The notes beneath the pieces are model-generated. The model was not told the origin of the DNA and did no database searches. It saw only the letters and a list, made by a program, of their open reading frames with translations. A stretch of DNA of 64,000 nucleotides from an uncultured Spirochaetaceae bacterium (lineage in GTDB: Bacteria; Spirochaetota; Spirochaetia; Treponematales; Treponemataceae), in assembly GCA_902789325.1 (NCBI GenBank), contig CADANN010000010.1:1-64000 (forward strand), read 5' to 3'. Shown one piece after another: positions 1 to 64,000 of the stretch; position 1 is the first letter of the stretch; every line of letters begins with the position of its first letter. Made by a program: the position numbers and the translations under genes.

Positions 1-240
1 GTCACAGATATCAACTTTTTCAAAGAAATAGCGTTTTCCACCAAACTTTTCTTCGATGTCTTTCAAAGATTCAAGATTTCCTGCGTATGTAAGACAGTCA
101 ACGTTTACTACTGTACCGTCAAAGTTTGCATCATTAAAAAGATTTCCCTCTGCTGAGGACATTCCAAAAAGATAATGAATGAAATTCGAGCCAATAAATC
201 CGGCTCCACCAGTGATAAGAATATTATGAAGTTTTCTCAT
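1..240 (-). CDS. rfbB: dTDP-glucose 4,6-dehydratase, N-terminal part (gene runs off the window)
   Basis: Only the first 80 codons are present. They read from an ATG at 240 leftward and begin [20 protein letters not shown], with the GGxGFIG dinucleotide-binding motif of extended short-chain dehydrogenases. The [16 protein letters not shown] segment that follows is typical of RmlB/RfbB, which converts dTDP-glucose to dTDP-4-keto-6-deoxyglucose for surface-sugar synthesis. The catalytic YxxxK region lies outside the window, so a related UDP-sugar epimerase is not fully excluded. A TATAAT box sits 7 nt before the ATG and no ribosome-binding site is visible. Confidence 0.85.
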
Positions 241-247
241 AAATTTT

Positions 248-276
248 ATTATATCATATATATGGTTAACAGTAAA
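248..276 (-). promoter_or_regulatory. candidate promoter of the rfbB-like gene
   Basis: On the minus strand, TTTACT (276-271), a 17-nt spacer and TATAAT (253-248) precede the ATG at 240 by 7 nt. Transcription would begin at about the start codon, so the mRNA may be leaderless. The prediction rests on sequence only. Confidence 0.5.
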
Positions 277-284
277 CAATACAC

Positions 285-357
285 ATAGACTCGGCCCAAA
301 AAAGGACTAAGCCAACGGGGATGATGTTGTCTTAGCCCTTTTTTGTTCCAAGTCTAT
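285..357 (-). terminator. bipartite hairpin terminator with conserved apex, copy 1
   Basis: The element lies 12 nt after the stop of the leftward pseudouridine synthase gene. The inner stem is AAAAAAGG/CCTTTTTT, an A·C mismatch, CTAAG/CTTAG, a C·T mismatch and CAAC/GTTG, capped by a 9-nt loop read ATCATCCCC on the transcribed strand. An outer stem ATAGACT/AGTCTAT (285-291 with 351-357) encloses it. The T-run after the inner stem fits intrinsic termination of leftward transcription. The 21-nt apex is identical in a second copy at 53655-53739, which has different but complementary stems. Confidence 0.8.
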
Positions 358-369
358 TCGTCATCCCTA

Positions 370-1014
370 TTACATAATAAAAGGCGTAGGAACTTCAAAT
401 ACTCTTTCAATTCCTTCGAGAGGAAGCGTTAAACGAACTGCCGCAAGTTGCAAGCGTTTAATTTTACAAACCTTTTTCAACAGTTTATTCATTTTAAAGT
501 TTCCGTGCTGGTCATCTCCGGCAATCGGGCAGTTGTTTTTTGCAAGATGGATACGAATCTGATGCATACGTCCTGTTTCAAGCTGAAGTTTTATAAGACA
601 CAAAGGAATCTCGCCAGTGCCATTTTCAGTTTCATAAGGTACAGACCATTCTTTTTCTACCTGATAATGAGTTACTGCAGCCTTACTGTCTCCATGCTGA
701 ACTACATCTTCACGAATTACTCCGCTTTTTGAAGGCATTTTACCGGCACATAATGCAGCATATTCTTTTTTTACGATTTTTGAACCAATCAGTTTTGTCC
801 ATTTTCCTGCGGCAACCGGATTTTTTGCAACAACCATAAGTCCAGACGTATCTTTATCAAGGCGGTGTACAAGGTAAACCTTTTGTTCTGTCTGTTCTGC
901 AAAATCACGGTCTACAGAATGTACAACCCCCTGTCCTCCCTGAACGGCAAGTCCAGCTGGTTTATCTATAATAAATATTTCGTTATTCTCATATATAACA
1001 GGTATCATATTCAT
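370..1014 (-). CDS. RluA-family RNA pseudouridine synthase
   Basis: This 214-aa protein is a single catalytic domain without the N-terminal S4 domain of RluC/RluD, so it resembles the short RluA-like branch that isomerises uridines in rRNA or tRNA. The signature HRLDKDTSGLMVVAK spans residues 50-64, with Asp53 as the predicted nucleophile. The GRMHQIRIHLA motif lies near residue 148. The exact RNA target cannot be told from sequence. The ATG at 1014 has no ribosome-binding site, but a TTGCCA-17-TATGAT promoter ends 6 nt before it. A second in-frame ATG lies 6 nt further on. Transcription appears to end at the hairpin 285-357. Confidence 0.92.
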   Translation of the reverse strand: MNMIPVIYENNEIFIIDKPAGLAVQGGQGVVHSVDRDFAEQTEQKVYLVHRLDKDTSGLMVVAKNPVAAGKWTKLIGSKIVKKEYAALCAGKMPSKSGVIREDVVQHGDSKAAVTHYQVEKEWSVPYETENGTGEIPLCLIKLQLETGRMHQIRIHLAKNNCPIAGDDQHGNFKMNKLLKKVCKIKRLQLAAVRLTLPLEGIERVFEVPTPFIM

Positions 1015-1020
1015 CCGATA

Positions 1021-1049
1021 ATCATAACGGAGGCAAATTAAAATGGCAA
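1021..1049 (-). promoter_or_regulatory. candidate promoter overlapping the start of the divergent gene
   Basis: On the minus strand, TTGCCA (1049-1044), a 17-nt spacer and TATGAT (1026-1021) stand 6 nt before the pseudouridine synthase ATG. The -35 box lies inside the first codons of the rightward gene at 1043, and the spacer covers that gene's GGAGG ribosome-binding site. Confidence 0.55.
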
Positions 1050-2218
1050 GATTTTGTACACTTAAAAAGTTTTTTGCACTTTCATTTATATTTTTTGCAT
1101 TTGCAGCACTTTCATTCAGCGAACCAATTACCGACAGAGACTTCGGTTTTTCTCTTGATGTACCAGAAGGTTTTGAGATTTCTGATTATACAGAAGATGG
1201 AATGTCTTACGTTTTTTCACATCCAAATATTCCAGTCACTTTAATTATGAAAATCACCTCTGACCAGGAAGCAAAATCGGCAAAAGAGGTTTTAAAAAAT
1301 AATCTTACCAAGCTTAGTGCAAAAGGAGATACTGATTCTTTTACCTGGAGTGGAAAAACCTGCGGAATCAGTAATTTTTCTATGGTAATTGATACATCAT
1401 ATACCGGATGGGCTATAACAGCTCCTGTCAGACTCAGCGGATATTATGTTCTTCTTTTATGTTATGCACCAACTGAGAAAAAAGGCTGCGAACAGTTTAT
1501 TATTTCTACCTTAAATTCACTTTGTATCGACGAAAACTTGAGAAACCAGCCAGGAATAATCACAAGTTATGCATTTCCATCAGAAGGAAAAAAGGCTATT
1601 GCTTTGAATATTGTCGGCAAACAAATCAAAACCTCTATTGATAAGGTAGATATTGAAGCTTCAAAATTTGTCGTAGATCTTGAATATGCAGTATTGAATC
1701 TTTATGCAAATCATAAGATGTGGAAGGAAGCCTGGCAGCGATATTACAGAATGATTTACCGTGACAATGCAGGTCGCCTTGAACAGACAGCAGCAGATGT
1801 TTACAACGCTGTTTATCCTGAACTTAAAACAAAATATCATGAAGAAGCTGATATCAAATATGCACAGGCACTTTTAACATGGGTACAAAACTTCAGTTAC
1901 GAACGTGCAAAATCAAAAAATGAATCAGATTTCACCAGTCTTCCAGCAGCAATCTCAGGAACCGGAAGTGATTGTGACAGCCGCAGTATGCTTGTCAGCG
2001 CTTTGTTGAATTATACAGGAATTGATACAGCAATTTTGATTTCACGAGAATATTCACATGCAGTGGTAGTAACCGACATTCCAGCCCCAGGCCAGACTTT
2101 CACAATGGAAAATGGTCGTGAGTATATATTTGGAGAGACCACAGCCCACGTAACCTGGGGTATGATCTCTCAAGACCACGCAGATAGAACGAAATGGATT
2201 CCAGTAAGTTTTTACTAG
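1043..2218 (+). CDS. secreted transglutaminase-like protein
   Basis: The protein has 391 aa and an N-terminal signal peptide (hydrophobic residues about 9-25, likely cut after ALSFS). The middle is a mixed region with no family I recognise. The C-terminal part resembles transglutaminase-like cysteine proteins: Cys311 sits in GSDCDSRSM, His339 in EYSHAVVV and Glu365 in FGETT, giving a Cys-His-acid order with Glu in place of the usual Asp. It probably acts in the periplasm; peptidase, cross-linking or purely structural roles all remain possible. GGAGG lies 9 nt before the ATG. The gene ends next to convergent ptsN without a terminator between them. Confidence 0.75.
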   Translation: MARFCTLKKFFALSFIFFAFAALSFSEPITDRDFGFSLDVPEGFEISDYTEDGMSYVFSHPNIPVTLIMKITSDQEAKSAKEVLKNNLTKLSAKGDTDSFTWSGKTCGISNFSMVIDTSYTGWAITAPVRLSGYYVLLLCYAPTEKKGCEQFIISTLNSLCIDENLRNQPGIITSYAFPSEGKKAIALNIVGKQIKTSIDKVDIEASKFVVDLEYAVLNLYANHKMWKEAWQRYYRMIYRDNAGRLEQTAADVYNAVYPELKTKYHEEADIKYAQALLTWVQNFSYERAKSKNESDFTSLPAAISGTGSDCDSRSMLVSALLNYTGIDTAILISREYSHAVVVTDIPAPGQTFTMENGREYIFGETTAHVTWGMISQDHADRTKWIPVSFY

Positions 2219-2866
2219 TTATGCTTTAATCAAAAGATCGTAAACTTCCTTTTCGTTCAATGCGCCAAGCATAGCGTCACGGAGATCTTTATCCTTGAAC
2301 TTTGCACTGAAGTGAGAAATTGTCTTAAGATAATATGAATGCTGATTATAAGCAGCGGCAATCATAAAGAGAAGATTTACCGGCTGATCATCGATTGTCT
2401 GATAATCCTCAATAGGCTTACGGCAAACACCAACTGCCATTACAAGATCAGTTACAGAAGAAAGACGAACGTGAGGAATAGCAATACCACGACCAATTGC
2501 TGTAGACATAAGCTCTTCGCGTTTAAGGATTTCCTGAGTCAATTCCGGACCATCCTTTACCTGAGGAGCTGTAGCAAGAACATCTGCAAGCTGTACAAGT
2601 GCATCATGCTGAGTTGTCTGATTAATAAAAACAATGCGGTCAGGAGAAAGAATGTTTCTTACCTGAATAGTCTGTTCAGCCTGTTTTGCAGAATCAGATG
2701 AAAGGCGGGCATTTACCCAGTTTTCAACTTCTGATTTTTTGAAACGCCAAACAGTTCCGATTTTACCGGCAGGAATCTCACCCTTCTGGGCCCAATCATA
2801 AACAGTTCTGTCTGATACACGAAGATATTTTGCTACTTCTTCAATTGTAAGGATATCGTCTTCCAT
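2219..2866 (-). CDS. ptsN: PTS IIA (PtsN-like) protein with N-terminal DNA-binding helix-turn-helix
   Basis: Residues 5-52 form an excisionase/MerR-like helix-turn-helix (LTIEEVAKYLRVSDRTVYDW, then a VWRFKKSEVENW wing). Residues about 70-215 form a fructose/mannitol-type EIIA domain with the phosphorylatable histidine at position 132 (GIAIPHVR). No EIIB or EIIC gene is nearby, which fits a regulatory role like nitrogen-PTS PtsN. The fusion suggests phosphorylation state controls binding to DNA; that is inference. The gene is monocistronic and diverges from the gene at 2998. Confidence 0.88.
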   Translation of the reverse strand: MEDDILTIEEVAKYLRVSDRTVYDWAQKGEIPAGKIGTVWRFKKSEVENWVNARLSSDSAKQAEQTIQVRNILSPDRIVFINQTTQHDALVQLADVLATAPQVKDGPELTQEILKREELMSTAIGRGIAIPHVRLSSVTDLVMAVGVCRKPIEDYQTIDDQPVNLLFMIAAAYNQHSYYLKTISHFSAKFKDKDLRDAMLGALNEKEVYDLLIKA

Positions 2867-2962
2867 TTAAATTCCTCATTTTTTTACAGTTTTTTAATCA
2901 TTTCGTTTGAAATCTATGTAATATTTTGCATACTTTGCGGTATTTTGTCAATAATAGAATAA

Positions 2963-2991
2963 TTGATAAAATAGCTTTTATAGGATATTAT
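2963..2991 (+). promoter_or_regulatory. candidate promoter for the propeller-like protein
   Basis: TTGATA (2963-2968), a 17-nt spacer and TATTAT (2986-2991) are followed after 6 nt by the ATG at 2998. No good ribosome-binding site lies between, so the transcript may be leaderless. Confidence 0.55.
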
Positions 2992-2997
2992 GGAATA

Positions 2998-4059
2998 ATG
3001 AAACAAAAAAAACATATTGGACTTGCATTATTTTTAATAATTTTTATTTCAATCATATATATAATTCTAGCTTTAAAACCTCTGAATAAGGAATACAGTT
3101 TTACTCCGGTTTGGAAAATCAGCACTGCTAATCCTGTAATTAATAATTCTGGCTCAAAGCCACATTCTTATTTTCACCTTGGACAGACCCTTGGTTATTT
3201 TGATGAAGACGGAAACATTTCTCTATATAAAACATTTCCTGCTAAAGTTTCTATTTCTGATTCTTATTTTGCTACCTACGACTCAGAAGCTAAGAATACA
3301 GAATTCTATAACGCAGACGGTTCTAAGGCTGGTGTAATTGAAGCAAGCGGTTTCCCATATTTTAAGGGCAATCTTATTTATGTATTTCTTCCAGGCGGAT
3401 GTTCTTTCTCAAAATGTTCTGAAACTGGAAAAATCCTCTGGACATTCGAAGGAACCTTCCCTATTACAGCATTTGCAGCAAAAGAAAATTACACTGCAGT
3501 AGGTCTTTCAAACGGAACAATCAAGGTATTAAACAATGAAAATGGTTCTACAGAAATTGATTTTGCTCCAGGCGGAAGTGATTATCCGGTAATTCTCGGT
3601 CTTGATATTTCAGAAGACGGCCAGTATATTGCTTCAATTTCGGGCCACAACCATCAGCGTTTTGTTTTATCACATCGCGAAGAAAATCAGCAGAAAATCA
3701 TTTATCATAAGTTTTTTGATCACGATTCTCCTTACCGCACTATTGTTCATTTTGGAAATGATGGCAAAAGAGTTTTCTATAACTTCTATAAAGGACTTGG
3801 AATTTACAATATTGAAACTAAAGATGAACAGACTCTTTCAATAAAGGATAAACTGTTATCAATTGAAGAAACTGATGATCTTACCCTCCTTTTAGGAAAA
3901 GAGAAAAATACTTATACAGTTTCTGTAATTGATAATACAAATACTCTTGAAGGCGCATTCTCATTTACAGCTGATTCAGCCTTCCTTCATGCTACAGACA
4001 ATAACATCTATCTTGGTAAAGATAATTCAATTTCAAAAATCCAGGTAACAAGAGAATAA
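2998..4059 (+). CDS. membrane-anchored beta-propeller-like protein of unknown function
   Basis: Taking the ATG at 2998 (an in-frame codon at 2926 would add 24 residues, but the promoter ends at 2991) gives 353 aa. Residues about 6-26 are one hydrophobic anchor (IGLALFLIIFISIIYIILAL). The rest is exported, with repeated short strands such as GNLIYVFLPGG, ILWTFEG, YTAVGLSNGTIKVL and QYIASISGH. These resemble WD40/PQQ-type propeller blades. No enzyme motif was found. It is followed 11 nt later by the LytM-like gene at 4071, so the two are probably co-transcribed and may act together at the cell wall. Confidence 0.72.
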   Translation: MKQKKHIGLALFLIIFISIIYIILALKPLNKEYSFTPVWKISTANPVINNSGSKPHSYFHLGQTLGYFDEDGNISLYKTFPAKVSISDSYFATYDSEAKNTEFYNADGSKAGVIEASGFPYFKGNLIYVFLPGGCSFSKCSETGKILWTFEGTFPITAFAAKENYTAVGLSNGTIKVLNNENGSTEIDFAPGGSDYPVILGLDISEDGQYIASISGHNHQRFVLSHREENQQKIIYHKFFDHDSPYRTIVHFGNDGKRVFYNFYKGLGIYNIETKDEQTLSIKDKLLSIEETDDLTLLLGKEKNTYTVSVIDNTNTLEGAFSFTADSAFLHATDNNIYLGKDNSISKIQVTRE

Positions 4060-4070
4060 AGAGGTCAGAA

Positions 4071-4934
4071 ATGAAAAAACTACTACTTTCAACAGCTTTA
4101 CTGCTCATCACATCATTTGCATTTAGTTTTGACTGGCCACAGGCTGATGTTACAAAAGATTCTTTTAATTCATATTTTGGACAGAATCGTGGCGGCATTT
4201 TAAGCACTTCAATTATTTTCTCTGAACCAGAAGAAGTTAGAGCTGCAGAAGATGGTTATATTATTGCAGTTCTTACAGAAAATGCGGATGATTCTGATTT
4301 TTTCCCTTCAACACTTGGAACAGCAGTTATTCTTTCACATAATGATGATTTAGTTTCAGTATACGGAAATCTTGATGCTCAGACTCTTACATTAAAAAAT
4401 GAAAACGAGCGCTCTGTTGATGGAGGAGCTATAATTGCTTCGAGCGGAAATTCCGGTTTCCAGGAAAATCATGGAAATCTTGAATTTCAGATTATTGATG
4501 CAAAAAACAAATCTGCAATCAATCCAAAAGTTCTTATGCCACGTGCAGAAGAAGAAATGCCTCTTTCACTTACAGGCATTATGATTGGCAGTAAGAATAA
4601 CGATTTTTATGATATCAATGTTTATAAAACCTATAACTCTGGACTTTATAAGGTTTACTTTAAGCGTAATCCTATAGCAGCTCCTTACAGAACCTCAGTT
4701 TCTATAAACGGTGTAATTGTAGACCAGCTTTCTTATGATATGATTACTCAGGAAAACAACAAACTGTGTATCATCGGAAAAAAGAAATACACAGATGCTG
4801 ATATTTTCCCAAACAATGATTTACAGCTGCTCGGTGAAGTAATGTTTACTCCAGGACGCGCAACTCTTGGTCTTTCAATTACTGACACCCTCGGAAATGT
4901 AAAGCAGCTTAATTACAATATTGTAATCAAATAA
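4071..4934 (+). CDS. secreted LytM/M23-like protein with degenerate active site
   Basis: A signal peptide (residues 1-19, ending SFAFS) is followed by an M23-like fold: VRAAEDGYIIAVL, then TAVILSHNDDLVSVYGNL, then IIASSGNSG and HGNLEFQI. Active M23 peptidases carry a YGHL histidine and an HLHFE pair. Here these read YGNL and NLEFQ, so zinc hydrolysis is doubtful and an amidase-activator or scaffold role is more likely. Residues about 165-287 form an unrecognised C-terminal region. AAAGAGG precedes the ATG. Co-transcribed with the gene at 2998. Confidence 0.75.
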   Translation: MKKLLLSTALLLITSFAFSFDWPQADVTKDSFNSYFGQNRGGILSTSIIFSEPEEVRAAEDGYIIAVLTENADDSDFFPSTLGTAVILSHNDDLVSVYGNLDAQTLTLKNENERSVDGGAIIASSGNSGFQENHGNLEFQIIDAKNKSAINPKVLMPRAEEEMPLSLTGIMIGSKNNDFYDINVYKTYNSGLYKVYFKRNPIAAPYRTSVSINGVIVDQLSYDMITQENNKLCIIGKKKYTDADIFPNNDLQLLGEVMFTPGRATLGLSITDTLGNVKQLNYNIVIK

Positions 4935-4972
4935 TGAGTAATGCTACAGTATTTTTCTTCTCTATATAATAT

Positions 4973-5001
4973 TTGTTAAAAAAGAAATTTCATGTTAAAA
5001 T
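4973..5001 (+). promoter_or_regulatory. candidate promoter for the phosphohexomutase genes
   Basis: TTGTTA (4973-4978), a 17-nt spacer and TAAAAT (4996-5001) lie 29 nt before the start at 5031. An alternative TATAAT occurs at 5004-5009. Confidence 0.45.
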
Positions 5002-5030
5002 AGTATAATTAAGTTTAATGGGAGTAGAAC

Positions 5031-6791
5031 TTGGAACATAACATGATTTTGTCAGCATCCGGCTGGCGTAAGGTTTTTGCAGCATCCGGAGACGAGCAGG
5101 ATAAGAATCCTGAAATTACAGACACTGACAGAAGCATTGCCGTAATTGCGGCAGATGTTTTTTTTGATTACATCAGCAAAGTTAGCGGACAGGAAGCACC
5201 TGTTATTGCACTTGGTATTGATGCACGCCCGACTGGCCCAGCTCTTGCAGATGCAATGATTCATGCCCTTGTAAAAAAGGGAGCAATTCTCCAATACAGC
5301 GCGGTTACCTCAGCTCCAGAGATTATGGCTTATGCTAAAAAACTCGATGGCTTTATTTACATTTCAGCTAGTCATAATCCGGTAGGACATAACGGAATTA
5401 AATTTGGAACTAACGATGGTGGAGTTCTTTGCGCACAAGAAAACAAAAAATTAGTTGATGATTTTCTTAAAAGGCTTTCAGATGACAAAGGAGTTGCAGA
5501 AGCTGTAAAAAAAGCTTATTCCTGCACAACTTCAGAATTAAAGGCTGTTTATGAAATTAAAGACAGTTCAAAGCATAACGCACTTACTGCTTACAAAAAT
5601 TTTGCAAACGAAACAATCACAGGAACTGATAATAAAGAATATCAGGCTGATTTCTTTGGAATGCTTGATACCTTTATAGCTTCAAAACCTCTTGGTGTTG
5701 TTTGTGATTTTAATGGAAGCTCACGCTATCAGAGTATTGACCGAGAATTCTTTAAGGAACGCAAAATCAATTTCTATTCAATAAATGATTATGAAATTGC
5801 GCATGAAATTATTCCTGAAGCAGAAAATCTCGTTCACGTTGCAGCAGAAATGGAACGCCTTCACAAAGAAGGTCATTCCGAAGTTGTATTAGGTTATATG
5901 CCAGACTGTGACGGCGATCGCGGTAATATTGTTTACTGGGATGAAAAGGCCGGTAAGGCTGTCATTCTAAAGGCACAGGAAGTATTCAGTCTTTCCGTTC
6001 TTGCAGAACTCACCTATTCTATCTGGCAGCATGGAGAAGAAAAAGACTTTAAGCCTGCTGTAGTTGTAAACTGCCCTACTTCAATGCGAATTAACGAAAT
6101 TGCTTCAGCTCTTGGCGCAGAAGTATTCCGTGCTGAAGTTGGTGAAGCAAATGTTGTAAACCTTGCAAGGGAAAAACGTTCTCAAGGTTACACAGTCCGC
6201 ATTCTTGGAGAAGGTTCAAACGGTGGAACAATTACTTACCCTGCAGCCGTACGCGACCCGCTCAATACAATTTTTGCATTGCTCAAACTCTTGATGATGA
6301 GAGAAAGTGGATTGTATGAAATGTGGTGCAAAAAATCGGGCCAGAAATATAATCCTGATTTTACACTCAGCGACGTAATTGCATCGCTTCCAGTATATAC
6401 AACAACCGGAGTTTCTGAGCCACGCGCAGTTCTTAAGGTAAAAACAACAGATCATACAAAACTTAAGGCAGCATTCCAGAAAGCTTTTGAAGCAGACTGG
6501 AAAAAGAAATCAGCTGAACTTAAGAAAAAATATGGCATTGAGTCATGGGAAGCAGTTATCACAAAGGGAACTGTTGAGACGTGCGGTGTAAAAGACTTTT
6601 CAAAATCAGAAAAAGGTGGACTTAAAGTTCTTTTCAAGGATAAAGATTCAAAGCCTATAGCCTTTATCTGGATGCGCGGAAGTGGAACAGAACCTGTATT
6701 CCGAATCATGTGCGACGTAAAAGGCGACAAACCAGATATGGAAAAAGCACTTCTTGAGTGGGAAACTGATTTGATTAAAAAGGCTGATTAA
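5031..6791 (+). CDS. phosphoglucomutase/phosphomannomutase family protein (TTG start)
   Basis: This 586-aa protein belongs to the alpha-D-phosphohexomutase superfamily, which moves phosphate between C1 and C6 of hexoses. Visible motifs are the phosphoserine loop ISASHNPVGHNGIKFG, the metal loop MPDCDGDRGN, the sugar loop GEGSNGGTI and the phosphate-binding RGSGTEPVFR. It is longer than typical PGMs and not closely like its tandem neighbour. GGGAG lies 6 nt before TTG 5031, while the first ATG (5043) is 18 nt away, so TTG is the preferred start. It probably links glycogen or glycolytic glucose phosphate with cell-envelope sugars. Confidence 0.88.
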   Translation: MEHNMILSASGWRKVFAASGDEQDKNPEITDTDRSIAVIAADVFFDYISKVSGQEAPVIALGIDARPTGPALADAMIHALVKKGAILQYSAVTSAPEIMAYAKKLDGFIYISASHNPVGHNGIKFGTNDGGVLCAQENKKLVDDFLKRLSDDKGVAEAVKKAYSCTTSELKAVYEIKDSSKHNALTAYKNFANETITGTDNKEYQADFFGMLDTFIASKPLGVVCDFNGSSRYQSIDREFFKERKINFYSINDYEIAHEIIPEAENLVHVAAEMERLHKEGHSEVVLGYMPDCDGDRGNIVYWDEKAGKAVILKAQEVFSLSVLAELTYSIWQHGEEKDFKPAVVVNCPTSMRINEIASALGAEVFRAEVGEANVVNLAREKRSQGYTVRILGEGSNGGTITYPAAVRDPLNTIFALLKLLMMRESGLYEMWCKKSGQKYNPDFTLSDVIASLPVYTTTGVSEPRAVLKVKTTDHTKLKAAFQKAFEADWKKKSAELKKKYGIESWEAVITKGTVETCGVKDFSKSEKGGLKVLFKDKDSKPIAFIWMRGSGTEPVFRIMCDVKGDKPDMEKALLEWETDLIKKAD

Positions 6792-6822
6792 TATATTATA
6801 TACACATTACAGGAGCTACATA

Positions 6823-8568
6823 ATGGAAAAAGAAGAAATCTTAAAGCGTGCAAAAGCTTACATTGCCGCAGAAAAAGATGAACGATTCAGCAAGGAAGTC
6901 GAAGAACTTATTGCTAAAGAAGATTATAAGGAACTTGAAGACCGCTTCTACCAGACACTCGAATTCGGAACTGGTGGACTTCGCGGAATTATGGGTGGCG
7001 GAACAAACCGCATGAACACACTCGAAATCAATATGGCAACACAGGGACTCGCTAACTATGTTCTTAAAGCATTCCCTGACAAGGCAAAAGCTGGAACTTT
7101 GAGCGCAGTTGTTGCATACGACAGCCGCTTGAACTCAGATGTATTTGCAGAAGCTACAGCACTTATTTTTGCTGCAAACGGAATTAAGGCTTACCTTTTC
7201 TCAGGACTTCGCCCAACTCCAGAATTGTCTTTCGCAATCCGCGAACTCAAGGCACAGACTGGTGTTGTTGTTACAGCATCTCATAACCCAAGAATGTATA
7301 ACGGTTATAAAGCTTACTGGGACAATGGTGCACAGGTAATCGAGCCACATGACGTTGGTATTATCGAAGAAGTAAACAAGGTTACAGAAGTTAAGACTAT
7401 GTCTAAGGACGAAGCTCTTAAAGCTGGTAAACTTGTAATGATTGATAAAGAAATTGATGAAAAGTTCTGGGCTATGTGTAAGGCACAGCTCTTCCGCCCA
7501 GACCTCATCAAAGAAAAGGCAAAAGACGTTCGCATTGTTTACACACCACTGCACGGAACTGGTGCTATGCATGTTGAAAAGGTTCTTGGAGATCTGGGCC
7601 TTAACATCATTACTGTTCCAGAACAGCGCGAACCAGATGGAAACTTTCCTACTGTTGAAAAGCCAAACCCAGAAGAGAAGCCAGCTCTTACTCTTGCAGT
7701 TGAACTTGCAAAGAAAGAAAAGGCAGACGGTGTAATGGCAACTGACCCTGACTCAGACCGCTTTGGTACTGCATTCCCAGACAAGGACGGAAACTTTGTT
7801 CTTCTCAGCGGAAACCAGATGGGTGCCCTTCTTATGGATTATGTAATGCGCTCAAGAACAGAACTCGGAAAGATGCCTGCAAATCCTGGCTGTGTACGCT
7901 CAATCGTAACATCTCCATTCGGTGACTACATCTGTAAAAAATACGGTGTAAAGATGTTCGACTGTCTTACAGGTTTTAAGTGGATTGCCGCTAAAGAAGA
8001 AGAATTCGAAAACGCTGGAACAAACAACTATGTATTCGGTCTTGAAGAGAGCTACGGCTACAAGATTGAAAAAGAAGTTATGGATAAAGACGGTGTATCA
8101 GCGGCAGCAATGTGTGCTGAAATGATTCTTTACTGGAGAAGCCAGGGAAAGAGCCTTCTTGAACATCTTGATGATATGTACAAAGAGTTTGGTTACTTCG
8201 AAGACCGCGCAATTTCACAGTACTTCCCAGGCGCTTCTGGTGGAGAAACTATGAAGGCTATGATGGCAAGCATGAGAAGCAATCCTCCAGCAACACTTGG
8301 TGGAGAAAAGATTCTCAAGGTTCGCGATCTCTTGTGCGATCCAGATCTTCCAAAGAGCAACGTTCTTCAGTTCTATCTTGAAAGCGGTACAATTGTAAGT
8401 GCTCGTCCTTCAGGAACAGAACCAAAGATTAAGTTCTACATCAACTCTATGATTCCAGCTGGAGAAGGTACAGACGCATGGCTTGCTGAAGCTAAGAAGA
8501 AGGCTGGCGTACTTTGCGACGGAATCTCAGCTGATATCCAGAAGATTATTGATGCAGCATCCAAATAA
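6823..8568 (+). CDS. phosphoglucomutase (PGM2-like phosphohexomutase)
   Basis: The 581-aa product has the order typical of the PGM2/PgcA branch: LEFGTGGLRGIMGGG near residue 46, the phosphoserine loop TASHNPRMYNGYKAYW near 150, the metal loop TDPDSDRFG near 310, SYGY near 410 and the phosphate loop RPSGTEPKIKF near 530. It interconverts glucose-1-phosphate and glucose-6-phosphate and may act on pentose phosphates. GGAG precedes the ATG. The gene is 31 nt after the previous mutase and overlaps the exonuclease gene by 17 nt, so all three are likely one transcript. Low divergence from the family and strong codon bias suggest high expression. Confidence 0.92.
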   Translation: MEKEEILKRAKAYIAAEKDERFSKEVEELIAKEDYKELEDRFYQTLEFGTGGLRGIMGGGTNRMNTLEINMATQGLANYVLKAFPDKAKAGTLSAVVAYDSRLNSDVFAEATALIFAANGIKAYLFSGLRPTPELSFAIRELKAQTGVVVTASHNPRMYNGYKAYWDNGAQVIEPHDVGIIEEVNKVTEVKTMSKDEALKAGKLVMIDKEIDEKFWAMCKAQLFRPDLIKEKAKDVRIVYTPLHGTGAMHVEKVLGDLGLNIITVPEQREPDGNFPTVEKPNPEEKPALTLAVELAKKEKADGVMATDPDSDRFGTAFPDKDGNFVLLSGNQMGALLMDYVMRSRTELGKMPANPGCVRSIVTSPFGDYICKKYGVKMFDCLTGFKWIAAKEEEFENAGTNNYVFGLEESYGYKIEKEVMDKDGVSAAAMCAEMILYWRSQGKSLLEHLDDMYKEFGYFEDRAISQYFPGASGGETMKAMMASMRSNPPATLGGEKILKVRDLLCDPDLPKSNVLQFYLESGTIVSARPSGTEPKIKFYINSMIPAGEGTDAWLAEAKKKAGVLCDGISADIQKIIDAASK

Positions 8569-9115
8569 GAAAATTACTGATTTGAGAAGACTGCGCAAGC
8601 TATACGAAGAAGGCGCAGTCTTCACAGCATTTGATACGGAGACTTCGGGAATCACCCCTAAAACTTCCCGTATCATAGAAATTGGTGCCGTCCGCTTTAC
8701 AAAGGACGGCATTATTTCTAAATGGTCTAGTCTTTTCGATCCAAATCAGATTTTATCACCTTTTATAGTTTCACTTACTCATATTACTCAGCAGATGGTT
8801 GATGCCGCAGATCCAATAGAAGACCATATCCAAAGTTTCTTAAAATTTCTTGATTCTTCAATTATTGTTGCTCATAACGCACAGTTCGATCTTAATTTTC
8901 TTAATGCGGAATGTGAAAACTGCGGATTATCAGTTACAAAAAATTACGCAGTAGATACTCTTCAACTTTCAAGAATTTTGATTCCAGAAGCAGAATATCA
9001 TAAGCTTGATTATTTAGCAGATTTTCTTGGAATAGATAAAGGTTCATCGCACCGTGCTTTAGACGATGCAATTACCTGTATGGAGCTTTTTAAAGAGTGC
9101 CTTAGACGGCGTTAA
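8552..9115 (+). CDS. DnaQ-like 3'-5' exonuclease (DEDDh)
   Basis: The predicted 187-aa protein starts at ATG 8552, inside the end of the mutase gene; a longer in-frame reading from 8483 would overlap more deeply and is less likely. It is one exonuclease domain: ExoI FTAFDTETSG with Asp and Glu metal ligands, ExoII VAHNAQFDLNFL, and ExoIII with HRALDDAITC supplying His and Asp. It resembles the polymerase III epsilon subunit or the PolC exonuclease domain and may act in proofreading or DNA repair. The last 4 nt overlap the end of the convergent LysM gene. Confidence 0.88.
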   Translation: MQHPNKKITDLRRLRKLYEEGAVFTAFDTETSGITPKTSRIIEIGAVRFTKDGIISKWSSLFDPNQILSPFIVSLTHITQQMVDAADPIEDHIQSFLKFLDSSIIVAHNAQFDLNFLNAECENCGLSVTKNYAVDTLQLSRILIPEAEYHKLDYLADFLGIDKGSSHRALDDAITCMELFKECLRRR

Positions 9116-10023
9116 TTTCTTGGTGCTTTAGCCGGATCAATCGGCTGACCATTCTGGAATACCATAAATGTAATCTGGTATTTCTGGCTTAACGAATCAA
9201 GGCCTGCTGTTCCAAGTTCTGCACCTGACACAACATATTCACCCTTACGAACTTTTACAGAACCGAGACCTGTATAGGCATAAATCAAACCTGTTTTTGA
9301 CTGAACGAATACAACCTGTCCAAAGCCACGGTAAACACCAACATACATTACAGTTCCTTCATGAATACAAAGAACAGCCTCGTTTGTTTTGGCAGAAAGC
9401 TGAACACCCGAAATTTTTCCTTTTACCTGAGTAATCTTTGGAGAAGAAACAGGCCATTTTGTATTAGCATCTGCAGATACTGTTGTACCATAAGTACGTG
9501 TATCAGGTGCTTTATCATTTACTTTGATTACAGTTTCGCCAGTTTTTGCTGGTTCAACAGGTTTTGTAGTTGTAGTTTTCGTTTCAGTAGAGTTGGCATT
9601 TACCTTAAGTTTCTGCCCTACTTTGATTACAGCTGATGAATCAAGATTATTGATTGCCATAAGGTCAGCAACAGACATACCATTTTTGCGGGCAATACCA
9701 TAAAGAGTATCGCCTTTAGCAACAACATATTCTACAGTTTTTCCAGCAGGTGCAGTTGAAGTTGCAGTCTTTGTAGAAGAAAGAGCCGCTGCAGTTCCAA
9801 TATCTGCATCTGGAATAATAAGTTTTTGTCCGGCTTTTATTACATCATTTTCAGAAAGATTATTAGCAGTTCTGAGTTCTGCAACTGTAATCTGATATTT
9901 GCGACTTATAGAATAAAGAGTATCGCCTTTTTCAACCTTATATGTAATATCTGCAAACAGCGGTGTTACGAAGAGAAGAATCATTGTAATGATTGTTAGT
10001 GATTTGCAAAAATGAGTTTTCAT
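9112..10023 (-). CDS. secreted protein with two LysM domains and a degenerate LytM domain
   Basis: The 303-aa product has a signal peptide (residues 1-24, ending PLFA), LysM 1 at about 26-71 (YKVEKGDTLYSISRKYQITV) and LysM 2 at about 97-143 (YVVAKGDTLYGIARKNGMSV). A Thr/Lys-rich linker follows, then an M23/LytM-like domain from about 190. The peptidase histidines are absent: SKTGLIYAYTGLGSV replaces the YGHL block and YQITFMVF replaces HLHFE. This is the layout of NlpD/EnvC-like amidase activators that bind peptidoglycan without cutting it. It is the last gene of a leftward series and overlaps the exonuclease tail-to-tail by 4 nt. Confidence 0.85.
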   Translation of the reverse strand: MKTHFCKSLTIITMILLFVTPLFADITYKVEKGDTLYSISRKYQITVAELRTANNLSENDVIKAGQKLIIPDADIGTAAALSSTKTATSTAPAGKTVEYVVAKGDTLYGIARKNGMSVADLMAINNLDSSAVIKVGQKLKVNANSTETKTTTTKPVEPAKTGETVIKVNDKAPDTRTYGTTVSADANTKWPVSSPKITQVKGKISGVQLSAKTNEAVLCIHEGTVMYVGVYRGFGQVVFVQSKTGLIYAYTGLGSVKVRKGEYVVSGAELGTAGLDSLSQKYQITFMVFQNGQPIDPAKAPRN

Positions 10024-10046
10024 ACTTATATTATCGGCAGATTTTG

Positions 10047-11270
10047 TTATTCCGTTACAATACTATGAAAAAACTCATTAACATTAATTCCACTGATTAT
10101 TTCTTCAGTTGAATAGCGTGCTAAAATTCCTTCACGGCCACTTGTAAGATGTTCTGACGTAATTCCGTGTTTTATAGAAATATCAGCTTCCATTAATGCA
10201 GAAAAATGATCACAAATTCGAACCAAACGACCGTCAATCGGGTCAAAATCAGTTTTATTATATTTTGTATTGAGATCTTCCCAGCTAATGTGTTTAATTT
10301 TACCTTTCTCATCAAGAATGCGGTCTGTAAACTCATCACTTGTGTAATAAATTATCTCTTTTTCAAAGAATGGCTCCATAAGCGGAACAAGTTCTTTATT
10401 TACAATTTCATCTTCAATCTTTTTTACGATATTTGGAAGATCATCTGTTGCGGTTTTTACCGGTGAAATAATATCGCGGGTAACTGATTCAGGAAGATCG
10501 TGAAAAAGCGCACTGAAAAAGTTATTAATTACGCGACGGTCGCACATACCAGGATTATATTCGCGGCCAAGCAAAAGAGTCATAATAGCAACAAAAAAGC
10601 AGTGACCAAGAACGGATGTTCCAGGAACACGTGGAGTCTGATTCCATCTTGTCTGGAAACGAAGCTGTTCAATTTTAAGAATAAAATCAAAAGCTTTCTG
10701 ATGAGTCATAAGCTTCTGCAAACCTTCAAGTTCAAGATAAGGCTGGATTTCTGCTTCAAGCTCATTTCTGATATTCTTAAGACGTTCTTTTTCATTTACT
10801 ACCGAAAGCATTTCGAGCTCACGGATTGTAGAGTATTTATGGGCTGCACGATAAATGTTTACTGTAGTTCTAAGCTCTGTTGGAATCGGAATATTTCCAG
10901 ACTGCTGGCCTACATAAATTGTAAACTCAGAAAACAGTTGGTCATCTGGAATCATTAGGCGGTAACCATTTAAAACCCATTCATTAAGACGCATGTATTC
11001 ATTAGGGAATTCTCTTCGCAGCATCTGCTGAACAGGAGCTTTAATATCGCACAGAGAAATCTTTCGCAAAAGATCAAAAAGAGAGGCATAAATCATCCAT
11101 TTCCAGTCTACGTACTTTTTGCGATGCTCTTCGTATTTTCCGATTATATAGGCAATAACCATTTTTTCTGCAGCCTTGTCCATTTCAACAAGCTCAAATG
11201 GTCGAATCATATCATTCCATCTTTGAATCGAAAAACCTTCGAAGATTTTGAGTGCGAGTTTTTTGTCCAT
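10047..11270 (-). CDS. HD-domain phosphohydrolase-like protein
   Basis: The 407-aa soluble protein has a helical N-terminal half with no recognised family. A metal-dependent HD domain follows: His223 (VLGHCFFVA), His257-Asp258 (LFHDLPESVTRDI) and Asp354 (RICDHFSAL). The spacing resembles the YfbR-like/HD_3 group, many of which hydrolyse nucleotides. The substrate is not evident. AGGAA precedes the ATG. It sits between a conserved unknown helical protein and the LysM protein in a leftward cluster that includes recN and nadK. Confidence 0.75.
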   Translation of the reverse strand: MDKKLALKIFEGFSIQRWNDMIRPFELVEMDKAAEKMVIAYIIGKYEEHRKKYVDWKWMIYASLFDLLRKISLCDIKAPVQQMLRREFPNEYMRLNEWVLNGYRLMIPDDQLFSEFTIYVGQQSGNIPIPTELRTTVNIYRAAHKYSTIRELEMLSVVNEKERLKNIRNELEAEIQPYLELEGLQKLMTHQKAFDFILKIEQLRFQTRWNQTPRVPGTSVLGHCFFVAIMTLLLGREYNPGMCDRRVINNFFSALFHDLPESVTRDIISPVKTATDDLPNIVKKIEDEIVNKELVPLMEPFFEKEIIYYTSDEFTDRILDEKGKIKHISWEDLNTKYNKTDFDPIDGRLVRICDHFSALMEADISIKHGITSEHLTSGREGILARYSTEEIISGINVNEFFHSIVTE

Positions 11271-11295
11271 AATAAATTTCCTGTGAAATACGACC

Positions 11296-12099
11296 TTAGT
11301 TGCTTAAACCAGCTTTGTGGTCTGCATCCATCTTATCTTTCCAGACAACGGCCTTTTTCTTTACTTCTTCTGCCTGGTTAGCATCTCCAATGGCAATGTA
11401 AAGCTTTCTGAGAGCCAGAAGATATTTGATGGCATTACGCATATCATCGATACGGCGTGTAGAAAGTTCGTATTTATCGCGGTATGCAGTTGCTGAATCA
11501 TTAAGCTGCTTTTGAATCATTCTGATATACAAAACTGTAGTTTCATAATTTTGACAGCTTGGATCAAAATAATCCTTAACGCAGGCTTTCATATCAATCA
11601 GATTTTTAGAAACAGTTGCATAGCGGCCTTCCAGTTCAACAAAAGACCACTTCCATTTACTGTTATCGCCAAAAGCATCCTTAAGCATTGTAATTGCAAG
11701 ACCAAGTTTGCGGATTAAAGTATAACGACGAATGATTGGTACATTATGAATTGGTTCAAGAAGCGGAGAAAGGTCAATATAAGGTACATCAATTGTATCT
11801 GAAACAATTTCCTCAAGATAGATGATTGCTTTATAAAGAAGTTTACGGGCATCGTTTAGGGCATCATTATTCTTTACATCAATAAGACGAAGTGAAAGAC
11901 TGTTCTGTGCCATATAAAGAGAAGCGGCATAAATCATATCTTCGCACAAAAGCAGTTTTTTATTTTCATAATCAATATCGCCTTTATGCATTCCGCCGAG
12001 CATCATTTTTTCTTTTTCAAGGGTGGCTGTAATTTTTCCCTTATACGGCTGAATTGCCTCACTGAATTGAAGTCTTGCTTCCTCTGAAACTTTTGCCAT
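11296..12099 (-). CDS. conserved helical protein of unknown function
   Basis: I do not recognise a family. The 267-aa protein has no signal peptide or membrane segment and is almost entirely predicted alpha-helical, with many charged residues. Its ATG overlaps the recN stop codon by one base (TGATG) with GGAGGT just upstream, so it is translationally coupled to recN. That coupling suggests, but does not prove, a role near DNA repair or a shared expression need. Confidence 0.7.
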   Translation of the reverse strand: MAKVSEEARLQFSEAIQPYKGKITATLEKEKMMLGGMHKGDIDYENKKLLLCEDMIYAASLYMAQNSLSLRLIDVKNNDALNDARKLLYKAIIYLEEIVSDTIDVPYIDLSPLLEPIHNVPIIRRYTLIRKLGLAITMLKDAFGDNSKWKWSFVELEGRYATVSKNLIDMKACVKDYFDPSCQNYETTVLYIRMIQKQLNDSATAYRDKYELSTRRIDDMRNAIKYLLALRKLYIAIGDANQAEEVKKKAVVWKDKMDADHKAGLSN

Positions 12100-13841
12100 C
12101 AGTTACCTCCGCTGAATTTTGCAAGAAGAGAACGTGCGTGTTCCAAAGACTGCGCTGTATCAGAATCACCAGAAAGCATACGGGCAATTTCGGCCACTCT
12201 TGCTTCACCTTCTACAGGATAAACATTAGATGAAGTAATTTCGCCAGAGACACTCTTCTCTATCTTTATCTGATTATCGGCATAAACAGCGATACTCGCT
12301 AGATGTGTTATACAAAAAATTTGTCTTGTTTTTGCAAGATTTTTTATATGCGCACCAACAGCAACGGCAACTTCACCACCAATTCCTGTATCAATTTCAT
12401 CAAAAACAAGAGTTTCTACATTATCTGTGCGGGCAAAGATTGTTTTCAGAGCGAGCATAACTCGAGAAAGTTCACCACCAGAAGCAATTTTTGCAAGCGG
12501 CAACGGCGGATTTCCTGGATTGGCACTAATCATAAATTCAATATCATCTTTTCCATAAGGTCCGCAGAGCTGTTCAACTTCGGTTCCGGCTTTTTGATTA
12601 ATCTGAACACAGAAGGTTGTACCTTTCATTCCAAGCTTTGAAAGAATCTGGTCTACTTCGTTATTCATGGCAGAAGCAGTAGCCTTACGTGCAGCGGAAA
12701 GCTTTTCAGCCTGAGCAAGCACAACTTTTTCCAGAGCCTTAATTTCTGCGGTGATTTGATCTTTACGATTGTTACCATCACCGTTTTCTTCGATATACTT
12801 CTGCGCTTCCTCGAAATATGCAAAAACTTCTGAAAGAGGCGCATTAACTGATGATGCGTATTTTTTCTTGAGATTATAAATCAGAGAAAGTCTGTCTTCT
12901 ACAGTCTGCAGACGGTTCGGATCATAAACAAGTTTTGCCTTATAATCAGAAAATTCTGCAGCAATATCTGAAATCTCATAAAATGCAGACTCAACTCTTT
13001 CATCCAAAGCAGAGAGTGATTTATCGAGTTCTGTAACATGCGAACTGTCACGTCGGATTTTTTTAAGAAGTCCAATTACTCCGCTGTCATCACTGTTCAG
13101 CATCTGATCAATTGAATCTACATCAGAATATATTTTCTCGTAAGAAGCAAGACGAGCCTGCTCTTCTTCGAGTTCTGTATCTTCGTTTTGTTTAAGTTTT
13201 GCCTCGCTTATCTCTTTTACAGCAAAGCTCATCATATCAAGTTTTCGAAGGCGCTCACTGTCTGAAAGATTATACTGAGCAAGCTGCTTTCGCTTTTGAA
13301 CAAGTTCAGCATATTTTGCAGTAAAGGCTTCTACCTCGGCAGTAATTCCAGCGCGAGCGTCAAGATATTTTCGATGTTCACTAACTTTCATTAATGACTG
13401 ATGTTCATGCTGTCCGTGAATATCTACAAGAAATGCAGAGAACTGAGCAAGGTCGCCGCGAGTTACAGGGGTATCATTAATCCATGCTCCAGCCTTTCCA
13501 GTATCGCGGATAATACGGCGAAGTAACACACGGTCGTTTTCAATTTCAATGCCATGAAGGCTAAGCCATTCAAGGGCATTACGAGGCTCATCATCTTCTG
13601 CAATTTCAGTACGAACAGGAAGTCTCTGCTGCAACAAGAAAGTTCCGCTTACACTAGCCTCTTTTTTGCCTGCACGAATCTGCTGAACATCAGCTTTTCC
13701 GCCAAGCAAAAACGAAAGCGCACCAATCAAAATAGACTTACCGGCACCAGTTTCTCCAGAAAGCACAGTAAAGCCTTTTGAAAATTCAAGGTAATCAGAA
13801 TCTATAAGAGCAAAGTCTTTAATGGTTAAATCTTCAAGCAT
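12099..13841 (-). CDS. recN: DNA repair protein RecN
   Basis: The 580-aa SMC-like ATPase has Walker A GETGAGKSIL near residue 33, long coiled-coil arms (about 160-370), the ABC signature ASGGELSRVMLAL near 455, and Walker B TLVFDEIDTGIGG near 483, followed by TRQIFCITHLASIA. RecN bridges and organises broken DNA ends during recombinational repair. The gene overlaps nadK by 8 nt upstream and the next gene by 1 nt downstream. Confidence 0.96.
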   Translation of the reverse strand: MLEDLTIKDFALIDSDYLEFSKGFTVLSGETGAGKSILIGALSFLLGGKADVQQIRAGKKEASVSGTFLLQQRLPVRTEIAEDDEPRNALEWLSLHGIEIENDRVLLRRIIRDTGKAGAWINDTPVTRGDLAQFSAFLVDIHGQHEHQSLMKVSEHRKYLDARAGITAEVEAFTAKYAELVQKRKQLAQYNLSDSERLRKLDMMSFAVKEISEAKLKQNEDTELEEEQARLASYEKIYSDVDSIDQMLNSDDSGVIGLLKKIRRDSSHVTELDKSLSALDERVESAFYEISDIAAEFSDYKAKLVYDPNRLQTVEDRLSLIYNLKKKYASSVNAPLSEVFAYFEEAQKYIEENGDGNNRKDQITAEIKALEKVVLAQAEKLSAARKATASAMNNEVDQILSKLGMKGTTFCVQINQKAGTEVEQLCGPYGKDDIEFMISANPGNPPLPLAKIASGGELSRVMLALKTIFARTDNVETLVFDEIDTGIGGEVAVAVGAHIKNLAKTRQIFCITHLASIAVYADNQIKIEKSVSGEITSSNVYPVEGEARVAEIARMLSGDSDTAQSLEHARSLLAKFSGGN

Positions 13842-14676
13842 GAGGTACCCCCGACCAGTTTAATTTTGATCTGAGTGCGTTATAAAACTTTTCTTCAGAA
13901 CCGGCAACAAGAAGAGCCTTCTTTTTATTCATTACGATAGTAATAATATCACCATAATTCAGGGCAAATGGTTCCTGTCCGTCTACAGTCAGACAGATTC
14001 CTTTTATGCGGCTTTTTTCAATGGAGATTTCCAATTTACTATCCGGACTTAAAACTATTGGTCTGCTGGAAAGCGAAAATGAATTAAGAGGTGTAAGAAC
14101 AAAGGCCTCTACTTCAGGAGATACAATAGGACCACCAGCTGCTGCAGAATATGCAGTTGAACCGGTTGGAGTTGCGACTATAAGACCATCAGCCTTAAGT
14201 CTGCAAAGTGGCAGTGAATTACGTTTTACTGAAAGCATTATTGTAGAAACTCCGCGCTCAGCAGAAATTACCGCATCGTTTAAGCTCAAAGATGAATATA
14301 CTTTTTTTCCTTCACGCAAAACATCAATTTTGAGCATGGAACGCTTTTCAAAAAGCGCTTTGCCGTCCATAAAAACTTTCAGTTCTTTCTGCCAGTCTTC
14401 CGGCTGAACCGAAGCAATAAAACCAAACTCACCAAGATTTACAGGAAACACAGGAAGTCCGTACTTAGACGCATTACGTGCCGCATAAAGAACGGTTCCG
14501 TCACCACCAAGAGAAATTACAAAATCAAAACCTTTGAAATCTGTATTATCTACAAAACCATCAAAACTCAGAAATTCGTGCTGAACACCTTTTTTAGTAA
14601 GGTAGGCAGCGATTTCCTGAGCCAGAGTCATCGATTCGTCTTTACTAACATTTATAATTATAAGAGCCTTTTTCAT
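13834..14676 (-). CDS. nadK: NAD kinase
   Basis: Starting at ATG 14676 gives 280 aa; AAAGGA lies 5 nt upstream, so the longer in-frame reading from 14778 is rejected. The GGDGT motif is in FVISLGGDGTVLYAAR, NLGEFGFIA follows, and the ATPTGSTAYSAAAGGPI motif is typical of the diacylglycerol-kinase-fold NAD kinases. The enzyme makes NADP from NAD. It overlaps recN by 8 nt, a nadK-recN arrangement that is common in bacteria. Confidence 0.95.
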   Translation of the reverse strand: MKKALIIINVSKDESMTLAQEIAAYLTKKGVQHEFLSFDGFVDNTDFKGFDFVISLGGDGTVLYAARNASKYGLPVFPVNLGEFGFIASVQPEDWQKELKVFMDGKALFEKRSMLKIDVLREGKKVYSSLSLNDAVISAERGVSTIMLSVKRNSLPLCRLKADGLIVATPTGSTAYSAAAGGPIVSPEVEAFVLTPLNSFSLSSRPIVLSPDSKLEISIEKSRIKGICLTVDGQEPFALNYGDIITIVMNKKKALLVAGSEEKFYNALRSKLNWSGVPHA

Positions 14677-14696
14677 TCTATCCTTTTTTTGGCATT

Positions 14697-15752
14697 TTAA
14701 GGCAGAGAACTCAAAACCTTTACGATTTTTGCACTCTCTGCATGAGTCAAACGCGGATACAGCGGAATATGTACGCATCGCAGATACAAGGATTTAGCAT
14801 GAATGCAGGATTCAGAAAGTTCGTCCTTAAGTGCGATTACAGAATTATCATAGGCAAGCTGAACTTCAATATCTTTTCGGGAAGCATACTGCTTTACATC
14901 CTTAAAAGAACTTGCAAGAATCAGCGGGAAGCAGCTCATAGTTGAACCATTTTCCATTTCACGCGCATACATTTTGTGACGGCCAATCATACAAGCCTGA
15001 TGGAACATCGCAAAAATTTCTTTACGGGTCTTTTCGTTACGTGGATATTCCTTTACCTGAACCCATGCAAGCGCACAGTTGATATCTGGAAGAAGATCAG
15101 TAAGAGGAGCTTCATCAGAATATTTTTTCAAGACTATCCATTCGCGGCGTCCAGGAGCCATAAGAACTGCGCCACCACCAGCTGTCAAAACATCACGCTC
15201 TTCGAGGCCCATAATTGTGTAGATACCAAATGAACCTGCAAGACGACGTTCTTCTGTTGGAATGCCTTCTGCATTTAATACAGGAACAGATGCTCCTGCA
15301 CTCTGAGAAATATCTTCAATTACAGGAATTCCAAGAGCCATTATGCCTTCAAAATCAGGAAGAATACCTTCTGTTTCATGAAGAATTAAAAGTCTTCCGC
15401 CATTCTGAATACCGGCAGAAACTATTTCTGCTGTTACAAGGCCAGAAACCTCATCTACGTCAAGCACGAGAGGCTGGTAACCAAGGCTTTCAACAGTCTG
15501 ATACTGCCAGGCTGGAGCAAGGGCAGAAATCATAATCTTTCCGTCTTTTGCAAAATCCAAAGCCTGAAGCGCATATTTTAAAGCAATTGCAGGACTACGA
15601 AGAGCCACTGCACCATCACATTTTGTAAATTCCTTTACCGTCTGGATCAATCTTGCGTTTAACTCGCCGGGACCAATTTTTTCGTCTACCATGCAGGTTA
15701 AAACCGCATCCATTTCTTTTCTACGAATAGTTGTACTGTATGTCTGTATCAT
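14697..15752 (-). CDS. DegT/DnrJ/EryC1-like protein lacking the PLP lysine
   Basis: The 351-aa protein follows the fold order of DegT/StrS sugar aminotransferases: GPGELNARLIQTVKEF, a CDGAVALRSPAIALKYAL block, and VIEDISQSAGA (matching VEDAAQAHGA). The block that should carry the PLP lysine (typically SFHPTKNLTTGEGG) reads YTIMGLEERDVLTAGGGA, with Glu at the aligned lysine. It is therefore probably not a normal aminotransferase. The gene starts 5 nt after the cheW stop and leads into nadK. It could be a dehydratase-like, regulatory or structural paralogue. Confidence 0.7.
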   Translation of the reverse strand: MIQTYSTTIRRKEMDAVLTCMVDEKIGPGELNARLIQTVKEFTKCDGAVALRSPAIALKYALQALDFAKDGKIMISALAPAWQYQTVESLGYQPLVLDVDEVSGLVTAEIVSAGIQNGGRLLILHETEGILPDFEGIMALGIPVIEDISQSAGASVPVLNAEGIPTEERRLAGSFGIYTIMGLEERDVLTAGGGAVLMAPGRREWIVLKKYSDEAPLTDLLPDINCALAWVQVKEYPRNEKTRKEIFAMFHQACMIGRHKMYAREMENGSTMSCFPLILASSFKDVKQYASRKDIEVQLAYDNSVIALKDELSESCIHAKSLYLRCVHIPLYPRLTHAESAKIVKVLSSLP

Positions 15753-15757
15753 TTATT

Positions 15758-16231
15758 TTACTGAATATCGATGATTTTCTGAAGTTCTTTTGCATTGAAG
15801 AGCTTGCGGGTGTTAAGCATAATAAGATAGCCTGTTTCCTCGCGAACAACTCCTTCAATATACTCTGTTCCGATACCACTTAACATCTGAGGTGGATCTT
15901 TTACGTCTTCACCTTTTACAGTTACAACGCGTTCTACCTTATCAATGATAATACCGATTTTACTTCCATCGATATTAAGAATGATAAAACCACCTTCCAT
16001 TTCAATATCCTCAGAGCGATTCACTGACTGAATCTTGAAACGCTTATGCAAATCAATAATTGGAATAATTTCACCACGGAGATTAATAATACCCTCTACA
16101 TAGTAAGGAGCATTAGGAATAACGCGGACATTCTGAAGTCTTACAATCTCTTTAACATCCATGATGTTTACGCCGTATAATTCTTCCCCCAGATGAAACG
16201 TTACCATTTGATATGTCATATCGTTAGCCAT
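15758..16231 (-). CDS. cheW: chemotaxis coupling protein CheW
   Basis: The 157-aa protein is one CheW domain: YQMVTFHLGEELYGVNIMDV, then EIVRLQNVRVIPNAPYYVEG, INLRGEIIPIIDLHKRF and IGIIIDKVERV. It couples receptors to the histidine kinase CheA at the membrane array. GGAGGG lies before the ATG and the gene has its own upstream region (16232-16314). CheA is not in the window; the split MCP at 57-59 kb is one possible partner. Confidence 0.95.
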   Translation of the reverse strand: MANDMTYQMVTFHLGEELYGVNIMDVKEIVRLQNVRVIPNAPYYVEGIINLRGEIIPIIDLHKRFKIQSVNRSEDIEMEGGFIILNIDGSKIGIIIDKVERVVTVKGEDVKDPPQMLSGIGTEYIEGVVREETGYLIMLNTRKLFNAKELQKIIDIQ

Positions 16232-16314
16232 AGATACCCTCCAAGATATATAAAACTCACCTTATAATAATACTCCAGAATTTGAGATTTTGCAATGCAA
16301 AACTTTTTGCAATA

Positions 16315-17085
16315 TCAATCAACAGTAAACAGCGTTAAAACACTCACTTTTTCTATACCGACCTCCTTTAGAATTGCCGCGCAGCTTTCAATTGTAGAAC
16401 CTGTAGTACATACATCGTCTATCAGGCAGACAGACTGAGGCAAGCGGCCTGAAAACGGTTTTAAAGCTCTTTCAAATACCTTTTTCTCACACAAAGAATA
16501 AGCAGTTTTTATATGCTCCAGTCGTTCCGTTCTGGAAAGTTTTTTCTGCTGTTCACTTGTATTACGTTCAAGTATTTTCAGAACCTTAAAACCATAACGC
16601 TTTGTAAGAAAAGTACACAGTTCATCTATCTGATCCCAACCGTTTTTTCTGATTTTTCCTTTACGCGGTGGAACAGGTACAATAACTGTTTCCCCTATTT
16701 TTTTAAGCACTTGAGCCATAAATCCTGCAAACAAGGGGGAAAAACTTCTTTCTCCCTGCATTTTCCAGCGGAACATAATTTCCTTATTCCACAATCTGTA
16801 TGAAAAAAGAGGAATTACTCTAGCCGTACTCGTAAGCACAGGCTTTTCACGGCACTTAGTACACTTTCCATTCAGCCCGACAAGCTCTTTGCCACAGCAT
16901 TCACAGCGTTCAGTCTGCATAAGCTTTTCAATAGAAAAATGTTCTTTCATACAATGAGGACAAACAGGTTTTATAAAAACAGTTCTTCCACATACAGCAC
17001 ATTTTTCTCCACCGCTTATGAAAACATAGAACAGCCGGAACAGAGTCAGTGTAAATTGCTTTGCTTCAAAAAATAAATTTCTCAC
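16315..17085 (-). CDS. comF: ComF-family phosphoribosyltransferase-like protein
   Basis: The 256-aa protein begins with a cysteine-rich double zinc-ribbon: Cys29, 32, 42, 45 and then Cys61, 64, 75, 78. A phosphoribosyltransferase domain follows, with the PRPP loop VCLIDDVCTTGSTIESC near the C terminus. ComF proteins are needed for DNA uptake in naturally competent bacteria; whether this organism is competent is unknown. The start is GTG 17085, with no clear ribosome-binding site. It is separated from mutS by 99 nt that show no other feature. Confidence 0.9.
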   Translation of the reverse strand: MRNLFFEAKQFTLTLFRLFYVFISGGEKCAVCGRTVFIKPVCPHCMKEHFSIEKLMQTERCECCGKELVGLNGKCTKCREKPVLTSTARVIPLFSYRLWNKEIMFRWKMQGERSFSPLFAGFMAQVLKKIGETVIVPVPPRKGKIRKNGWDQIDELCTFLTKRYGFKVLKILERNTSEQQKKLSRTERLEHIKTAYSLCEKKVFERALKPFSGRLPQSVCLIDDVCTTGSTIESCAAILKEVGIEKVSVLTLFTVD

Positions 17086-17184
17086 ATATATATATTGGTA
17101 TAAACTATGCGAAAAAAGGAAATGAAAATGAGAAAAATATTAAAAAAAATGAAAAATTCTTGGGAATTACTGCAATACTACAGA

Positions 17185-19821
17185 TTATTGACCAGAAAGA
17201 GCCTTTTTCCAGCGTGCAATAGTTTGCAGAGCATTGAGCGGTGTAAGATTATCAGTATCTGTAGAAAGAATCTCTGAGATTATGATTTCTTCATCGCTGA
17301 AAAGTCCAGGATTTACAGGCTGTGACGGAGCAGCATTTGTTTCCTTAACAGAAGACTTATCATCAACATCATCCAGAATAATAGGATTATCATTTGCCAA
17401 AGCCTGAATATGGGAAAGAATTACATTTGCACGGTCGATTACATTTTGTGGAATACCGGCAAGCTTAGCAACATGAATACCATAAGAGTTTTCTGTAACG
17501 CCCTCTTTTACCTTGCGCAAAAATACAACAGAACCATTCTGTTCGAGTACATCCATACAAAGCATTTTGAGTTTAGGATGCTCCATACGAGAAAGTTCGT
17601 GATAGTGAGTTGCAAAGAAAGTCTTACAACCAATTGTGTCAAGAAGGTATTCTGAGACCGCACGTGCAATAGCAAGTCCATCTTCAGTTGAAGTACCACG
17701 CCCTACTTCGTCCATAATTACGAGAGAACGTTTTGTTGCAGCATGAAGAATATTGGCAGTTTCAGTCATCTCAACAAGGAAAGTAGATTCTCCTTTTGCA
17801 AGATTATCAGATGCACCCACGCGACAGAAAATGCGGTCAACAATACCAAGGCGGGCACTGCTTGCCGGAACATAAGAACCAGTCTGAGCCAGCAACGCAA
17901 TCAAAGCATTCTGTCGCAAATAAGTACTCTTACCCGCCATATTAGGTCCAGTAATAAGAGCAAATGCAGGAGCCTCATAGCCACCATTATCAGATTCACC
18001 GGCACTAAGCAATGCATCATTTGGTACAAACTCACCGCTCGGTAAATGATTTTCTACAACCGGATGACGGCCTTCTTTTATTTCAAAATAAGTTGATTCT
18101 TCAATTTCCGGGCGTACCCAGTTATGTTCAATGGCAGCCTGGGCAAAAGAACAAGCAGCATCAGTATTTGCAATTTCCCCAGCAACTTGAAGCAGATATG
18201 GAATGTATTGTAAAAGTGATGAACGGATTTCTACAAAAAGATCTCTTTCAAGTTCAAGGATTTTTGTAGAGGATTCGTTGAGTTCCTGCTCGAGCTGCTG
18301 CAGGCGTTCTGTAGTGTAGCGGTCTCCGTTTACAAGAGCACGACGCATAATAAAATGCGACGGTACAGCACCTAATTTTCCCTTGCTTACTTCTATAAAA
18401 TAACCGGCTGCATTTGTATATTTTACACGAAGGGTTGAGATTCCAGTTTTTTCTTTTTCTTCTGCTTCATATTCCGAAAGAATCTGATTAAAATTATCAT
18501 GGACTCCGCGCCAGTGGTCCAGTTCTTCTGACCATCCGGACTTAATAATTCCACCGTCTGTAAGTGAGGTTGCAGGATCATCAAGAATTGCGTTTTCTAT
18601 AATTTCACAGATTTTTTTTGCTTCTTCATCAGAAACAAATGAAAAGTCATACTGACCAAGATATTCTTTTACCCGAGTCCAGGATTCAAGACTTGCCCGC
18701 AAAGCCTGCAAATCTTTTGCATGAGCCCTTTCCATTGCAATGCGGCCGGCAAGGCGTTCAACATCAAGAATACCGCTTAAATCTGTTTTTACCTTATCCA
18801 GCAAACTTCTGTTTTCTACAAAATTAGCAACCTTAGTTTGACGGTCTTCTATCTGTCGCAGATTTGTAAGCGGGAACAAAAGCCAGTTACGAATAAGACG
18901 GCTTCCCATTGCTGTTTTTGTAAAGTCAACACATTCAAGCAGAGTATACTGACTTCCGCCTTCACGCATATTTGAAATAATTTCCAGATTACGACGCGAA
19001 GAATCATCCATCATCAAAAATTCGTTATCACTGTAAATACGGATAGAGCCGATATGTGGAAGAACGGCATTCGTAGTTTTTTCAAGATAGTCTAAAAGAA
19101 AGCCTGCAGGCACAACTTCTGGACTTTCTGCATCAAGACCGAAAGCTTTGAGATTTGCAGTTTTAAACTGATTTGTAAGTTTTTTGAAAGAAAGTTCTGC
19201 ATTAAAATCCCAGTCCGGATAATATGAAACAGAAAGTGCACCGTAGGCTGCCACAACTGATTGAATGTCGGCGTTATTTTTTAACGAGACAGGAAGTAAT
19301 AACTCTCTAGGCGCAGCGCGATTTAATTCCTTTCCAAAGTTTTCGGCCATTTTTGCTGCGGGCCATGAGGTTGCTCTAAAATTTGAAGTAGTTACATCAA
19401 TATATGCAAAGGCAGCCTTACTTTTAGAAACACATAAAGCTGCAAGATAGTTTGCACGACCACCATCCAGATATTCTGCTTCAACCGCAGTACCAGGTGT
19501 AATGATTTCTACAACTTTACGTTCGGTAATGCCTTTGCCGCCCTTTGGAATCTCCCCTACCTGCTCACAGATTACAATTTTTTTTCCGAGTCGTAAAAGC
19601 CGTGCTATATAGATTTTTGCTGCATGATAAGGAATACCACACATAGGCCTACCAGCCCTGTGTGTTAATGTTAAATTCAAAAGACGCGATACTTCTACCG
19701 CATCTGAATCAAACATTTCGTAAAAATCACCGAGGCGGAAAAACACTACCTCATTTTTATACTTTTCTTTAATTCCCCGATATTGAATCATCATCGGGGT
19801 GAGATTTTCTTCGTCAGCCAC
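17185..19821 (-). CDS. mutS: DNA mismatch repair protein MutS
   Basis: The 878-aa protein has the mismatch-reading motif FYEMF at residues 33-37, the connector, core and clamp domains, Walker A ITGPNMAGKSTYL near residue 630, Walker B LVIMDEVGRGTSTEDG and the THYHELS switch. MutS finds mispairs and recruits repair. It starts with GTG 2 nt after the skp stop, with no strong ribosome-binding site, so translation is probably coupled to skp. Confidence 0.97.
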   Translation of the reverse strand: MADEENLTPMMIQYRGIKEKYKNEVVFFRLGDFYEMFDSDAVEVSRLLNLTLTHRAGRPMCGIPYHAAKIYIARLLRLGKKIVICEQVGEIPKGGKGITERKVVEIITPGTAVEAEYLDGGRANYLAALCVSKSKAAFAYIDVTTSNFRATSWPAAKMAENFGKELNRAAPRELLLPVSLKNNADIQSVVAAYGALSVSYYPDWDFNAELSFKKLTNQFKTANLKAFGLDAESPEVVPAGFLLDYLEKTTNAVLPHIGSIRIYSDNEFLMMDDSSRRNLEIISNMREGGSQYTLLECVDFTKTAMGSRLIRNWLLFPLTNLRQIEDRQTKVANFVENRSLLDKVKTDLSGILDVERLAGRIAMERAHAKDLQALRASLESWTRVKEYLGQYDFSFVSDEEAKKICEIIENAILDDPATSLTDGGIIKSGWSEELDHWRGVHDNFNQILSEYEAEEKEKTGISTLRVKYTNAAGYFIEVSKGKLGAVPSHFIMRRALVNGDRYTTERLQQLEQELNESSTKILELERDLFVEIRSSLLQYIPYLLQVAGEIANTDAACSFAQAAIEHNWVRPEIEESTYFEIKEGRHPVVENHLPSGEFVPNDALLSAGESDNGGYEAPAFALITGPNMAGKSTYLRQNALIALLAQTGSYVPASSARLGIVDRIFCRVGASDNLAKGESTFLVEMTETANILHAATKRSLVIMDEVGRGTSTEDGLAIARAVSEYLLDTIGCKTFFATHYHELSRMEHPKLKMLCMDVLEQNGSVVFLRKVKEGVTENSYGIHVAKLAGIPQNVIDRANVILSHIQALANDNPIILDDVDDKSSVKETNAAPSQPVNPGLFSDEEIIISEILSTDTDNLTPLNALQTIARWKKALSGQ

Positions 19822-19823
19822 AA

Positions 19824-20348
19824 TTATAATCCAAGCTCTGTAATAACCTGATTAGTGATATCTACTGAAGAAGAATACCACAAGATTGCATTTGATTCCT
19901 GAAGACTCAAAATCATACTGTAACTTCCGCTTTCTGCAATCTTTGCCAGCGTATTATAAAGCTTTTTATAAAAATCATCTGAATTCTGCAGTGTCTTCTG
20001 CATAGATTCTAATTCTACATTCTTTGCATTTGTATATTCTGTAAGATAATCTGTTTTCTTTGTGATTTCTGCTTCTGTTTTCAATGCCTGAGCTTCATTT
20101 CCAGCATTTTCATAATCAAGTTTTTTCTGCTGAAGCTTTTTAATTGACTCAACCTGCTTATTTATTTCTTCCTGAAATTCTGCCTTCTTTTTTTCGTAGT
20201 TGCGAACTGGAGCAGAGTTTCTGAAATATGCATTATAAACTTTTGCTGTATCAACTACACCAAACTTTGTAATCTGCTGTGAAAAAGCCGGAAGGCTTGC
20301 AAAAGCAAAAACAGCAAGCGAAATTAAAAGCTTAAGATATCTTTTCAT
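19824..20348 (-). CDS. skp: OmpH/Skp-family periplasmic chaperone
   Basis: The 174-aa protein has a signal peptide (residues 1-23, ending LPAFSQ) and FGVVDTAKVYNAYF at the mature start, the usual OmpH beginning. A long charged coiled coil follows (about 50-125, rich in Lys, Glu and Gln). Skp trimers hold unfolded outer-membrane proteins in the periplasm. It lies directly after bamA, as in many diderms. AAGGA precedes the ATG. Confidence 0.9.
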   Translation of the reverse strand: MKRYLKLLISLAVFAFASLPAFSQQITKFGVVDTAKVYNAYFRNSAPVRNYEKKKAEFQEEINKQVESIKKLQQKKLDYENAGNEAQALKTEAEITKKTDYLTEYTNAKNVELESMQKTLQNSDDFYKKLYNTLAKIAESGSYSMILSLQESNAILWYSSSVDITNQVITELGL

Positions 20349-20381
20349 CGTATAAATCCTTAATTCATTTTATAACAAATT

Positions 20382-22772
20382 TTAATAGTTCACAATATTA
20401 AATGAGAGTACGAACTGGAACGGATTATCCGCAAATTTTGGCTTTCCGTCTTCAACTCTATATCGCCATGCAAACATAAGATGCAAAGGAAGCTGAGGAA
20501 TAAGGAATCGGAGACCAGGACCATAACTAAAGTAGAAGTCTTCAATTTTAAGACTTGAAGCATCCTGTACTCTTGATTTTACAGCAGCCGCATCCCAGAA
20601 ACCATCAAGACCAAGAATGCCAGGTACAAGAGGGAAACGAAGTTCAAAGCGGTTTGAAAGCATGAACATTCCCTTTGTATTTTTGTATGCTTCAGTCCAT
20701 CCGCGACCATTAAGCATACCATCAATGTAAAGTGCATTTCCTTCACTAACTTCAGAATAAGGAAGAATCATAGAAACTCCCGTATAGTTAGCAAGAACAA
20801 GTTTAAATGTCCATTTATCAGTAACAGGCAAATCAAGAAGTTTTAAATAACCTTCAAGTTTTGTATCTGTTCTGGCAAAAAACTCCTTTTCCAAACCAGG
20901 AAGAAGTCCATGCCAGGTTACACGCTGACTCATAAACCATCCTTTTGAAGGATCATAATTCAAGTCGCGGTTATCAATAGAAATATTTCCATAAACAGAG
21001 TTTGAAATACCCCATCGGTTAGCATACAAAGAAACACCAGTATCTACTGGAGCATGAATATTTTCATCAAAATAATTACACTGCAAAGAAGTTGCAACAC
21101 CACCAGACAAAGTAATAATTGCATAGTCAGGAGTCCATCTTCTAGCAAGCCCCGAACTTACAGTTGCGCTCCAGTCATTATACTCCATTGTATAACCATT
21201 CTGAATAAGCTCAAGGTTTGGAGTCCAGAAGTTTTCATAAGCACTTGATCTTTCATGCTTAAGAGAAAGTGTTGTACTAAATGAAATAGGAAGACTTCCA
21301 AGCCAGTTCTGCGAATAAGAAAAATCTATAGACTGTTCAGTATTTGAAAGCTGAGTTCCTACAGAAAGTGTTCTACCCTCGCCAAACAAGTTAGAGTTTT
21401 CAAGTTTAAGATAAAGAGAAACAGGAAGTGTTCCCGGATCTGCAGTTCCGGTAAATACAAGACCAAACTGAACAGCAGAAGTAGACTGCTCTTCTACAGA
21501 AAAAACAAGGTCTACAAGATTTTCTTCTGTACCCTGCTGAGCTTCTGGAACTACGTTAGAGAAGTAACGCAGATTCATAAGGTTTCGCAAACCGTTAATA
21601 ATCTTATCGTTAGAGAAAGTATCACCAGATTTAATTGGTATTTCGCGCTTAATTACATAATCCTTAGTTTTTGTATTTCCTTTAATGATAACATTTTCAA
21701 CGTGGCTGCGGGAATGTTCTCGAATTGTCAGGTCGTAGGAAATCTCATGTCGATCAACATCTTTTACAGGAACTGGATAGAATTCATTAGACATATATCC
21801 GTTTTCATAATAAACATTCGAAATTGCCTGAATATCTTCCTGGAACTTTGTAGCATTATAAACAGCACCAACCTTAAGTTTACGCTGCTTTAAAAGTTCT
21901 TCTTCCGAGAAAACTTCATTACCCTGAATACGGAGCCCTGAATAGGTATACTGTGCACCTTCCTGAATAATAAACAGAATAGAAAGTTCATCCCTCTGCT
22001 TTTCTTCGTTCAAGTTTGAATCAACTTTTACATCAAGAATATTGGCATCAGCATAACCTTTTTCATTGTAATATTTGATGATTGTCTGCTTATCCTGCTC
22101 AAGGGTTGAAGGCTGGTAAGCACCATCACGGAAAAGTCCTACTTCCTTAAGTGAAATTTTATTTTTAAGGGTACGACTTGAAACAATACTATTTCCAGTA
22201 AAATTGATTTCGCGGATTACAGAATTGTTTCCTTCAGAAATCTGAAAGTTTACGATAATTCCGTCTGGAGTTTCTTCTGTAGTATGTTTGATATAAGAAG
22301 CTGTATATCCCTTCTGAAGGTAGTAATTTCGAATTATTCGCTCATCAAGAAGGATTTTAGATTCTATAAAAATATCACTTGTTTTATTTTTGATTTGTTC
22401 ACGAAGTTCACCGTTTCTGATTTTTCTGTTACCTACAAAATTGATTGCAGAAATTACAGGACGCTCAATTACTTCAAATACAAGCAGAACCTTAGATTCA
22501 TCTTTTGTATCATGACGAGCATAAGGAGTGATATCATCAAAAAAATCAAGACTGTAAAGACGGTCAAGAATTTCGTTATAAGTATCAGTAGAAAAAGGCT
22601 GACCGATAAATGAACTTGTTACACCCTGCAGTTCAGACTTTTTAACATTTTTAAGGCCATTGAAATCAATTTTAGAAATCGGCTGATCCCAATACCACTC
22701 GCTATCCTGTGAAAAAGCAGCAAAAACAGTTACAAAAAACACAAAAAACAATGCACAAAACTTTCGATGCAT
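20382..22772 (-). CDS. bamA: outer membrane assembly factor BamA
   Basis: From ATG 22772 (GGAG 7 nt upstream; an adjacent in-frame GTG at 22775 is less well placed) the protein has 796 aa. A signal peptide is followed by about five POTRA domains (residues 30-430, starting ISKIDFNGLKNVKKSEL) and a C-terminal Omp85 beta-barrel with the GRGWTE and GPGLRF blocks, ending NPFQFVLSFNIVNY. BamA inserts beta-barrels into the outer membrane. It sits between tamB and skp, an envelope-biogenesis operon. Confidence 0.96.
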   Translation of the reverse strand: MHRKFCALFFVFFVTVFAAFSQDSEWYWDQPISKIDFNGLKNVKKSELQGVTSSFIGQPFSTDTYNEILDRLYSLDFFDDITPYARHDTKDESKVLLVFEVIERPVISAINFVGNRKIRNGELREQIKNKTSDIFIESKILLDERIIRNYYLQKGYTASYIKHTTEETPDGIIVNFQISEGNNSVIREINFTGNSIVSSRTLKNKISLKEVGLFRDGAYQPSTLEQDKQTIIKYYNEKGYADANILDVKVDSNLNEEKQRDELSILFIIQEGAQYTYSGLRIQGNEVFSEEELLKQRKLKVGAVYNATKFQEDIQAISNVYYENGYMSNEFYPVPVKDVDRHEISYDLTIREHSRSHVENVIIKGNTKTKDYVIKREIPIKSGDTFSNDKIINGLRNLMNLRYFSNVVPEAQQGTEENLVDLVFSVEEQSTSAVQFGLVFTGTADPGTLPVSLYLKLENSNLFGEGRTLSVGTQLSNTEQSIDFSYSQNWLGSLPISFSTTLSLKHERSSAYENFWTPNLELIQNGYTMEYNDWSATVSSGLARRWTPDYAIITLSGGVATSLQCNYFDENIHAPVDTGVSLYANRWGISNSVYGNISIDNRDLNYDPSKGWFMSQRVTWHGLLPGLEKEFFARTDTKLEGYLKLLDLPVTDKWTFKLVLANYTGVSMILPYSEVSEGNALYIDGMLNGRGWTEAYKNTKGMFMLSNRFELRFPLVPGILGLDGFWDAAAVKSRVQDASSLKIEDFYFSYGPGLRFLIPQLPLHLMFAWRYRVEDGKPKFADNPFQFVLSFNIVNY

Positions 22773-22791
22773 CACATTACTCCTACTTCCA

Positions 22792-25700
22792 TCAATAAGT
22801 AAATTTCCAAGAGAGAGTTACAGACGTGGAAGGAACAAATTGATTTTTTAATAAAGCATTAATATCAGGAGCCATATTTACACGTATATTAGCAAATGGT
22901 GACTCCAGTTCCATACCAAATTCCGGCTGGAACAGCATTTTCCCTGCTGACGCTATATCGTTTACCTTACTGTCTTCAAATGAAACATGAAGCATGGCAT
23001 CTACATAGAGCGAACTTCCCAGGTACTTACCTATATAAACAGTTGTATTGTCAAGAAAGTTACCGATAGAAATCTTTTCGGGAGTTAAATTTCTTGAAAC
23101 ACTCATATTATATGTGTTCTGTAATACGTTGGTACGTAAAGAGAATATATCAAAATTAAGCAAATTCCGCAACTTATTTTCTGCCTGACGCATTACCGTA
23201 GACTGAAGGGCATAATCAGAAGCAGCAAAAAGAATATCTGCGGCACTGTCGGAATCGGCAATTACAATTTGACCAAGCAGAGTTCGTATTTCATTTTCTG
23301 ATTTAGGCGGAACAGATGAAAATTTTGGCTGTAAATCCATAAGATACTGATCTTCTACAGAAAGAACAATTTTTACAGTCTGACCATTTTCATCCTTTTC
23401 GCGGGTTTCGGCATTTACCGTAATCATAGGATTAGAAATATCATCTTTGTTAAACTTAATTGCCCCGGACTTTATATAGAAACTTCTATTTAAATATGCA
23501 AGGTCACCAGACTTTAAGTTCAAAGCCCCGTCTACAGAATAAATGCCATCCGGTTGATTTACATATACATTCATTGCAGTATTAGGTACAAAAATACATC
23601 TTAAGAACGGATCCAGCTGAACAGAAGCATGCGTTCCAAGCGTAATAACAAGGTCTGCAATTACCTGAAGGGCGGTATCGTCAAAATCATCTGATGTCCC
23701 TGCCCCCGCGTTTCCAGAAGTAGTATTTGCCAGTGCAAAAAGCTGAGCTCCAAGATTTATGTTTTCACCGGAAATCTTTCCACTAACTTCGAGTACATTA
23801 TTTTCCAGATAAAGATTTAGATTAGTTGAAATATTACCATCGAAAGAAATTTCTGGAGTTTTGAAATTTACAAGGAACTGGTCATTCTTATAAGTATTAA
23901 TTGAACCTTCCATATGGTCCATATTCCACTTATTCAGAAGTACTATGAATTCCATTGCAAGCCGCTGATCTTTTTTTGCAGTAACTATTGTTTGAGGAAT
24001 CTGAACTTCATTATTTACAATTGCTATATCAATTTGCGGTGCAGTAAGCTTTTGTTTTGTAAGTAACGGAATTCTGACAGCTGGACTTTCAATCTGTGCA
24101 AATCCGTTAAGTTCTGGATCATCCATGGAACCTGTAATAATTATGTCGCCGGTAAGCTTTCCTGTATCAATAATCATTGCATCATCAATATTCAAGTATG
24201 AGCAAAGTTTTGCAAGATCAACATTTACATCATAAAGTTCAAGATTAGCCTGCGTCATATTTACAAGGCCATCCATCTTTGCTGCCATAAAACTTCCGTT
24301 ATCAAGATTCAATTCCAGAAGTCCGTCTTTTGTCATACTTCCATATAAACCGGCATTTGACGAAGAAGATATTTCAAAAAGATCATTAGCATATAAAACA
24401 GAAAAAGCAAGCGGAAAGTTCTTCTTAAGCAGAGAGCCTGAAAATTCTGGAGTAGAAAGTGTAACAGAAAGAGAATCTGGAATTAAACTTCCTTCTGGCA
24501 CAAGGGCATTTTCTGCAGTAAGCACCAGCGGAGCATGAATAGTTTTACCCATAGAATGAAAATCAAATTCACCGGTAGCATCAAGCCTATAGTTCGTTAG
24601 AGAAGCTGTAGCCTGAATGTTTCCAAATTTCATTCCTGAATAAAGAATATTCAAATCATTTATAGAAAGATCTCTGTCTTCAAGAACTATATTTCCGTTA
24701 CATTGCAAAATGTCTGCCGCAACAAGCATAGAAAGAGAATCAACTGAAAGTGCAACATACGGATGTTCTATGGTTCCAGACGCAAAAAGCATTCCAGAAA
24801 TAAGATTATTATCATTCTTTTGAGATGAAAAACGATTAAGGCTGAAGTTATTTATCTGCATCTGTAAGTTCAGATAGATTTTCTGAAGAAGAGTTTCCTT
24901 ATTAAGAGGTAGATGCTCCGGATTCGAAATACTTCCATCTACTACAAAACTTTCTTCACTCAAAGGATTTTTCAGATTGAGCATTAATCCCACTGAATCA
25001 AAAATGTTTTCATTAATATTCAGCATAAGGTCTGCCGAACCTTCCAGTGCAGAATACAAATCCGTATAGGCAATTGAGTCTAACTGAGCTCCGTATCTTG
25101 TAGCATTTCCAGAAAGTACGATTCTAGGATTTGTAGAAGCACTTCCAGCCTCTTCTATTTCAAGTTGTGTAAGCTTTACAGACGGGCCATCCTGTTTATC
25201 ATACTTAAATTCAGACGAAGAGGTTATGATGATTGAAGTATCCAGCAGTTTAACAGGAAGGCTCTTTGTAAGCATATGCCCCGCAAGATCTCCATTTTTA
25301 CCAAAACGAACTTCTATATCTGTGCCATAATCGCCGGTAACAGTACAGATTTCAGGCATTATGGTTCCGGCAAAATGATAAGGAATGGAAGCAGCATTTA
25401 TATCTGCTGTAAAGAACATGTCAGAAGAATCTGGAGCCTGATCAAGCGAAGCAGAGGCCTGAAGGGTATATTTTCCGGCAATGAGCGAAAGCTGATCAAG
25501 CTGAATATTTTTGTCGCTTCCGTTAAGCGAGAACATAAGAGCCTGATTATCTGATTTTGTATTAGCAAGAAGAACGTATGGTACATTATATGAAACAGAT
25601 TTTAAATCTGTTGAAGCATAAACATCACCAGAAAGCAAATAAGGCTGTAAACTGCTCTGCATAGAAAGAACACTTGACGCCTGATCCTGAGGCAAAAACT

Positions 25701-27174
25701 GTGCTGCAAGGGCTGCAAGGCTGTCCAGATAAAGACTTGAAAGTGTTATATTTGTCTGAAAATAATTCGATGCATTAAGATAACTTCCATCAACCTTTAC
25801 CATTCCCGGCTCAATTTCTTCCAGATGTGAATAGTCAGAGACTTCAAAATTAAAATCATAAGAATCTGACTGCGGAAGAACCGTAAGTTGAAGTGCAGCT
25901 AAAGAACGAGTACCGATAAATACCTGCGGAGAAAAAGCCATAAAGCCCTTATCCAGCGGGTCAAAATAAACTTCGGTTGAAATTGCATTTCCATTTGGAA
26001 GAATATATTCCGGTACTTCTATAAAGCCCGATACCTGTTTTGTCTTATAAATCAGAGAAAGCTGTGACGAAGCATTACACTTTGGACCGTTTACAAAGAA
26101 ATGAGAAAGTTCAGCCTTTTTTTCATCCCCATATAACGAAAAAGAAAGATTAGCACCACCAGGAAACACCTCATCAGGTACCGAAACATATGTATCCGTA
26201 ATAAAATTGAGAGTTTTATTGTTTATGTTACTTTTAACAATAGTATTTGTTGTTACCAGCAGGTTACGGAATTTTTGAAGTTCCAGCTGTTTTGAATTAA
26301 TTGTAACAAGCGAAAGCGGTTTAAGCTTTTCTGTACGCAACTGAGCATTTACATCACCTGTATTAAAATTATAATAAGCACCAAAAGAAACAGGATTTAC
26401 CGCTTGAATTGTATGCGCTTCTACTGTACCACCATTATAAGATGCATGAAGATTAAGCTTATTAAGTTTATAGTCTCCGTCAGTAAAATCGCGCAAACTA
26501 AGATTTATCTGAGAGCCATCAAAAGTATCTGTAAGAGAGCCCATAACAGAAATCTTACCGGAAAGATTTTTCTTTAATGAAGCTAATGAAACATTTGTTC
26601 CAGCATCTGCCTGAATATCAATTGTTTTTTTCCTAAGGGCATTACTTACACCAACCGATTTAACATTCAAAAGTGCAGACACATTCTGGTCATTATATTC
26701 AAGGTATATATTTTTTAGTTTTATATTTTCCGGAATGATTTTTTTGATTTCTGCAAGGTTTGTAGAGTTTTCACCGGAAGAGCTGAAGGTCGAAATTATA
26801 TTTACAAGTTCATCTACATCAAGATTAATTCCATCAACAATCACGCTGGAAATACCGCGCTGAAGATCTTTTCTGATAAGATTTATTATGCTGTAAGTGA
26901 CACGAGTTTTGCTGATTGCAAGCAACTGGTTACCGTCATCATCAAATACACGGATATTTCGGATATAAAAGTTTGAAAGCAGCGAAGGAGAAAGTTTTTC
27001 ATAAGATATACTGAGCCCGGTTGTGTCATGCAGCATTTTAGTAAAACCGTTGATTCTATCATTTACGCCATGAGTAATAGCTTTTTTTACCGGAGCGGAA
27101 ATAAGCAGTGCGGTAACAGCGAGAAGAATCATAATGTAACTGCGGACACGGCCGTTTTTGTATAATGAGCCCAT
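22792..27174 (-). CDS. tamB: TamB-like translocation/assembly module protein
   Basis: The 1460-aa protein has one N-terminal membrane anchor (about residues 10-30, SYIMILLAVTALLISAPVKK) and a very long stretch of repetitive beta-strands. The C-terminal DUF490 region includes GDLAYLNRSFYIKSGAIKF, NPMITVNAETRE and NEIRTLLGQIVI. TamB-type proteins form a hydrophobic groove between the membranes, linked to outer-membrane protein insertion and lipid transport. ATG 27174 is preferred over an in-frame TTG at 27183. TATAAT at 27192-27187 lies 12 nt upstream with no clear ribosome-binding site. It leads the tamB-bamA-skp-mutS series. Confidence 0.93.
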   Translation of the reverse strand: MGSLYKNGRVRSYIMILLAVTALLISAPVKKAITHGVNDRINGFTKMLHDTTGLSISYEKLSPSLLSNFYIRNIRVFDDDGNQLLAISKTRVTYSIINLIRKDLQRGISSVIVDGINLDVDELVNIISTFSSSGENSTNLAEIKKIIPENIKLKNIYLEYNDQNVSALLNVKSVGVSNALRKKTIDIQADAGTNVSLASLKKNLSGKISVMGSLTDTFDGSQINLSLRDFTDGDYKLNKLNLHASYNGGTVEAHTIQAVNPVSFGAYYNFNTGDVNAQLRTEKLKPLSLVTINSKQLELQKFRNLLVTTNTIVKSNINNKTLNFITDTYVSVPDEVFPGGANLSFSLYGDEKKAELSHFFVNGPKCNASSQLSLIYKTKQVSGFIEVPEYILPNGNAISTEVYFDPLDKGFMAFSPQVFIGTRSLAALQLTVLPQSDSYDFNFEVSDYSHLEEIEPGMVKVDGSYLNASNYFQTNITLSSLYLDSLAALAAQFLPQDQASSVLSMQSSLQPYLLSGDVYASTDLKSVSYNVPYVLLANTKSDNQALMFSLNGSDKNIQLDQLSLIAGKYTLQASASLDQAPDSSDMFFTADINAASIPYHFAGTIMPEICTVTGDYGTDIEVRFGKNGDLAGHMLTKSLPVKLLDTSIIITSSSEFKYDKQDGPSVKLTQLEIEEAGSASTNPRIVLSGNATRYGAQLDSIAYTDLYSALEGSADLMLNINENIFDSVGLMLNLKNPLSEESFVVDGSISNPEHLPLNKETLLQKIYLNLQMQINNFSLNRFSSQKNDNNLISGMLFASGTIEHPYVALSVDSLSMLVAADILQCNGNIVLEDRDLSINDLNILYSGMKFGNIQATASLTNYRLDATGEFDFHSMGKTIHAPLVLTAENALVPEGSLIPDSLSVTLSTPEFSGSLLKKNFPLAFSVLYANDLFEISSSSNAGLYGSMTKDGLLELNLDNGSFMAAKMDGLVNMTQANLELYDVNVDLAKLCSYLNIDDAMIIDTGKLTGDIIITGSMDDPELNGFAQIESPAVRIPLLTKQKLTAPQIDIAIVNNEVQIPQTIVTAKKDQRLAMEFIVLLNKWNMDHMEGSINTYKNDQFLVNFKTPEISFDGNISTNLNLYLENNVLEVSGKISGENINLGAQLFALANTTSGNAGAGTSDDFDDTALQVIADLVITLGTHASVQLDPFLRCIFVPNTAMNVYVNQPDGIYSVDGALNLKSGDLAYLNRSFYIKSGAIKFNKDDISNPMITVNAETREKDENGQTVKIVLSVEDQYLMDLQPKFSSVPPKSENEIRTLLGQIVIADSDSAADILFAASDYALQSTVMRQAENKLRNLLNFDIFSLRTNVLQNTYNMSVSRNLTPEKISIGNFLDNTTVYIGKYLGSSLYVDAMLHVSFEDSKVNDIASAGKMLFQPEFGMELESPFANIRVNMAPDINALLKNQFVPSTSVTLSWKFTY

Positions 27175-27249
27175 TTTAGCCAAATAATTATATCAGAATT
27201 TTGATACTTTATATAGTTAAAAAACAAACAACCCTCTATAATGTAATAT

Positions 27250-27858
27250 ATGATTTTGAAAAATTTTATTGTTTTTGAAGGGATTGATGGAGCCGGAACC
27301 TCCACACAAATAAAGAAACTGATAGAACGTGACACAACACGTTTTGTACCAACAGCCGAACCAACCAGTAACGAAACCGGTAAGTTTTTGCGCCGTATGC
27401 TTGGCGGAGAATTTACAGTTGATGAAAAAACGAATGCATACCTGTTCGCCGCAGACCGCTGTGAGCACATATTCGGCAAAGGTGGAGTTCAAGAACTTTG
27501 TGAAAGCGGAAAAATTGTCGTAAGCGACAGATATTTCTTTTCAAGCATGGCATACCAGAGTGTTTCTTGTGGAGAGGAACTACCAAAACTACTTAACTCT
27601 CCGTTCCCGCTACCAGAATATCTATTTTACTTTGTAATTAACCCGGAAATCTCTCTTAGTCGTGTAAATGCTCGCGGTGAACACAAGGAAATCTACGAAA
27701 CAATCGAAAAACAGAAGAAGATTGCTGCGCAGTATGAAAAAGTTATCAGCGAGTATGAAAAAAATACTTCCGAGACCGGAATGAAAATAATAAGAATTGA
27801 CGCGGAAAAGAATATTGAAGAAATTGCCGCTGAGATCTGGAATATATTAAGAAAATAA
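27250..27858 (+). CDS. tmk: thymidylate kinase with altered P-loop
   Basis: The 202-aa protein matches dTMP kinases along its length: FIVFEGIDGAG at the start, the DRY-type motif VVSDRYFFSSMAYQS, and a C-terminal lid and helix. It phosphorylates dTMP to dTDP. The P-loop reads GIDGAGTSTQ (residues 11-20), so the usual P-loop lysine (GxxxxGK[ST]) is Thr17. Some divergent Tmk proteins have such changes, so activity is not excluded. TATAAT at 27237-27242 ends 7 nt before the ATG and no ribosome-binding site is visible. Confidence 0.9.
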   Translation: MILKNFIVFEGIDGAGTSTQIKKLIERDTTRFVPTAEPTSNETGKFLRRMLGGEFTVDEKTNAYLFAADRCEHIFGKGGVQELCESGKIVVSDRYFFSSMAYQSVSCGEELPKLLNSPFPLPEYLFYFVINPEISLSRVNARGEHKEIYETIEKQKKIAAQYEKVISEYEKNTSETGMKIIRIDAEKNIEEIAAEIWNILRK

Positions 27859-27867
27859 CACGGTAAT

Positions 27868-28044
27868 AAAAAATCTGAGGTGCGCGAACGAAAAAACACA
27901 TTGTGTCGCATCGAGGAGTTTTGGCGCTTAGCCATCGAAAACAATCCGAGGCTTTTCGGAACGGAAAACGCAGGATTGTTAACACAAAAAACTAGCTCGC
28001 CAGCGGCATAATGTGTTTTGCAGTGGGAGCACCTCAGATTTTTT
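27868..28044 (+). other. 177-nt nested inverted-repeat element (candidate structured RNA or MITE)
   Basis: The ends are a perfect 16-bp inverted repeat (AAAAAATCTGAGGTGC at 27868, its complement at 28029-28044). Inside, after a 9x9 internal loop, a perfect 10-bp pair AAAACACATT/AATGTGTTTT (27893, 28010) follows. Further in lie CGAG plus AGTTTT pairing with AAAACT plus CTCG, and AACAATCC/GGATTGTT near the tip. The whole can fold into one long interrupted rod ending in a T-run on the plus strand. No ORF fits. It may be an ncRNA with its own terminator, a miniature inverted-repeat element, or the tmk terminator region enlarged by insertion. Confidence 0.6.
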
Positions 28045-28052
28045 GAGAACTC

Positions 28053-28080
28053 TTAACATTTTTTATTATTTTCCGATAAT
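28053..28080 (+). promoter_or_regulatory. candidate promoter of the small secreted protein
   Basis: TTAACA (28053-28058), a 16-nt spacer and GATAAT (28075-28080) end 6 nt before the GTG start at 28087. No ribosome-binding site is seen. Confidence 0.45.
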
Positions 28081-28086
28081 ATCACT

Positions 28087-28701
28087 GTGAAAAAGCGTAT
28101 ATTTTCAATCATCATACTAACATCTATTATTTTCATTCATACCTCACCACTCTTTGCTTATATGGTGAAATATAAGGAAGACTGGTACAAGCTTTATCAC
28201 GTTCATTACCAGCAGTATCCGGATGATTGTATTGAAAATATCTACTGGCTCGAAAAGGCTGCTCAGGCAGATTTTTGTAATCCCCAGTTTACAGACGCAA
28301 AAATCACAACAGAAAAAGAATGGGAAAAATACCGTTACCTTTTTCAAATGCATATTAATCTAAAACTGATAGAACAGCACCTGCGACTTGGACGCACTTA
28401 CGATAAAAAGTGCATTTATTTTTACGATGCTCCATGGAAAGACGAATATCTTCGTAACATGGAAAAGGCGCTTACCTGCTATAAGGTCGGACTTTATTAC
28501 TGGCAGGAAGCAAAAGTCTGGTGCGAAAAATCAAATGCGGCATCTTTTAATTTTATGTTCATAACTGCAAAACAGAATTGGGAAGATGAACGTGAACGAA
28601 TTGTAAGTGGAGAACTCAATTACGAAAAAATGCTCAATCGCGAAATAGAAAGACTCGAAAAAAACATAAAAGAACTTAACGAAATGGATAAAAAATATTA
28701 G
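28087..28701 (+). CDS. small secreted helical protein of unknown function
   Basis: I do not recognise a family. The 204-aa product starts at GTG and has a signal peptide (KRIFSIIILTSIIFIHTSPLFA, residues about 3-24). The mature part is rich in Tyr, Trp, Lys and Glu, with TPR-like helical segments (YWLEKAAQAD, ALTCYKVGLYYWQEAKVW) and a charged C-terminal helix. It probably resides in the periplasm. It is 12 nt upstream of the aroB-like gene and likely shares its transcript. Confidence 0.72.
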   Translation: MKKRIFSIIILTSIIFIHTSPLFAYMVKYKEDWYKLYHVHYQQYPDDCIENIYWLEKAAQADFCNPQFTDAKITTEKEWEKYRYLFQMHINLKLIEQHLRLGRTYDKKCIYFYDAPWKDEYLRNMEKALTCYKVGLYYWQEAKVWCEKSNAASFNFMFITAKQNWEDERERIVSGELNYEKMLNREIERLEKNIKELNEMDKKY

Positions 28702-28713
28702 AATAGGCTCATT

Positions 28714-29838
28714 ATGAGTCAAAATAGTTTTACCATTTCTTATCCTTCTCTTAATCCGGGAACAGATAAATCCATTATCAATTTTATGGCTGGAATTCCA
28801 GATCTTGCAAAATTATTTTTCGAAAGCGAAGAGGCAGCCGAAAAACGACGACGCTTTTTTGTTACAGATGCTACAGTTGCAAGTCTTGATTGCATGCAGA
28901 GCTTTGTTTCAAAATTTGATGATGGCGTTTGCGGAAAAGACTGTCTTTTAATTCTTGGCTCTGGTGAAAAATACAAAACAATCGAAACCGTTCTTCAAAT
29001 AGTTTCAGAGGCGGTAGAAGCAGGCTTCACACGCAAAGATTTATTCATAGGAATTGGAGGCGGCGTTATTTCTGATATTACAGCTTTTGCTGCATCAATT
29101 TATAAGCGCGGTGCAAAAGTTCAGTTTGTTCCTACTACCCTTCTTTCTATGGTAGATGCTTCAATTGGTGGTAAAACTGGCTGCGATTACGACAACGTCA
29201 AAAATGTAATCGGAACTTTCTATCCTGCAGAAAAGCTTTTCTTCTTCCCTGAATTCTTAAAGTATCTTCCAGATAATCAGTATAATTCAGGACTTGCCGA
29301 AGCATTTAAGACAGCCCTTCTTTTTGATAAGGAACTGTATGAAATCTTTAAGTCTCAGGCTGGCAAAATCAATTCACGCGATACAGATCTTCTTGTTGAT
29401 ATAATTAAAAGATGCTCAACCGCAAAGGCAAAAATTGTCGAAGAAGATTTTACAGAACAGGGAATCCGTGCTTATTTGAATCTGGGACATACCTTTGGTC
29501 ATGCACTTGAAGCGGTAGCTGGATTTGGAACAATTACTCATGGTGCTGCAGTTGCCTGGGGAATTGGAAGAGCTGCAGAACTTGCCTATAAGCAGGATTT
29601 ATGCACAAGCAAGTATAAAGATGATATTCTGGATATCCTTGATTTCTATGGCTGGGATAATAAACCGGTTCCATCCTGCATCAAAGGTGGCGCTATTGGT
29701 GAACGCCTTCTTACTGTTATGCATAAAGATAAAAAGAACGAAAATGACAAAATCAGAATCATAATGCAAAAAAGTATTTGTGATACCTTTATCAAGGAAT
29801 TTGATGATAAAGAAATTTTAAGCGTTCTTGGAAAATAA
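28714..29838 (+). CDS. aroB: 3-dehydroquinate synthase family protein
   Basis: The 374-aa protein has the AroB landmarks: NAD-binding IGIGGGVISDITAFAASIYKRG, VPTTLLSMVDASIGGKTG, NVIGTFYPAEKL, and the metal ligands Glu in SGLAEAFK and His in LNLGHTFGHALE and THGAAVAWG. It closes DAHP to 3-dehydroquinate in the shikimate pathway. No other aro gene is adjacent, so another sugar-phosphate cyclase of the same superfamily is possible but less likely. The next gene starts at the base after its stop. Confidence 0.86.
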   Translation: MSQNSFTISYPSLNPGTDKSIINFMAGIPDLAKLFFESEEAAEKRRRFFVTDATVASLDCMQSFVSKFDDGVCGKDCLLILGSGEKYKTIETVLQIVSEAVEAGFTRKDLFIGIGGGVISDITAFAASIYKRGAKVQFVPTTLLSMVDASIGGKTGCDYDNVKNVIGTFYPAEKLFFFPEFLKYLPDNQYNSGLAEAFKTALLFDKELYEIFKSQAGKINSRDTDLLVDIIKRCSTAKAKIVEEDFTEQGIRAYLNLGHTFGHALEAVAGFGTITHGAAVAWGIGRAAELAYKQDLCTSKYKDDILDILDFYGWDNKPVPSCIKGGAIGERLLTVMHKDKKNENDKIRIIMQKSICDTFIKEFDDKEILSVLGK

Positions 29839-30990
29839 ATGAATAACAAAGATCACTATTTTGATTGGGCCGCAACAAGTCCTGCTGATGAAGATATTCT
29901 CAAAGAGTCACTCGAAGAAACTTTAGAATGCTGGGGAAATCCTTCAAGCACACACAGTGTTGGAAAACAGGCACGCGAACTTTTTGAAGCTGCCCGTACA
30001 AGAGCAGCAAAAGCACTTGGCGTAAAACCTGAAACAATTTACTTTACTTCAGGCGGAACAGAAAGCGATCAGATTCCACTTCTTTCAGTTCTTGCGAAAC
30101 CTATGAAGGGAACTGTTCTTGTAAGTTCCATTGAACACCCTGCAATCCGAGAGCAATCTGAAGCTCTGAAAAACTGTGGCTGGAATGTAGTACAGATTCC
30201 CGCTGATTCAGACGGAAGAATTACACCAGATACAGTAATTTCTCTTTTGACATCTGATACAGTTTTAGTATGCATAATGGCAGTAAACAATGAAACAGGC
30301 GTAATTCAGCCGATTTATGAAATTGCTGATGCAATTACAAAAGCCTGCGAAGGAAAACGCCGTCCTAAATTTCATGTAGATTGCGTTCAGGCAGCTGGAA
30401 AAATTGAACTTAATCTTGGTTATAAAGGAATTGATAGCGCAGCCTTGAGTTCTCACAAAATCTGCGGTCCACGCGGAATTGGTATTCTTTATATGAAGGA
30501 TGCGATTGAGCCATTTTTACGTGGCGGTGGACAGGAAAAAGGTTTACGCAGTGGAACAGAAAATGTATTCGGGGCCGTTGCCTTTTCTAAGTGTCTTGAA
30601 CGCTACTATAACAAGGCTAATCCTGCCGACGCAGAACGCACAAACAGTTTTGTTGAAAAACTTGCGGGCCTTCCAGGCTGCACTATTGTTCCGCCATCCA
30701 GACTTGAAAAGAAAGAACTGTTTTCGCCTTACGTTGTACAGGCTGCCTTCAGCAATATTCCCGGTAACGTTATGCTTCGTGCTCTCGACGCAAAAGGCTT
30801 TTCAATTTCAACAGGAAGTGCCTGCTCAGCAAAGAAAAATAAACGTCCTGTTCTTGAAGCAATGCACGTAGACTCAAAACTCCGCGAAAATGCAGTCCGC
30901 TTCAGTTTTGGCCCACATACCACAAACCAGGCAATAGAAGACCTCCTAACCGCCGTCTCAGAAATCAACGCACAGTTTAATAATGCATAA
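29839..30990 (+). CDS. cysteine desulfurase (NifS/IscS family)
   Basis: The 383-aa PLP enzyme shows FDWAATSPADEDIL at the N terminus, FTSGGTESDQ, VDCVQAAGKIELN, the PLP lysine in SSHKICGPRGIGILY and the active-site cysteine loop STGSACSAKK. It releases sulfur from cysteine for iron-sulfur clusters or thiolation. The loop and sequence fit the NifS-like group. The gene directly abuts aroB upstream. A NifU-like scaffold gene lies 1.1 kb away on the other strand, separated by a terminator. Confidence 0.93.
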   Translation: MNNKDHYFDWAATSPADEDILKESLEETLECWGNPSSTHSVGKQARELFEAARTRAAKALGVKPETIYFTSGGTESDQIPLLSVLAKPMKGTVLVSSIEHPAIREQSEALKNCGWNVVQIPADSDGRITPDTVISLLTSDTVLVCIMAVNNETGVIQPIYEIADAITKACEGKRRPKFHVDCVQAAGKIELNLGYKGIDSAALSSHKICGPRGIGILYMKDAIEPFLRGGGQEKGLRSGTENVFGAVAFSKCLERYYNKANPADAERTNSFVEKLAGLPGCTIVPPSRLEKKELFSPYVVQAAFSNIPGNVMLRALDAKGFSISTGSACSAKKNKRPVLEAMHVDSKLRENAVRFSFGPHTTNQAIEDLLTAVSEINAQFNNA

Positions 30991-30993
30991 AAA

Positions 30994-31021
30994 AAGAGCT
31001 CCGTTTATTCACGGAGCTCTT
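30994..31021. terminator. bidirectional hairpin terminator
   Basis: A perfect 10-bp stem AAGAGCTCCG/CGGAGCTCTT with an 8-nt loop lies between the convergent cysteine desulfurase and GGGtGRT genes. It has A-rich sequence on the left and T-rich on the right, so it can end transcription both ways. Confidence 0.85.
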
Positions 31022-31039
31022 ATTATATTCAATGAAGAA

Positions 31040-32077
31040 TTAGAAACTTCCAGCTACAGCAACAGCGCATGCTACTGTACAACCTACCATAGGGTTGTTA
31101 CCCATTCCCATGAAGCCCATCATTTCTACGTGAGCTGGTACTGATGAAGATCCTGCGAACTGAGCGTCTGAGTGCATACGACCCAAAGTATCAGTAAATC
31201 CGTAAGAAGCTGGACCTGCAGCCATGTTATCTGGGTGAAGTGTACGACCTGTACCACCACCAGAAGCTACAGAGAAGTATTTCTTACCAGCAAGGAGACG
31301 CTCCTTCTTGTAAGTACCTGCAACAGGGTGCTGGAAACGTGTTGGGTTTGTTGAGTTACCAGTGATAGAAACATCAACATCCTCATGCCACATAATTGCA
31401 ACACCTTCGCGTACATCGTCAGCACCGTAGCACTTTACGATAAGGCGGTCTGGGTTAGATCCGTATGGAACTTCCTTTACAACCTTAAGAGCCTTGTCTG
31501 TACCTTCACCGTTGAAGTAGTCGAATTCTGTCTGAACGTATGTGAAGCCGTTGATACGTGAAATGATCTGAGCAGCGTCTTTTCCAAGACCGTTCAAGAT
31601 AACGCGGAGCTTGTTCTTGCGAACCTTGTTAGCGTTAGCAGCAATCTTAATAGCACCTTCAGCAGCAGCGAAAGATTCGTGTCCTGCCAAGAATGCGAAG
31701 CACTGTGTTTCTTCTGAAAGAAGACGTGCACCGAGGTTTCCGTGTCCAAGACCAACCTTGCGGTCATCAGCTACAGAACCTGGAAGACAGAATGCCTGGA
31801 GTCCCTTACCGATGTTAGCAGCAGCTGTAGAACCAGTTTTGTCACCAGTCTTTTCTGCTTCTTTGATTGCGATTGCAGATCCGAGTACATATGCCCATTT
31901 AGCATCCTCGAAACAAATCTGCTGTGTAGACTGACAGATTTCGTATGGATCGAAACCACGAGCCTTACAAAGGTCGCGAGCCTCGTTCAAACCAGCCTCA
32001 CCTTCTTTAAAACCATATTCTTTAAGAGCCTTATTCACCTGAGGAATGCGGCCTTCAAAATCTTCAAATAATGCCAT
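31040..32077 (-). CDS. GGGtGRT protein
   Basis: The 345-aa soluble protein carries the name-giving motif SGGGTGRTLHPDN at residues 272-284. It has strongly conserved glycine-rich segments, such as GLGHGNLGARLLSEETQC and a C terminus reading MGFMGMGNNPMVGCTVACAV. This family has no known biochemical function. It occurs beside the NifU-like scaffold gene, as here (18 nt downstream), which suggests a shared iron-sulfur or redox role. Cysteines at 37, 48, 55, 97, 126, 216, 333 and 337 could bind metal. It has a good ribosome-binding site (GGAGG). Codon use is biased, suggesting high expression. Confidence 0.92.
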   Translation of the reverse strand: MALFEDFEGRIPQVNKALKEYGFKEGEAGLNEARDLCKARGFDPYEICQSTQQICFEDAKWAYVLGSAIAIKEAEKTGDKTGSTAAANIGKGLQAFCLPGSVADDRKVGLGHGNLGARLLSEETQCFAFLAGHESFAAAEGAIKIAANANKVRKNKLRVILNGLGKDAAQIISRINGFTYVQTEFDYFNGEGTDKALKVVKEVPYGSNPDRLIVKCYGADDVREGVAIMWHEDVDVSITGNSTNPTRFQHPVAGTYKKERLLAGKKYFSVASGGGTGRTLHPDNMAAGPASYGFTDTLGRMHSDAQFAGSSSVPAHVEMMGFMGMGNNPMVGCTVACAVAVAGSF

Positions 32078-32095
32078 ATTCGTATTCCTCCTAAA

Positions 32096-32797
32096 CTACT
32101 CTTTACGTGGGTCGATAAGTTTTACCATACCCTGATCTGCAGTTACACGACCATAGTGTGTGCGAGCACCTGCGATAGCTTCTTCAGCTGGTTTTCCAGC
32201 CTTGAGAGCGTCCATCAATTTACCAAAGTTGATACAGTTGTAACCGATAATCTGATTGTCCTTATCGATTGCACAAGTCTCAACATAACCTTCTGTCATT
32301 TCGAGGTAGCGAGGACCTGTTTTGCGTGTAGCAAACATTGTACCTACCTGAGAGCGGAGGTTCTTTCCGAGGTCTTCAAGAGAAGCACCAACTTTAAGTC
32401 CGTCCTTAGAGTAAGCAGACTGTGAACGACCGTAAACAATCTGGAGGAAGAGTTCGCGCATAGCAGTGTTGATAGCATCGCAAACAAGGTCAGTGTTCAA
32501 AGCTTCAAGAACAGTTTTTCCGATAAGGATTTCTGAAGCCATAGCAGCTGAGTGAGTCATACCAGAACAACCGATAGTCTCAACCAATGCTTCTTCGATG
32601 ATACCTTTCTTGATGTTCAAAGAAAGCTTACAAGCTCCCTGCTGTGGTGCACACCAACCGATACCGTGTGTGAATCCAGAAACATCTTCAATTTTCTTAA
32701 CCTTTACCCATTCTCCTTCTTCAGGGATAGGTGCTGGTCCATGATATGCGCCTTTAGCCAAAGGACACATATGCTCCACTTCTGCAGTGTATGTCAT
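32096..32797 (-). CDS. NifU-like iron-sulfur cluster scaffold protein
   Basis: The 233-aa protein resembles the NifU/IscU N-terminal scaffold, with cysteines at 49, 56 and 77 (GIGWCAPQQGACKLSL and TIGCSGMTHSA) as likely cluster ligands. Extra cysteines lie at 11, 106, 175 and 188. It is longer than IscU (about 130 aa), mainly in the N-terminal and C-terminal extensions (VETCAIDKDNQIIGYNCINF). It precedes the GGGtGRT gene in a two-gene operon. A dedicated scaffold for GGGtGRT is an inference from this pairing. Confidence 0.85.
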   Translation of the reverse strand: MTYTAEVEHMCPLAKGAYHGPAPIPEEGEWVKVKKIEDVSGFTHGIGWCAPQQGACKLSLNIKKGIIEEALVETIGCSGMTHSAAMASEILIGKTVLEALNTDLVCDAINTAMRELFLQIVYGRSQSAYSKDGLKVGASLEDLGKNLRSQVGTMFATRKTGPRYLEMTEGYVETCAIDKDNQIIGYNCINFGKLMDALKAGKPAEEAIAGARTHYGRVTADQGMVKLIDPRKE

Positions 32798-32920
32798 GAT
32801 TTGCTCCTATAAATTCATCGTGACCTAAGCCCGATGATAATTTAAAATTTTGACATCATAAAATATCATTTTTTGAGGATTTTTACAATAAGAAGTTCGA
32901 TACAGTAATACACAGTTAAG

Positions 32921-32949
32921 TTGAAAAATTATCAATGTCATTGTAGAAT
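32921..32949 (+). promoter_or_regulatory. candidate promoter of the SpoIIE-type phosphatase
   Basis: TTGAAA (32921-32926), a 17-nt spacer and TAGAAT (32944-32949) end 12 nt before ATG 32962. No ribosome-binding site lies between. Confidence 0.5.
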
Positions 32950-32961
32950 ATATAGAACAAA

Positions 32962-34347
32962 ATGAAGGCTTCAAACGACAATATCATAAAAAAAATCCTC
33001 AAATGGTTTGAAAAGAAATATAAAGCACCAGAAGAATGTAAGCTTCAGATGGCAGAACGTAATTTGAGTACAATGATTCGTGTACAGCCTCTTTTAATTG
33101 CCCTTGGTGTTTATGGAGTCCTTTCTATTCTTATAAAATTCAGAGGCGACTATTTAGCAGCACTACCTCGTTTTATATATTTTAGTGAATATATAATTCT
33201 TGGAATTACCTGTATTTTATTATCAATTAAGCTTAAGAAGATTAATTTTGCTCGCTCAACTGTAAAAATGATTCCAACTTATCTGCTTTTTGCTTATTTG
33301 ATGGGATTCCCGATTTTTCTTTTGTATTACGAAAAAAGCACCTTCAATTCAATGATTGTTTTTGCCTGTATTGCCGTAAATTTCCCGGTATTTTTTGATA
33401 TTTCACCGTTAATTTTTGGTACTACCGTAACAGTACTCTCTTTAGCATTACTATCAAAAATCCATAACGAATACAATATGTTCATTATGATGGATTCTGT
33501 CATCTTCGTATTTATTCTTTATTTCCATTCGTTAAAAAGATGGGGAAACGAAAAAGATAATTTTATACACCACAGAAGTGAACACGAATACAAAGAAAAT
33601 GTTGAAAATGAAATTAAACTTGCACAGGTAGTTCAGCAGAGTTTTTTTAAGCATAACGAAACTATTTATGATGACTGGGCTATTTCGTACTATAACAAAC
33701 CTATGGCAGGAGTTTCAGGAGACTTCCTTGACATTTACGGTAACGGTACAAAACTTGAAGGTATAGGACTTTTTGATGTTTCAGGCCATGGTATTGCATC
33801 CGGGCTTGTAACAATGCTTGTAAAGAATATCATTTTCCAGGAATTCTATAACGGCAAAACGGATAAGCTTAAATCAATTGTTGACCGAATCAATATCCGC
33901 TATATCAAAGAAAAAGGAAATATTGAAAACTATCTTACCGGAATTTTGACAAGACTCAGCGACGATTCAAATACTGTTGAGTTTATTAATGCCGGTCATT
34001 CTATGCCGATTTTTTATAGTGCACAGGGTGATTCAGCCAATTATATTGAAGATGACAACACTGCTTTTGGAGCAATCGGACTTCCTGACATTCCGACAAA
34101 CTTTGTTTCTCATAAAATTGAAATGCAGCGCGGTGATGAGATTATTTTCTTTACTGATGGTGTTACTGATGCGACTAATTCTGCCGGAGAAGATTTTGGT
34201 AAAGATAGATTACTTAAATCTATTTTCAGAAATGCAGACAGACCACTTACGACACAGGTAAACTGCATCGTAAGTGATATTCTGACTTTTGTTGGAAATG
34301 AACCTCAGAAAGACGATATAACAATAATCATTCTGAAGAAAAAATAA
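32962..34347 (+). CDS. membrane PP2C (SpoIIE/RsbU-type) serine phosphatase
   Basis: The 461-aa protein has about six hydrophobic segments between residues 35 and 195, then a coil (HEYKENVENEIKLAQVVQQSFF) and a PPM/SpoIIE phosphatase domain. The metal-binding motifs include AGVSGDFLDIYG, LFDVSGHGIASGLVTML, INAGHSMPIF, FFTDGVTDATNS and KDDITIIIL. Such proteins dephosphorylate anti-sigma-factor antagonists or similar partners in response to a membrane signal. No partner kinase or antagonist gene lies next to it. Its stop codon and that of the convergent gene at 34349 are adjacent. Confidence 0.9.
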   Translation: MKASNDNIIKKILKWFEKKYKAPEECKLQMAERNLSTMIRVQPLLIALGVYGVLSILIKFRGDYLAALPRFIYFSEYIILGITCILLSIKLKKINFARSTVKMIPTYLLFAYLMGFPIFLLYYEKSTFNSMIVFACIAVNFPVFFDISPLIFGTTVTVLSLALLSKIHNEYNMFIMMDSVIFVFILYFHSLKRWGNEKDNFIHHRSEHEYKENVENEIKLAQVVQQSFFKHNETIYDDWAISYYNKPMAGVSGDFLDIYGNGTKLEGIGLFDVSGHGIASGLVTMLVKNIIFQEFYNGKTDKLKSIVDRINIRYIKEKGNIENYLTGILTRLSDDSNTVEFINAGHSMPIFYSAQGDSANYIEDDNTAFGAIGLPDIPTNFVSHKIEMQRGDEIIFFTDGVTDATNSAGEDFGKDRLLKSIFRNADRPLTTQVNCIVSDILTFVGNEPQKDDITIIILKKK

Positions 34348-34348
34348 A

Positions 34349-34921
34349 CTAGAACTTATATGAAGCTCCCAGCTTTAAGATAGCTGTTGTAGGAGCACAA
34401 GTCTCTACAAAAATAGAAAAGTAATCATAATCTAATTTAAGTCCTAATAAGGTTATATCAAAAACAGGAGCAACACCTTCTGCGCCAGGCACACATAAAA
34501 TACCTCCGCTAACAGCATGATAGAACTTAAAATGCTCAAAACCATACTGGCCGGTTATTTTTGCCTGAAAAGTCAAAAGATCCAAGCCAAAGGTCTTTTC
34601 ATAATTTACAAAGCCACCAACACCAAGATGATCCCAGAAATAATGATTATAACCAAATGCACATGAGAAAGCAGGCTCTGATTCAGAGTCATTGTTCTTA
34701 TCTTCTGAAGTTGCGGTTACTATAGAAGTTGCAATAGCAGCAAAAATGCCACTAAATATTCCTACATAAGAAGCAGAACCTGCAGAAAAATAAATTTCAT
34801 TAGTTTTCAAATCTGGAAAATCTGATGTAACAATATCAAATTCAACAAATTCATCTTCCTGTGCAAATGCTTTTCCAAAGAGGACAGTAAAAATCAATAA
34901 CATAAATACAATTTTTTTCAT
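34349..34921 (-). CDS. small outer-membrane beta-barrel-like protein
   Basis: The 190-aa product has a clear signal peptide (residues 1-20, ending GKAFA). The mature part has alternating strands such as FSCAFGYNHYFWDHLGVGGF, YGFEHFKFYHAVSGGIL and KLDYDYFSIFVE, and ends in ...LGASYKF. A terminal aromatic residue fits beta-barrel insertion by BamA. No family is recognised. AGGAGG precedes the ATG. The gene is monocistronic. Confidence 0.65.
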   Translation of the reverse strand: MKKIVFMLLIFTVLFGKAFAQEDEFVEFDIVTSDFPDLKTNEIYFSAGSASYVGIFSGIFAAIATSIVTATSEDKNNDSESEPAFSCAFGYNHYFWDHLGVGGFVNYEKTFGLDLLTFQAKITGQYGFEHFKFYHAVSGGILCVPGAEGVAPVFDITLLGLKLDYDYFSIFVETCAPTTAILKLGASYKF

Positions 34922-35014
34922 AATGATACCTCCTGAAAGTAGTCTTAAGATTAAACACTTGATACAGATATTATGTTACTAAAAAAATGTAATTGTCAAA
35001 TAAAAAAGGGAACC

Positions 35015-35044
35015 AGGGCAAACGCATTATAGTTGTTGGAGAGC
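35015..35044 (+). repeat. dispersed repeat, core CAAACGCATTATA (copy 1)
   Basis: This 30-nt sequence is repeated at 52210-52239 in inverse orientation with one difference. The core CAAACGCATTATA also occurs at 46337 and, inverted, at 46392. An imperfect hairpin (AAGCAGGCA/TGTCTGCTT, about 35048-35086) follows it. The stretch 34922-35097 otherwise shows no gene. Confidence 0.75.
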
Positions 35045-35097
35045 ATAAAGCAGGCATTTTTCGTTTTGTGAGCAAAGTGTCTGCTTGTTGCCGATTG

Positions 35098-35428
35098 TCA
35101 GATTCTTCTTTTTAGTTGAAACAGGTAATTCAATTCCTTAAAATCTATATTTTGAATTAAAATATTTTCTGCTTTACGAGCTGTTGCAGTATTACGATTC
35201 CGACTTTCTTTTTCTGAATATGAAGCTGGTTCAGCAGCCCGGTCAAAATACCAGCCATAATATGTTTTTAAGATTACTACCAGTTCTGGTTCAGCTTCAT
35301 CATTTTCTTCAAAAAAAAATATAACGGTCTTTAGATTCCCATATACCTGTTAATTTATCCGGGAGCTTTTCTGAAAATAATGAATAAGTAAATAAAATAA
35401 TATAAAGGCAAAAAAGATATTTTTTCAC
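35098..35428 (-). pseudogene. frameshifted small secreted protein
   Basis: Reading leftward from a likely GTG at 35428, the first frame gives a signal-peptide-like start (KKYLFCLYIILFTYSLFSEK) and then LPDKLTGIWESKDRYIFF. It stops right after a run of nine T (plus-strand A9, 35311-35319). In the next frame the reading continues EENDEAEPELVVILKTYYGWYFD and on to a stop at 35098. Deleting one T would restore a protein of about 109 aa. No family is recognised. It is either a decayed gene, a slip-strand switch at the homopolymer or a base-calling error. Confidence 0.6.
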
Positions 35429-35480
35429 CTTTATATTATCCGGCTGAAATTATGCTCAGTTGAATATTGTAGTTTCTAAA

Positions 35481-36443
35481 TTATTTTTTTGACAGAAGTG
35501 CTTCTATCTCATTTTTCTCAGGCATAACCTTGAGAGCACCTTTTCGGGTTGTTATGATAGCTGCGGCAGCATTTGCAAAATTCAACATTTCCAAAAGCTG
35601 AGTCTGATTAAGATCAGTAAGGCCATGTTCAAGAATATAATTTATTATACAGGCAAAGAAGGTATCACCTGCACCGGTTGTTTCAATTGTTGGAACATCT
35701 AAAAAGGCTGGAGCATCAGATTTAAGGTCTTTATAATATGCCGAACTCCCCTCCTTTCCTTTAGACAAAAGAATGAGCGGAATATTATACTTTTTCTTTA
35801 AAATTGATATTCCATTATCAAAATCTTTTTCCCCGGTAAACCAGAGCAGTTCGTTGTCTGAGATTTTTAGAATGTCACAATTTTTCATTCCGTAATCAAA
35901 GGCAACTTTTGCATCATCAAGATTATGCCATAGAGGTGGACGTAAATTAGGATCAAAAGAAATCAGACATTTATTTTCACGGGCAATTTTAACAGCCTTT
36001 TGAGTTGCTTTTTTTACCTGGTCATTTGTCATTGAAAGGGTTCCGAAATGAAAGATTTTCGAAGCTGCTATATCTTCTTCATTAATTTCAGATTCTTTCA
36101 GCATCATATCGGCACCAGGATTTCTGTAAAAAGAAAAATCTCTGTCGCCGTCTTCAAAGGTGTGCACAAAAGCAAGTGTTGTATGAACCTCTTTATCAAA
36201 AAGAAGATTGCCGACTTCGATTCCGGCATTTTTTGCTACACTGGCCAGATGATGTCCTAAATAATCATCCCCCACCTTTCCAATAAAGGCTGTTTTCTTT
36301 CCCAGCTTAGAAAGCATTGCAAGTACATTACATGGAGCTCCTCCAGGATTCGCTTCCATCAAAATATTTCCCTGACTGCTTAGACCATTTTCCGTAAAAT
36401 CTATAAGTAATTCACCAAGCGCTGTTACATCATATTTTTTCAT
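35481..36443 (-). CDS. PfkB-family fructokinase
   Basis: The 320-aa kinase starts KKYDVTALGELLIDFTENG and carries the PfkB signatures GGAPCNVLAMLSKLGKKTAF near residue 35 and ETTGAGDTFFACII near 255, with the catalytic Asp. It most likely phosphorylates fructose released by the GH32 enzymes of the same operon. AGGAAAAG precedes the ATG. It is the last gene of the leftward fructan operon, 16 nt after the cytoplasmic GH32. Confidence 0.88.
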   Translation of the reverse strand: MKKYDVTALGELLIDFTENGLSSQGNILMEANPGGAPCNVLAMLSKLGKKTAFIGKVGDDYLGHHLASVAKNAGIEVGNLLFDKEVHTTLAFVHTFEDGDRDFSFYRNPGADMMLKESEINEEDIAASKIFHFGTLSMTNDQVKKATQKAVKIARENKCLISFDPNLRPPLWHNLDDAKVAFDYGMKNCDILKISDNELLWFTGEKDFDNGISILKKKYNIPLILLSKGKEGSSAYYKDLKSDAPAFLDVPTIETTGAGDTFFACIINYILEHGLTDLNQTQLLEMLNFANAAAAIITTRKGALKVMPEKNEIEALLSKK

Positions 36444-36459
36444 ACTTTTCCTGCCTTGA

Positions 36460-37926
36460 TTATATATCTAAATCATATTTTTCGATATTCATAATTACAG
36501 AACCTTGAGCTTCAAAAGAAATTTTATCTGCGTTCAAATCTGTATAAAAAGTATTTGTCATAACCTGCTGACCATCATTTATAAATACTTCAATACTATA
36601 CTTATCCATAATTATTCTAAGTTTTAGCTCAGGACTTGCTTTAACCTTACACTCAGAAATATTACATATTGCTCGTCGCGTGCCAGACCAGCTTCTGTCA
36701 AAGGTAAGTAATTCTTTTACAGCATTATATGTAAGTATTATTTTTTTATCTTCTTTTTCATCCATTGCAAGATTTATTGTAAATGAAAGAAAATTCTTTT
36801 CTGGAATGATCGCGATTTCCATATCAATACAGCGGCCCTTAAGCTCCTTATTTGAAAAGATAGCATCCACTCTCTGATTTTTTATAAGTAGCTGCTTCTG
36901 CCGGAAATTTTCTATTTCTTTTACTGGTTTCTGATAGAGTTTTCCATTTATTATTGAAAGTTCTCGTGGCAGACTCATCTGTCCAAACCAGTTTCTATTT
37001 TGACGGTCTGTTAAATTTACACTATCCCAGTTCTGCATCCAGCCAATCATTATTGTACGGCCATCCGGGCTCTTTATTGTCTGAGGAGCATAGAAATCTA
37101 TTCCGTAATCTATACAGTTATCAGACTCAGCAATAAATTTATTACCTTCTTTATTAAGATGTCCAATAAAACAGACTGTACCGTTTCCATTGTGATATTT
37201 ATATTCTTTTGCACACATATCCTGAGGGCTCAAGCATACAATTTTTTTGCCATCCAGTTCAAAAAAGTCCGGACATTCCCACATGTGTCCAATACTTCCG
37301 TCATTTTCAAGAAAGACACTTTCAAAATTCCAGTCTATGGCATCTTTACTTCTATATAAAAGTACTGCCCCGTTTCCATCCGTTTTTTTTGAGACCGCAA
37401 TACAGTTATAATATCCCTGTTCATCTTTCCAGATTTTTGGGTCACGGAAATTGCTGGAGTCGAATCCAGCTGGTAACTGATTAGTATTGATTACAGGATT
37501 TTTTTCTGATTTTTTGTAATCTGTTCCATTTCCTATTGCAAGACACTGGGTCTGAGTATCAATATCATTTTCTTTTATAACTCCTGTGTACATAAGTAAC
37601 TGGCGTCCGTCAGACAATTCCATAGAAGAGCCGGAAAAAACGCCAAAAGAATCATAAAAATTTTCAGGAGCAAGGGCTGCAGGAAGATAGCCCCAATGAA
37701 GTAAGTCTTTACTAACAGCATGTCCCCAGTGCATTGAATCCCAGTATAGACTATAGGGATTATATTGATAAAAAAGATGATATTGTCCCTTGTAAAATGA
37801 AAAACCATTTGGGTCGTTCATCCAGCCAATAAATGGTGTTAAATGGAAAGCAGGTCTGTCTTTTGGGTTATAGGCTTCTTTTCCTGTCTCTTCATATTTT
37901 CTTGCATTATCTAATGTCTTTTCCAT
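36460..37926 (-). CDS. cytoplasmic GH32 beta-fructosidase (sucrose or sucrose-6-phosphate hydrolase)
   Basis: The 488-aa enzyme has the full GH32 set: WMNDPNG (residues 35-41, nucleophile Asp38), YQYNP, FSGS, NFRDP (Asp162) and the acid/base ECPDFF (Glu217), followed by a C-terminal beta-sandwich. There is no signal peptide, so it works on imported sucrose or short fructans. No PTS gene is present and import is by an ABC transporter, so an unphosphorylated substrate is more likely than sucrose-6-phosphate. The fructokinase gene follows at once. Confidence 0.9.
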   Translation of the reverse strand: MEKTLDNARKYEETGKEAYNPKDRPAFHLTPFIGWMNDPNGFSFYKGQYHLFYQYNPYSLYWDSMHWGHAVSKDLLHWGYLPAALAPENFYDSFGVFSGSSMELSDGRQLLMYTGVIKENDIDTQTQCLAIGNGTDYKKSEKNPVINTNQLPAGFDSSNFRDPKIWKDEQGYYNCIAVSKKTDGNGAVLLYRSKDAIDWNFESVFLENDGSIGHMWECPDFFELDGKKIVCLSPQDMCAKEYKYHNGNGTVCFIGHLNKEGNKFIAESDNCIDYGIDFYAPQTIKSPDGRTIMIGWMQNWDSVNLTDRQNRNWFGQMSLPRELSIINGKLYQKPVKEIENFRQKQLLIKNQRVDAIFSNKELKGRCIDMEIAIIPEKNFLSFTINLAMDEKEDKKIILTYNAVKELLTFDRSWSGTRRAICNISECKVKASPELKLRIIMDKYSIEVFINDGQQVMTNTFYTDLNADKISFEAQGSVIMNIEKYDLDI

Positions 37927-37936
37927 ATTAATTCTC

Positions 37937-39412
37937 TTATTTTGTATATTGTCTTAAATCTGTAAATTTTACTTTATTAGCTTCAGCAAACAATCTGACT
38001 GGATTTCCTGTGACTCCATAAAGACGGACTGTAAGCGAAGCCTGATTATTTATATAAAAAATTCCAACAGAACCATCTTGTATATAAGAAAAGGAATATT
38101 TATTACCTTCAGTCAATTCTACTTCTGTTTCTGCTATTAAAGTATTGCCTTCATTAAAAAAAAATTGAAGCTTATTATCTGCAGGTGATATTGAAATTAT
38201 CTTATATTTATTTTGTCTGCCATTATAATCAAAGGCTAGACCAAAAGTGCCTTTTTCAGAATATTCAAATTTTCCTTCCAGCAAAAAGCTTTCCGGACAC
38301 ACAGCTAATTCTTCATAGGTAAACAGAGAGCCAGCTTCAATCTGCATATTTTTTTTACCTGTAAGTTTTTCTTTGGTTTTAAATTGTTTTTTAATTGCCT
38401 CTACAGGGGCAAGCAGCAATTGACCGTCTTCCTTCTGTACAATTTTTTGAACAGCAAGATTTCCCGCCCAGGCAGAAACTTCCTGAGTAGACGATGGTGA
38501 TTCAGATCTTCTAGCCCATCCTACCATATAGTAGTTTGAAGCTGACTCTACATGCTTTGCTGCATAAAATAATTTTGAATCTAAACGTTTAGCATTACGA
38601 TATGGCCCGTAAACTTTATCAGAGATTGCATACCACAAGGTATCATCCTGAGCAGAATAAGTAATATAGTAATAATTTCCAATTTTAAAAGTATCACTGC
38701 ATTCAAGATTCCAGAATTTCTTTGTAGGATCAGAAAAGATTATACCTTCATATTTTATATCTGATAAATCTTTATTCATCGAATATTTTAGGATTCTTGC
38801 GACATTTCCTTTTGAGGCAGTTACTGTCATTATGATTTTATCAGACTCTGCATCATAATAAGCTTGTGGGTCGCGAAAATCATTTTTCTGACCTAAATCT
38901 GATGGTGGTATAATTTCCCAGCCGGATTTTTTTTCAAAATTATAAGGTGAACTTCCTTCTGCAAGAAGAATTTCCTCCTTATATTCCATTGCCGGTGACG
39001 AATTATGTCCTGTGTAAAAGAAAAGATATTTATCATTAACTTTTACGACAGAACCTGTTCCAATCCAGGAATCCTGAGAAGCGTCTCTTGATGATTCAAG
39101 GACAGGCTTTTCATATTCCTGGTAAGAAATAAAATCAGTTGTAGTAATAAGATAAACGGAATGATTATAAGAATCTCCACCATCCTTAAGATAGTAAATA
39201 TAATAGCTTCCATTTTCATAAAATGGCATAGTATCTCCTACATAAGGTTGTGAATCTCCGTCTTTTTCCGGCAAAAAGAAAGTATTATATTCATAGGCAT
39301 TTTCTTTATTTCCAGGTGTGTTGGGCTTGGACAATTCATTTCTATTTTTTTTACAAGATGTGAGAAGGAGTATTAAAATAAATGCACCATATAATATTTT
39401 TCTCTTTGCCAT
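37937..39412 (-). CDS. exported GH32-like lipoprotein
   Basis: The 491-aa protein has a lipobox ending LLLTSC (Cys20). It has a five-bladed GH32-like domain with VGDTMPFYENGSYYIYYLKD (candidate nucleophile Asp60), DFRDPQAYY (Asp181) and LECSDTF (Glu237). The classical WMNDPNG is replaced by the GDTMP form. A C-terminal beta-sandwich begins near residue 350. It probably trims fructan outside the inner membrane, giving sugars for the ABC transporter. It is a paralogue of the protein at 47713. Confidence 0.82.
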   Translation of the reverse strand: MAKRKILYGAFILILLLTSCKKNRNELSKPNTPGNKENAYEYNTFFLPEKDGDSQPYVGDTMPFYENGSYYIYYLKDGGDSYNHSVYLITTTDFISYQEYEKPVLESSRDASQDSWIGTGSVVKVNDKYLFFYTGHNSSPAMEYKEEILLAEGSSPYNFEKKSGWEIIPPSDLGQKNDFRDPQAYYDAESDKIIMTVTASKGNVARILKYSMNKDLSDIKYEGIIFSDPTKKFWNLECSDTFKIGNYYYITYSAQDDTLWYAISDKVYGPYRNAKRLDSKLFYAAKHVESASNYYMVGWARRSESPSSTQEVSAWAGNLAVQKIVQKEDGQLLLAPVEAIKKQFKTKEKLTGKKNMQIEAGSLFTYEELAVCPESFLLEGKFEYSEKGTFGLAFDYNGRQNKYKIISISPADNKLQFFFNEGNTLIAETEVELTEGNKYSFSYIQDGSVGIFYINNQASLTVRLYGVTGNPVRLFAEANKVKFTDLRQYTK

Positions 39413-39446
39413 ATCTTATTACCTCAACTGATAAATGAGCAATTAA

Positions 39447-41267
39447 TTAAAGAACCTTAGACTGATAAATCAATACTTCCGAAATTTCTACAGTAACTTC
39501 TCCAAGGTTTGCAGTCTCTTCTGAACCAAACTGGAAGAGCATTTCAAAATCCATATCTGTTACAAAAGTATCCTTTGTTTCAAAGGTGAAAGTCTTTTCT
39601 TCTTCTGTAAAATCAATTCTGTCTGCAATACGTGGATCCCAGCTGCCAAGTGGATTTAAAAAGAAACCACAGGATACCTTCTTATCTGCCTTAGCTTTAA
39701 TTTCGATTGTGTAATAGGAATCTGCTTCGAGAGTAAGTGGATTCTGACCATATCCATAAATCAATTTGTTATGCCAGTCTGTAAAACCACCCTGATCTAT
39801 TCTATAGAAGAGTTTGCCATCTTCATTCCAGATAGTTCCTACACCTCTTTCATTATCTTCATCTGTTCCATTGAAGGTTTCCCATGCATAACCAGCTTTT
39901 TTACCAGTCTTACTTGCGCGTCCAAGGCTTGCAAAGGAATTGATTGTTTTTACAACTTCCTTATCACCTTCAAGAAGACCAAATTCTACTTCGCTAACGG
40001 TAATTGTATTTGAGTTTACTCCGTCAGATGGGTTACCAATCTGGAAACGGATTACAGGATCATCTACATCTTTATCTGCAGTGAAAGTGCCGTTGAGTAC
40101 AGCTTCCTGTCCGTCAGAAAGATTCATACCTGCAAAATTAACACGACAGGCATCCAGTTTAGAAAGGCTTTCTACAAGACATTCTCCGCCCTGAACTTTT
40201 TCTGATTTAAGCTTTACGCTGTAATAATATTTTTTTCCGTTTTCAATTTTTGTGTCAGCAAGAATAGCTGCAGCCTTGATGCTCCATACTCCACCTTCTG
40301 TAGGATATTTTGAAATCTGAACCTGGGCTGCTTTATTCTGGATCAGGGCATTTGCTTCTGCACCATCACCTGCACTTACCTGTAATGAATTTTCTGCCTT
40401 TGCAGTAAAATCATTTTTGAACAAAGGCTTTTTTGTTTCCTGACCAGAAATCTCATAAATCTCAATCTTATCAATTGTTACTGTAAAATCTTCTGGTGTG
40501 GTATCTGCAGGATTTTCCGGATTAGGAGTAATCTTTCCAAGATTAATCATCAATTCTGCCTTTCCGTTTTTAACGCCTGTAAAGTTTAACTCAAGAGGAG
40601 AAACCTCTGGCTTAATTTTTACATTGAAGGCACCACCAAAGGTTGCCCAGCCGTCGGCTTTTTCGTCACGGGCAATAATGTGAGCATAAGTTTCCTTTGT
40701 AGCTTTAGCCCATACTTTTACTTTATAATCAGCGGCTTTTACAGGGAAAGCTGAACGTGAGAGTTTAATATCTCCATCACCATTTCCAGAATTTTTTATT
40801 TCGAATACATAAGCACCTTTTTTCAAAGCTGCAGAAGCAAGTTTAGAATCTGCAATCTGAGCCTTCCAGCCCCAGTCATCAGCCTTCTCTTCTGTTGCAA
40901 AATCAAAGTCCTTATACAATACTGCCTCAGCAGTTTTTTTGCTTACAGTCAAAGTAGAATATGCTTCTACCCTGTTTCCGTCTTTATCTGTTACGGCATA
41001 AACAAGCTCGTAGCTTCCGGCATTTTCTGCTACTGTCTTTCCATTTTTAAATGCCAATGCAGGCGTTGCCTCTACAGTAATTTTAGAAGTAAGTTCCCCA
41101 TCTTCTTTATCAAAAGCGGTAATACCTTCCATAGCATTAAATTCGCTTCCTGCCTTTACAAAGCTGTCTGATATTCCCTTAAACTCAGGCTGAGTATTTG
41201 ATTTTTTGCAGGCAATCATACTAAAGGCAAGCAAAGCCAGCATAGTCTTTCCAAAAATCTTTTTCAT
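39447..41267 (-). CDS. multi-domain glycan-binding lipoprotein
   Basis: The 606-aa protein has a lipobox (FSMIAC, Cys20) and an Ig-like domain near residues 30-110 of the DUF5011 type (ITAFDKEDGELTSKI and SYELVYAVTDKDGN). Three carbohydrate-binding-like beta-sandwiches follow, each with a Val-Ala-Lys strand pattern (e.g. YKVWAKATKE, YYSVKLKSE, YYTIEIKAKADKK). No catalytic motif is seen. It probably holds fructan at the cell surface for the GH32 lipoprotein, like SusE/F proteins in function but unrelated in sequence. Confidence 0.72.
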   Translation of the reverse strand: MKKIFGKTMLALLAFSMIACKKSNTQPEFKGISDSFVKAGSEFNAMEGITAFDKEDGELTSKITVEATPALAFKNGKTVAENAGSYELVYAVTDKDGNRVEAYSTLTVSKKTAEAVLYKDFDFATEEKADDWGWKAQIADSKLASAALKKGAYVFEIKNSGNGDGDIKLSRSAFPVKAADYKVKVWAKATKETYAHIIARDEKADGWATFGGAFNVKIKPEVSPLELNFTGVKNGKAELMINLGKITPNPENPADTTPEDFTVTIDKIEIYEISGQETKKPLFKNDFTAKAENSLQVSAGDGAEANALIQNKAAQVQISKYPTEGGVWSIKAAAILADTKIENGKKYYYSVKLKSEKVQGGECLVESLSKLDACRVNFAGMNLSDGQEAVLNGTFTADKDVDDPVIRFQIGNPSDGVNSNTITVSEVEFGLLEGDKEVVKTINSFASLGRASKTGKKAGYAWETFNGTDEDNERGVGTIWNEDGKLFYRIDQGGFTDWHNKLIYGYGQNPLTLEADSYYTIEIKAKADKKVSCGFFLNPLGSWDPRIADRIDFTEEEKTFTFETKDTFVTDMDFEMLFQFGSEETANLGEVTVEISEVLIYQSKVL

Positions 41268-41299
41268 CTTTATTCCTCAATTTTTTCAATTTAGTTTTA

Positions 41300-42970
41300 T
41301 TAATATCTGTCATAAGCATTCTGATAGGCTTTCTTTACTTCATTCAGATAAACCTTTTCGGTCATTTCCTTCTGGAACTTATTCCAGTCTGCATCAGAAA
41401 CTCCACCCTTCATAAGCCACTTAATAAGATTTGTTCTGATATAGTCATTTAAGTTAGTTTCGTAAGTACTAAGAAGATTTAATTCTTCCATACTGAAAGG
41501 CAGATTCTGACATGGAGCAACCTTTTGGCTTACAAAAGGCTTAGCATATTTCTGAAGTCTTTCAAGTCGAAGTTTTGCTCTTGGTTCCATATTTACAACA
41601 TTGTTCCATGCATAATCTGAAAGATAGATGATTCCAAAAGGAGCATTCTGAAGGCGAATCTCATCAGTTGTCATTCCGGCAGGAATTGGCTTTTGAACAA
41701 GCATTCCCTTTTCATCTCTTTTTTCTTCATATACAATTCCAACTGGTCCATAGTTTATCTGTGCTGAAATTTCAGGGTCATAATATCTGTCAAAGTAAGC
41801 AAGCAGAACTTCTACGTTTGGACAGCTGCTGAAAATAATTACTTCACCAATTCCAACTTCAGGATTATTAGATACACAAACTGTCTGATCTCCGTGTGGA
41901 CCAACCAGAGGACTCATTGTTATATAATTTTCCGGATTTGAAACAACAGTTTCACTTTCCCACCAGTAGAAGGCACCATAAGTTTCAAGACCTTTACCGT
42001 TTGCAAGGAAGTTATCCTGAGACTGTTCAAAAGAAACCTTATCAATTAAACCTTTAGTTACCCAGTCTGCAATAAAGTTTGTTGCTTCCTTAAAGCGCTG
42101 GTCTTCGATTGTATATGTAACTTTTCCGTCTACAACAATGCGGTGTTCAAGGTTATCGTTTAAGCCAAACATTCCATATAAATCACACTGGTTACCCTGC
42201 CAGTTGTTGTATACAAAATTCAATGGACGCTCATCATCAGTCTTGCCGTTTCCATTCATATCATTATTTTTGAAATATGTAAGAAGAGCTTCCATCTGGC
42301 TGGCATTAAGTGTAAGACCGTCTTTTACATCAGCTGCTTTTACACCTTTAAGGGCACCTGCTTTAATTGCAGAAAGTGTCCAGGTCTTGTTTAAGAAAAG
42401 AAGATTTGGATTCTGCAGCAGGCCCATTTCTTCGATTCTTGGAAGGCCATAGATTTTTCCGTCTTCAGCATTAATAATCTGGCTTTTAATATCTGGTCTG
42501 TCTTCAAGAATCTTTTTAAAGTTAGGCATATATTCCAGATAGTCGCTTACAGGAACAAGCACCTTTCTTTTTGCATATTTTATGATTTCACCAGAGCTCA
42601 TACCTGCATGATAAATTGCATCCGGACGATTATTTGCATCACTAAAAATCAGATTTTTCTGCTGAGTATAAACAGATTCAGAAACATTTTCCCAGGAAAC
42701 ATTTACACCTGTACTTTCTGCAAGATTCTGCATAACCAGCATATCATTATAATCAAGAGCAGAAGCATTTTTTGAAGAGTAAACATTAAAGGAAATTTCT
42801 TCAAACCCCTTTTTATTTAAGATTGGTTTTGACGGGTCAGTCCACTGAAAGCCATAAGCAGAAACGAGTGAATCTACACCATTACTCTTTTTTGCCTCTT
42901 TACCTTTGCCACATCCTGTTACCATTAAAGCCGTAATAGACAGAAGTGACACCAAAACTGTTTTTTTCAT
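41300..42970 (-). CDS. sugar ABC transporter substrate-binding lipoprotein (LplA-like)
   Basis: The 556-aa protein has a lipobox (LMVTGC, Cys20) and the features of large family-1 solute-binding proteins of the Lpl type: DAIYHAGMSSGEIIKYAKR, GKIYGLPRIEEMG, MNGNGKTDDERPLNF and GAFYWWESETVV. It is longer than MalE-type proteins, which fits oligosaccharide ligands. The two permeases lie upstream. No ATPase gene is in the locus, so a shared MsmK-type ATPase encoded elsewhere is likely. Confidence 0.9.
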   Translation of the reverse strand: MKKTVLVSLLSITALMVTGCGKGKEAKKSNGVDSLVSAYGFQWTDPSKPILNKKGFEEISFNVYSSKNASALDYNDMLVMQNLAESTGVNVSWENVSESVYTQQKNLIFSDANNRPDAIYHAGMSSGEIIKYAKRKVLVPVSDYLEYMPNFKKILEDRPDIKSQIINAEDGKIYGLPRIEEMGLLQNPNLLFLNKTWTLSAIKAGALKGVKAADVKDGLTLNASQMEALLTYFKNNDMNGNGKTDDERPLNFVYNNWQGNQCDLYGMFGLNDNLEHRIVVDGKVTYTIEDQRFKEATNFIADWVTKGLIDKVSFEQSQDNFLANGKGLETYGAFYWWESETVVSNPENYITMSPLVGPHGDQTVCVSNNPEVGIGEVIIFSSCPNVEVLLAYFDRYYDPEISAQINYGPVGIVYEEKRDEKGMLVQKPIPAGMTTDEIRLQNAPFGIIYLSDYAWNNVVNMEPRAKLRLERLQKYAKPFVSQKVAPCQNLPFSMEELNLLSTYETNLNDYIRTNLIKWLMKGGVSDADWNKFQKEMTEKVYLNEVKKAYQNAYDRY

Positions 42971-43002
42971 ATATATCCTCCTATGATATATTTCTTTTTC
43001 AT

Positions 43003-43905
43003 CTATTCCTTAAGAGAGCCAATCATAATTCCCTGTTCAAAATATTTCTGAACAAATGGATAAAGCATTAAAACCGGAAGACTGGAAACAATTACAGAAA
43101 CATACTTGATTTGTGTTGCAAGGCGGTACTGCTCAAGAATAGTTTCTCCACTGCCACCCATTGTACTTTCAGCAGCAAGAAGAATTTCCTTAAGCACTAA
43201 CTGAAGGGGATAAAGTTTTTCATTCTGAAGGAAAATCATTGCATTAAAGTAAGAGTTCCACTGGCCAATTGCATAATACAAGGCCATTACAGCTATGATT
43301 GGTTTTGCAAGAGGAATAACAATAACTAAAAAGGTTCTGAAGTGACCGGCCCCATCAATTTTTGCTGCTTCAATCAGACTGTTTGGAATGCTGGATTCAA
43401 AAAAAGTTTTAGTCATAAAAAGATTCCATACTGAAAGAACTGCAGGAATGATGATTGCCCATATAGTATTAATAAGATGAAGGCCGCTCATAACATTGTA
43501 AAAAGGAATCAGTCCGCCGCCAAAGAACATTGGAATAATAAAGTAAACCATGAAGAATTTTCTAAAAGGCAGATTTTTGCGGCTAAGACTCCAGCCGGCA
43601 GTAATTGTTACCAGCAGGGAAATTATAACTGTAAGAACTGTATAAATAATTGTATTAAGATATCCTTTCCATACACTTGAAACATTAAGGATTTTCGAAA
43701 AGCCTGATAATGTAATTTTTTCAGGATAGAGATATACCCTGCCTGCCAGTACTGCATCCGGGTCTGAAATTGATGCAATAATGATAAAGTACAAGGGATA
43801 TATAACTATGAAGGCAAGAAGAATCAAAATTGCTCCGGTAAGGGCGTAGTAAAAAACGCTTCCGTTTCTGTCTAATCTGTCAATATTTGTATTATTAGCG
43901 CTCAT
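43003..43905 (-). CDS. sugar ABC transporter permease (YtcP/MalG-like)
   Basis: The 300-aa protein has six predicted membrane helices and the EAA loop SLIEAAKIDGAGHFRTFLVIVIPLA near residue 185, where it contacts the ATPase. Its C terminus KYFEQGIMIGSLKE is typical of YtcP-type permeases. It is the second permease of the leftward operon and follows the first by 9 nt. Confidence 0.93.
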   Translation of the reverse strand: MSANNTNIDRLDRNGSVFYYALTGAILILLAFIVIYPLYFIIIASISDPDAVLAGRVYLYPEKITLSGFSKILNVSSVWKGYLNTIIYTVLTVIISLLVTITAGWSLSRKNLPFRKFFMVYFIIPMFFGGGLIPFYNVMSGLHLINTIWAIIIPAVLSVWNLFMTKTFFESSIPNSLIEAAKIDGAGHFRTFLVIVIPLAKPIIAVMALYYAIGQWNSYFNAMIFLQNEKLYPLQLVLKEILLAAESTMGGSGETILEQYRLATQIKYVSVIVSSLPVLMLYPFVQKYFEQGIMIGSLKE

Positions 43906-43914
43906 TCTAAACTC

Positions 43915-44841
43915 CTACCACAGTGAATTTTCAGAAAATTTCTTTGATGTTGTATTTGCAATTATCAGAAGCAAAACATTAATTACAGAATTGAAAAGGC
44001 CGATTGCAGTTGCATAAGCCTGATCTGGAACACCTGTAAGACCTTTTTTATAAACGTAAGTGGCTATAAGCTCGCTCACACCAAGGTTACCGTCTGTCTG
44101 CATAAGCAAAGCCTTTTCGTAGCCTACTCCCATGAGGCCACCAATAGACATAATCAGCATTACACTAACGATTGGTAGAATGGCCGGAAAATCTACATAA
44201 AGAATTCGTTGGAAGCGGGAAGCTCCATCAAGCACTGCTGCTTCATGCTGCTGAGGGTCTACATTGGAAAGAGCTGCAAGGTAAATAATGGCACTCCAGC
44301 CAAAGTCCTGCCAGTTGCTTGAAAGAATGTAGAGAGGTCTGAAGGCCTTAGGCTCAAGAAAGTATGAATAGCGTTCAAAGCCCATATTTGCAAAAATATT
44401 ATTTACGAGTCCGTATCTGCCAAAGAAAAGATTGAGCATACCTACCAGTACAACCAGGGAAATAAAATGTGGAATTGTAAAAACAGTCTGCAGGAATTTT
44501 CCGTATTTTTTATTTTTCAGAGAGTTGAGCATGAGGGCAACAATAATTGGCAAAGGGAAACCGATAATAAAACCTTCAATACAAATCAAAAATGTATTCT
44601 TCATTAAAGACCAGAACTGCACGTCTTTAAAAAATCTCGTGAAGTTTCTAAAGCCTACCCAAATTGTAGTATCAGAAAAAATCTTATCTCCAGGCATAAA
44701 GTCCTGAAAGCTGATTAAGACACCATAAATTGGCAGATAGTTCATCAAGAAAACAATCACGACTGCAGGCAAAATCAGAATATAAAAAGGAATGCTTTCC
44801 TTAATATTTTTTAGTCTCTCCTTTCTGGCAAGATTATTCAT
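43915..44841 (-). CDS. sugar ABC transporter permease (LplB/MalF-like)
   Basis: The 308-aa protein has six membrane helices, beginning FYILILPAVVIVFLMNYLPIYG, and the EAA loop QHEAAVLDGASRFQRILYVDFPAI near residue 207. It closely resembles LplB permeases for complex sugars. It is the first gene of the fructan operon, with AGGAGG before the ATG and a strong promoter 65 nt upstream. The deleted permease at 52030 is a paralogous remnant. Confidence 0.93.
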   Translation of the reverse strand: MNNLARKERLKNIKESIPFYILILPAVVIVFLMNYLPIYGVLISFQDFMPGDKIFSDTTIWVGFRNFTRFFKDVQFWSLMKNTFLICIEGFIIGFPLPIIVALMLNSLKNKKYGKFLQTVFTIPHFISLVVLVGMLNLFFGRYGLVNNIFANMGFERYSYFLEPKAFRPLYILSSNWQDFGWSAIIYLAALSNVDPQQHEAAVLDGASRFQRILYVDFPAILPIVSVMLIMSIGGLMGVGYEKALLMQTDGNLGVSELIATYVYKKGLTGVPDQAYATAIGLFNSVINVLLLIIANTTSKKFSENSLW

Positions 44842-44905
44842 TTTTCCTCCTGAAGTGCTGATAACTTTTTACACAGTTTTACATTTTGCACTCTTTTATG
44901 ATTGA

Positions 44906-44934
44906 ATTATAAGTTCACTTTTACATACTGTCAA
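44906..44934 (-). promoter_or_regulatory. consensus promoter of the fructan operon
   Basis: On the minus strand a perfect TTGACA (44934-44929), a 17-nt spacer and a perfect TATAAT (44911-44906) face the permease gene. The spacer contains TATGTAAAAG. Further TGTAAAA repeats lie at 44870-44890, downstream of the -10, which would place a repressor in the way of transcription. The full gap 44842-45112 holds only this divergent control region. Confidence 0.82.
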
Positions 44935-45012
44935 CTTTAAATTTTATATTTTGTAAACTTTTTCGAAAAAATATGCTTTTTTTGATGATTTTAAGGTATT
45001 TTTTGATTTAAT

Positions 45013-45084
45013 TTTTACATTTTGTAAAACTATTGTATTTTTTGTAAACCTATGTTAAATTATAAGCATTGTTACAAAATGTAA
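45013..45084. promoter_or_regulatory. LacI-type operators between the regulator and the fructan operon
   Basis: Two palindromes share one code: TTTTACA-TTT-TGTAAAA (45013-45029) and TTACA-AAA-TGTAA (45072-45084). A possible rightward promoter, TTGTAT (45033) with TAAATT (45056-45061), lies between them, so the adjacent LacI protein probably represses itself and the leftward operon. Confidence 0.65.
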
Positions 45085-45112
45085 AGAATTATTAAATTGG
45101 GGACTTTAAGAA

Positions 45113-46174
45113 ATGGCAATTAAGCGTATTACAATGCAGGAATTAGCGGATGCATGCGGGTTATCTCGTAATACAGTTTCAAAAATTTTTAATGAGAGAG
45201 GAACTGTCCCGGAAGCTACCAAACAGTTTGTTCTTCAAAAAGCAGAAGAAATGGGCTATATGCAGCTCAATCTGGACAAGGCTGATTATACTACATCTTC
45301 CTCTACTCCCGCAAGTTCTGCTGAAAAACCGGCCTTAAAAATTATTGCCCTTCTTACAAAGAGAATTCCTAATGACTATCACTTTGGAGCCCTCTTTCTG
45401 CCAGCTTTTACAGAACGTTTGAGCAGAATCGGTTATACACTGACAATGTACGAAGTCAAAGAAGATGAATTAAAAAACAGACAGCTTCCAAAGCATCTTT
45501 CACTGGAGCAGACCGCAGGTATTATAACCATCGAGATTTTTGACCGGGAATATCTTTCTATGCTAAGCGATATAAATATCCCCCTGCTGGCCGTTGACGC
45601 TTTTGCCGGTGCTGATATTACAATAATGGATTATGATTTTATTTCAATGGAAAACATTGCAAGCACAATTAAGCTTACTTCGCATATAATTTCCAAGGGA
45701 GCAAAAAAAATTGGTTTTATTGGAGATATTAAACACTGCAACAGCTTTTACGAGCGCTTTTTAGGCTTTAGCCGTGCCCTGGAAAATAATGATATTAAGC
45801 TTGAGAAGAGCCTTTGTATTTTAAAAGATGATTCAGAACCTTATGATGATATAGACTGGCTTACCGAGCAGATCAAGGCAATGCCTTGCCTTCCCGATTC
45901 CTTTATCTGCGCAAATGACTTTCTGGCAATAAATGTTTTAAAAGCCCTTAAACAGATGAATCTGTCAGTTCCAAAAGATATTATGCTTGCAGGCTTTGAC
46001 GGCATTTTACAGTCCGAAGTGATTGAACCCTCCTTGACTACAGTACAAATCCCAAGTAAAGAAATCGGCAAAATGGCAGCAGAGCTGCTGCTGGACAGAA
46101 TCAATAAAAGAGATAAACCCTTCCGCAGGGTGTACGTAAACACAAATCCAGTGTTCAGAAACTCGACCTTGTAA
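45113..46174 (+). CDS. LacI-family transcriptional regulator of the fructan operon
   Basis: The 353-aa protein has an N-terminal HTH (ITMQELADACGLSRNTVSKIF, residues 6-26), a linker, and a periplasmic-binding-like sugar sensor (FICANDFLAINVLKALKQM, LAGFDGI, PSLTTVQIPSKEIGKMAAELL). It diverges from the fructan operon and is flanked by TTTTACA-N3-TGTAAAA operators. The likely inducer is fructose or a fructan-derived sugar. GGGGA lies before the ATG. About 35% similar at sight to the second regulator at 46610. Confidence 0.88.
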   Translation: MAIKRITMQELADACGLSRNTVSKIFNERGTVPEATKQFVLQKAEEMGYMQLNLDKADYTTSSSTPASSAEKPALKIIALLTKRIPNDYHFGALFLPAFTERLSRIGYTLTMYEVKEDELKNRQLPKHLSLEQTAGIITIEIFDREYLSMLSDINIPLLAVDAFAGADITIMDYDFISMENIASTIKLTSHIISKGAKKIGFIGDIKHCNSFYERFLGFSRALENNDIKLEKSLCILKDDSEPYDDIDWLTEQIKAMPCLPDSFICANDFLAINVLKALKQMNLSVPKDIMLAGFDGILQSEVIEPSLTTVQIPSKEIGKMAAELLLDRINKRDKPFRRVYVNTNPVFRNSTL

Positions 46175-46336
46175 GAAAATCTGAAATCAGGTCAAAGGTA
46201 TTATAATTTATTTACTGAAAATCTGGTGCGAAGGAGGGAGGCAAGAGGCAAAATGACTTTTTTTGGAGATGCCGCGGGAGCGGCATTATAATAGTTTCTA
46301 TACTCCCAAAAACGTCAAGCGCATTATTGTGAAGGG

Positions 46337-46405
46337 CAAACGCATTATAAGCCGTTTTCACGACTGGAAGCTATTTTAAACAGAAAACATTTTATAATGC
46401 GTTTG
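46337..46405. repeat. inverted pair of the CAAACGCATTATA repeat, in a repeat-dense gap
   Basis: A perfect 14-bp inverted pair (CAAACGCATTATAA at 46337-46350, its complement at 46392-46405) is separated by 41 nt. The surrounding gap 46175-46426 holds more partial relatives such as GGCATTATAATAG (46275) and GCGCATTATTGTG (46319), but no gene. Sequence TAGCTCGCC on the minus strand (near 46411) is shared with the structured element at 27.9 kb (near 27992). Confidence 0.65.
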
Positions 46406-46426
46406 TTTTCGGCGAGCTATTTTGAT

Positions 46427-46600
46427 TCAATGCGTTGAAAGAGTTCCACCTCTGAAAGAGTTGGCAATGCAGGAATCGCGCCCCTTTTTGTGACGCACAA
46501 TGCCGCTGTCGCCCGCAAAACTAAGGTCAGATTCAATCCCTTCCTTTGTGAAATCAATAAGAATTTCTCCAAGAGCAGTTACATCAATTTTCTTTTTCAT
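46427..46600 (-). pseudogene. fructokinase (PfkB) N-terminal stub
   Basis: Reading leftward from ATG 46600 (AAGGA upstream, 9 nt after the regulator's stop), the stub begins MKKKIDVTALGEILIDFTKE and matches the first 20 residues of the intact fructokinase at 36443. After about residue 30 the match ends, and the frame runs through repeat-like sequence to a stop at 46427. The remaining 290 residues of the kinase are missing. It was probably the second gene of a LacI-fructokinase operon, lost by deletion or insertion at the repeat. Confidence 0.75.
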
Positions 46601-46609
46601 AACTTTTCC

Positions 46610-47665
46610 TTATCTTTCAGTAGACTCCCGATAAACGATGTTGGTTTCTATGTAAAGAGTGCGGAACGGAGAATTTGGATTTTTGATTCGTGAAAAAAGC
46701 AGTTCGATTGCCGCGCATCCCATTGCCTGGCCCTTAATGTGGATTGTCGTGAGGCTTGGACTTATGATGCGAGATTCTGGCGAATCGTCAAAGCCGCATA
46801 GGAGCACATCATTCGGTACGTTTTTTCCTAGCTTTTTCAGAACCTGAATTACATCCGTCGCAACAAAATCATTGGCACAAATCAAAACTGACGGGAAAGA
46901 CTTGCAGCTTGTGAATTTTTCTTCAAGATAGGCTATATAATCGCTGTGTGAAGGATAATTCAGTCCGCGGGAATTGCCTGTAAAACACCATTCTGGATGA
47001 TGTTCCATGCCAAATAATCTGATAGCACCCATAAAAGCGTCGTATCTTTCATAAAATGACATACAGTGCAAGGCTTCTCCTACAAAGCCGAAGTCTTTTT
47101 GACCCCTAGAAACCATTTCTTTGATGAATGTGTAAATGCCGCTCCTGTTTTCCATAAGAAGAACGTCCGCAGCAAGTGGTTTTTCTTCAAAAGGAACAGC
47201 TGTGTCAATGAACAAAATCGGAATACCGAGAGAACAAAGCATTTGACTGTATGCCATATCAAACATTTCGACACAGAAAAGGCCTGCAACTCTTTTTGCA
47301 TCAAAATTCACAGGAAGACGACGTTCTTCCCGCTCTTGAGGCATTACTCTGTACATCGTGAAGCCGTAGCCGAGCCTTAATGCCTGAGTTTGCATTTCAT
47401 CAAGCATTTTAGCCGCAAAATGTGAGCTTCCCAACGCGGCTCCTGTGAGCAGCACAAGTTCATTTTTCTCGGATTGTACGGGGGCATTTTCTTTGGTCAT
47501 GGTATTCTGAATGGCAAAGAGTTTATAGCCCATTTCCGCCGCTTTTTTGAGAATAGTATCGCGAGTTGAATCTGCGATAACGCCTGTGCTGTTTATGGCT
47601 TTTGAAACCGTGTTTCTGGAAAGCCCCAATTCATTTGCTATGTCTTGTATCGTTACTTTTGGCAT
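46610..47665 (-). CDS. LacI-family regulator of the second, decayed sugar locus
   Basis: From ATG 47665 the protein has 351 aa: HTH PKVTIQDIANELGLSRNTVS (residues 2-21), then a sugar-binding core (FVATDVIQVLKKLGKNVPND, LLCGFDDSPESRIISPSLTT). A TTG 21 nt upstream is in frame but lies inside the promoter, so ATG is chosen. It heads the remnant fructokinase. Its likely targets carry CAAATGCAC/GTGCATTTG half-sites (47.7-52 kb). Downstream, 46175-46426 contains only repeats. Confidence 0.87.
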   Translation of the reverse strand: MPKVTIQDIANELGLSRNTVSKAINSTGVIADSTRDTILKKAAEMGYKLFAIQNTMTKENAPVQSEKNELVLLTGAALGSSHFAAKMLDEMQTQALRLGYGFTMYRVMPQEREERRLPVNFDAKRVAGLFCVEMFDMAYSQMLCSLGIPILFIDTAVPFEEKPLAADVLLMENRSGIYTFIKEMVSRGQKDFGFVGEALHCMSFYERYDAFMGAIRLFGMEHHPEWCFTGNSRGLNYPSHSDYIAYLEEKFTSCKSFPSVLICANDFVATDVIQVLKKLGKNVPNDVLLCGFDDSPESRIISPSLTTIHIKGQAMGCAAIELLFSRIKNPNSPFRTLYIETNIVYRESTER

Positions 47666-47672
47666 ACCGTCA

Positions 47673-47701
47673 AATTTAATATACAATGTTCATTGTGTCA
47701 A
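47673..47701 (-). promoter_or_regulatory. promoter and operator of the second LacI gene
   Basis: On the minus strand TTGACA (47701-47696), a 17-nt spacer and TAAATT (47678-47673) end 7 nt before ATG 47665. The spacer contains the perfect palindrome ACAATG-TT-CATTGT (47683-47696), and a CAAATGCAC half-site lies at 47699-47707. This suggests autoregulation. Confidence 0.65.
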
Positions 47702-47712
47702 ATGCACAATTA

Positions 47713-49239
47713 TTATTGTGGAACTTTCATACTGATGTTTTCAAAAGTCGCATCTGATTCAGCAGTAAACAGGGCTAAGTCTGCACCATTTATAGAATTA
47801 TAAATTCGGCTGCTCAGAACTTTTGCATCGTCAATGTACAAAATTACAATTTCGTTTTCTGCAACGATTGTAACATGATGCTTTTTACCAGGTTTGAAAG
47901 TAAATTTTGTCAGTGCAATCGGTTCTGAAGAAACTATATTTTCAAATCCACCGAGTTTGTAGCCTTCATAGTGGATGCAGTTTCTCTTTGCATCAAGGGC
48001 AAGGGCGTAGTAATTCTTGAATTTTTTCTTGGGATCTCCAAAAGCAAATCCTGCAATTCCATTTTCTCCAATTGTCACATCACAATCAAAAAGCATTGCA
48101 GCTTCTCTAGTCCCAAGGCTCACAAGAGATTTTTCACCTTTTTTTGCTGAAAGCTGGAACGACTTATTTTGTGAAGTGACATTGCCTTCGGTTTTACCAG
48201 GTGTAAATTCCTTTTTCACAGTAAAATAATCTGTAAGACTTTCTGGCATTTTCACTCCGAGAGAACCGTCTTCGTGCTGTACGAGCTGGTGAATAAGCAG
48301 GTTTCCTGCCCACTGATATTTTCCTGAGTCATAATTTTCATCCTCAGAGCGGCCAAGCCAGCCACAGAGATATCGTTTGCCCTTCAATTCAGCTGTTTTT
48401 GCTGCATAGAAGATAAAATTCGTTCCATCAAGTACGTTGTCTTTTGGTGCCGTAAAAGGACCGTTCATTGTTTTTCCTACAGCATAGTAGGTTACACAAT
48501 CCCAGCTGAAAAAGAGATAATACTTATCGCCCATTTTGAACAAATCAGGACATTCCAGCATATATTGTTTATGAGGTGCGTAAAGAGGGCCCTTAAAAGT
48601 CCAGTTTTTCAAATCAGTTGAGGTAAATTTTGCTACGATTCCACCGTTTGCTTCCTCTCGTGTTGCAACCAGAAGCCAGTAGCAGTTTTCATCATCACTC
48701 CACAAAAGCTGAGGATCACGGAAGTCATTGTTTGAATATCCTTCTGGCGCATAGAGAACTTCATCCTTGAGTTTTTCCCAAGTGATTGCATCACGACTGA
48801 CTGCGTGAAGAATACATTCCTTTGGTTTTCCCTGAGCTGCAAAGGCATCATTATGACCTGTATAGAAGCAGTGATAAAGTCCATCTTTAGCTTTGAAAAA
48901 AGAGCCGGTTCCGATTGCTACATCCGGTTCTGTTGCAATTCCTGTAGGAACTGCAAGGCCTTCGTCTTCATATTGATAAAAATTATCTGTAGAAAATTTG
49001 TGAATAGGATGAAAAGCCTGAATGTTATGTGTTGTTTCATAAAGATAATACAACTCAAGCTTTCCATTGTTTTCAATAGGCATTACATCTGCAACGAATG
49101 CATCATCTGGGGTGGGATAAAGAACTCCTTCCACTGGTTTGAATCCTTCAGCCGCTTCTGCATCGACTGTGCTTGCACAGCCTGCAAGCAATGCCAGAAT
49201 ACCTGCAAAACAAGCAATGGCAATTTTTCTTTTTTTCAT
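47713..49239 (-). CDS. exported GH32-like lipoprotein (paralogue)
   Basis: The 508-aa protein has a lipobox (ALLAGC, Cys21) and a GH32-like domain with FVADVMPIENNGKLELYYLY (candidate nucleophile Asp51), NDFRDPQLLW (Asp175) and LECPDLF (Glu229). A C-terminal beta-sandwich starts near residue 345. It closely parallels the lipoprotein at 37937, suggesting duplication or transfer. Its start lies 20 nt from a CAAATGCAC-N10-GTGCATTTG operator. Confidence 0.83.
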   Translation of the reverse strand: MKKRKIAIACFAGILALLAGCASTVDAEAAEGFKPVEGVLYPTPDDAFVADVMPIENNGKLELYYLYETTHNIQAFHPIHKFSTDNFYQYEDEGLAVPTGIATEPDVAIGTGSFFKAKDGLYHCFYTGHNDAFAAQGKPKECILHAVSRDAITWEKLKDEVLYAPEGYSNNDFRDPQLLWSDDENCYWLLVATREEANGGIVAKFTSTDLKNWTFKGPLYAPHKQYMLECPDLFKMGDKYYLFFSWDCVTYYAVGKTMNGPFTAPKDNVLDGTNFIFYAAKTAELKGKRYLCGWLGRSEDENYDSGKYQWAGNLLIHQLVQHEDGSLGVKMPESLTDYFTVKKEFTPGKTEGNVTSQNKSFQLSAKKGEKSLVSLGTREAAMLFDCDVTIGENGIAGFAFGDPKKKFKNYYALALDAKRNCIHYEGYKLGGFENIVSSEPIALTKFTFKPGKKHHVTIVAENEIVILYIDDAKVLSSRIYNSINGADLALFTAESDATFENISMKVPQ

Positions 49240-49258
49240 TTTTTCCTCCTATATTTTA

Positions 49259-49286
49259 CAAATGCACTATTGGATTTGTGCATTTG
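49259..49286. promoter_or_regulatory. operator CAAATGCAC-N10-GTGCATTTG
   Basis: A perfect 9-bp inverted repeat (49259-49267 and 49278-49286) lies 20 nt upstream of the GH32 lipoprotein gene. It is consistent with binding of the second LacI regulator. Confidence 0.65.
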
Positions 49287-49360
49287 ATACATTATTGTTT
49301 ATAAAACATGATGCGGGATCTGTCAAGTTTTATTTATTTTTTTGTGTTTAAACTCTATTT

Positions 49361-49433
49361 TAATGCAAAAAATGCATTATTTAGTATTAAAATGCAAAAA
49401 AAAACTTGACAAATGCAAAAATTGTTTTACATT
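49361..49433 (+). promoter_or_regulatory. promoter and operators of the porin-FGE operon
   Basis: An operator-like palindrome TAATGCA-AAAAA-TGCATTA (49361-49379) precedes TTGACA (49406-49411), a 16-nt spacer and TACATT (49428-49433). The spacer holds another AATGCAAA half-site, and a GTGCAAAT half-site lies near 49471. The layout closely matches the promoter at 51950. Confidence 0.65.
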
Positions 49434-49502
49434 TAAAACACCTAATGCACTATTATTAATTATGTAATGGTGCAAATGTAAAATATAAAAACAGGAGGTA
49501 AT

Positions 49503-50954
49503 ATGAAAAAACGTTTGTTGGGAGCCTTGCTGGCAGCCGGAACTCTTACGGCAGGCTCTTTATTTGCTGAAACCCACCTGATGCTGGACATGGGGCTTAA
49601 AGTACCCTTTGCTCTCGTTGATGTGGTGTCTAAAGATTCGGGGACGACTACTGAGCTTAGCAAAGTAACGAAGTGGCCTGAGTTTGATGGTGATTTCCGT
49701 TTTAAGCTGGAAAGGGACCGGAGGGCTGGAATGGAAATCAACTTTAAGCCAAAAATTAAACTGGAAGGCGGTGTTGGAGAATGTAAGCTTGATACTTTCT
49801 TTGGATGGTTCAAGCCAACTGATTCGCTCAAAATCGTAGCCGGTACCGCAGATGAGCGGCATTATTTCAAAGGAAGCGAAGAACGTCTTGTAGAGAAATT
49901 CGGCGATATTTCAATTATTGATTGTCATGCTGATAATGAGCTGGGCCTTTATTATGGATTGATTACAGATCCTACAGCCATAAAAAAGTTTGATAAAAAT
50001 GCCGTATGGGGACACGAAGCAGGCTCAATCCGATGGGACCGTTCTTATGGCTGGGCTTCTTCTCAGCTTGGAAACGGTGTTGAGGGGCAGGGAACAAACC
50101 TTCAGCTCATCTATTCAAAAGGTGACAGTGGCTTGTTCGCATCTGCAGTTCTTGTAGGAAACTATAGTCCATTCAGTAGCAAAACAAAAACTGTTGAATG
50201 GACAAACTCTAGCTGGGGAAAGGAAGATTCCGACAAGAGCATTTCATGGGTTCCAGAACCTCAGTTCAGACTTGGATATAGATTTAGAAGTGGCAGCCTG
50301 GAATTAATATATAAAGCTCCTCATTTAGGAAACAATGTGCTTGCTGCATTCTGGCAGCCTCGTCTTATGCGCGATAAGCTGACAGGAACTTTAGGTTTTA
50401 CCTTTGCGAATGACATTGCAGATGGTTCTGAAAAATACAATAAACGAGAAAATGAATTCATGGCTTTTGCCTTTGATGCACGAGTTCAGTACCAGTTCAG
50501 TGAAAAACTTCGGGCCAAGCTTTTCCTGAATTACTCACAGGTTATGCCAGGTGATAAAAATGCCACAAATGATATAAGCAAGCAGTTTGGTGAAAGCGTC
50601 TATCACTACAAAAATTACAAAGGTGAAACCGTAGGTAATAAGGTTGAAAACGGCTTCTATGTTGTAGGTTCAGTCGGCTATACGCTGCCTTATGGAACTC
50701 TCAATCTTGATGGAGGTCTTTATTGGCGTGATCTGGATAACAACGACGGCTATGAGTTGGGTGAAAACTTCTTTACTGTAAAGGGAAGCTGGACCTGGTG
50801 GGTTGTAAATGGAGCCGGCTTCTCACTTGGCGGTTCCTGGTATCACCATATTAATACCGGTGACTATGGAAAGAAAATTAATGGAAACAAATATGATGGA
50901 ATCAAGGATGAACTTACCCTTGGTACATATATAAATATTAAGCTTGGTCTTTAA
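49503..50954 (+). CDS. outer-membrane porin-like beta-barrel protein
   Basis: The 483-aa product has a signal peptide (residues 1-22, ending AGSLFA) and many amphipathic strands with aromatic girdles (SGLFASAVLVGNYSPF, FRLGYRFRSGSLELIYK, ENFFTVKGSWTWWVV). It ends TLGTYINIKLGL. This suggests a sugar-uptake porin of the outer membrane. No named family is recognised. AGGAGG precedes the ATG. It leads a two-gene operon controlled from 49361-49433. Confidence 0.7.
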   Translation: MKKRLLGALLAAGTLTAGSLFAETHLMLDMGLKVPFALVDVVSKDSGTTTELSKVTKWPEFDGDFRFKLERDRRAGMEINFKPKIKLEGGVGECKLDTFFGWFKPTDSLKIVAGTADERHYFKGSEERLVEKFGDISIIDCHADNELGLYYGLITDPTAIKKFDKNAVWGHEAGSIRWDRSYGWASSQLGNGVEGQGTNLQLIYSKGDSGLFASAVLVGNYSPFSSKTKTVEWTNSSWGKEDSDKSISWVPEPQFRLGYRFRSGSLELIYKAPHLGNNVLAAFWQPRLMRDKLTGTLGFTFANDIADGSEKYNKRENEFMAFAFDARVQYQFSEKLRAKLFLNYSQVMPGDKNATNDISKQFGESVYHYKNYKGETVGNKVENGFYVVGSVGYTLPYGTLNLDGGLYWRDLDNNDGYELGENFFTVKGSWTWWVVNGAGFSLGGSWYHHINTGDYGKKINGNKYDGIKDELTLGTYINIKLGL

Positions 50955-50972
50955 ATTATGGAGGAAAATAAA

Positions 50973-51896
50973 ATGAAAAAATTAAAAGCTTTGTTTGGTA
51001 TGCTGGCTATTGCTTCGGCAATTGGATTTATTTCTTGCTCTTCTGGTTCTGATTATGAAGAGCCAAAAAACGCTGGTAACGAGACTGAAACTTATGTTTC
51101 ACAGTATCTTACAATGAAGGAAATTGCGGCAGGAAGCTTCAAATTCAAGTATGGAGCTGATGATACTGCGGAAGATGTTACTCTTTCTTCTTTCAAAATT
51201 TCAGATACTGAAATTACCCAGGAATTGTATGAGGCTGTTATGGGGACAAATCCTAGCAGCTTTAAGGATAATGCTTCTGAAGGGGAAGTTCAGAAAAAAC
51301 GTCCAGTTGATAGCGTAAGTTTCTATGCTGCTCTGGTCTTCTGTAACAAGCTCAGTGAAAAAGAAGGGCTTACACCTGTCTATAAGATTGGTGACAGTAC
51401 AGATACAGAAGCATGGGGCGAGATTCCAACCGAAAATGATGAGACCTGGAATGCTGTAACCGAGGATGAGAATGCAGATGGTTTCAGAATTCCTCACGAA
51501 AAGGAATGGATGTTTGCGGCTCTCGGTGATAAAGCTGAAGATTTTTCTGGTTTTGACAATGCTTGTTTTGCAGGAACTGATAGTGAAGCTGACTTGAATC
51601 AATATGCCTGGTACAAGGCACGTTTGGAAGACGAAAATAACGTTAATGGTGGAAATTCTGATGGAATAACTCACCAGGTTGCAACAAAATCTCCTAATTC
51701 TAATGGACTTTACGACATGAGCGGAAATCTCTGGGAATTGTGCTGGGAGACCATGGCTAACGGAAATCACGTTCGTCGAGGCGGAGCATTTGAGTCCGAC
51801 TGGACAGATCAGCTGTCTGTTTCTACCCGCTGGGATGTTCCTCCTGAAGCTGCATGGAACAGCGTCGGTTTCCGTATTGTGCAAAAGTCGGAATAG
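50973..51896 (+). CDS. FGE-fold (sulfatase-modifying-factor-like) lipoprotein
   Basis: Starting at ATG 50973 (GGAGG 8 nt upstream, inside an earlier in-frame codon at 50958) gives 307 aa. Lipobox FISC ends at Cys22. The FGE/SUMF1 fold shows ISDTEITQELYEAVMGTNPSSF, PVDSVSFYAALVFCNKLSEKEGL, GFRIPHEKEWMFAA, SPNSNGLYDMSGNLWELCWE and RRGGAFESDW. The active-site cysteine pair of true formylglycine-generating enzymes is absent, so a structural or glycan-binding role is more likely. It follows the porin by 18 nt. Confidence 0.82.
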   Translation: MKKLKALFGMLAIASAIGFISCSSGSDYEEPKNAGNETETYVSQYLTMKEIAAGSFKFKYGADDTAEDVTLSSFKISDTEITQELYEAVMGTNPSSFKDNASEGEVQKKRPVDSVSFYAALVFCNKLSEKEGLTPVYKIGDSTDTEAWGEIPTENDETWNAVTEDENADGFRIPHEKEWMFAALGDKAEDFSGFDNACFAGTDSEADLNQYAWYKARLEDENNVNGGNSDGITHQVATKSPNSNGLYDMSGNLWELCWETMANGNHVRRGGAFESDWTDQLSVSTRWDVPPEAAWNSVGFRIVQKSE

Positions 51897-51949
51897 TGAA
51901 GATTTTGTAAAAAATTGTAACAAAACGAATTAAAAATGCACAAATTTGC

Positions 51950-52010
51950 TTGATAAATGCTAAAACTGATTTTACGCTGTTAGTAGATTTGTAAAATCAG
52001 TTTTACAAAT
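51950..52010 (+). promoter_or_regulatory. promoter with two overlapping inverted repeats before the permease stub
   Basis: TTGATA (51950-51955), a 17-nt spacer and TACGCT (51973-51978) form a likely promoter. A 14-bp repeat AAAACTGATTTTAC (51962-51975) pairs with 51991-52004. A second repeat ATTTGTAAAA-TCAG-TTTTACAAAT (51987-52010) shares one of those arms. The two hairpins cannot form together, as in an attenuator, although both may simply be operators. A CACAAATTTGC stretch and an AAATGC half-site precede. Confidence 0.6.
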
Positions 52011-52029
52011 ACACAAAAAGAAAACACAC

Positions 52030-52227
52030 ATGAAATCAAAGACTATGTTGTATGTGCGTGACCATTGGCAGTTGTATGTTATTTTTCTTCTTCCGGCTCT
52101 CGCGCTTACGATAATCTTCCGCTATATTCCGATGGGGCTTCTTTGGGGCTTCCCTGTTCCGATTATCCTTGCGCTTTTGCTCAATCGAGTGCAGAGCCCT
52201 TCACTGGGTGCTCTCCAACAACTATAA
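52030..52227 (+). pseudogene. internally deleted LplB-type permease remnant
   Basis: The 65-codon frame starts MKSKTMLYVRDHWQLYVIFL and covers the first membrane helix of an LplB permease, up to FRYIPMG. It then jumps in frame to WGFPVPIILALLLNRVQS, which matches a segment about 60 residues later in the intact permease (IGFPLPIIVALMLNSLKN). It ends within the dispersed repeat at 52210. The other five helices and the ATPase-contacting loop are gone, so it cannot transport. It once followed the FGE lipoprotein and had its own promoter. Confidence 0.8.
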
Positions 52228-52239
52228 TGCGTTTACCCT
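52210..52239 (-). repeat. dispersed repeat, core CAAACGCATTATA (copy at permease stub)
   Basis: The 30-nt sequence is the inverse of 35015-35044 with a single difference and forms the 3' end of the permease stub. Its position marks the breakpoint of the remnant. Confidence 0.78.
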
Positions 52240-52240
52240 G

Positions 52241-52270
52241 AAAAGGGAACCAGCAATCTGATTCCCTTTT
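52241..52270. terminator. hairpin terminator downstream of argG
   Basis: A perfect 9-bp stem AAAAGGGAA/TTCCCTTTT (52241-52249 and 52262-52270) with a 12-nt loop lies 31 nt beyond the argG stop. A-rich and T-rich flanks allow termination both ways. AAAAGGGAACCAG is also found beside the repeat at 35015. Confidence 0.75.
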
Positions 52271-52301
52271 ACTCGCTTTTTAACGTTTCTTCGCTATCAG
52301 G

Positions 52302-53567
52302 CTACTCTGTCGGACGCTTTTTGAAGCTCTTGCTTTCTGCAATTGCCTGACCTTCGCCTACTTTCTGCTCCATCATAGCACGTACCTTCAAAGGAAGTCC
52401 GAACAATGTAATGAAGCCCTGGGCATCTTTGTGATTGTAAAGTTCACCAGTTGTGAATGATGCAATTGATTCATTGTAGAGGCTGTATTTAGAGCCAGAA
52501 CCTGCACCACGGATAGCACCCTTAATCAATTTTACTTTTGCCCAGCCAGTTACAGTTTCTTCTGTCTTATCAACAAATGCCATACAAGCATCCATCAAAG
52601 TTGTAAACCACTTTCCATCATAGATAAGTTCACCCATGCGGAGAGATACCTGCTGCTTGTAGTGATATGTTTCACGGTCAAGACAAATGTGATCCATCAT
52701 TCTGTGAGCGAAGTAAAGAATTGCTCCACCTGGAGTTTCGTAAACACCGCGGCTCTTCATACCAACACAGCGGTTTTCACAAATATCAACAAGACCAACA
52801 CCATTGCGACCACCAATAACGTTGAGTTCATTCAAGAGGTCGAGGGAGTTCATCTTTTTGCCGTTGAGTCCAACTGGAATACCCTTTTCGAAGTCGATTG
52901 TTACATATTCGCCTTCTTCAGGAGCTTCTTCTGGAACGCAGGTATTTTTAAGCATGTGCTTGTAGTTTGGTTCATTTTCTGTCTTCTCAAGTTCAAGACC
53001 TTCGTGGCTGAGGTGCCAGATGTTCTCGTCACGTGAGTATGACTGGTCTTTCTTCATTGGAACTTCAAGACCACGGTCTTCAAGGAATTTGATTTCAGCT
53101 TCACGGCTGTCCATATTCCATTTGTCATCACGCCATGCAGCGATTACTTTAATATCTGGAGCAAAAGCTTTGATAGCAAGTTCAAAGCGAACCTGGTCAT
53201 TACCTTTACCAGTTGCACCGTGACAGATTGCTACAGCCTTTTCCTGACGTGCATATTCAACAAGAATCTTTCCAATAAGAGGACGTGCAGTTGAAGTTCC
53301 GAGGAGATATTCATCTTCGTAAACTGCATTTGCCTTGAGTGCTGGCCAGATGTATTCTTCAATATATTCCTGACGTGCATCTACAACGTAACATGCAGCG
53401 GCACCAGTTTTGAGAGCACGTGATTTTATTGCTTCCCAGTCATCGCCCTGTCCTACATCAATACATACAGCGATTACATCATAATCATAGTTTTCTTTGA
53501 GCCAAGGAATGATAACTGTTGTATCAAGTCCACCGGAATAAGCAAGTATTACTTTATCTTTTGCCAT
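52302..53567 (-). CDS. argG: argininosuccinate synthase
   Basis: From ATG 53567 (GGAGG 5 nt upstream; an in-frame TTG at 53579 is rejected) the enzyme has 421 aa. It begins KVILAYSGGLDTTVIIPWL, the N-type ATP pyrophosphatase loop, and carries CHGATGKGNDQVRFE, NGKKMNSLDLLNELN and GRNGVGLVDICENRCVG. It joins citrulline and aspartate in arginine synthesis. No other arg gene is nearby. Codon bias suggests good expression. Confidence 0.97.
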   Translation of the reverse strand: MAKDKVILAYSGGLDTTVIIPWLKENYDYDVIAVCIDVGQGDDWEAIKSRALKTGAAACYVVDARQEYIEEYIWPALKANAVYEDEYLLGTSTARPLIGKILVEYARQEKAVAICHGATGKGNDQVRFELAIKAFAPDIKVIAAWRDDKWNMDSREAEIKFLEDRGLEVPMKKDQSYSRDENIWHLSHEGLELEKTENEPNYKHMLKNTCVPEEAPEEGEYVTIDFEKGIPVGLNGKKMNSLDLLNELNVIGGRNGVGLVDICENRCVGMKSRGVYETPGGAILYFAHRMMDHICLDRETYHYKQQVSLRMGELIYDGKWFTTLMDACMAFVDKTEETVTGWAKVKLIKGAIRGAGSGSKYSLYNESIASFTTGELYNHKDAQGFITLFGLPLKVRAMMEQKVGEGQAIAESKSFKKRPTE

Positions 53568-53654
53568 ATTAGCCTCCAAATTGCATAAATATACACAAAA
53601 TATACAGTTTTATGCAAAAATATGCAAGACATCTATATAATAATTTGTCATACA

Positions 53655-53739
53655 TTAAGTCGACCTCTATGTAAAAAAGCCCCTTTGCCAACGGGGATGA
53701 TGTTGTCAAAGGAGCTTTTTTACGACGAGTCCGACTTAA
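53655..53739 (-). terminator. bipartite hairpin terminator with conserved apex, copy 2
   Basis: The element starts 12 nt after the stop of the leftward gene at 53752. The inner stem GTAAAAAAGC/GCTTTTTTAC is followed by a C·A mismatch, CCTTTG/CAAAGG, a C·T mismatch and CAAC/GTTG with the 9-nt loop ATCATCCCC on the transcribed strand. The outer stem is TTAAGTCG/CGACTTAA. The mismatch positions and apex equal those of copy 1 (285-357), although the stem sequences differ. Confidence 0.8.
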
Positions 53740-53751
53740 CAATACGAAGTT

Positions 53752-54339
53752 TTAAATAATCTCCGCTAGTTTTTGCATAAAATTATCTTCGGTAACCTGT
53801 ATATTTATGCTATTTGAAGACAATCTCAAGGTGAAGGTGTCATCGGGGTTTGATAAAACTTCGTGTGAGACTTTTAAGTGTTTTGAGGCATACGCTTTAA
53901 TGAACTCCAGGGCCAGCTTCTGGCGGCGTTCTGAGCGGGATTTATTTTCTAGTGATTGCTGGAGTTCGGTCAGGTAGTCCGGAAGTTTTGACAGAAATTC
54001 CGAGATTTCTGGAAGCGGATTATAGGGGAATTTAGCATCGCAGATCTTGATGTATTCTGGGCCGCATTTTTGCATGATGCTGGCTTTTATGTTGTTCTGA
54101 ATGAAGAGTCTGAGTTTTATTGTTGAAGTTAATGTTACTTCGAATGTACTGTACGACGGAAAATATTCGCAGGAGATTTTTGCATCAGGATGTGAGGTGG
54201 TAAATGCTTCGAACTCGGCGCGGCAATCTGCCATGCGAAGAGGGTCAGCATTTGTGCGGACCATATTTTTATGCTGAAGATGTACAAAATGTTCTTTCCA
54301 GAAATCAGCTTCATTATCAATATATTTTTGTGATGACAT
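53752..54339 (-). CDS. unknown protein of the MoxR/VWA cluster
   Basis: I do not recognise a family. The 195-aa soluble protein has two parts: residues about 1-100 with several beta strands (FEVTLTSTIKLRLFIQ), and 105-195 with a helix (LPDYLTELQQSLENKSRSERRQKLALEF) and another strand set (TFTLRLSSNSINIQV). The two strand sets may be a repeated domain. It is the third gene after MoxR and VWA and ends at the conserved-apex hairpin, so it probably serves as a partner or client of that pair. AGGAG lies 12 nt before the ATG. Confidence 0.65.
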   Translation of the reverse strand: MSSQKYIDNEADFWKEHFVHLQHKNMVRTNADPLRMADCRAEFEAFTTSHPDAKISCEYFPSYSTFEVTLTSTIKLRLFIQNNIKASIMQKCGPEYIKICDAKFPYNPLPEISEFLSKLPDYLTELQQSLENKSRSERRQKLALEFIKAYASKHLKVSHEVLSNPDDTFTLRLSSNSINIQVTEDNFMQKLAEII

Positions 54340-54366
54340 AGAGGTTTTATTCTCCTATAAAAAGCG

Positions 54367-55671
54367 TTATGGCAAAAAAGTACCGAAGTTTCCCGGCAGA
54401 CTTTCTATCCACCAGCGGGATTTTTCCCAGGCAAGACGCGAATCTAAAATCCAGAGGATAGAAGCATTCCCCGTTCCGCGATGACCGGCAGTTCCCACAA
54501 TCTTTGGAACGTCCCCTTCTCCATCTGTAAAGATTATCATTCCTGAATATTTGTTTCTGTTTTCCAGGAAGTAATCAATCGGTGGCTGGAAGTTTGTTCC
54601 CCCACGGCCTGTAATTTCTGCAAGCTTAAGATTTTTTGTAAACTTAATCGGCGAAGTATTTTTGAGATTTACATCAAAAAATATTAAATCAATTTTTTCT
54701 ATAATCCTCAAAAAGAAGAAGTTTTTAATAGCATGGTAGAACCGGGCAAAACTTTCGTCTGTAATTGACCCGCTCACATCTACTGCAATTAAAATATCAG
54801 CCTTACGTTCATAACGGCTTCCCATAGCTGAAAAACCATAACGACGGCTCGGCTTCATACGGGTGAGGTGGCGGTTTGCACTTACAATATTTGCACGGAA
54901 CTTTGTGAGGGCACGGCGGTAATCAAAAGAAAAATCAACATCGGATTGAAGTACTCTCTGCAAATTACCACCAGTCTCGCCCCAGCCTTGGTCTATTTCT
55001 GCTTTTTTGATTTTATCGTTTATCTGATTCTGTGCGTTTTCATCTTCCTGCCATAACTCTGCACTTTGTGTAATTGCAGAAAGATCATAATCACTAAGGG
55101 CACCTTCTCCGCTCGCTTCTCCACCCCCAGCAGAACTTTCACTGATCAAAAACAAAAGCCACTTATACCATTGCTCAAAAGTAAGATCATCTACGGTTTT
55201 CAAAAGGCCTGTTGCACGGTCTATCTGAAGGTTCCTCTGGAAAAACCTTAATTCTTCTGTATCTGCCCAGCGTTTTCCAAGAGGATAATCCAATGTGGAA
55301 AATCTCCATGCCTGGCTTTTCAAATAAATGACACCGGCAGTTTCAATTCCGCTTTGAGGTGTAAAATATTTTGAAATTATCACGTCACTTGCAAGCTGCA
55401 TTGCTGTAGGATTTGACTTGTACGGTTGACGTGCATAAGGATGTTTTAACAGAATTCTATAAGCTTCTATTTTTAGGAAATCAGTCAATTCAGGATCTGT
55501 AAGATCGTGAGTAAGAACTTCTGAAAACTCAATGCAGTAGTGACCTGTTCTCATTGGAACAGTTAGAGAATCATTTAAGACAAAATGATGGGTTGTCACA
55601 ACAGAGAATAAAAGAGGCTCGGTAATAAACCATTGTTTTATTATTGAGTTCAGGCGTTTTTCACAAGTCAT
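54367..55671 (-). CDS. VWA-domain protein (DUF2201-like) with degenerate metallopeptidase region
   Basis: The 434-aa protein has an N-terminal DUF2201-like region and a C-terminal VWA domain with the MIDAS motif DVSGS (residues 298-302), RGGTNF and FTDGEGD. In relatives the N-terminal region holds a zinc-binding HExxH near the block IEAYRILLKHPYARQ; here it reads IEAYR (68-72), with both histidines lost. The linker 180-240 is Gly/Ser-rich and acidic. It lies 21 nt downstream of the MoxR ATPase, as in MoxR-VWA pairs such as RavA-ViaA that remodel or activate protein complexes. Confidence 0.83.
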   Translation of the reverse strand: MTCEKRLNSIIKQWFITEPLLFSVVTTHHFVLNDSLTVPMRTGHYCIEFSEVLTHDLTDPELTDFLKIEAYRILLKHPYARQPYKSNPTAMQLASDVIISKYFTPQSGIETAGVIYLKSQAWRFSTLDYPLGKRWADTEELRFFQRNLQIDRATGLLKTVDDLTFEQWYKWLLFLISESSAGGGEASGEGALSDYDLSAITQSAELWQEDENAQNQINDKIKKAEIDQGWGETGGNLQRVLQSDVDFSFDYRRALTKFRANIVSANRHLTRMKPSRRYGFSAMGSRYERKADILIAVDVSGSITDESFARFYHAIKNFFFLRIIEKIDLIFFDVNLKNTSPIKFTKNLKLAEITGRGGTNFQPPIDYFLENRNKYSGMIIFTDGEGDVPKIVGTAGHRGTGNASILWILDSRLAWEKSRWWIESLPGNFGTFLP

Positions 55672-55692
55672 TTTATACGGATCCGTAATAAT

Positions 55693-56751
55693 TTATAACT
55701 CTGAACTCAAATCCAGAAGTTTGTTATAGAGGACCGGAGCTTTCTCGACAATATAATTTAAGGTTTCCGGATATCGCTCTGCAGAAATTAAACTTGCAAA
55801 ATGAGCCTGCAATTCTTTTTTATCATTCAAAGAAAACCAGTCAAAATATGCTGTGAGATTATTTACCACTTCATCGGATGTTTTATCACAAGATTTTTCC
55901 AGCCAGCGGAAAACAGCTTCATTCAATTGTGTAAAATCTGTAAATGCCAACTCATCCAGCAATTTCTTATTCTCATTAAAATCACCCTCAAGAAGTTTTG
56001 CGACAGAAGGAATTTTATGGGAATTTACAAAATCAAGAAAACTTACTGCTGCTCTGTCTCCAATAATTCCAGAAACAAGAGGCTGGTGTAAATCATTTAG
56101 TTCTTCAAATTTTTCGATTATTTTAGATGTACGTTCCCAGCTTCGGCGGTCTGGAGTACGTTCAAGATTTTCTTCAGAAAATGATTCATCTCCATCAAGG
56201 AACTCGGGATTTTCTTCTATAAATGAAATAACTCTTGAATCAAGCTTTACTTCGCGGGCCCAGTCAATCCAGTCTTCTACGCTTGGAGAAAACTCATAAA
56301 TATTAAAACGACTTACAAGGGCTGGATCCAGATCCGTTAACTGATATTCACTACCACCGTTTACCGCACTTATGATTCTGCTTCCTTCTGGTAAACTCTT
56401 GCCGGCGAGTTTTCGGTTCAGGGTTAAATCCATAACAGTCTGTAAAACTTCCGGACGGGCGCGATTCAATTCATCAAGAAATAAAACTACCGGCTGTCCA
56501 TCAACAGGAAACCAGTATGGCAGCATAAATTCAGTACGACCAGTTGCTTCATCAAGATGTGGAAGACCGATTAAATCTCCAGGATCACTCATCTGACCTA
56601 AGAATAAAGTAACGACTTTTTCACGGCGAGCCGCAAAAAAGTCTTCCAATATACGAGATTTACCAATTCCGTGCCGCCCCACAAGCATAATATTTTGTGA
56701 GGCGGGAGTATTTTCCAAAATGAACTTAAGCTGAGTAGAATCAATTTTCAT
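55693..56751 (-). CDS. MoxR-type AAA+ ATPase
   Basis: The 352-aa ATPase has Walker A GRHGIGKS (residues 25-32), Walker B VVLFLDELNRA near 88 and sensor motifs (ISAVNGGSEYQLTDLDPALVSRFNIYEF). A helical C-terminal region follows. It works with the adjacent VWA protein. A TTGATA-17-TAGACT promoter ends 9 nt before the ATG, and no ribosome-binding site is seen. Confidence 0.92.
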   Translation of the reverse strand: MKIDSTQLKFILENTPASQNIMLVGRHGIGKSRILEDFFAARREKVVTLFLGQMSDPGDLIGLPHLDEATGRTEFMLPYWFPVDGQPVVLFLDELNRARPEVLQTVMDLTLNRKLAGKSLPEGSRIISAVNGGSEYQLTDLDPALVSRFNIYEFSPSVEDWIDWAREVKLDSRVISFIEENPEFLDGDESFSEENLERTPDRRSWERTSKIIEKFEELNDLHQPLVSGIIGDRAAVSFLDFVNSHKIPSVAKLLEGDFNENKKLLDELAFTDFTQLNEAVFRWLEKSCDKTSDEVVNNLTAYFDWFSLNDKKELQAHFASLISAERYPETLNYIVEKAPVLYNKLLDLSSEL

Positions 56752-56760
56752 AATGAAAAA

Positions 56761-56789
56761 AGTCTACTTTATTAAGCGGATATTATCAA
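56761..56789 (-). promoter_or_regulatory. promoter of the MoxR/VWA cluster inside a broken gene
   Basis: On the minus strand TTGATA (56789-56784), a 17-nt spacer and TAGACT (56766-56761) precede ATG 56751 by 9 nt. The promoter lies in the 3' remnant of the secreted protein at 56786. Confidence 0.55.
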
Positions 56790-57238
56790 CACACCATTGT
56801 ATGAACACCTGGAGTTAAAGGATAAGTTTCAAGACTGCACCAGTTCCAGGAATTTGTTGCCTGGATTACTACTGTTATATAGTAGGTATAATCTTCTGGA
56901 TTATAAAAATCCATTGTCAGATATTTAGATCCCGACAAATCATTTGTACCATCATAAAACCAGATTCCTGATTTTGTAGAATCTCTATCCATTACATCCA
57001 TAGTCATTTCAAGAGAATGAGAACCTTCCGAAGCCCAGTCTTTTGAAATATTTGCACCAGTTGAGTTTTTTATGGAACCATACTGATCCCAGTCAAAGCC
57101 AGCCCATATCCAGTAGTTTCCTTTTTCAAAACCATCAAAAATAAAGGATGCACCTTCTGGAATATCACCGTCTACCTGAGCAAAACTAAGAGCTGTAAAT
57201 GTCAATAATATTGAAAGAATCGAAATAATCTTTTTCAT
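56786..57238 (-). CDS. small secreted protein, probably truncated by deletion
   Basis: From ATG 57238 (AGGAGG 7 nt upstream) the product has 150 aa, with a signal peptide ending LSFA and a galactose-binding-like beta-sandwich (SFIFDGFEKGNYWIWAGF, SEGSHSLEMTMD, KYLTMDFYNPEDYTYYITVV). It ends abruptly GVHTMVC. In another frame just beyond (56790-56764) the DNA reads VDNIRLIK then stop, the usual end of such domains. A deletion with frameshift probably removed the last strands. It follows the split MCP gene, so it may have been a ligand-binding partner. Confidence 0.7.
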   Translation of the reverse strand: MKKIISILSILLTFTALSFAQVDGDIPEGASFIFDGFEKGNYWIWAGFDWDQYGSIKNSTGANISKDWASEGSHSLEMTMDVMDRDSTKSGIWFYDGTNDLSGSKYLTMDFYNPEDYTYYITVVIQATNSWNWCSLETYPLTPGVHTMVC

Positions 57239-57255
57239 AACAATCACCTCCTGAC

Positions 57256-57951
57256 CTACTCAACCTTAAACTTATTCATTGCATCGCGAAGCTTAGCAAT
57301 ACTTTCTACGTTCTTTTCTACGCACTCGTGAGCCTTCTTTGAATAGCTTTCAATTGCGTCGGTCTTATCGGTCATGTTCTTTACGTTTGTATTTACAGAA
57401 GTTGTCATGCGGGCAATGCGGTCCATTTCAAAGGAAACCTGCTTACTTCCTTCCATCATTTCATCGGAGTCGTTCTTTACATTTACTGTAATCTCATTGA
57501 TTGCACGCATAAGTTCAAGAACCTGTTCGCCGCCCTTATTCTGCTGCTGCATCTCTTCATCAATAATAAGTTCCTGTTCACTTACAGTCTTAGTAAGACT
57601 GAAAATGCTGTTGAACTGATTCTGAACCTGAATTGTAGATTCTGTAACCGTTTTGATAAGGTCCTGAACATCTTTAAGTTCGTTCTGAATCTTTGTACCC
57701 TGAGAGTTAGACTCTTCTGCAAGCTTACGGATTTCTCCGGCAACTACCGAGAATCCCTGTCCACTGTCACCAGCGTGAGCAGCTTCAATTGCCGCATTCA
57801 TAGCGAGAAGGTTTGTCTGGCTTGCAATGTTTCGGATAACAGAAGAGGCTTCCTGAAGGTTCTTTGAACGATCCTGAATCTTTGATGAAAGAGCCGCCAT
57901 ATTATTAATTAACGACTGACCAGCTTCTGAAGCCTGTTCAAGCATCTTCAT
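57256..57951 (-). CDS. methyl-accepting chemotaxis protein, C-terminal fragment
   Basis: The 231-aa frame starts at ATG 57951, which overlaps the stop of the next fragment as ATGA. It holds the MCP signalling domain with the conserved tip ([40 protein letters not shown]) and two methylation-helix regions. It lacks a sensor or membrane part. Together with 57948-59474 it would form one normal MCP of about 738 aa. Confidence 0.82.
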
Positions 57952-59474
57952 TGATTCACGGTTATTTTCACTGTCATCTGTTCTACAGAAGAAGAAGATT
58001 CTGTAACACTTGAAGCCTGTGCATCAATGTTTTCATTAAGCTTTTTGATGTTCTTTACAATCTGTTCTACTACAGAAAGTGCTTCCTCTACTCCGGCTGC
58101 ATGATCCTGCATCTGTTCCTGAATTGACTGAATACTTGAAGTAATATCTACAACAGCCTGCGAAGTATGGCTCATAGAATCATTAAGTTCTGTTCCAATT
58201 TCATCCATCTCTTCGCTGGAAACTTTAACATCTTTGATTGAAACTGAAAGCTTATCCATTGTTTTATTGAAACTTTCGCACATTGCTCCAATTTCATTAT
58301 TCTGATGTGCGTGCAGGCGGACAGTCATATCACCATCACCTTCACTGATGTTCTGAAGAGCATCTACAGTAATCTTGAGAGGTTTTGTAATTCCAGTTAC
58401 TACTCCGAATACAATAATCATTACAAGAATAATCTGCAAAGCAAAAGCTGTAATAATAATCCAGATTGTTGTCCAGGCAGATTTATCAATTTCTGATTCA
58501 GGAGTCATAGAAACCAGGAACCAGGAATTGCCAGAGCGGTCTACCTGAGTTTTTACAATTGTAACAAACATATTCTGATGATTAATGCTTGTAGAAAGAG
58601 TGATAGTTGAATAATCAATCCAACAATCAGAAGTATCCTCACCTTGTTTAGCCCTTGTTCCATCAGGTTTAATATAAACTGGATCAAAATATTCTTTAAG
58701 ATTTGTATCAAGGAAGAATATAGATTTATTACCTACAGTAGAATGATCAGAGGATGCAAGAACGGCACCAGAAGAAGTAAAGAACTGGCAGTTTGTGCCA
58801 CTAAAGATTGTACTTCCATCCATTAACCCTTCAAGACCAGAAAGAACAATATCAATTCCGGCAATACCGTTACGCTGTCCGAGAGAGTTTTGAATCTGGC
58901 TGAAAACTTTTGCAGTAAGTACTGACTCACCATCAAGAGTGGTTAATACAGGTTCACTGATAAACGAATACTGAGTATTTGCAGCCTTTTCAATTTGAGC
59001 TTCTGAAAATTCGGTTACAATATCATTTTTAATACGACCATTTCTATCGCGGATATAGTGAATTTTGAACTGGCCAGATGGGTTATCATCATAATCCTGT
59101 CTACGTTTATCTTTATGGTCAAACATATTTGGAAGCCAGTATGCCCAGGCTGAATCTATAGTAGAAGATTTTACCATAGCACGAACTGCCTGTTCTGCAG
59201 CAGAAGCACGCTGTTTTTCAGGAATAGCCCATGTACCACCAAGAACACCAGCAAGAGATTCTGCAGAATAAACAATTTCTGTCATTCTTCGTTCAAGGGT
59301 TACACCTTTAGATTCAGTAAGGGTAACAATGTTCTTTGTAATCTGTTCCTTGTTACTTCGAAGAACAGTGCGACCAATAATAATGGTCATGATAATTGAA
59401 ATAAGAACCATTCCAATACCGAGCCACAAAACAAGACTTAATCTTATGGATGACTTTGACTTCATACTACTCAT
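57948..59474 (-). CDS. methyl-accepting chemotaxis protein, N-terminal fragment
   Basis: The 508-aa frame has a first membrane helix (about 14-34), a periplasmic Cache-like sensor (about 40-330, with [11 protein letters not shown] and [20 protein letters not shown]), a second helix near 335-360, HAMP (about 360-415) and the first signalling helix. It ends [15 protein letters not shown], a frame change: one base inserted would continue into [12 protein letters not shown] of the next fragment. This is a true frameshift, translational coupling (ATGA) or a sequencing error. Its start overlaps the GGDEF gene by 8 nt. Confidence 0.82.
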
Positions 59475-61380
59475 GTGCGTCCTCTTTGTTTTTATCGTCT
59501 TCCTTATGGAAGGCTTGCTTTTGTTCGTACATTATGTTATCTACATTTTCTACAGCCTGCTCCAGGGTAAGGTCAGACTGTGCAGGAACCGAATAAGTTC
59601 CTACACTCGCAGAAAGCTTATACGGCAAATGCATTACTGCCGTTTTTGATTCAAGACGTTTTTTAATTAATGAACAATAATCTTCGCCGTTGTAATTTTT
59701 ACTGTTTCCAACGACAAGGAATTCATCTCCACCATAACGAATGGAAAGCCAGTTTTTAGGAACCGTTTCAAGGACTGCTGCAGCAACGGTTTTTACAGCC
59801 AGGTCACCATGAAGATGACCAAACTGGTCGTTAATGTGCTTCATTTTATTTATATCAACAAAGAAAAGAACAGTTGTAAGGCCATTCTTCTTGTTCTGGG
59901 CAAAAAATGGTTTCGCAAGTTTTTCGAGTCCCTGACGATTAAGACAGCCCGAAAGTGCATCTTTTGTAGAAAGCCTTAAATACTGCTGGCTCATCTGTTT
60001 GAACATATTTCTCTTACGGAAGTGTTCAATACCGTTACCAATATTCCGGCTCCACATATAACCATAGCGGTTATCAATCATTGATAAATCATTCTTAGTT
60101 ACGAAATAACCATGAACATAAGAATGATGAAAAACCGGAAGAAAGAGATATAAATTACTTCCTTCAGATTTCATTTTTGAAGGAATAAGCTCACTGGTAG
60201 GAATCATTTCGCGCAGATATTTCTGATTATTTTGAACAGAACAGATTGCCTGAACCTGAGCCCCGTAAGAAAGATTCTGAGGAAGATTTTCTGCTGAATT
60301 AATGAGAACAGATGTCCAGTCGGATTTCATAAAAATGCAGAAATCTGAACCTTCAAAAGGATGTGATTTTACAAAGAAGTTTTCTATATTAGTAAGCAGC
60401 GTAAATACATCTGCCGCTTCTGTAAAGATTTCGCCAATAATTTCCATATGGCGGTCAAATTCTTCTTTTTTGTTTGCATCATCAAGAATATTCAATGTAA
60501 AAAGATTCTGCTCATTTGTAGTTGAATACCCGCAGCCACAGGATTGACGAAATACAGGTGTACTTTTTACCTTAAGCACCTGAGAACCGTTTACACCGCA
60601 TAAAAGACGACTTACTGCTTCTGCACCTATAAGTTCTGCATTATTTTTTACAGTTGTAATAGAAGGTTTTGTACACTGAGTTTCGAGAATATCATCGAAT
60701 CCAATAATCTTCAGTTGTTCAGGAACCTTTATTTTATTTTCAAGTGCTACTTTTAAGATAGCCATTGCCAGTAAATCATTTGCACATACAAAGGCTTGAG
60801 GAAGTTTTTTACCGGATTTTATATAATCCTTAAAGAAATTATAAGCACAATGATAGTCACACGATTGCAATGAATAAACCTTTTGTGAATCAAAAGTAAT
60901 ATTATTATCTTTAAGTACAGCTAAATAGGCTTTATATCGTTCTGTAATATCTACAGAACCTTCTTTACCTGCAACATAAGCAAGATCTGTAACGCTGTGC
61001 ATTTTTATCATATGATCAAGCACTTCGTACATACCAGAATAATTATCTACTTTAAGACAGCAGATTCCTTCCATCTTTTTATTTATGGAAATAACAGGTT
61101 TATTTGCTTTTAGAATGCGAAGTCTTTCACGTTCAAGAATACGAACATTATTTATTAAATCAGAAAGAACAACAATTCCGTCAAAATCTTCATATTTGAT
61201 TATATTATAAATTGAAAAGCCAGTATAATTTGGAAAACCGGAATATTCGTCATAGTTATAGGTATTAAATAGATAAATATCTATATCTTTACCTTCGACG
61301 GCTTTCTTCATTCCGAGCATAAAGTCTTTGAGAAAATATGTACTCCAGCCACATGCCAATACAGCAATTCGCCTTTTCAT
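59467..61380 (-). CDS. diguanylate cyclase with LacI-type sugar-binding domain
   Basis: From ATG 61380 the protein has 637 aa (an ATG 6 nt upstream is in frame but would precede the predicted transcript start). Residues about 1-280 match the effector-binding core of LacI regulators (FVCANDLLAMAILKVALENK, IIGFDDI, KPSITTVKNNAELIG), with no HTH and no signal peptide. A middle region (about 300-455) is followed by a GGDEF domain with RYGGDEF (motif at 550-554). No RxxD inhibition site is seen. It probably makes cyclic-di-GMP in response to a cytoplasmic sugar. It overlaps the MCP gene by 8 nt. Confidence 0.88.
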   Translation of the reverse strand: MKRRIAVLACGWSTYFLKDFMLGMKKAVEGKDIDIYLFNTYNYDEYSGFPNYTGFSIYNIIKYEDFDGIVVLSDLINNVRILERERLRILKANKPVISINKKMEGICCLKVDNYSGMYEVLDHMIKMHSVTDLAYVAGKEGSVDITERYKAYLAVLKDNNITFDSQKVYSLQSCDYHCAYNFFKDYIKSGKKLPQAFVCANDLLAMAILKVALENKIKVPEQLKIIGFDDILETQCTKPSITTVKNNAELIGAEAVSRLLCGVNGSQVLKVKSTPVFRQSCGCGYSTTNEQNLFTLNILDDANKKEEFDRHMEIIGEIFTEAADVFTLLTNIENFFVKSHPFEGSDFCIFMKSDWTSVLINSAENLPQNLSYGAQVQAICSVQNNQKYLREMIPTSELIPSKMKSEGSNLYLFLPVFHHSYVHGYFVTKNDLSMIDNRYGYMWSRNIGNGIEHFRKRNMFKQMSQQYLRLSTKDALSGCLNRQGLEKLAKPFFAQNKKNGLTTVLFFVDINKMKHINDQFGHLHGDLAVKTVAAAVLETVPKNWLSIRYGGDEFLVVGNSKNYNGEDYCSLIKKRLESKTAVMHLPYKLSASVGTYSVPAQSDLTLEQAVENVDNIMYEQKQAFHKEDDKNKEDAHE

Positions 61381-61388
61381 ATCCATTA

Positions 61389-61417
61389 ATTATAACATGA
61401 AATAATTGAGAGTGCAA
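61389..61417 (-). promoter_or_regulatory. candidate promoter of the sugar-sensing GGDEF-MCP operon
   Basis: On the minus strand TTGCAC (61417-61412), a 17-nt spacer and a perfect TATAAT (61394-61389) lie 8 nt before ATG 61380. This suggests a leaderless transcript and supports that start codon. Confidence 0.55.
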
Positions 61418-61473
61418 AAAAATATTGAATCCAATAATCCTGCATTTGCCCCAAAAAAGATTCGAATATGATT

Positions 61474-62655
61474 TTACTTACGAAGCATAAACTTCTTACC
61501 AATACTCATAATTGGTCTTACATACCACGGACGCAAATCCTTATCTGCCTTTTTGAGCATTTCTCTGATTGGGATTTCCTGTGGGCAGTGTTTTTCGCAT
61601 TTTCCGCAACCAATGCAGGCAGTAGCAAAAGCAGAATCTTTTCGTAAAAGAGTTGTCTGGAAATAATCCTTCATTCCAGAGATTTTTGTTTCAGAATACA
61701 TAAGATTCCAGCCGCGGAAAATGCCTGGAATATCAATTCCTTTAGGACAAGGCATGCAGTAACGGCAGCCTGTACAGCCAACCTTTTCTGTTCTCTTGAT
61801 TTCTGCAATTATTTGTGAAATAAAATCAAAATCTTCCTTGGTAAAATGTCCGGCAGGAGCATCACTGGCAATGCGGGCATTTTCCTGAACCATTTCTAAG
61901 CTGTTCATTCCAGAAAGTACACAGGTTACCTCACTCTGATTATATAACCAGCGGAAGCCCCACTCTGCGGCAGACCAACCGTGAGGATGAGCTGCTATCA
62001 TTTTTTTAGCTGATTCTGGAAGAAGATTTACAAGTTTACCGCCCCGCAAAGGTTCCATAATCCAAACAGGAATTCCTTTTGCAGCAGCTGCGTGAAGTCC
62101 GTCTTTTCCAGCCTGTGCAACTTCATCAAGGTAGTTATACTGAATCATACAGAAGTCCCAGTCATAATCATTTAAGATTTTCTGGAACATATCTGTTGTA
62201 CCATGAAAAGAAAAGCCTATGTTACGGATTTCACCACTGGCCTTGCGTTTTGCAATCCAGTCTTCAATTCCAATTGCCTTAAGTTTTTCCCATTGAGAAA
62301 AATCTGTAAGGTGGTGCATCAGATAATAATCTATGTAATTTGTGCGAAGGCGGGAAAGCTCTTCTGCAAAATATTTATCAATTGCGGCAGAGTTTGAAAT
62401 GAGATATTGAGGAAGTTTTGTCGCTATGTTGATTTTTTCTCTGATTCCTGTGCGTTCTACAATTTCGCCAAGAGCAGCTTCACTTCCCGTATAAATGTAA
62501 GCAGTATCAAAATAATTAACACCCGCTTCTACAGCAGCGAGAATTTCTTTTTCAGCTTTATCGATATCTATGCGCCCGGCCTTTGTAGTAAAGCGCATAC
62601 ATCCATAACCTAAAATTGAAACATCCTCTCCGTGCTTATTCTTTCGATATTGCAT
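61474..62655 (-). CDS. aldo/keto reductase with C-terminal ferredoxin-like clusters
   Basis: The 393-aa protein has an AKR barrel (NYFDTAYIYTGSE with Asp and Tyr, ATKLP with Lys, YLMHHL with His) and a C-terminal region holding two 4Fe-4S motifs: CTGCRYCMPCPKGIDIP near residue 302 and CIGCGKCEKHCPQEIPI near 350. Such fused reductases take part in anaerobic electron transfer, but the substrate is unknown. GGAGAGG precedes the ATG. It is monocistronic. Confidence 0.92.
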   Translation of the reverse strand: MQYRKNKHGEDVSILGYGCMRFTTKAGRIDIDKAEKEILAAVEAGVNYFDTAYIYTGSEAALGEIVERTGIREKINIATKLPQYLISNSAAIDKYFAEELSRLRTNYIDYYLMHHLTDFSQWEKLKAIGIEDWIAKRKASGEIRNIGFSFHGTTDMFQKILNDYDWDFCMIQYNYLDEVAQAGKDGLHAAAAKGIPVWIMEPLRGGKLVNLLPESAKKMIAAHPHGWSAAEWGFRWLYNQSEVTCVLSGMNSLEMVQENARIASDAPAGHFTKEDFDFISQIIAEIKRTEKVGCTGCRYCMPCPKGIDIPGIFRGWNLMYSETKISGMKDYFQTTLLRKDSAFATACIGCGKCEKHCPQEIPIREMLKKADKDLRPWYVRPIMSIGKKFMLRK

Positions 62656-62724
62656 CAGATATACCTCTCCTTTAAATATAAAGCATATTAGAAAGCAAGG
62701 AAAGAGAAATCTAATAACATTTTG

Positions 62725-64000
62725 TTAGGCATCAATCTCCTTTGCGAGGTTGTGCACAATGAAGTCGCGGCGTTCCGGGGTGTTTTTGCCCATGTAGAAC
62801 TGGAGGACTTCTGGTACATTTTTGAGAGTCTGAATTGTAACCGGAGTCAGGTGCATTCCCTTGTCTTCACTTTCACCTTCTTTACGAGGGAAGATAAACT
62901 GACCAAATTCACTTGGGTTGATTTCTCCAAGACCCTTAAAGCGTGTTACCTCGGCAGTTTTTCCCATTTTTGCAACTTCTTTGTCACGGCTTTCTTCGCT
63001 GTAGCAATAAACAGTTTTTGACTTGTTACGTACACGGAAAAGCGGAGTTTCAAGAATGAAAACGTGACCAGACAGGACAAGTTCTTCAAAGAAAAGAAGC
63101 AGATAGGTCATTACAAGATTTCTGATATGGAAACCGTCGTTATCGGCATCGGTTGCGATAATGATTTTATTATAGCGAAGCCCTTCAATATCTTTTTGAA
63201 CACCAAGACTGAAGGTAAGATTTTTCAATTCTTCGTTTTCGAAAAGAGCTGATTTTTTGCGGCCGTACATATTTTCAGGCTTACCCTTAAGGGAGAAAAT
63301 TGCCTGGTAAGAAACATCGCGGCTTCCTACCATAGAACCAGTCGCAGAATCTCCCTCGGTTATGAAAATCATAGAGTTTGCACCTTTCTCTCCATCCTGA
63401 AGATGATAGCGGCAATCTTTGAGCTTCTGAATTTTGAGCATAACAGATTTCTCTGCCTCGCGGATCTGCTTTTCGGTTACACTGTTGATTTCGTTGCGGG
63501 CTTTCTGATTTTTGATAATTTTTTCTTCAAGTGCACCGGCAACATCAGGATTATGGCGAAGCCAGTCATCAATAGCAAGCTGAACTTCCTTGATAATTGG
63601 AGCGCGAATTTCTACGTTACCAAGTTTATTTTTTGTCTGAGATGTAAACATTGGATTATCAAGGCCGATTTTCAAGGCACAGATAAGTCCTCCGCAAACA
63701 TCTTTTTCGTCATATTCTTTTTTGAAGAAAGAGTTTACCCCCTTTGTAACACCGTCGAGGAAGGAAGTAACGTGGGTACCGCCATCTTCTGTACTCTGGC
63801 CGTTTACGAAAGAGTAAACATATTTGTCCAGGCTGTTTGTGTGAGTCAGAACAAACTCAAGATTTTCGCCTTTGTAACTGAAGATTTTATAAAGAGCTTT
63901 ACCCTCGCCATCCATTTCGTGAATAAGAAGATCCTGAATACCGTTCTGGCTGATATAGTCCTGGCCGTTACATTTGAGAAGGAGTCCAGGATTCAAGTAA
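62725..64000 (-). CDS. parE: type IIA DNA topoisomerase subunit B (ParE-like), C-terminal part
   Basis: The frame is open to the window edge, so the N-terminal ATPase part is missing. Visible are the transducer region (VNGQSTEDGGTHVTSF, TSQTKNKLGNVE), the TOPRIM Glu motif ITEGDSATGSMVG, the KGKPENMYG block, DADNDGFHIRN with the metal aspartates and RFKGLGEINPSEF near the end. The KGKPENMYGRKK block and short C terminus fit ParE (topoisomerase IV) better than GyrB, but GyrB is not excluded. It ends IVHNLAKEIDA. Confidence 0.85.
   Translation of the reverse strand, partial: YLNPGLLLKCNGQDYISQNGIQDLLIHEMDGEGKALYKIFSYKGENLEFVLTHTNSLDKYVYSFVNGQSTEDGGTHVTSFLDGVTKGVNSFFKKEYDEKDVCGGLICALKIGLDNPMFTSQTKNKLGNVEIRAPIIKEVQLAIDDWLRHNPDVAGALEEKIIKNQKARNEINSVTEKQIREAEKSVMLKIQKLKDCRYHLQDGEKGANSMIFITEGDSATGSMVGSRDVSYQAIFSLKGKPENMYGRKKSALFENEELKNLTFSLGVQKDIEGLRYNKIIIATDADNDGFHIRNLVMTYLLLFFEELVLSGHVFILETPLFRVRNKSKTVYCYSEESRDKEVAKMGKTAEVTRFKGLGEINPSEFGQFIFPRKEGESEDKGMHLTPVTIQTLKNVPEVLQFYMGKNTPERRDFIVHNLAKEIDA

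Follow-up and report, generated by a model that had tools for sequence, protein, structure and literature searches.

Introduction

Several described systems resemble the hairpins reported here. REPs of the GTAG superfamily are palindromes of 20-40 bp with stems of 5-13 bp, and their genomes hold a RAYT (Y1_Tnp) gene flanked by REPs (PMC2817692, PMC3733652). CGTC-type REPs have a CGTC tag, stems of 8-9 bp and loops of 4-5 nt; they occur in many microorganisms and their transposase is not known (PMC3733652). Treponema carries chromosomal integrons with attC sites (PMC3607928). Terminators with conserved tips are represented by the HRC-8-4 motif and by the guanidine-IV type of terminator riboswitch (PMC8632094).

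The hairpins described below, found in a window of 64,000 nt of Treponema DNA and then in other genomes of the genus, share features with each of these. Like GTAG-superfamily REPs, they are dispersed intergenic palindromes with a four-base, GNAG-like head in the modules that can be parsed by it, a strand-specific hairpin, variable stems and a preference for the ends of transcription units. They differ in having a module of 58-61 nt, with a stem of about 22 bp nested in an unrelated outer palindrome, where REPs have 20-40 bp and stems of 5-13 bp; in keeping a species-specific loop strictly; in rarely forming dimers; in being restricted to one genus; and in lacking an intact Y1 transposase in the carriers sampled. 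CGTC-type REPs are found at the same places between genes in related sister species and likewise have no known transposase, but their tag, short stems, small loops and wide host range set them apart. In attC sites, too, structure is kept more than sequence, and there is an internal unpaired spacer and a variable terminal part; the Treponema hairpins, however, have neither R/L core sites at the base nor cassette arrays, and it is the tip that is conserved. With the HRC-8-4 and guanidine-IV terminators they share a terminator-like stem with conserved apical nucleotides; unlike those, they are not tied to one gene class, are found in both orientations and at divergent sites, and appear to have spread between loci.

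Two hairpins with one tip

The earlier note reported an identical 21-nt apex on two hairpins of the window. The sequence GCCAACGGGGATGATGTTGTC is indeed present at 311-331 and 53687-53707, its sole matches in the window at up to 3 mismatches, and none was found in shuffled sequences. Copy 1 (275-366, minus strand; covariance model R2, 69.5 bits, E 2e-16) folds on the minus strand into a long hairpin of -43.6 kcal/mol (z -9.05). Its outer stem, P1, pairs a 5' arm at 348-357 with a 3' arm at 285-294, and its inner stem, P2, pairs a 5' arm at 331-345, bearing an A-tract that is near-invariant across the family, with a 3' arm at 297-311 bearing a T-tract. The tip, GACAACATCATCCCCGTTGGC (311-331, minus strand), identified by tip match and by alignment A1, consists of an A.G mismatch, a CAAC/GTTG stem and the 9-nt loop ATCATCCCC. 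Copy 2 (53650-53743, minus strand; R2, 76.7 bits, E 2.1e-18) gives a similar long hairpin (-44.4 kcal/mol, z -9.47) with the same tip at 53687-53707 of the minus strand. The two stems were said to differ fully while remaining complementary; they are complementary, but they do not differ fully, since the A-tract and T-tract are common to both. The stem mismatches read on the plus strand as A·C or C·A and C·T become, on the minus strand, G.U wobbles and one A.G mismatch. Both window copies retain the tip, and in both the canonical GNA/GNRA internal loop of the family is degenerate or absent.

Each hairpin starts 12 nt past the stop of a leftward gene, as had been observed (stops at 370 and 53752). 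The gene before copy 1 (370-1014, minus strand) belongs to the RNA pseudouridylate synthase family (PF00849, E 6e-28). Directly beyond this copy lies a promoter-like TTTACT-17-TATAAT (248-276, minus strand; a consensus-scan assignment) of the next leftward gene, which is of the NAD-dependent epimerase/dehydratase family (1-240, minus strand; PF16363/PF01370) and is cut by the window. The gene before copy 2 (53752-54339, minus strand) has a borderline DUF2972 match, just below cut-off, and an argininosuccinate synthase gene (52302-53579, minus strand; PF20979/PF00764) starts beyond the copy.

A family found so far only in Treponema

Two copies is the right count for the window and not for the genome, where the 21-mer occurs nine times at no more than 1 mismatch, at unlinked places and each time on a different complementary stem, and where the covariance model finds 20-25 copies (about 20). 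The proposed search of related genomes with such a model did yield further copies: 32 of 200 species of Treponema are matched at least once at E 1e-5, with 1 to about 40 copies per carrier genome, and the best family-wide E-values reach 1e-22. Among the carriers are T. bryantii NK4A124 and a number of Treponema MAGs, one of yak origin. Other genera of the phylum gave no match (393 genomes sampled; family in 1 of 168 genera), and no viral contig carried the 21-mer. Two Pseudomonas matches to the 21-mer are due to chance and come without a hairpin match. Rfam 15 gave no gathering match in the window, in line with the earlier remark that no named RNA was known with this apex; at relaxed thresholds, six loci bearing elements or hairpins like them gave nothing beyond sub-threshold matches of the kind expected by chance. 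No paper on palindromic or extragenic repeats of Treponema was found to describe the family. The family is apparently undescribed and, among the genomes sampled, is restricted to one Treponema genus-level group.

Structure and folding strand

From base to tip, the element consists of the locus-specific P1, an internal loop (5'-GNA/3'-GNRA), P2, in which an A-tract that is nearly invariant family-wide pairs with the T-tract, and the tip. The inner module, M, is 58-61 nt long, ends in GNAR...GNRA and has a stem of about 22 bp. The GNAR head is GGAG in 58 and GTAG in 17 of the 96 modules that can be parsed by that head; 40 of 136 modules cannot be parsed, and the internal loop is absent or degenerate in many copies. 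Compensatory stem changes, on which the earlier note had staked its case, are abundant. In an alignment of 72 copies, both partners have changed in a compensating way at 26 of 29 pairs, and 93.1% of cells are paired, compared with 64% in shuffles. Because the structure guided that alignment, a MAFFT alignment of 19 copies made independently of structure also counts, and in it 87.1% of cells are paired and 20 of 29 pairs are double-changed. On the strand that carries the tip, G.T oppositions outnumber A.C by 56 to 4, and purine-purine oppositions outnumber pyrimidine-pyrimidine by 92 to 2. Judged by this asymmetry, the folding strand is the pyrimidine-loop strand, which fits RNA and single-stranded DNA alike.

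The commonest tip is GACAAC-loop-GTTGGC. A pyrimidine-rich loop is common to all copies of a species group, and its type varies between groups: ATCATYCCC in the bryantii clade and genome G007, TTTCTCT in G018, GTGTTTTTA in G142, and others elsewhere. The 21-nt apex of the window copies is thus not universal. In a MutS tree the carriers fall in two clades, and G007 bears the tip of the other clade, the bryantii clade, while its sister genome G094 has another tip. At one convergent locus, A7, which could be compared in six species, 18 of 37 pairs are double-changed and the tip and internal loop are near-constant, with the reservation that exact-tip loci were collected via the tip, so that tip conservation looks inflated. 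The constancy in place at A7 suggests a role in situ beyond mobility. The earlier proposal that the loop is recognized by a protein or small RNA is consistent with A7, and a loop-binding factor is possible given a tip kept in six species while half the stem pairs changed; the variety of loops elsewhere does not fit a single universal apex. Pairing of the loop with the internal loop and mimicry of an anti-SD sequence were both considered and rejected, as neither is consistent across the species loops.

Placement relative to genes

With genes called as longest ORFs, 127 copies could be placed: 65 are co-directional (52 in gene sense and 13 against it), 33 are convergent and 29 (23%) are divergent, compared with 55, 14 and 31%, respectively, for sampled intergenic regions. 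Gaps between convergent genes are enriched in elements (p 0.02). Stop codons adjoin the elements, and both window copies and many others lie 0-25 nt past a stop. A T-run follows P1 in 44 of the 85 copies whose upstream gene is co-oriented and in 9 of the 42 others (p 0.001). The T-tract within the inner stem is found in nearly all copies, and 85 of 127 copies, not including the divergent ones, are placed compatibly with termination. Replication strand as the cause of the orientation bias was rejected, since the GC skew of the convergent and divergent copies is not significant (35 of 59). The neighbouring genes are ordinary ones, with no enriched family and no common function.

The divergent copies do not fit a family that is simply a set of terminators, which is what the earlier note had called the hairpins. 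One such site lies within the window, at 2952-2962. It is empty in this genome, and locus comparison shows that four other species hold elements there with different stems. By promoter scan, two divergent promoter-like sequences flank the site and those copies fall exactly between their -35 boxes, so that neither promoter would transcribe them. At another locus (L044, genome G018), an element precedes a promoter-like sequence and an apparent tRNA-Asn gene.

Turnover of sites and apparent movement of the module

That a module appears to spread between loci independently of its outer stem could not have been seen from the window alone. Inner modules can be 93-97% identical although their loci are unlinked and their outer stems unrelated. 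Among module pairs at least 90% identical, with examples from G018 (three copies), G104 (two) and a comparison of G007 with G106, the P2 arms have an identity of 0.90 and the P1 arms one of 0.54, equal to the background of 0.54, and thus the module appears to move without the outer stem. Within one genome, P2 differs in most copies. Orthologous sites hold anything from identical to unrelated hairpins at similar flank identity, and one intergenic spot may, across species, lack an element or be occupied by another copy, by a reversed one (L361) or by a REP of the CGTC type. At the L047 site the element is reversed in one species and two others have CGTC-type REPs; at the L043 site CGTC-type REPs are found in two species. 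Neither target duplication nor a clean junction was seen at the sites compared, where the sequences differ over 98-140 nt, taking in the two P1 arms and extra bases. Empty sites have neither P1 arm, and the comparison therefore does not polarise gain against loss. The idea that M entered P1 hairpins already in place was rejected, as no orthologous P1 without M was found. Turnover, module identity and the tip of G007 favour spreading, whatever its mechanism.

One pair of loci from two species (L377 and L048) is near-identical over about 41 nt of left flank and the module, with an outer-stem 3' arm that is complementary in one only; the pair is a clue to the origin of the outer stem. Two elements at L246:4975-5177 are inverted and 7 nt apart, like a REP dimer. 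CGTC-type REP palindromes (GTCATGCTGAACTTGTTTCAG.., GTCATTGCGAG..), typed after PMC3733652, are scattered across these Treponema genomes (L172:4788-4848, L184:16284-16341, L132:2414-2483 and others; also L364, L366, L367 and L368); their core, CTGAACTTGTTTCAG, is present in 28 fetched loci and absent from the window.

Interpretation

We give about an even chance to the reading that these are genus-restricted, interspersed REP-like palindromes whose inner module spreads and which often double as terminators at gene ends. The spreading unit would be M, which caps an outer stem peculiar to each locus. From one intergenic site or one species it would pass to another, probably in the form of a single-stranded hairpin, and a putative trans-acting enzyme would read its shape, tip and foot. 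At a gene end the element may act as a bidirectional intrinsic terminator, with a GC stem and, after it, the built-in T-tract; such use could lead to its retention as a paired stem. Spreading is favoured by a multi-copy, intergenic family present in 32 of 200 species, by modules alike inside unlike outer stems, by turnover at orthologous sites, by the tip of G007 and by the strong strand asymmetry; termination is favoured by stop-codon adjacency, T-runs, convergent enrichment and an orientation that follows transcription 52:13. Against spreading are the carriers without intact PF01797, the sites without target duplication, the P2 differences among most copies of one genome, an orientation bias unexpectedly strong for a purely selfish element, the tip and internal loop held in place at A7, and window copies that keep the tip without the canonical internal loop.

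Those last points are the strength of an RNA-level regulon of 3'-end or leader hairpins, whose species-specific loop (and internal loop) would be bound by a protein or small RNA that modulates termination or mRNA decay. This is possible, though on the unlikely side. One loop type per species group, orientation with transcription, the A7 locus with its double-changed pairs, and tips that outlast the internal loop all agree with it; 29 of 127 copies between divergent genes, one such site directly between -35 boxes, do not, nor do neighbours without a common function or the reversed element at an orthologous site. Further, transcription would end at the built-in T-tract with P1 and the 3' half of the internal loop still unmade, and ascertainment by the tip exaggerates tip conservation. 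Ordinary intrinsic terminators, with tips alike by chance or local duplication, would account for hairpins with a GC stem and T-tract soon after stops, but not for a 21-nt tip at nine unlinked places, E-values to 1e-22, stems far longer than termination requires, or copies between divergent promoters. Copy number and placement refute this as a full explanation, and we consider it very improbable.

A REP family proper, mobilised by a RAYT-type Y1 transposase, is improbable, if a little less so. The GNAR head of the parsable modules (the window copies have none), the dispersed intergenic palindromes, the one inverted pair and the CGTC-type REPs at the same sites speak for it; an element about twice REP size, with a nested outer stem and mostly single, speaks against it. 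So does the search for an enzyme: RAYT/IS200 transposase (PF01797) was absent from ten sampled carriers (G000, G007, G014, G018, G025, G094, G096, G103, G105 and G106) and present as broken pieces only in G102 and G104, several carriers being incomplete MAGs in which absence of a gene is no proof. A reverse transcriptase partner is absent in most carriers. That the hairpins are stray attC sites recombined by IntI is hardly credible: attC is on record in Treponema, and structure-conserved hairpins with a variable apical part and AAC/GTT triplets recall it, but integron core sites (RYYYAAC..GTTRRRY) bracket just 2 of 136 elements, AAC/GTT is at the tip rather than the base, and there are no arrays.

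A further reading, which we regard as rather unlikely, is that of a structure-addressed mobile hairpin, outside the known transposase classes, that settles at the tips of host palindromes; a dedicated trans-acting factor would read the species-specific loop, and mobility and a genome-wide terminator or regulator network would share the tip. Returning to REP-like palindromes with a spreading module, the family suggests that such palindromes can exist and turn over in genomes without a RAYT gene and can supply intergenic terminators. With more than 100 sequence-independent stems on one fixed tip, tips that are specific to the species, and sites that are empty in sister species, it offers a clean natural experiment on the requirements of a factor that recognises hairpins.

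Enlarged apical domains

In some copies the apical part is much longer. Another apical domain also recurs, with the approximate form AAAC-AT-CTGCACAARCGAAGYGCGGAAG-CC-GTTT, and is carried in several species by stems like those of the family (L313:1491-1602, minus strand; L313:854-965, L325:1534-1646, L261:3023-3142 and L108:1108-1219, plus strand); the two loci searched, L261 and L108, had no Rfam match. In four other element copies the tip is replaced by a structured insert of about 50-130 nt (L264:1161-1348, L248:586-735 and L092:4885-5024, plus strand; L305:1501-1631, minus strand), and the inserts of L092 and L305 have CACTTTGAGG...CTCAACCG in common.
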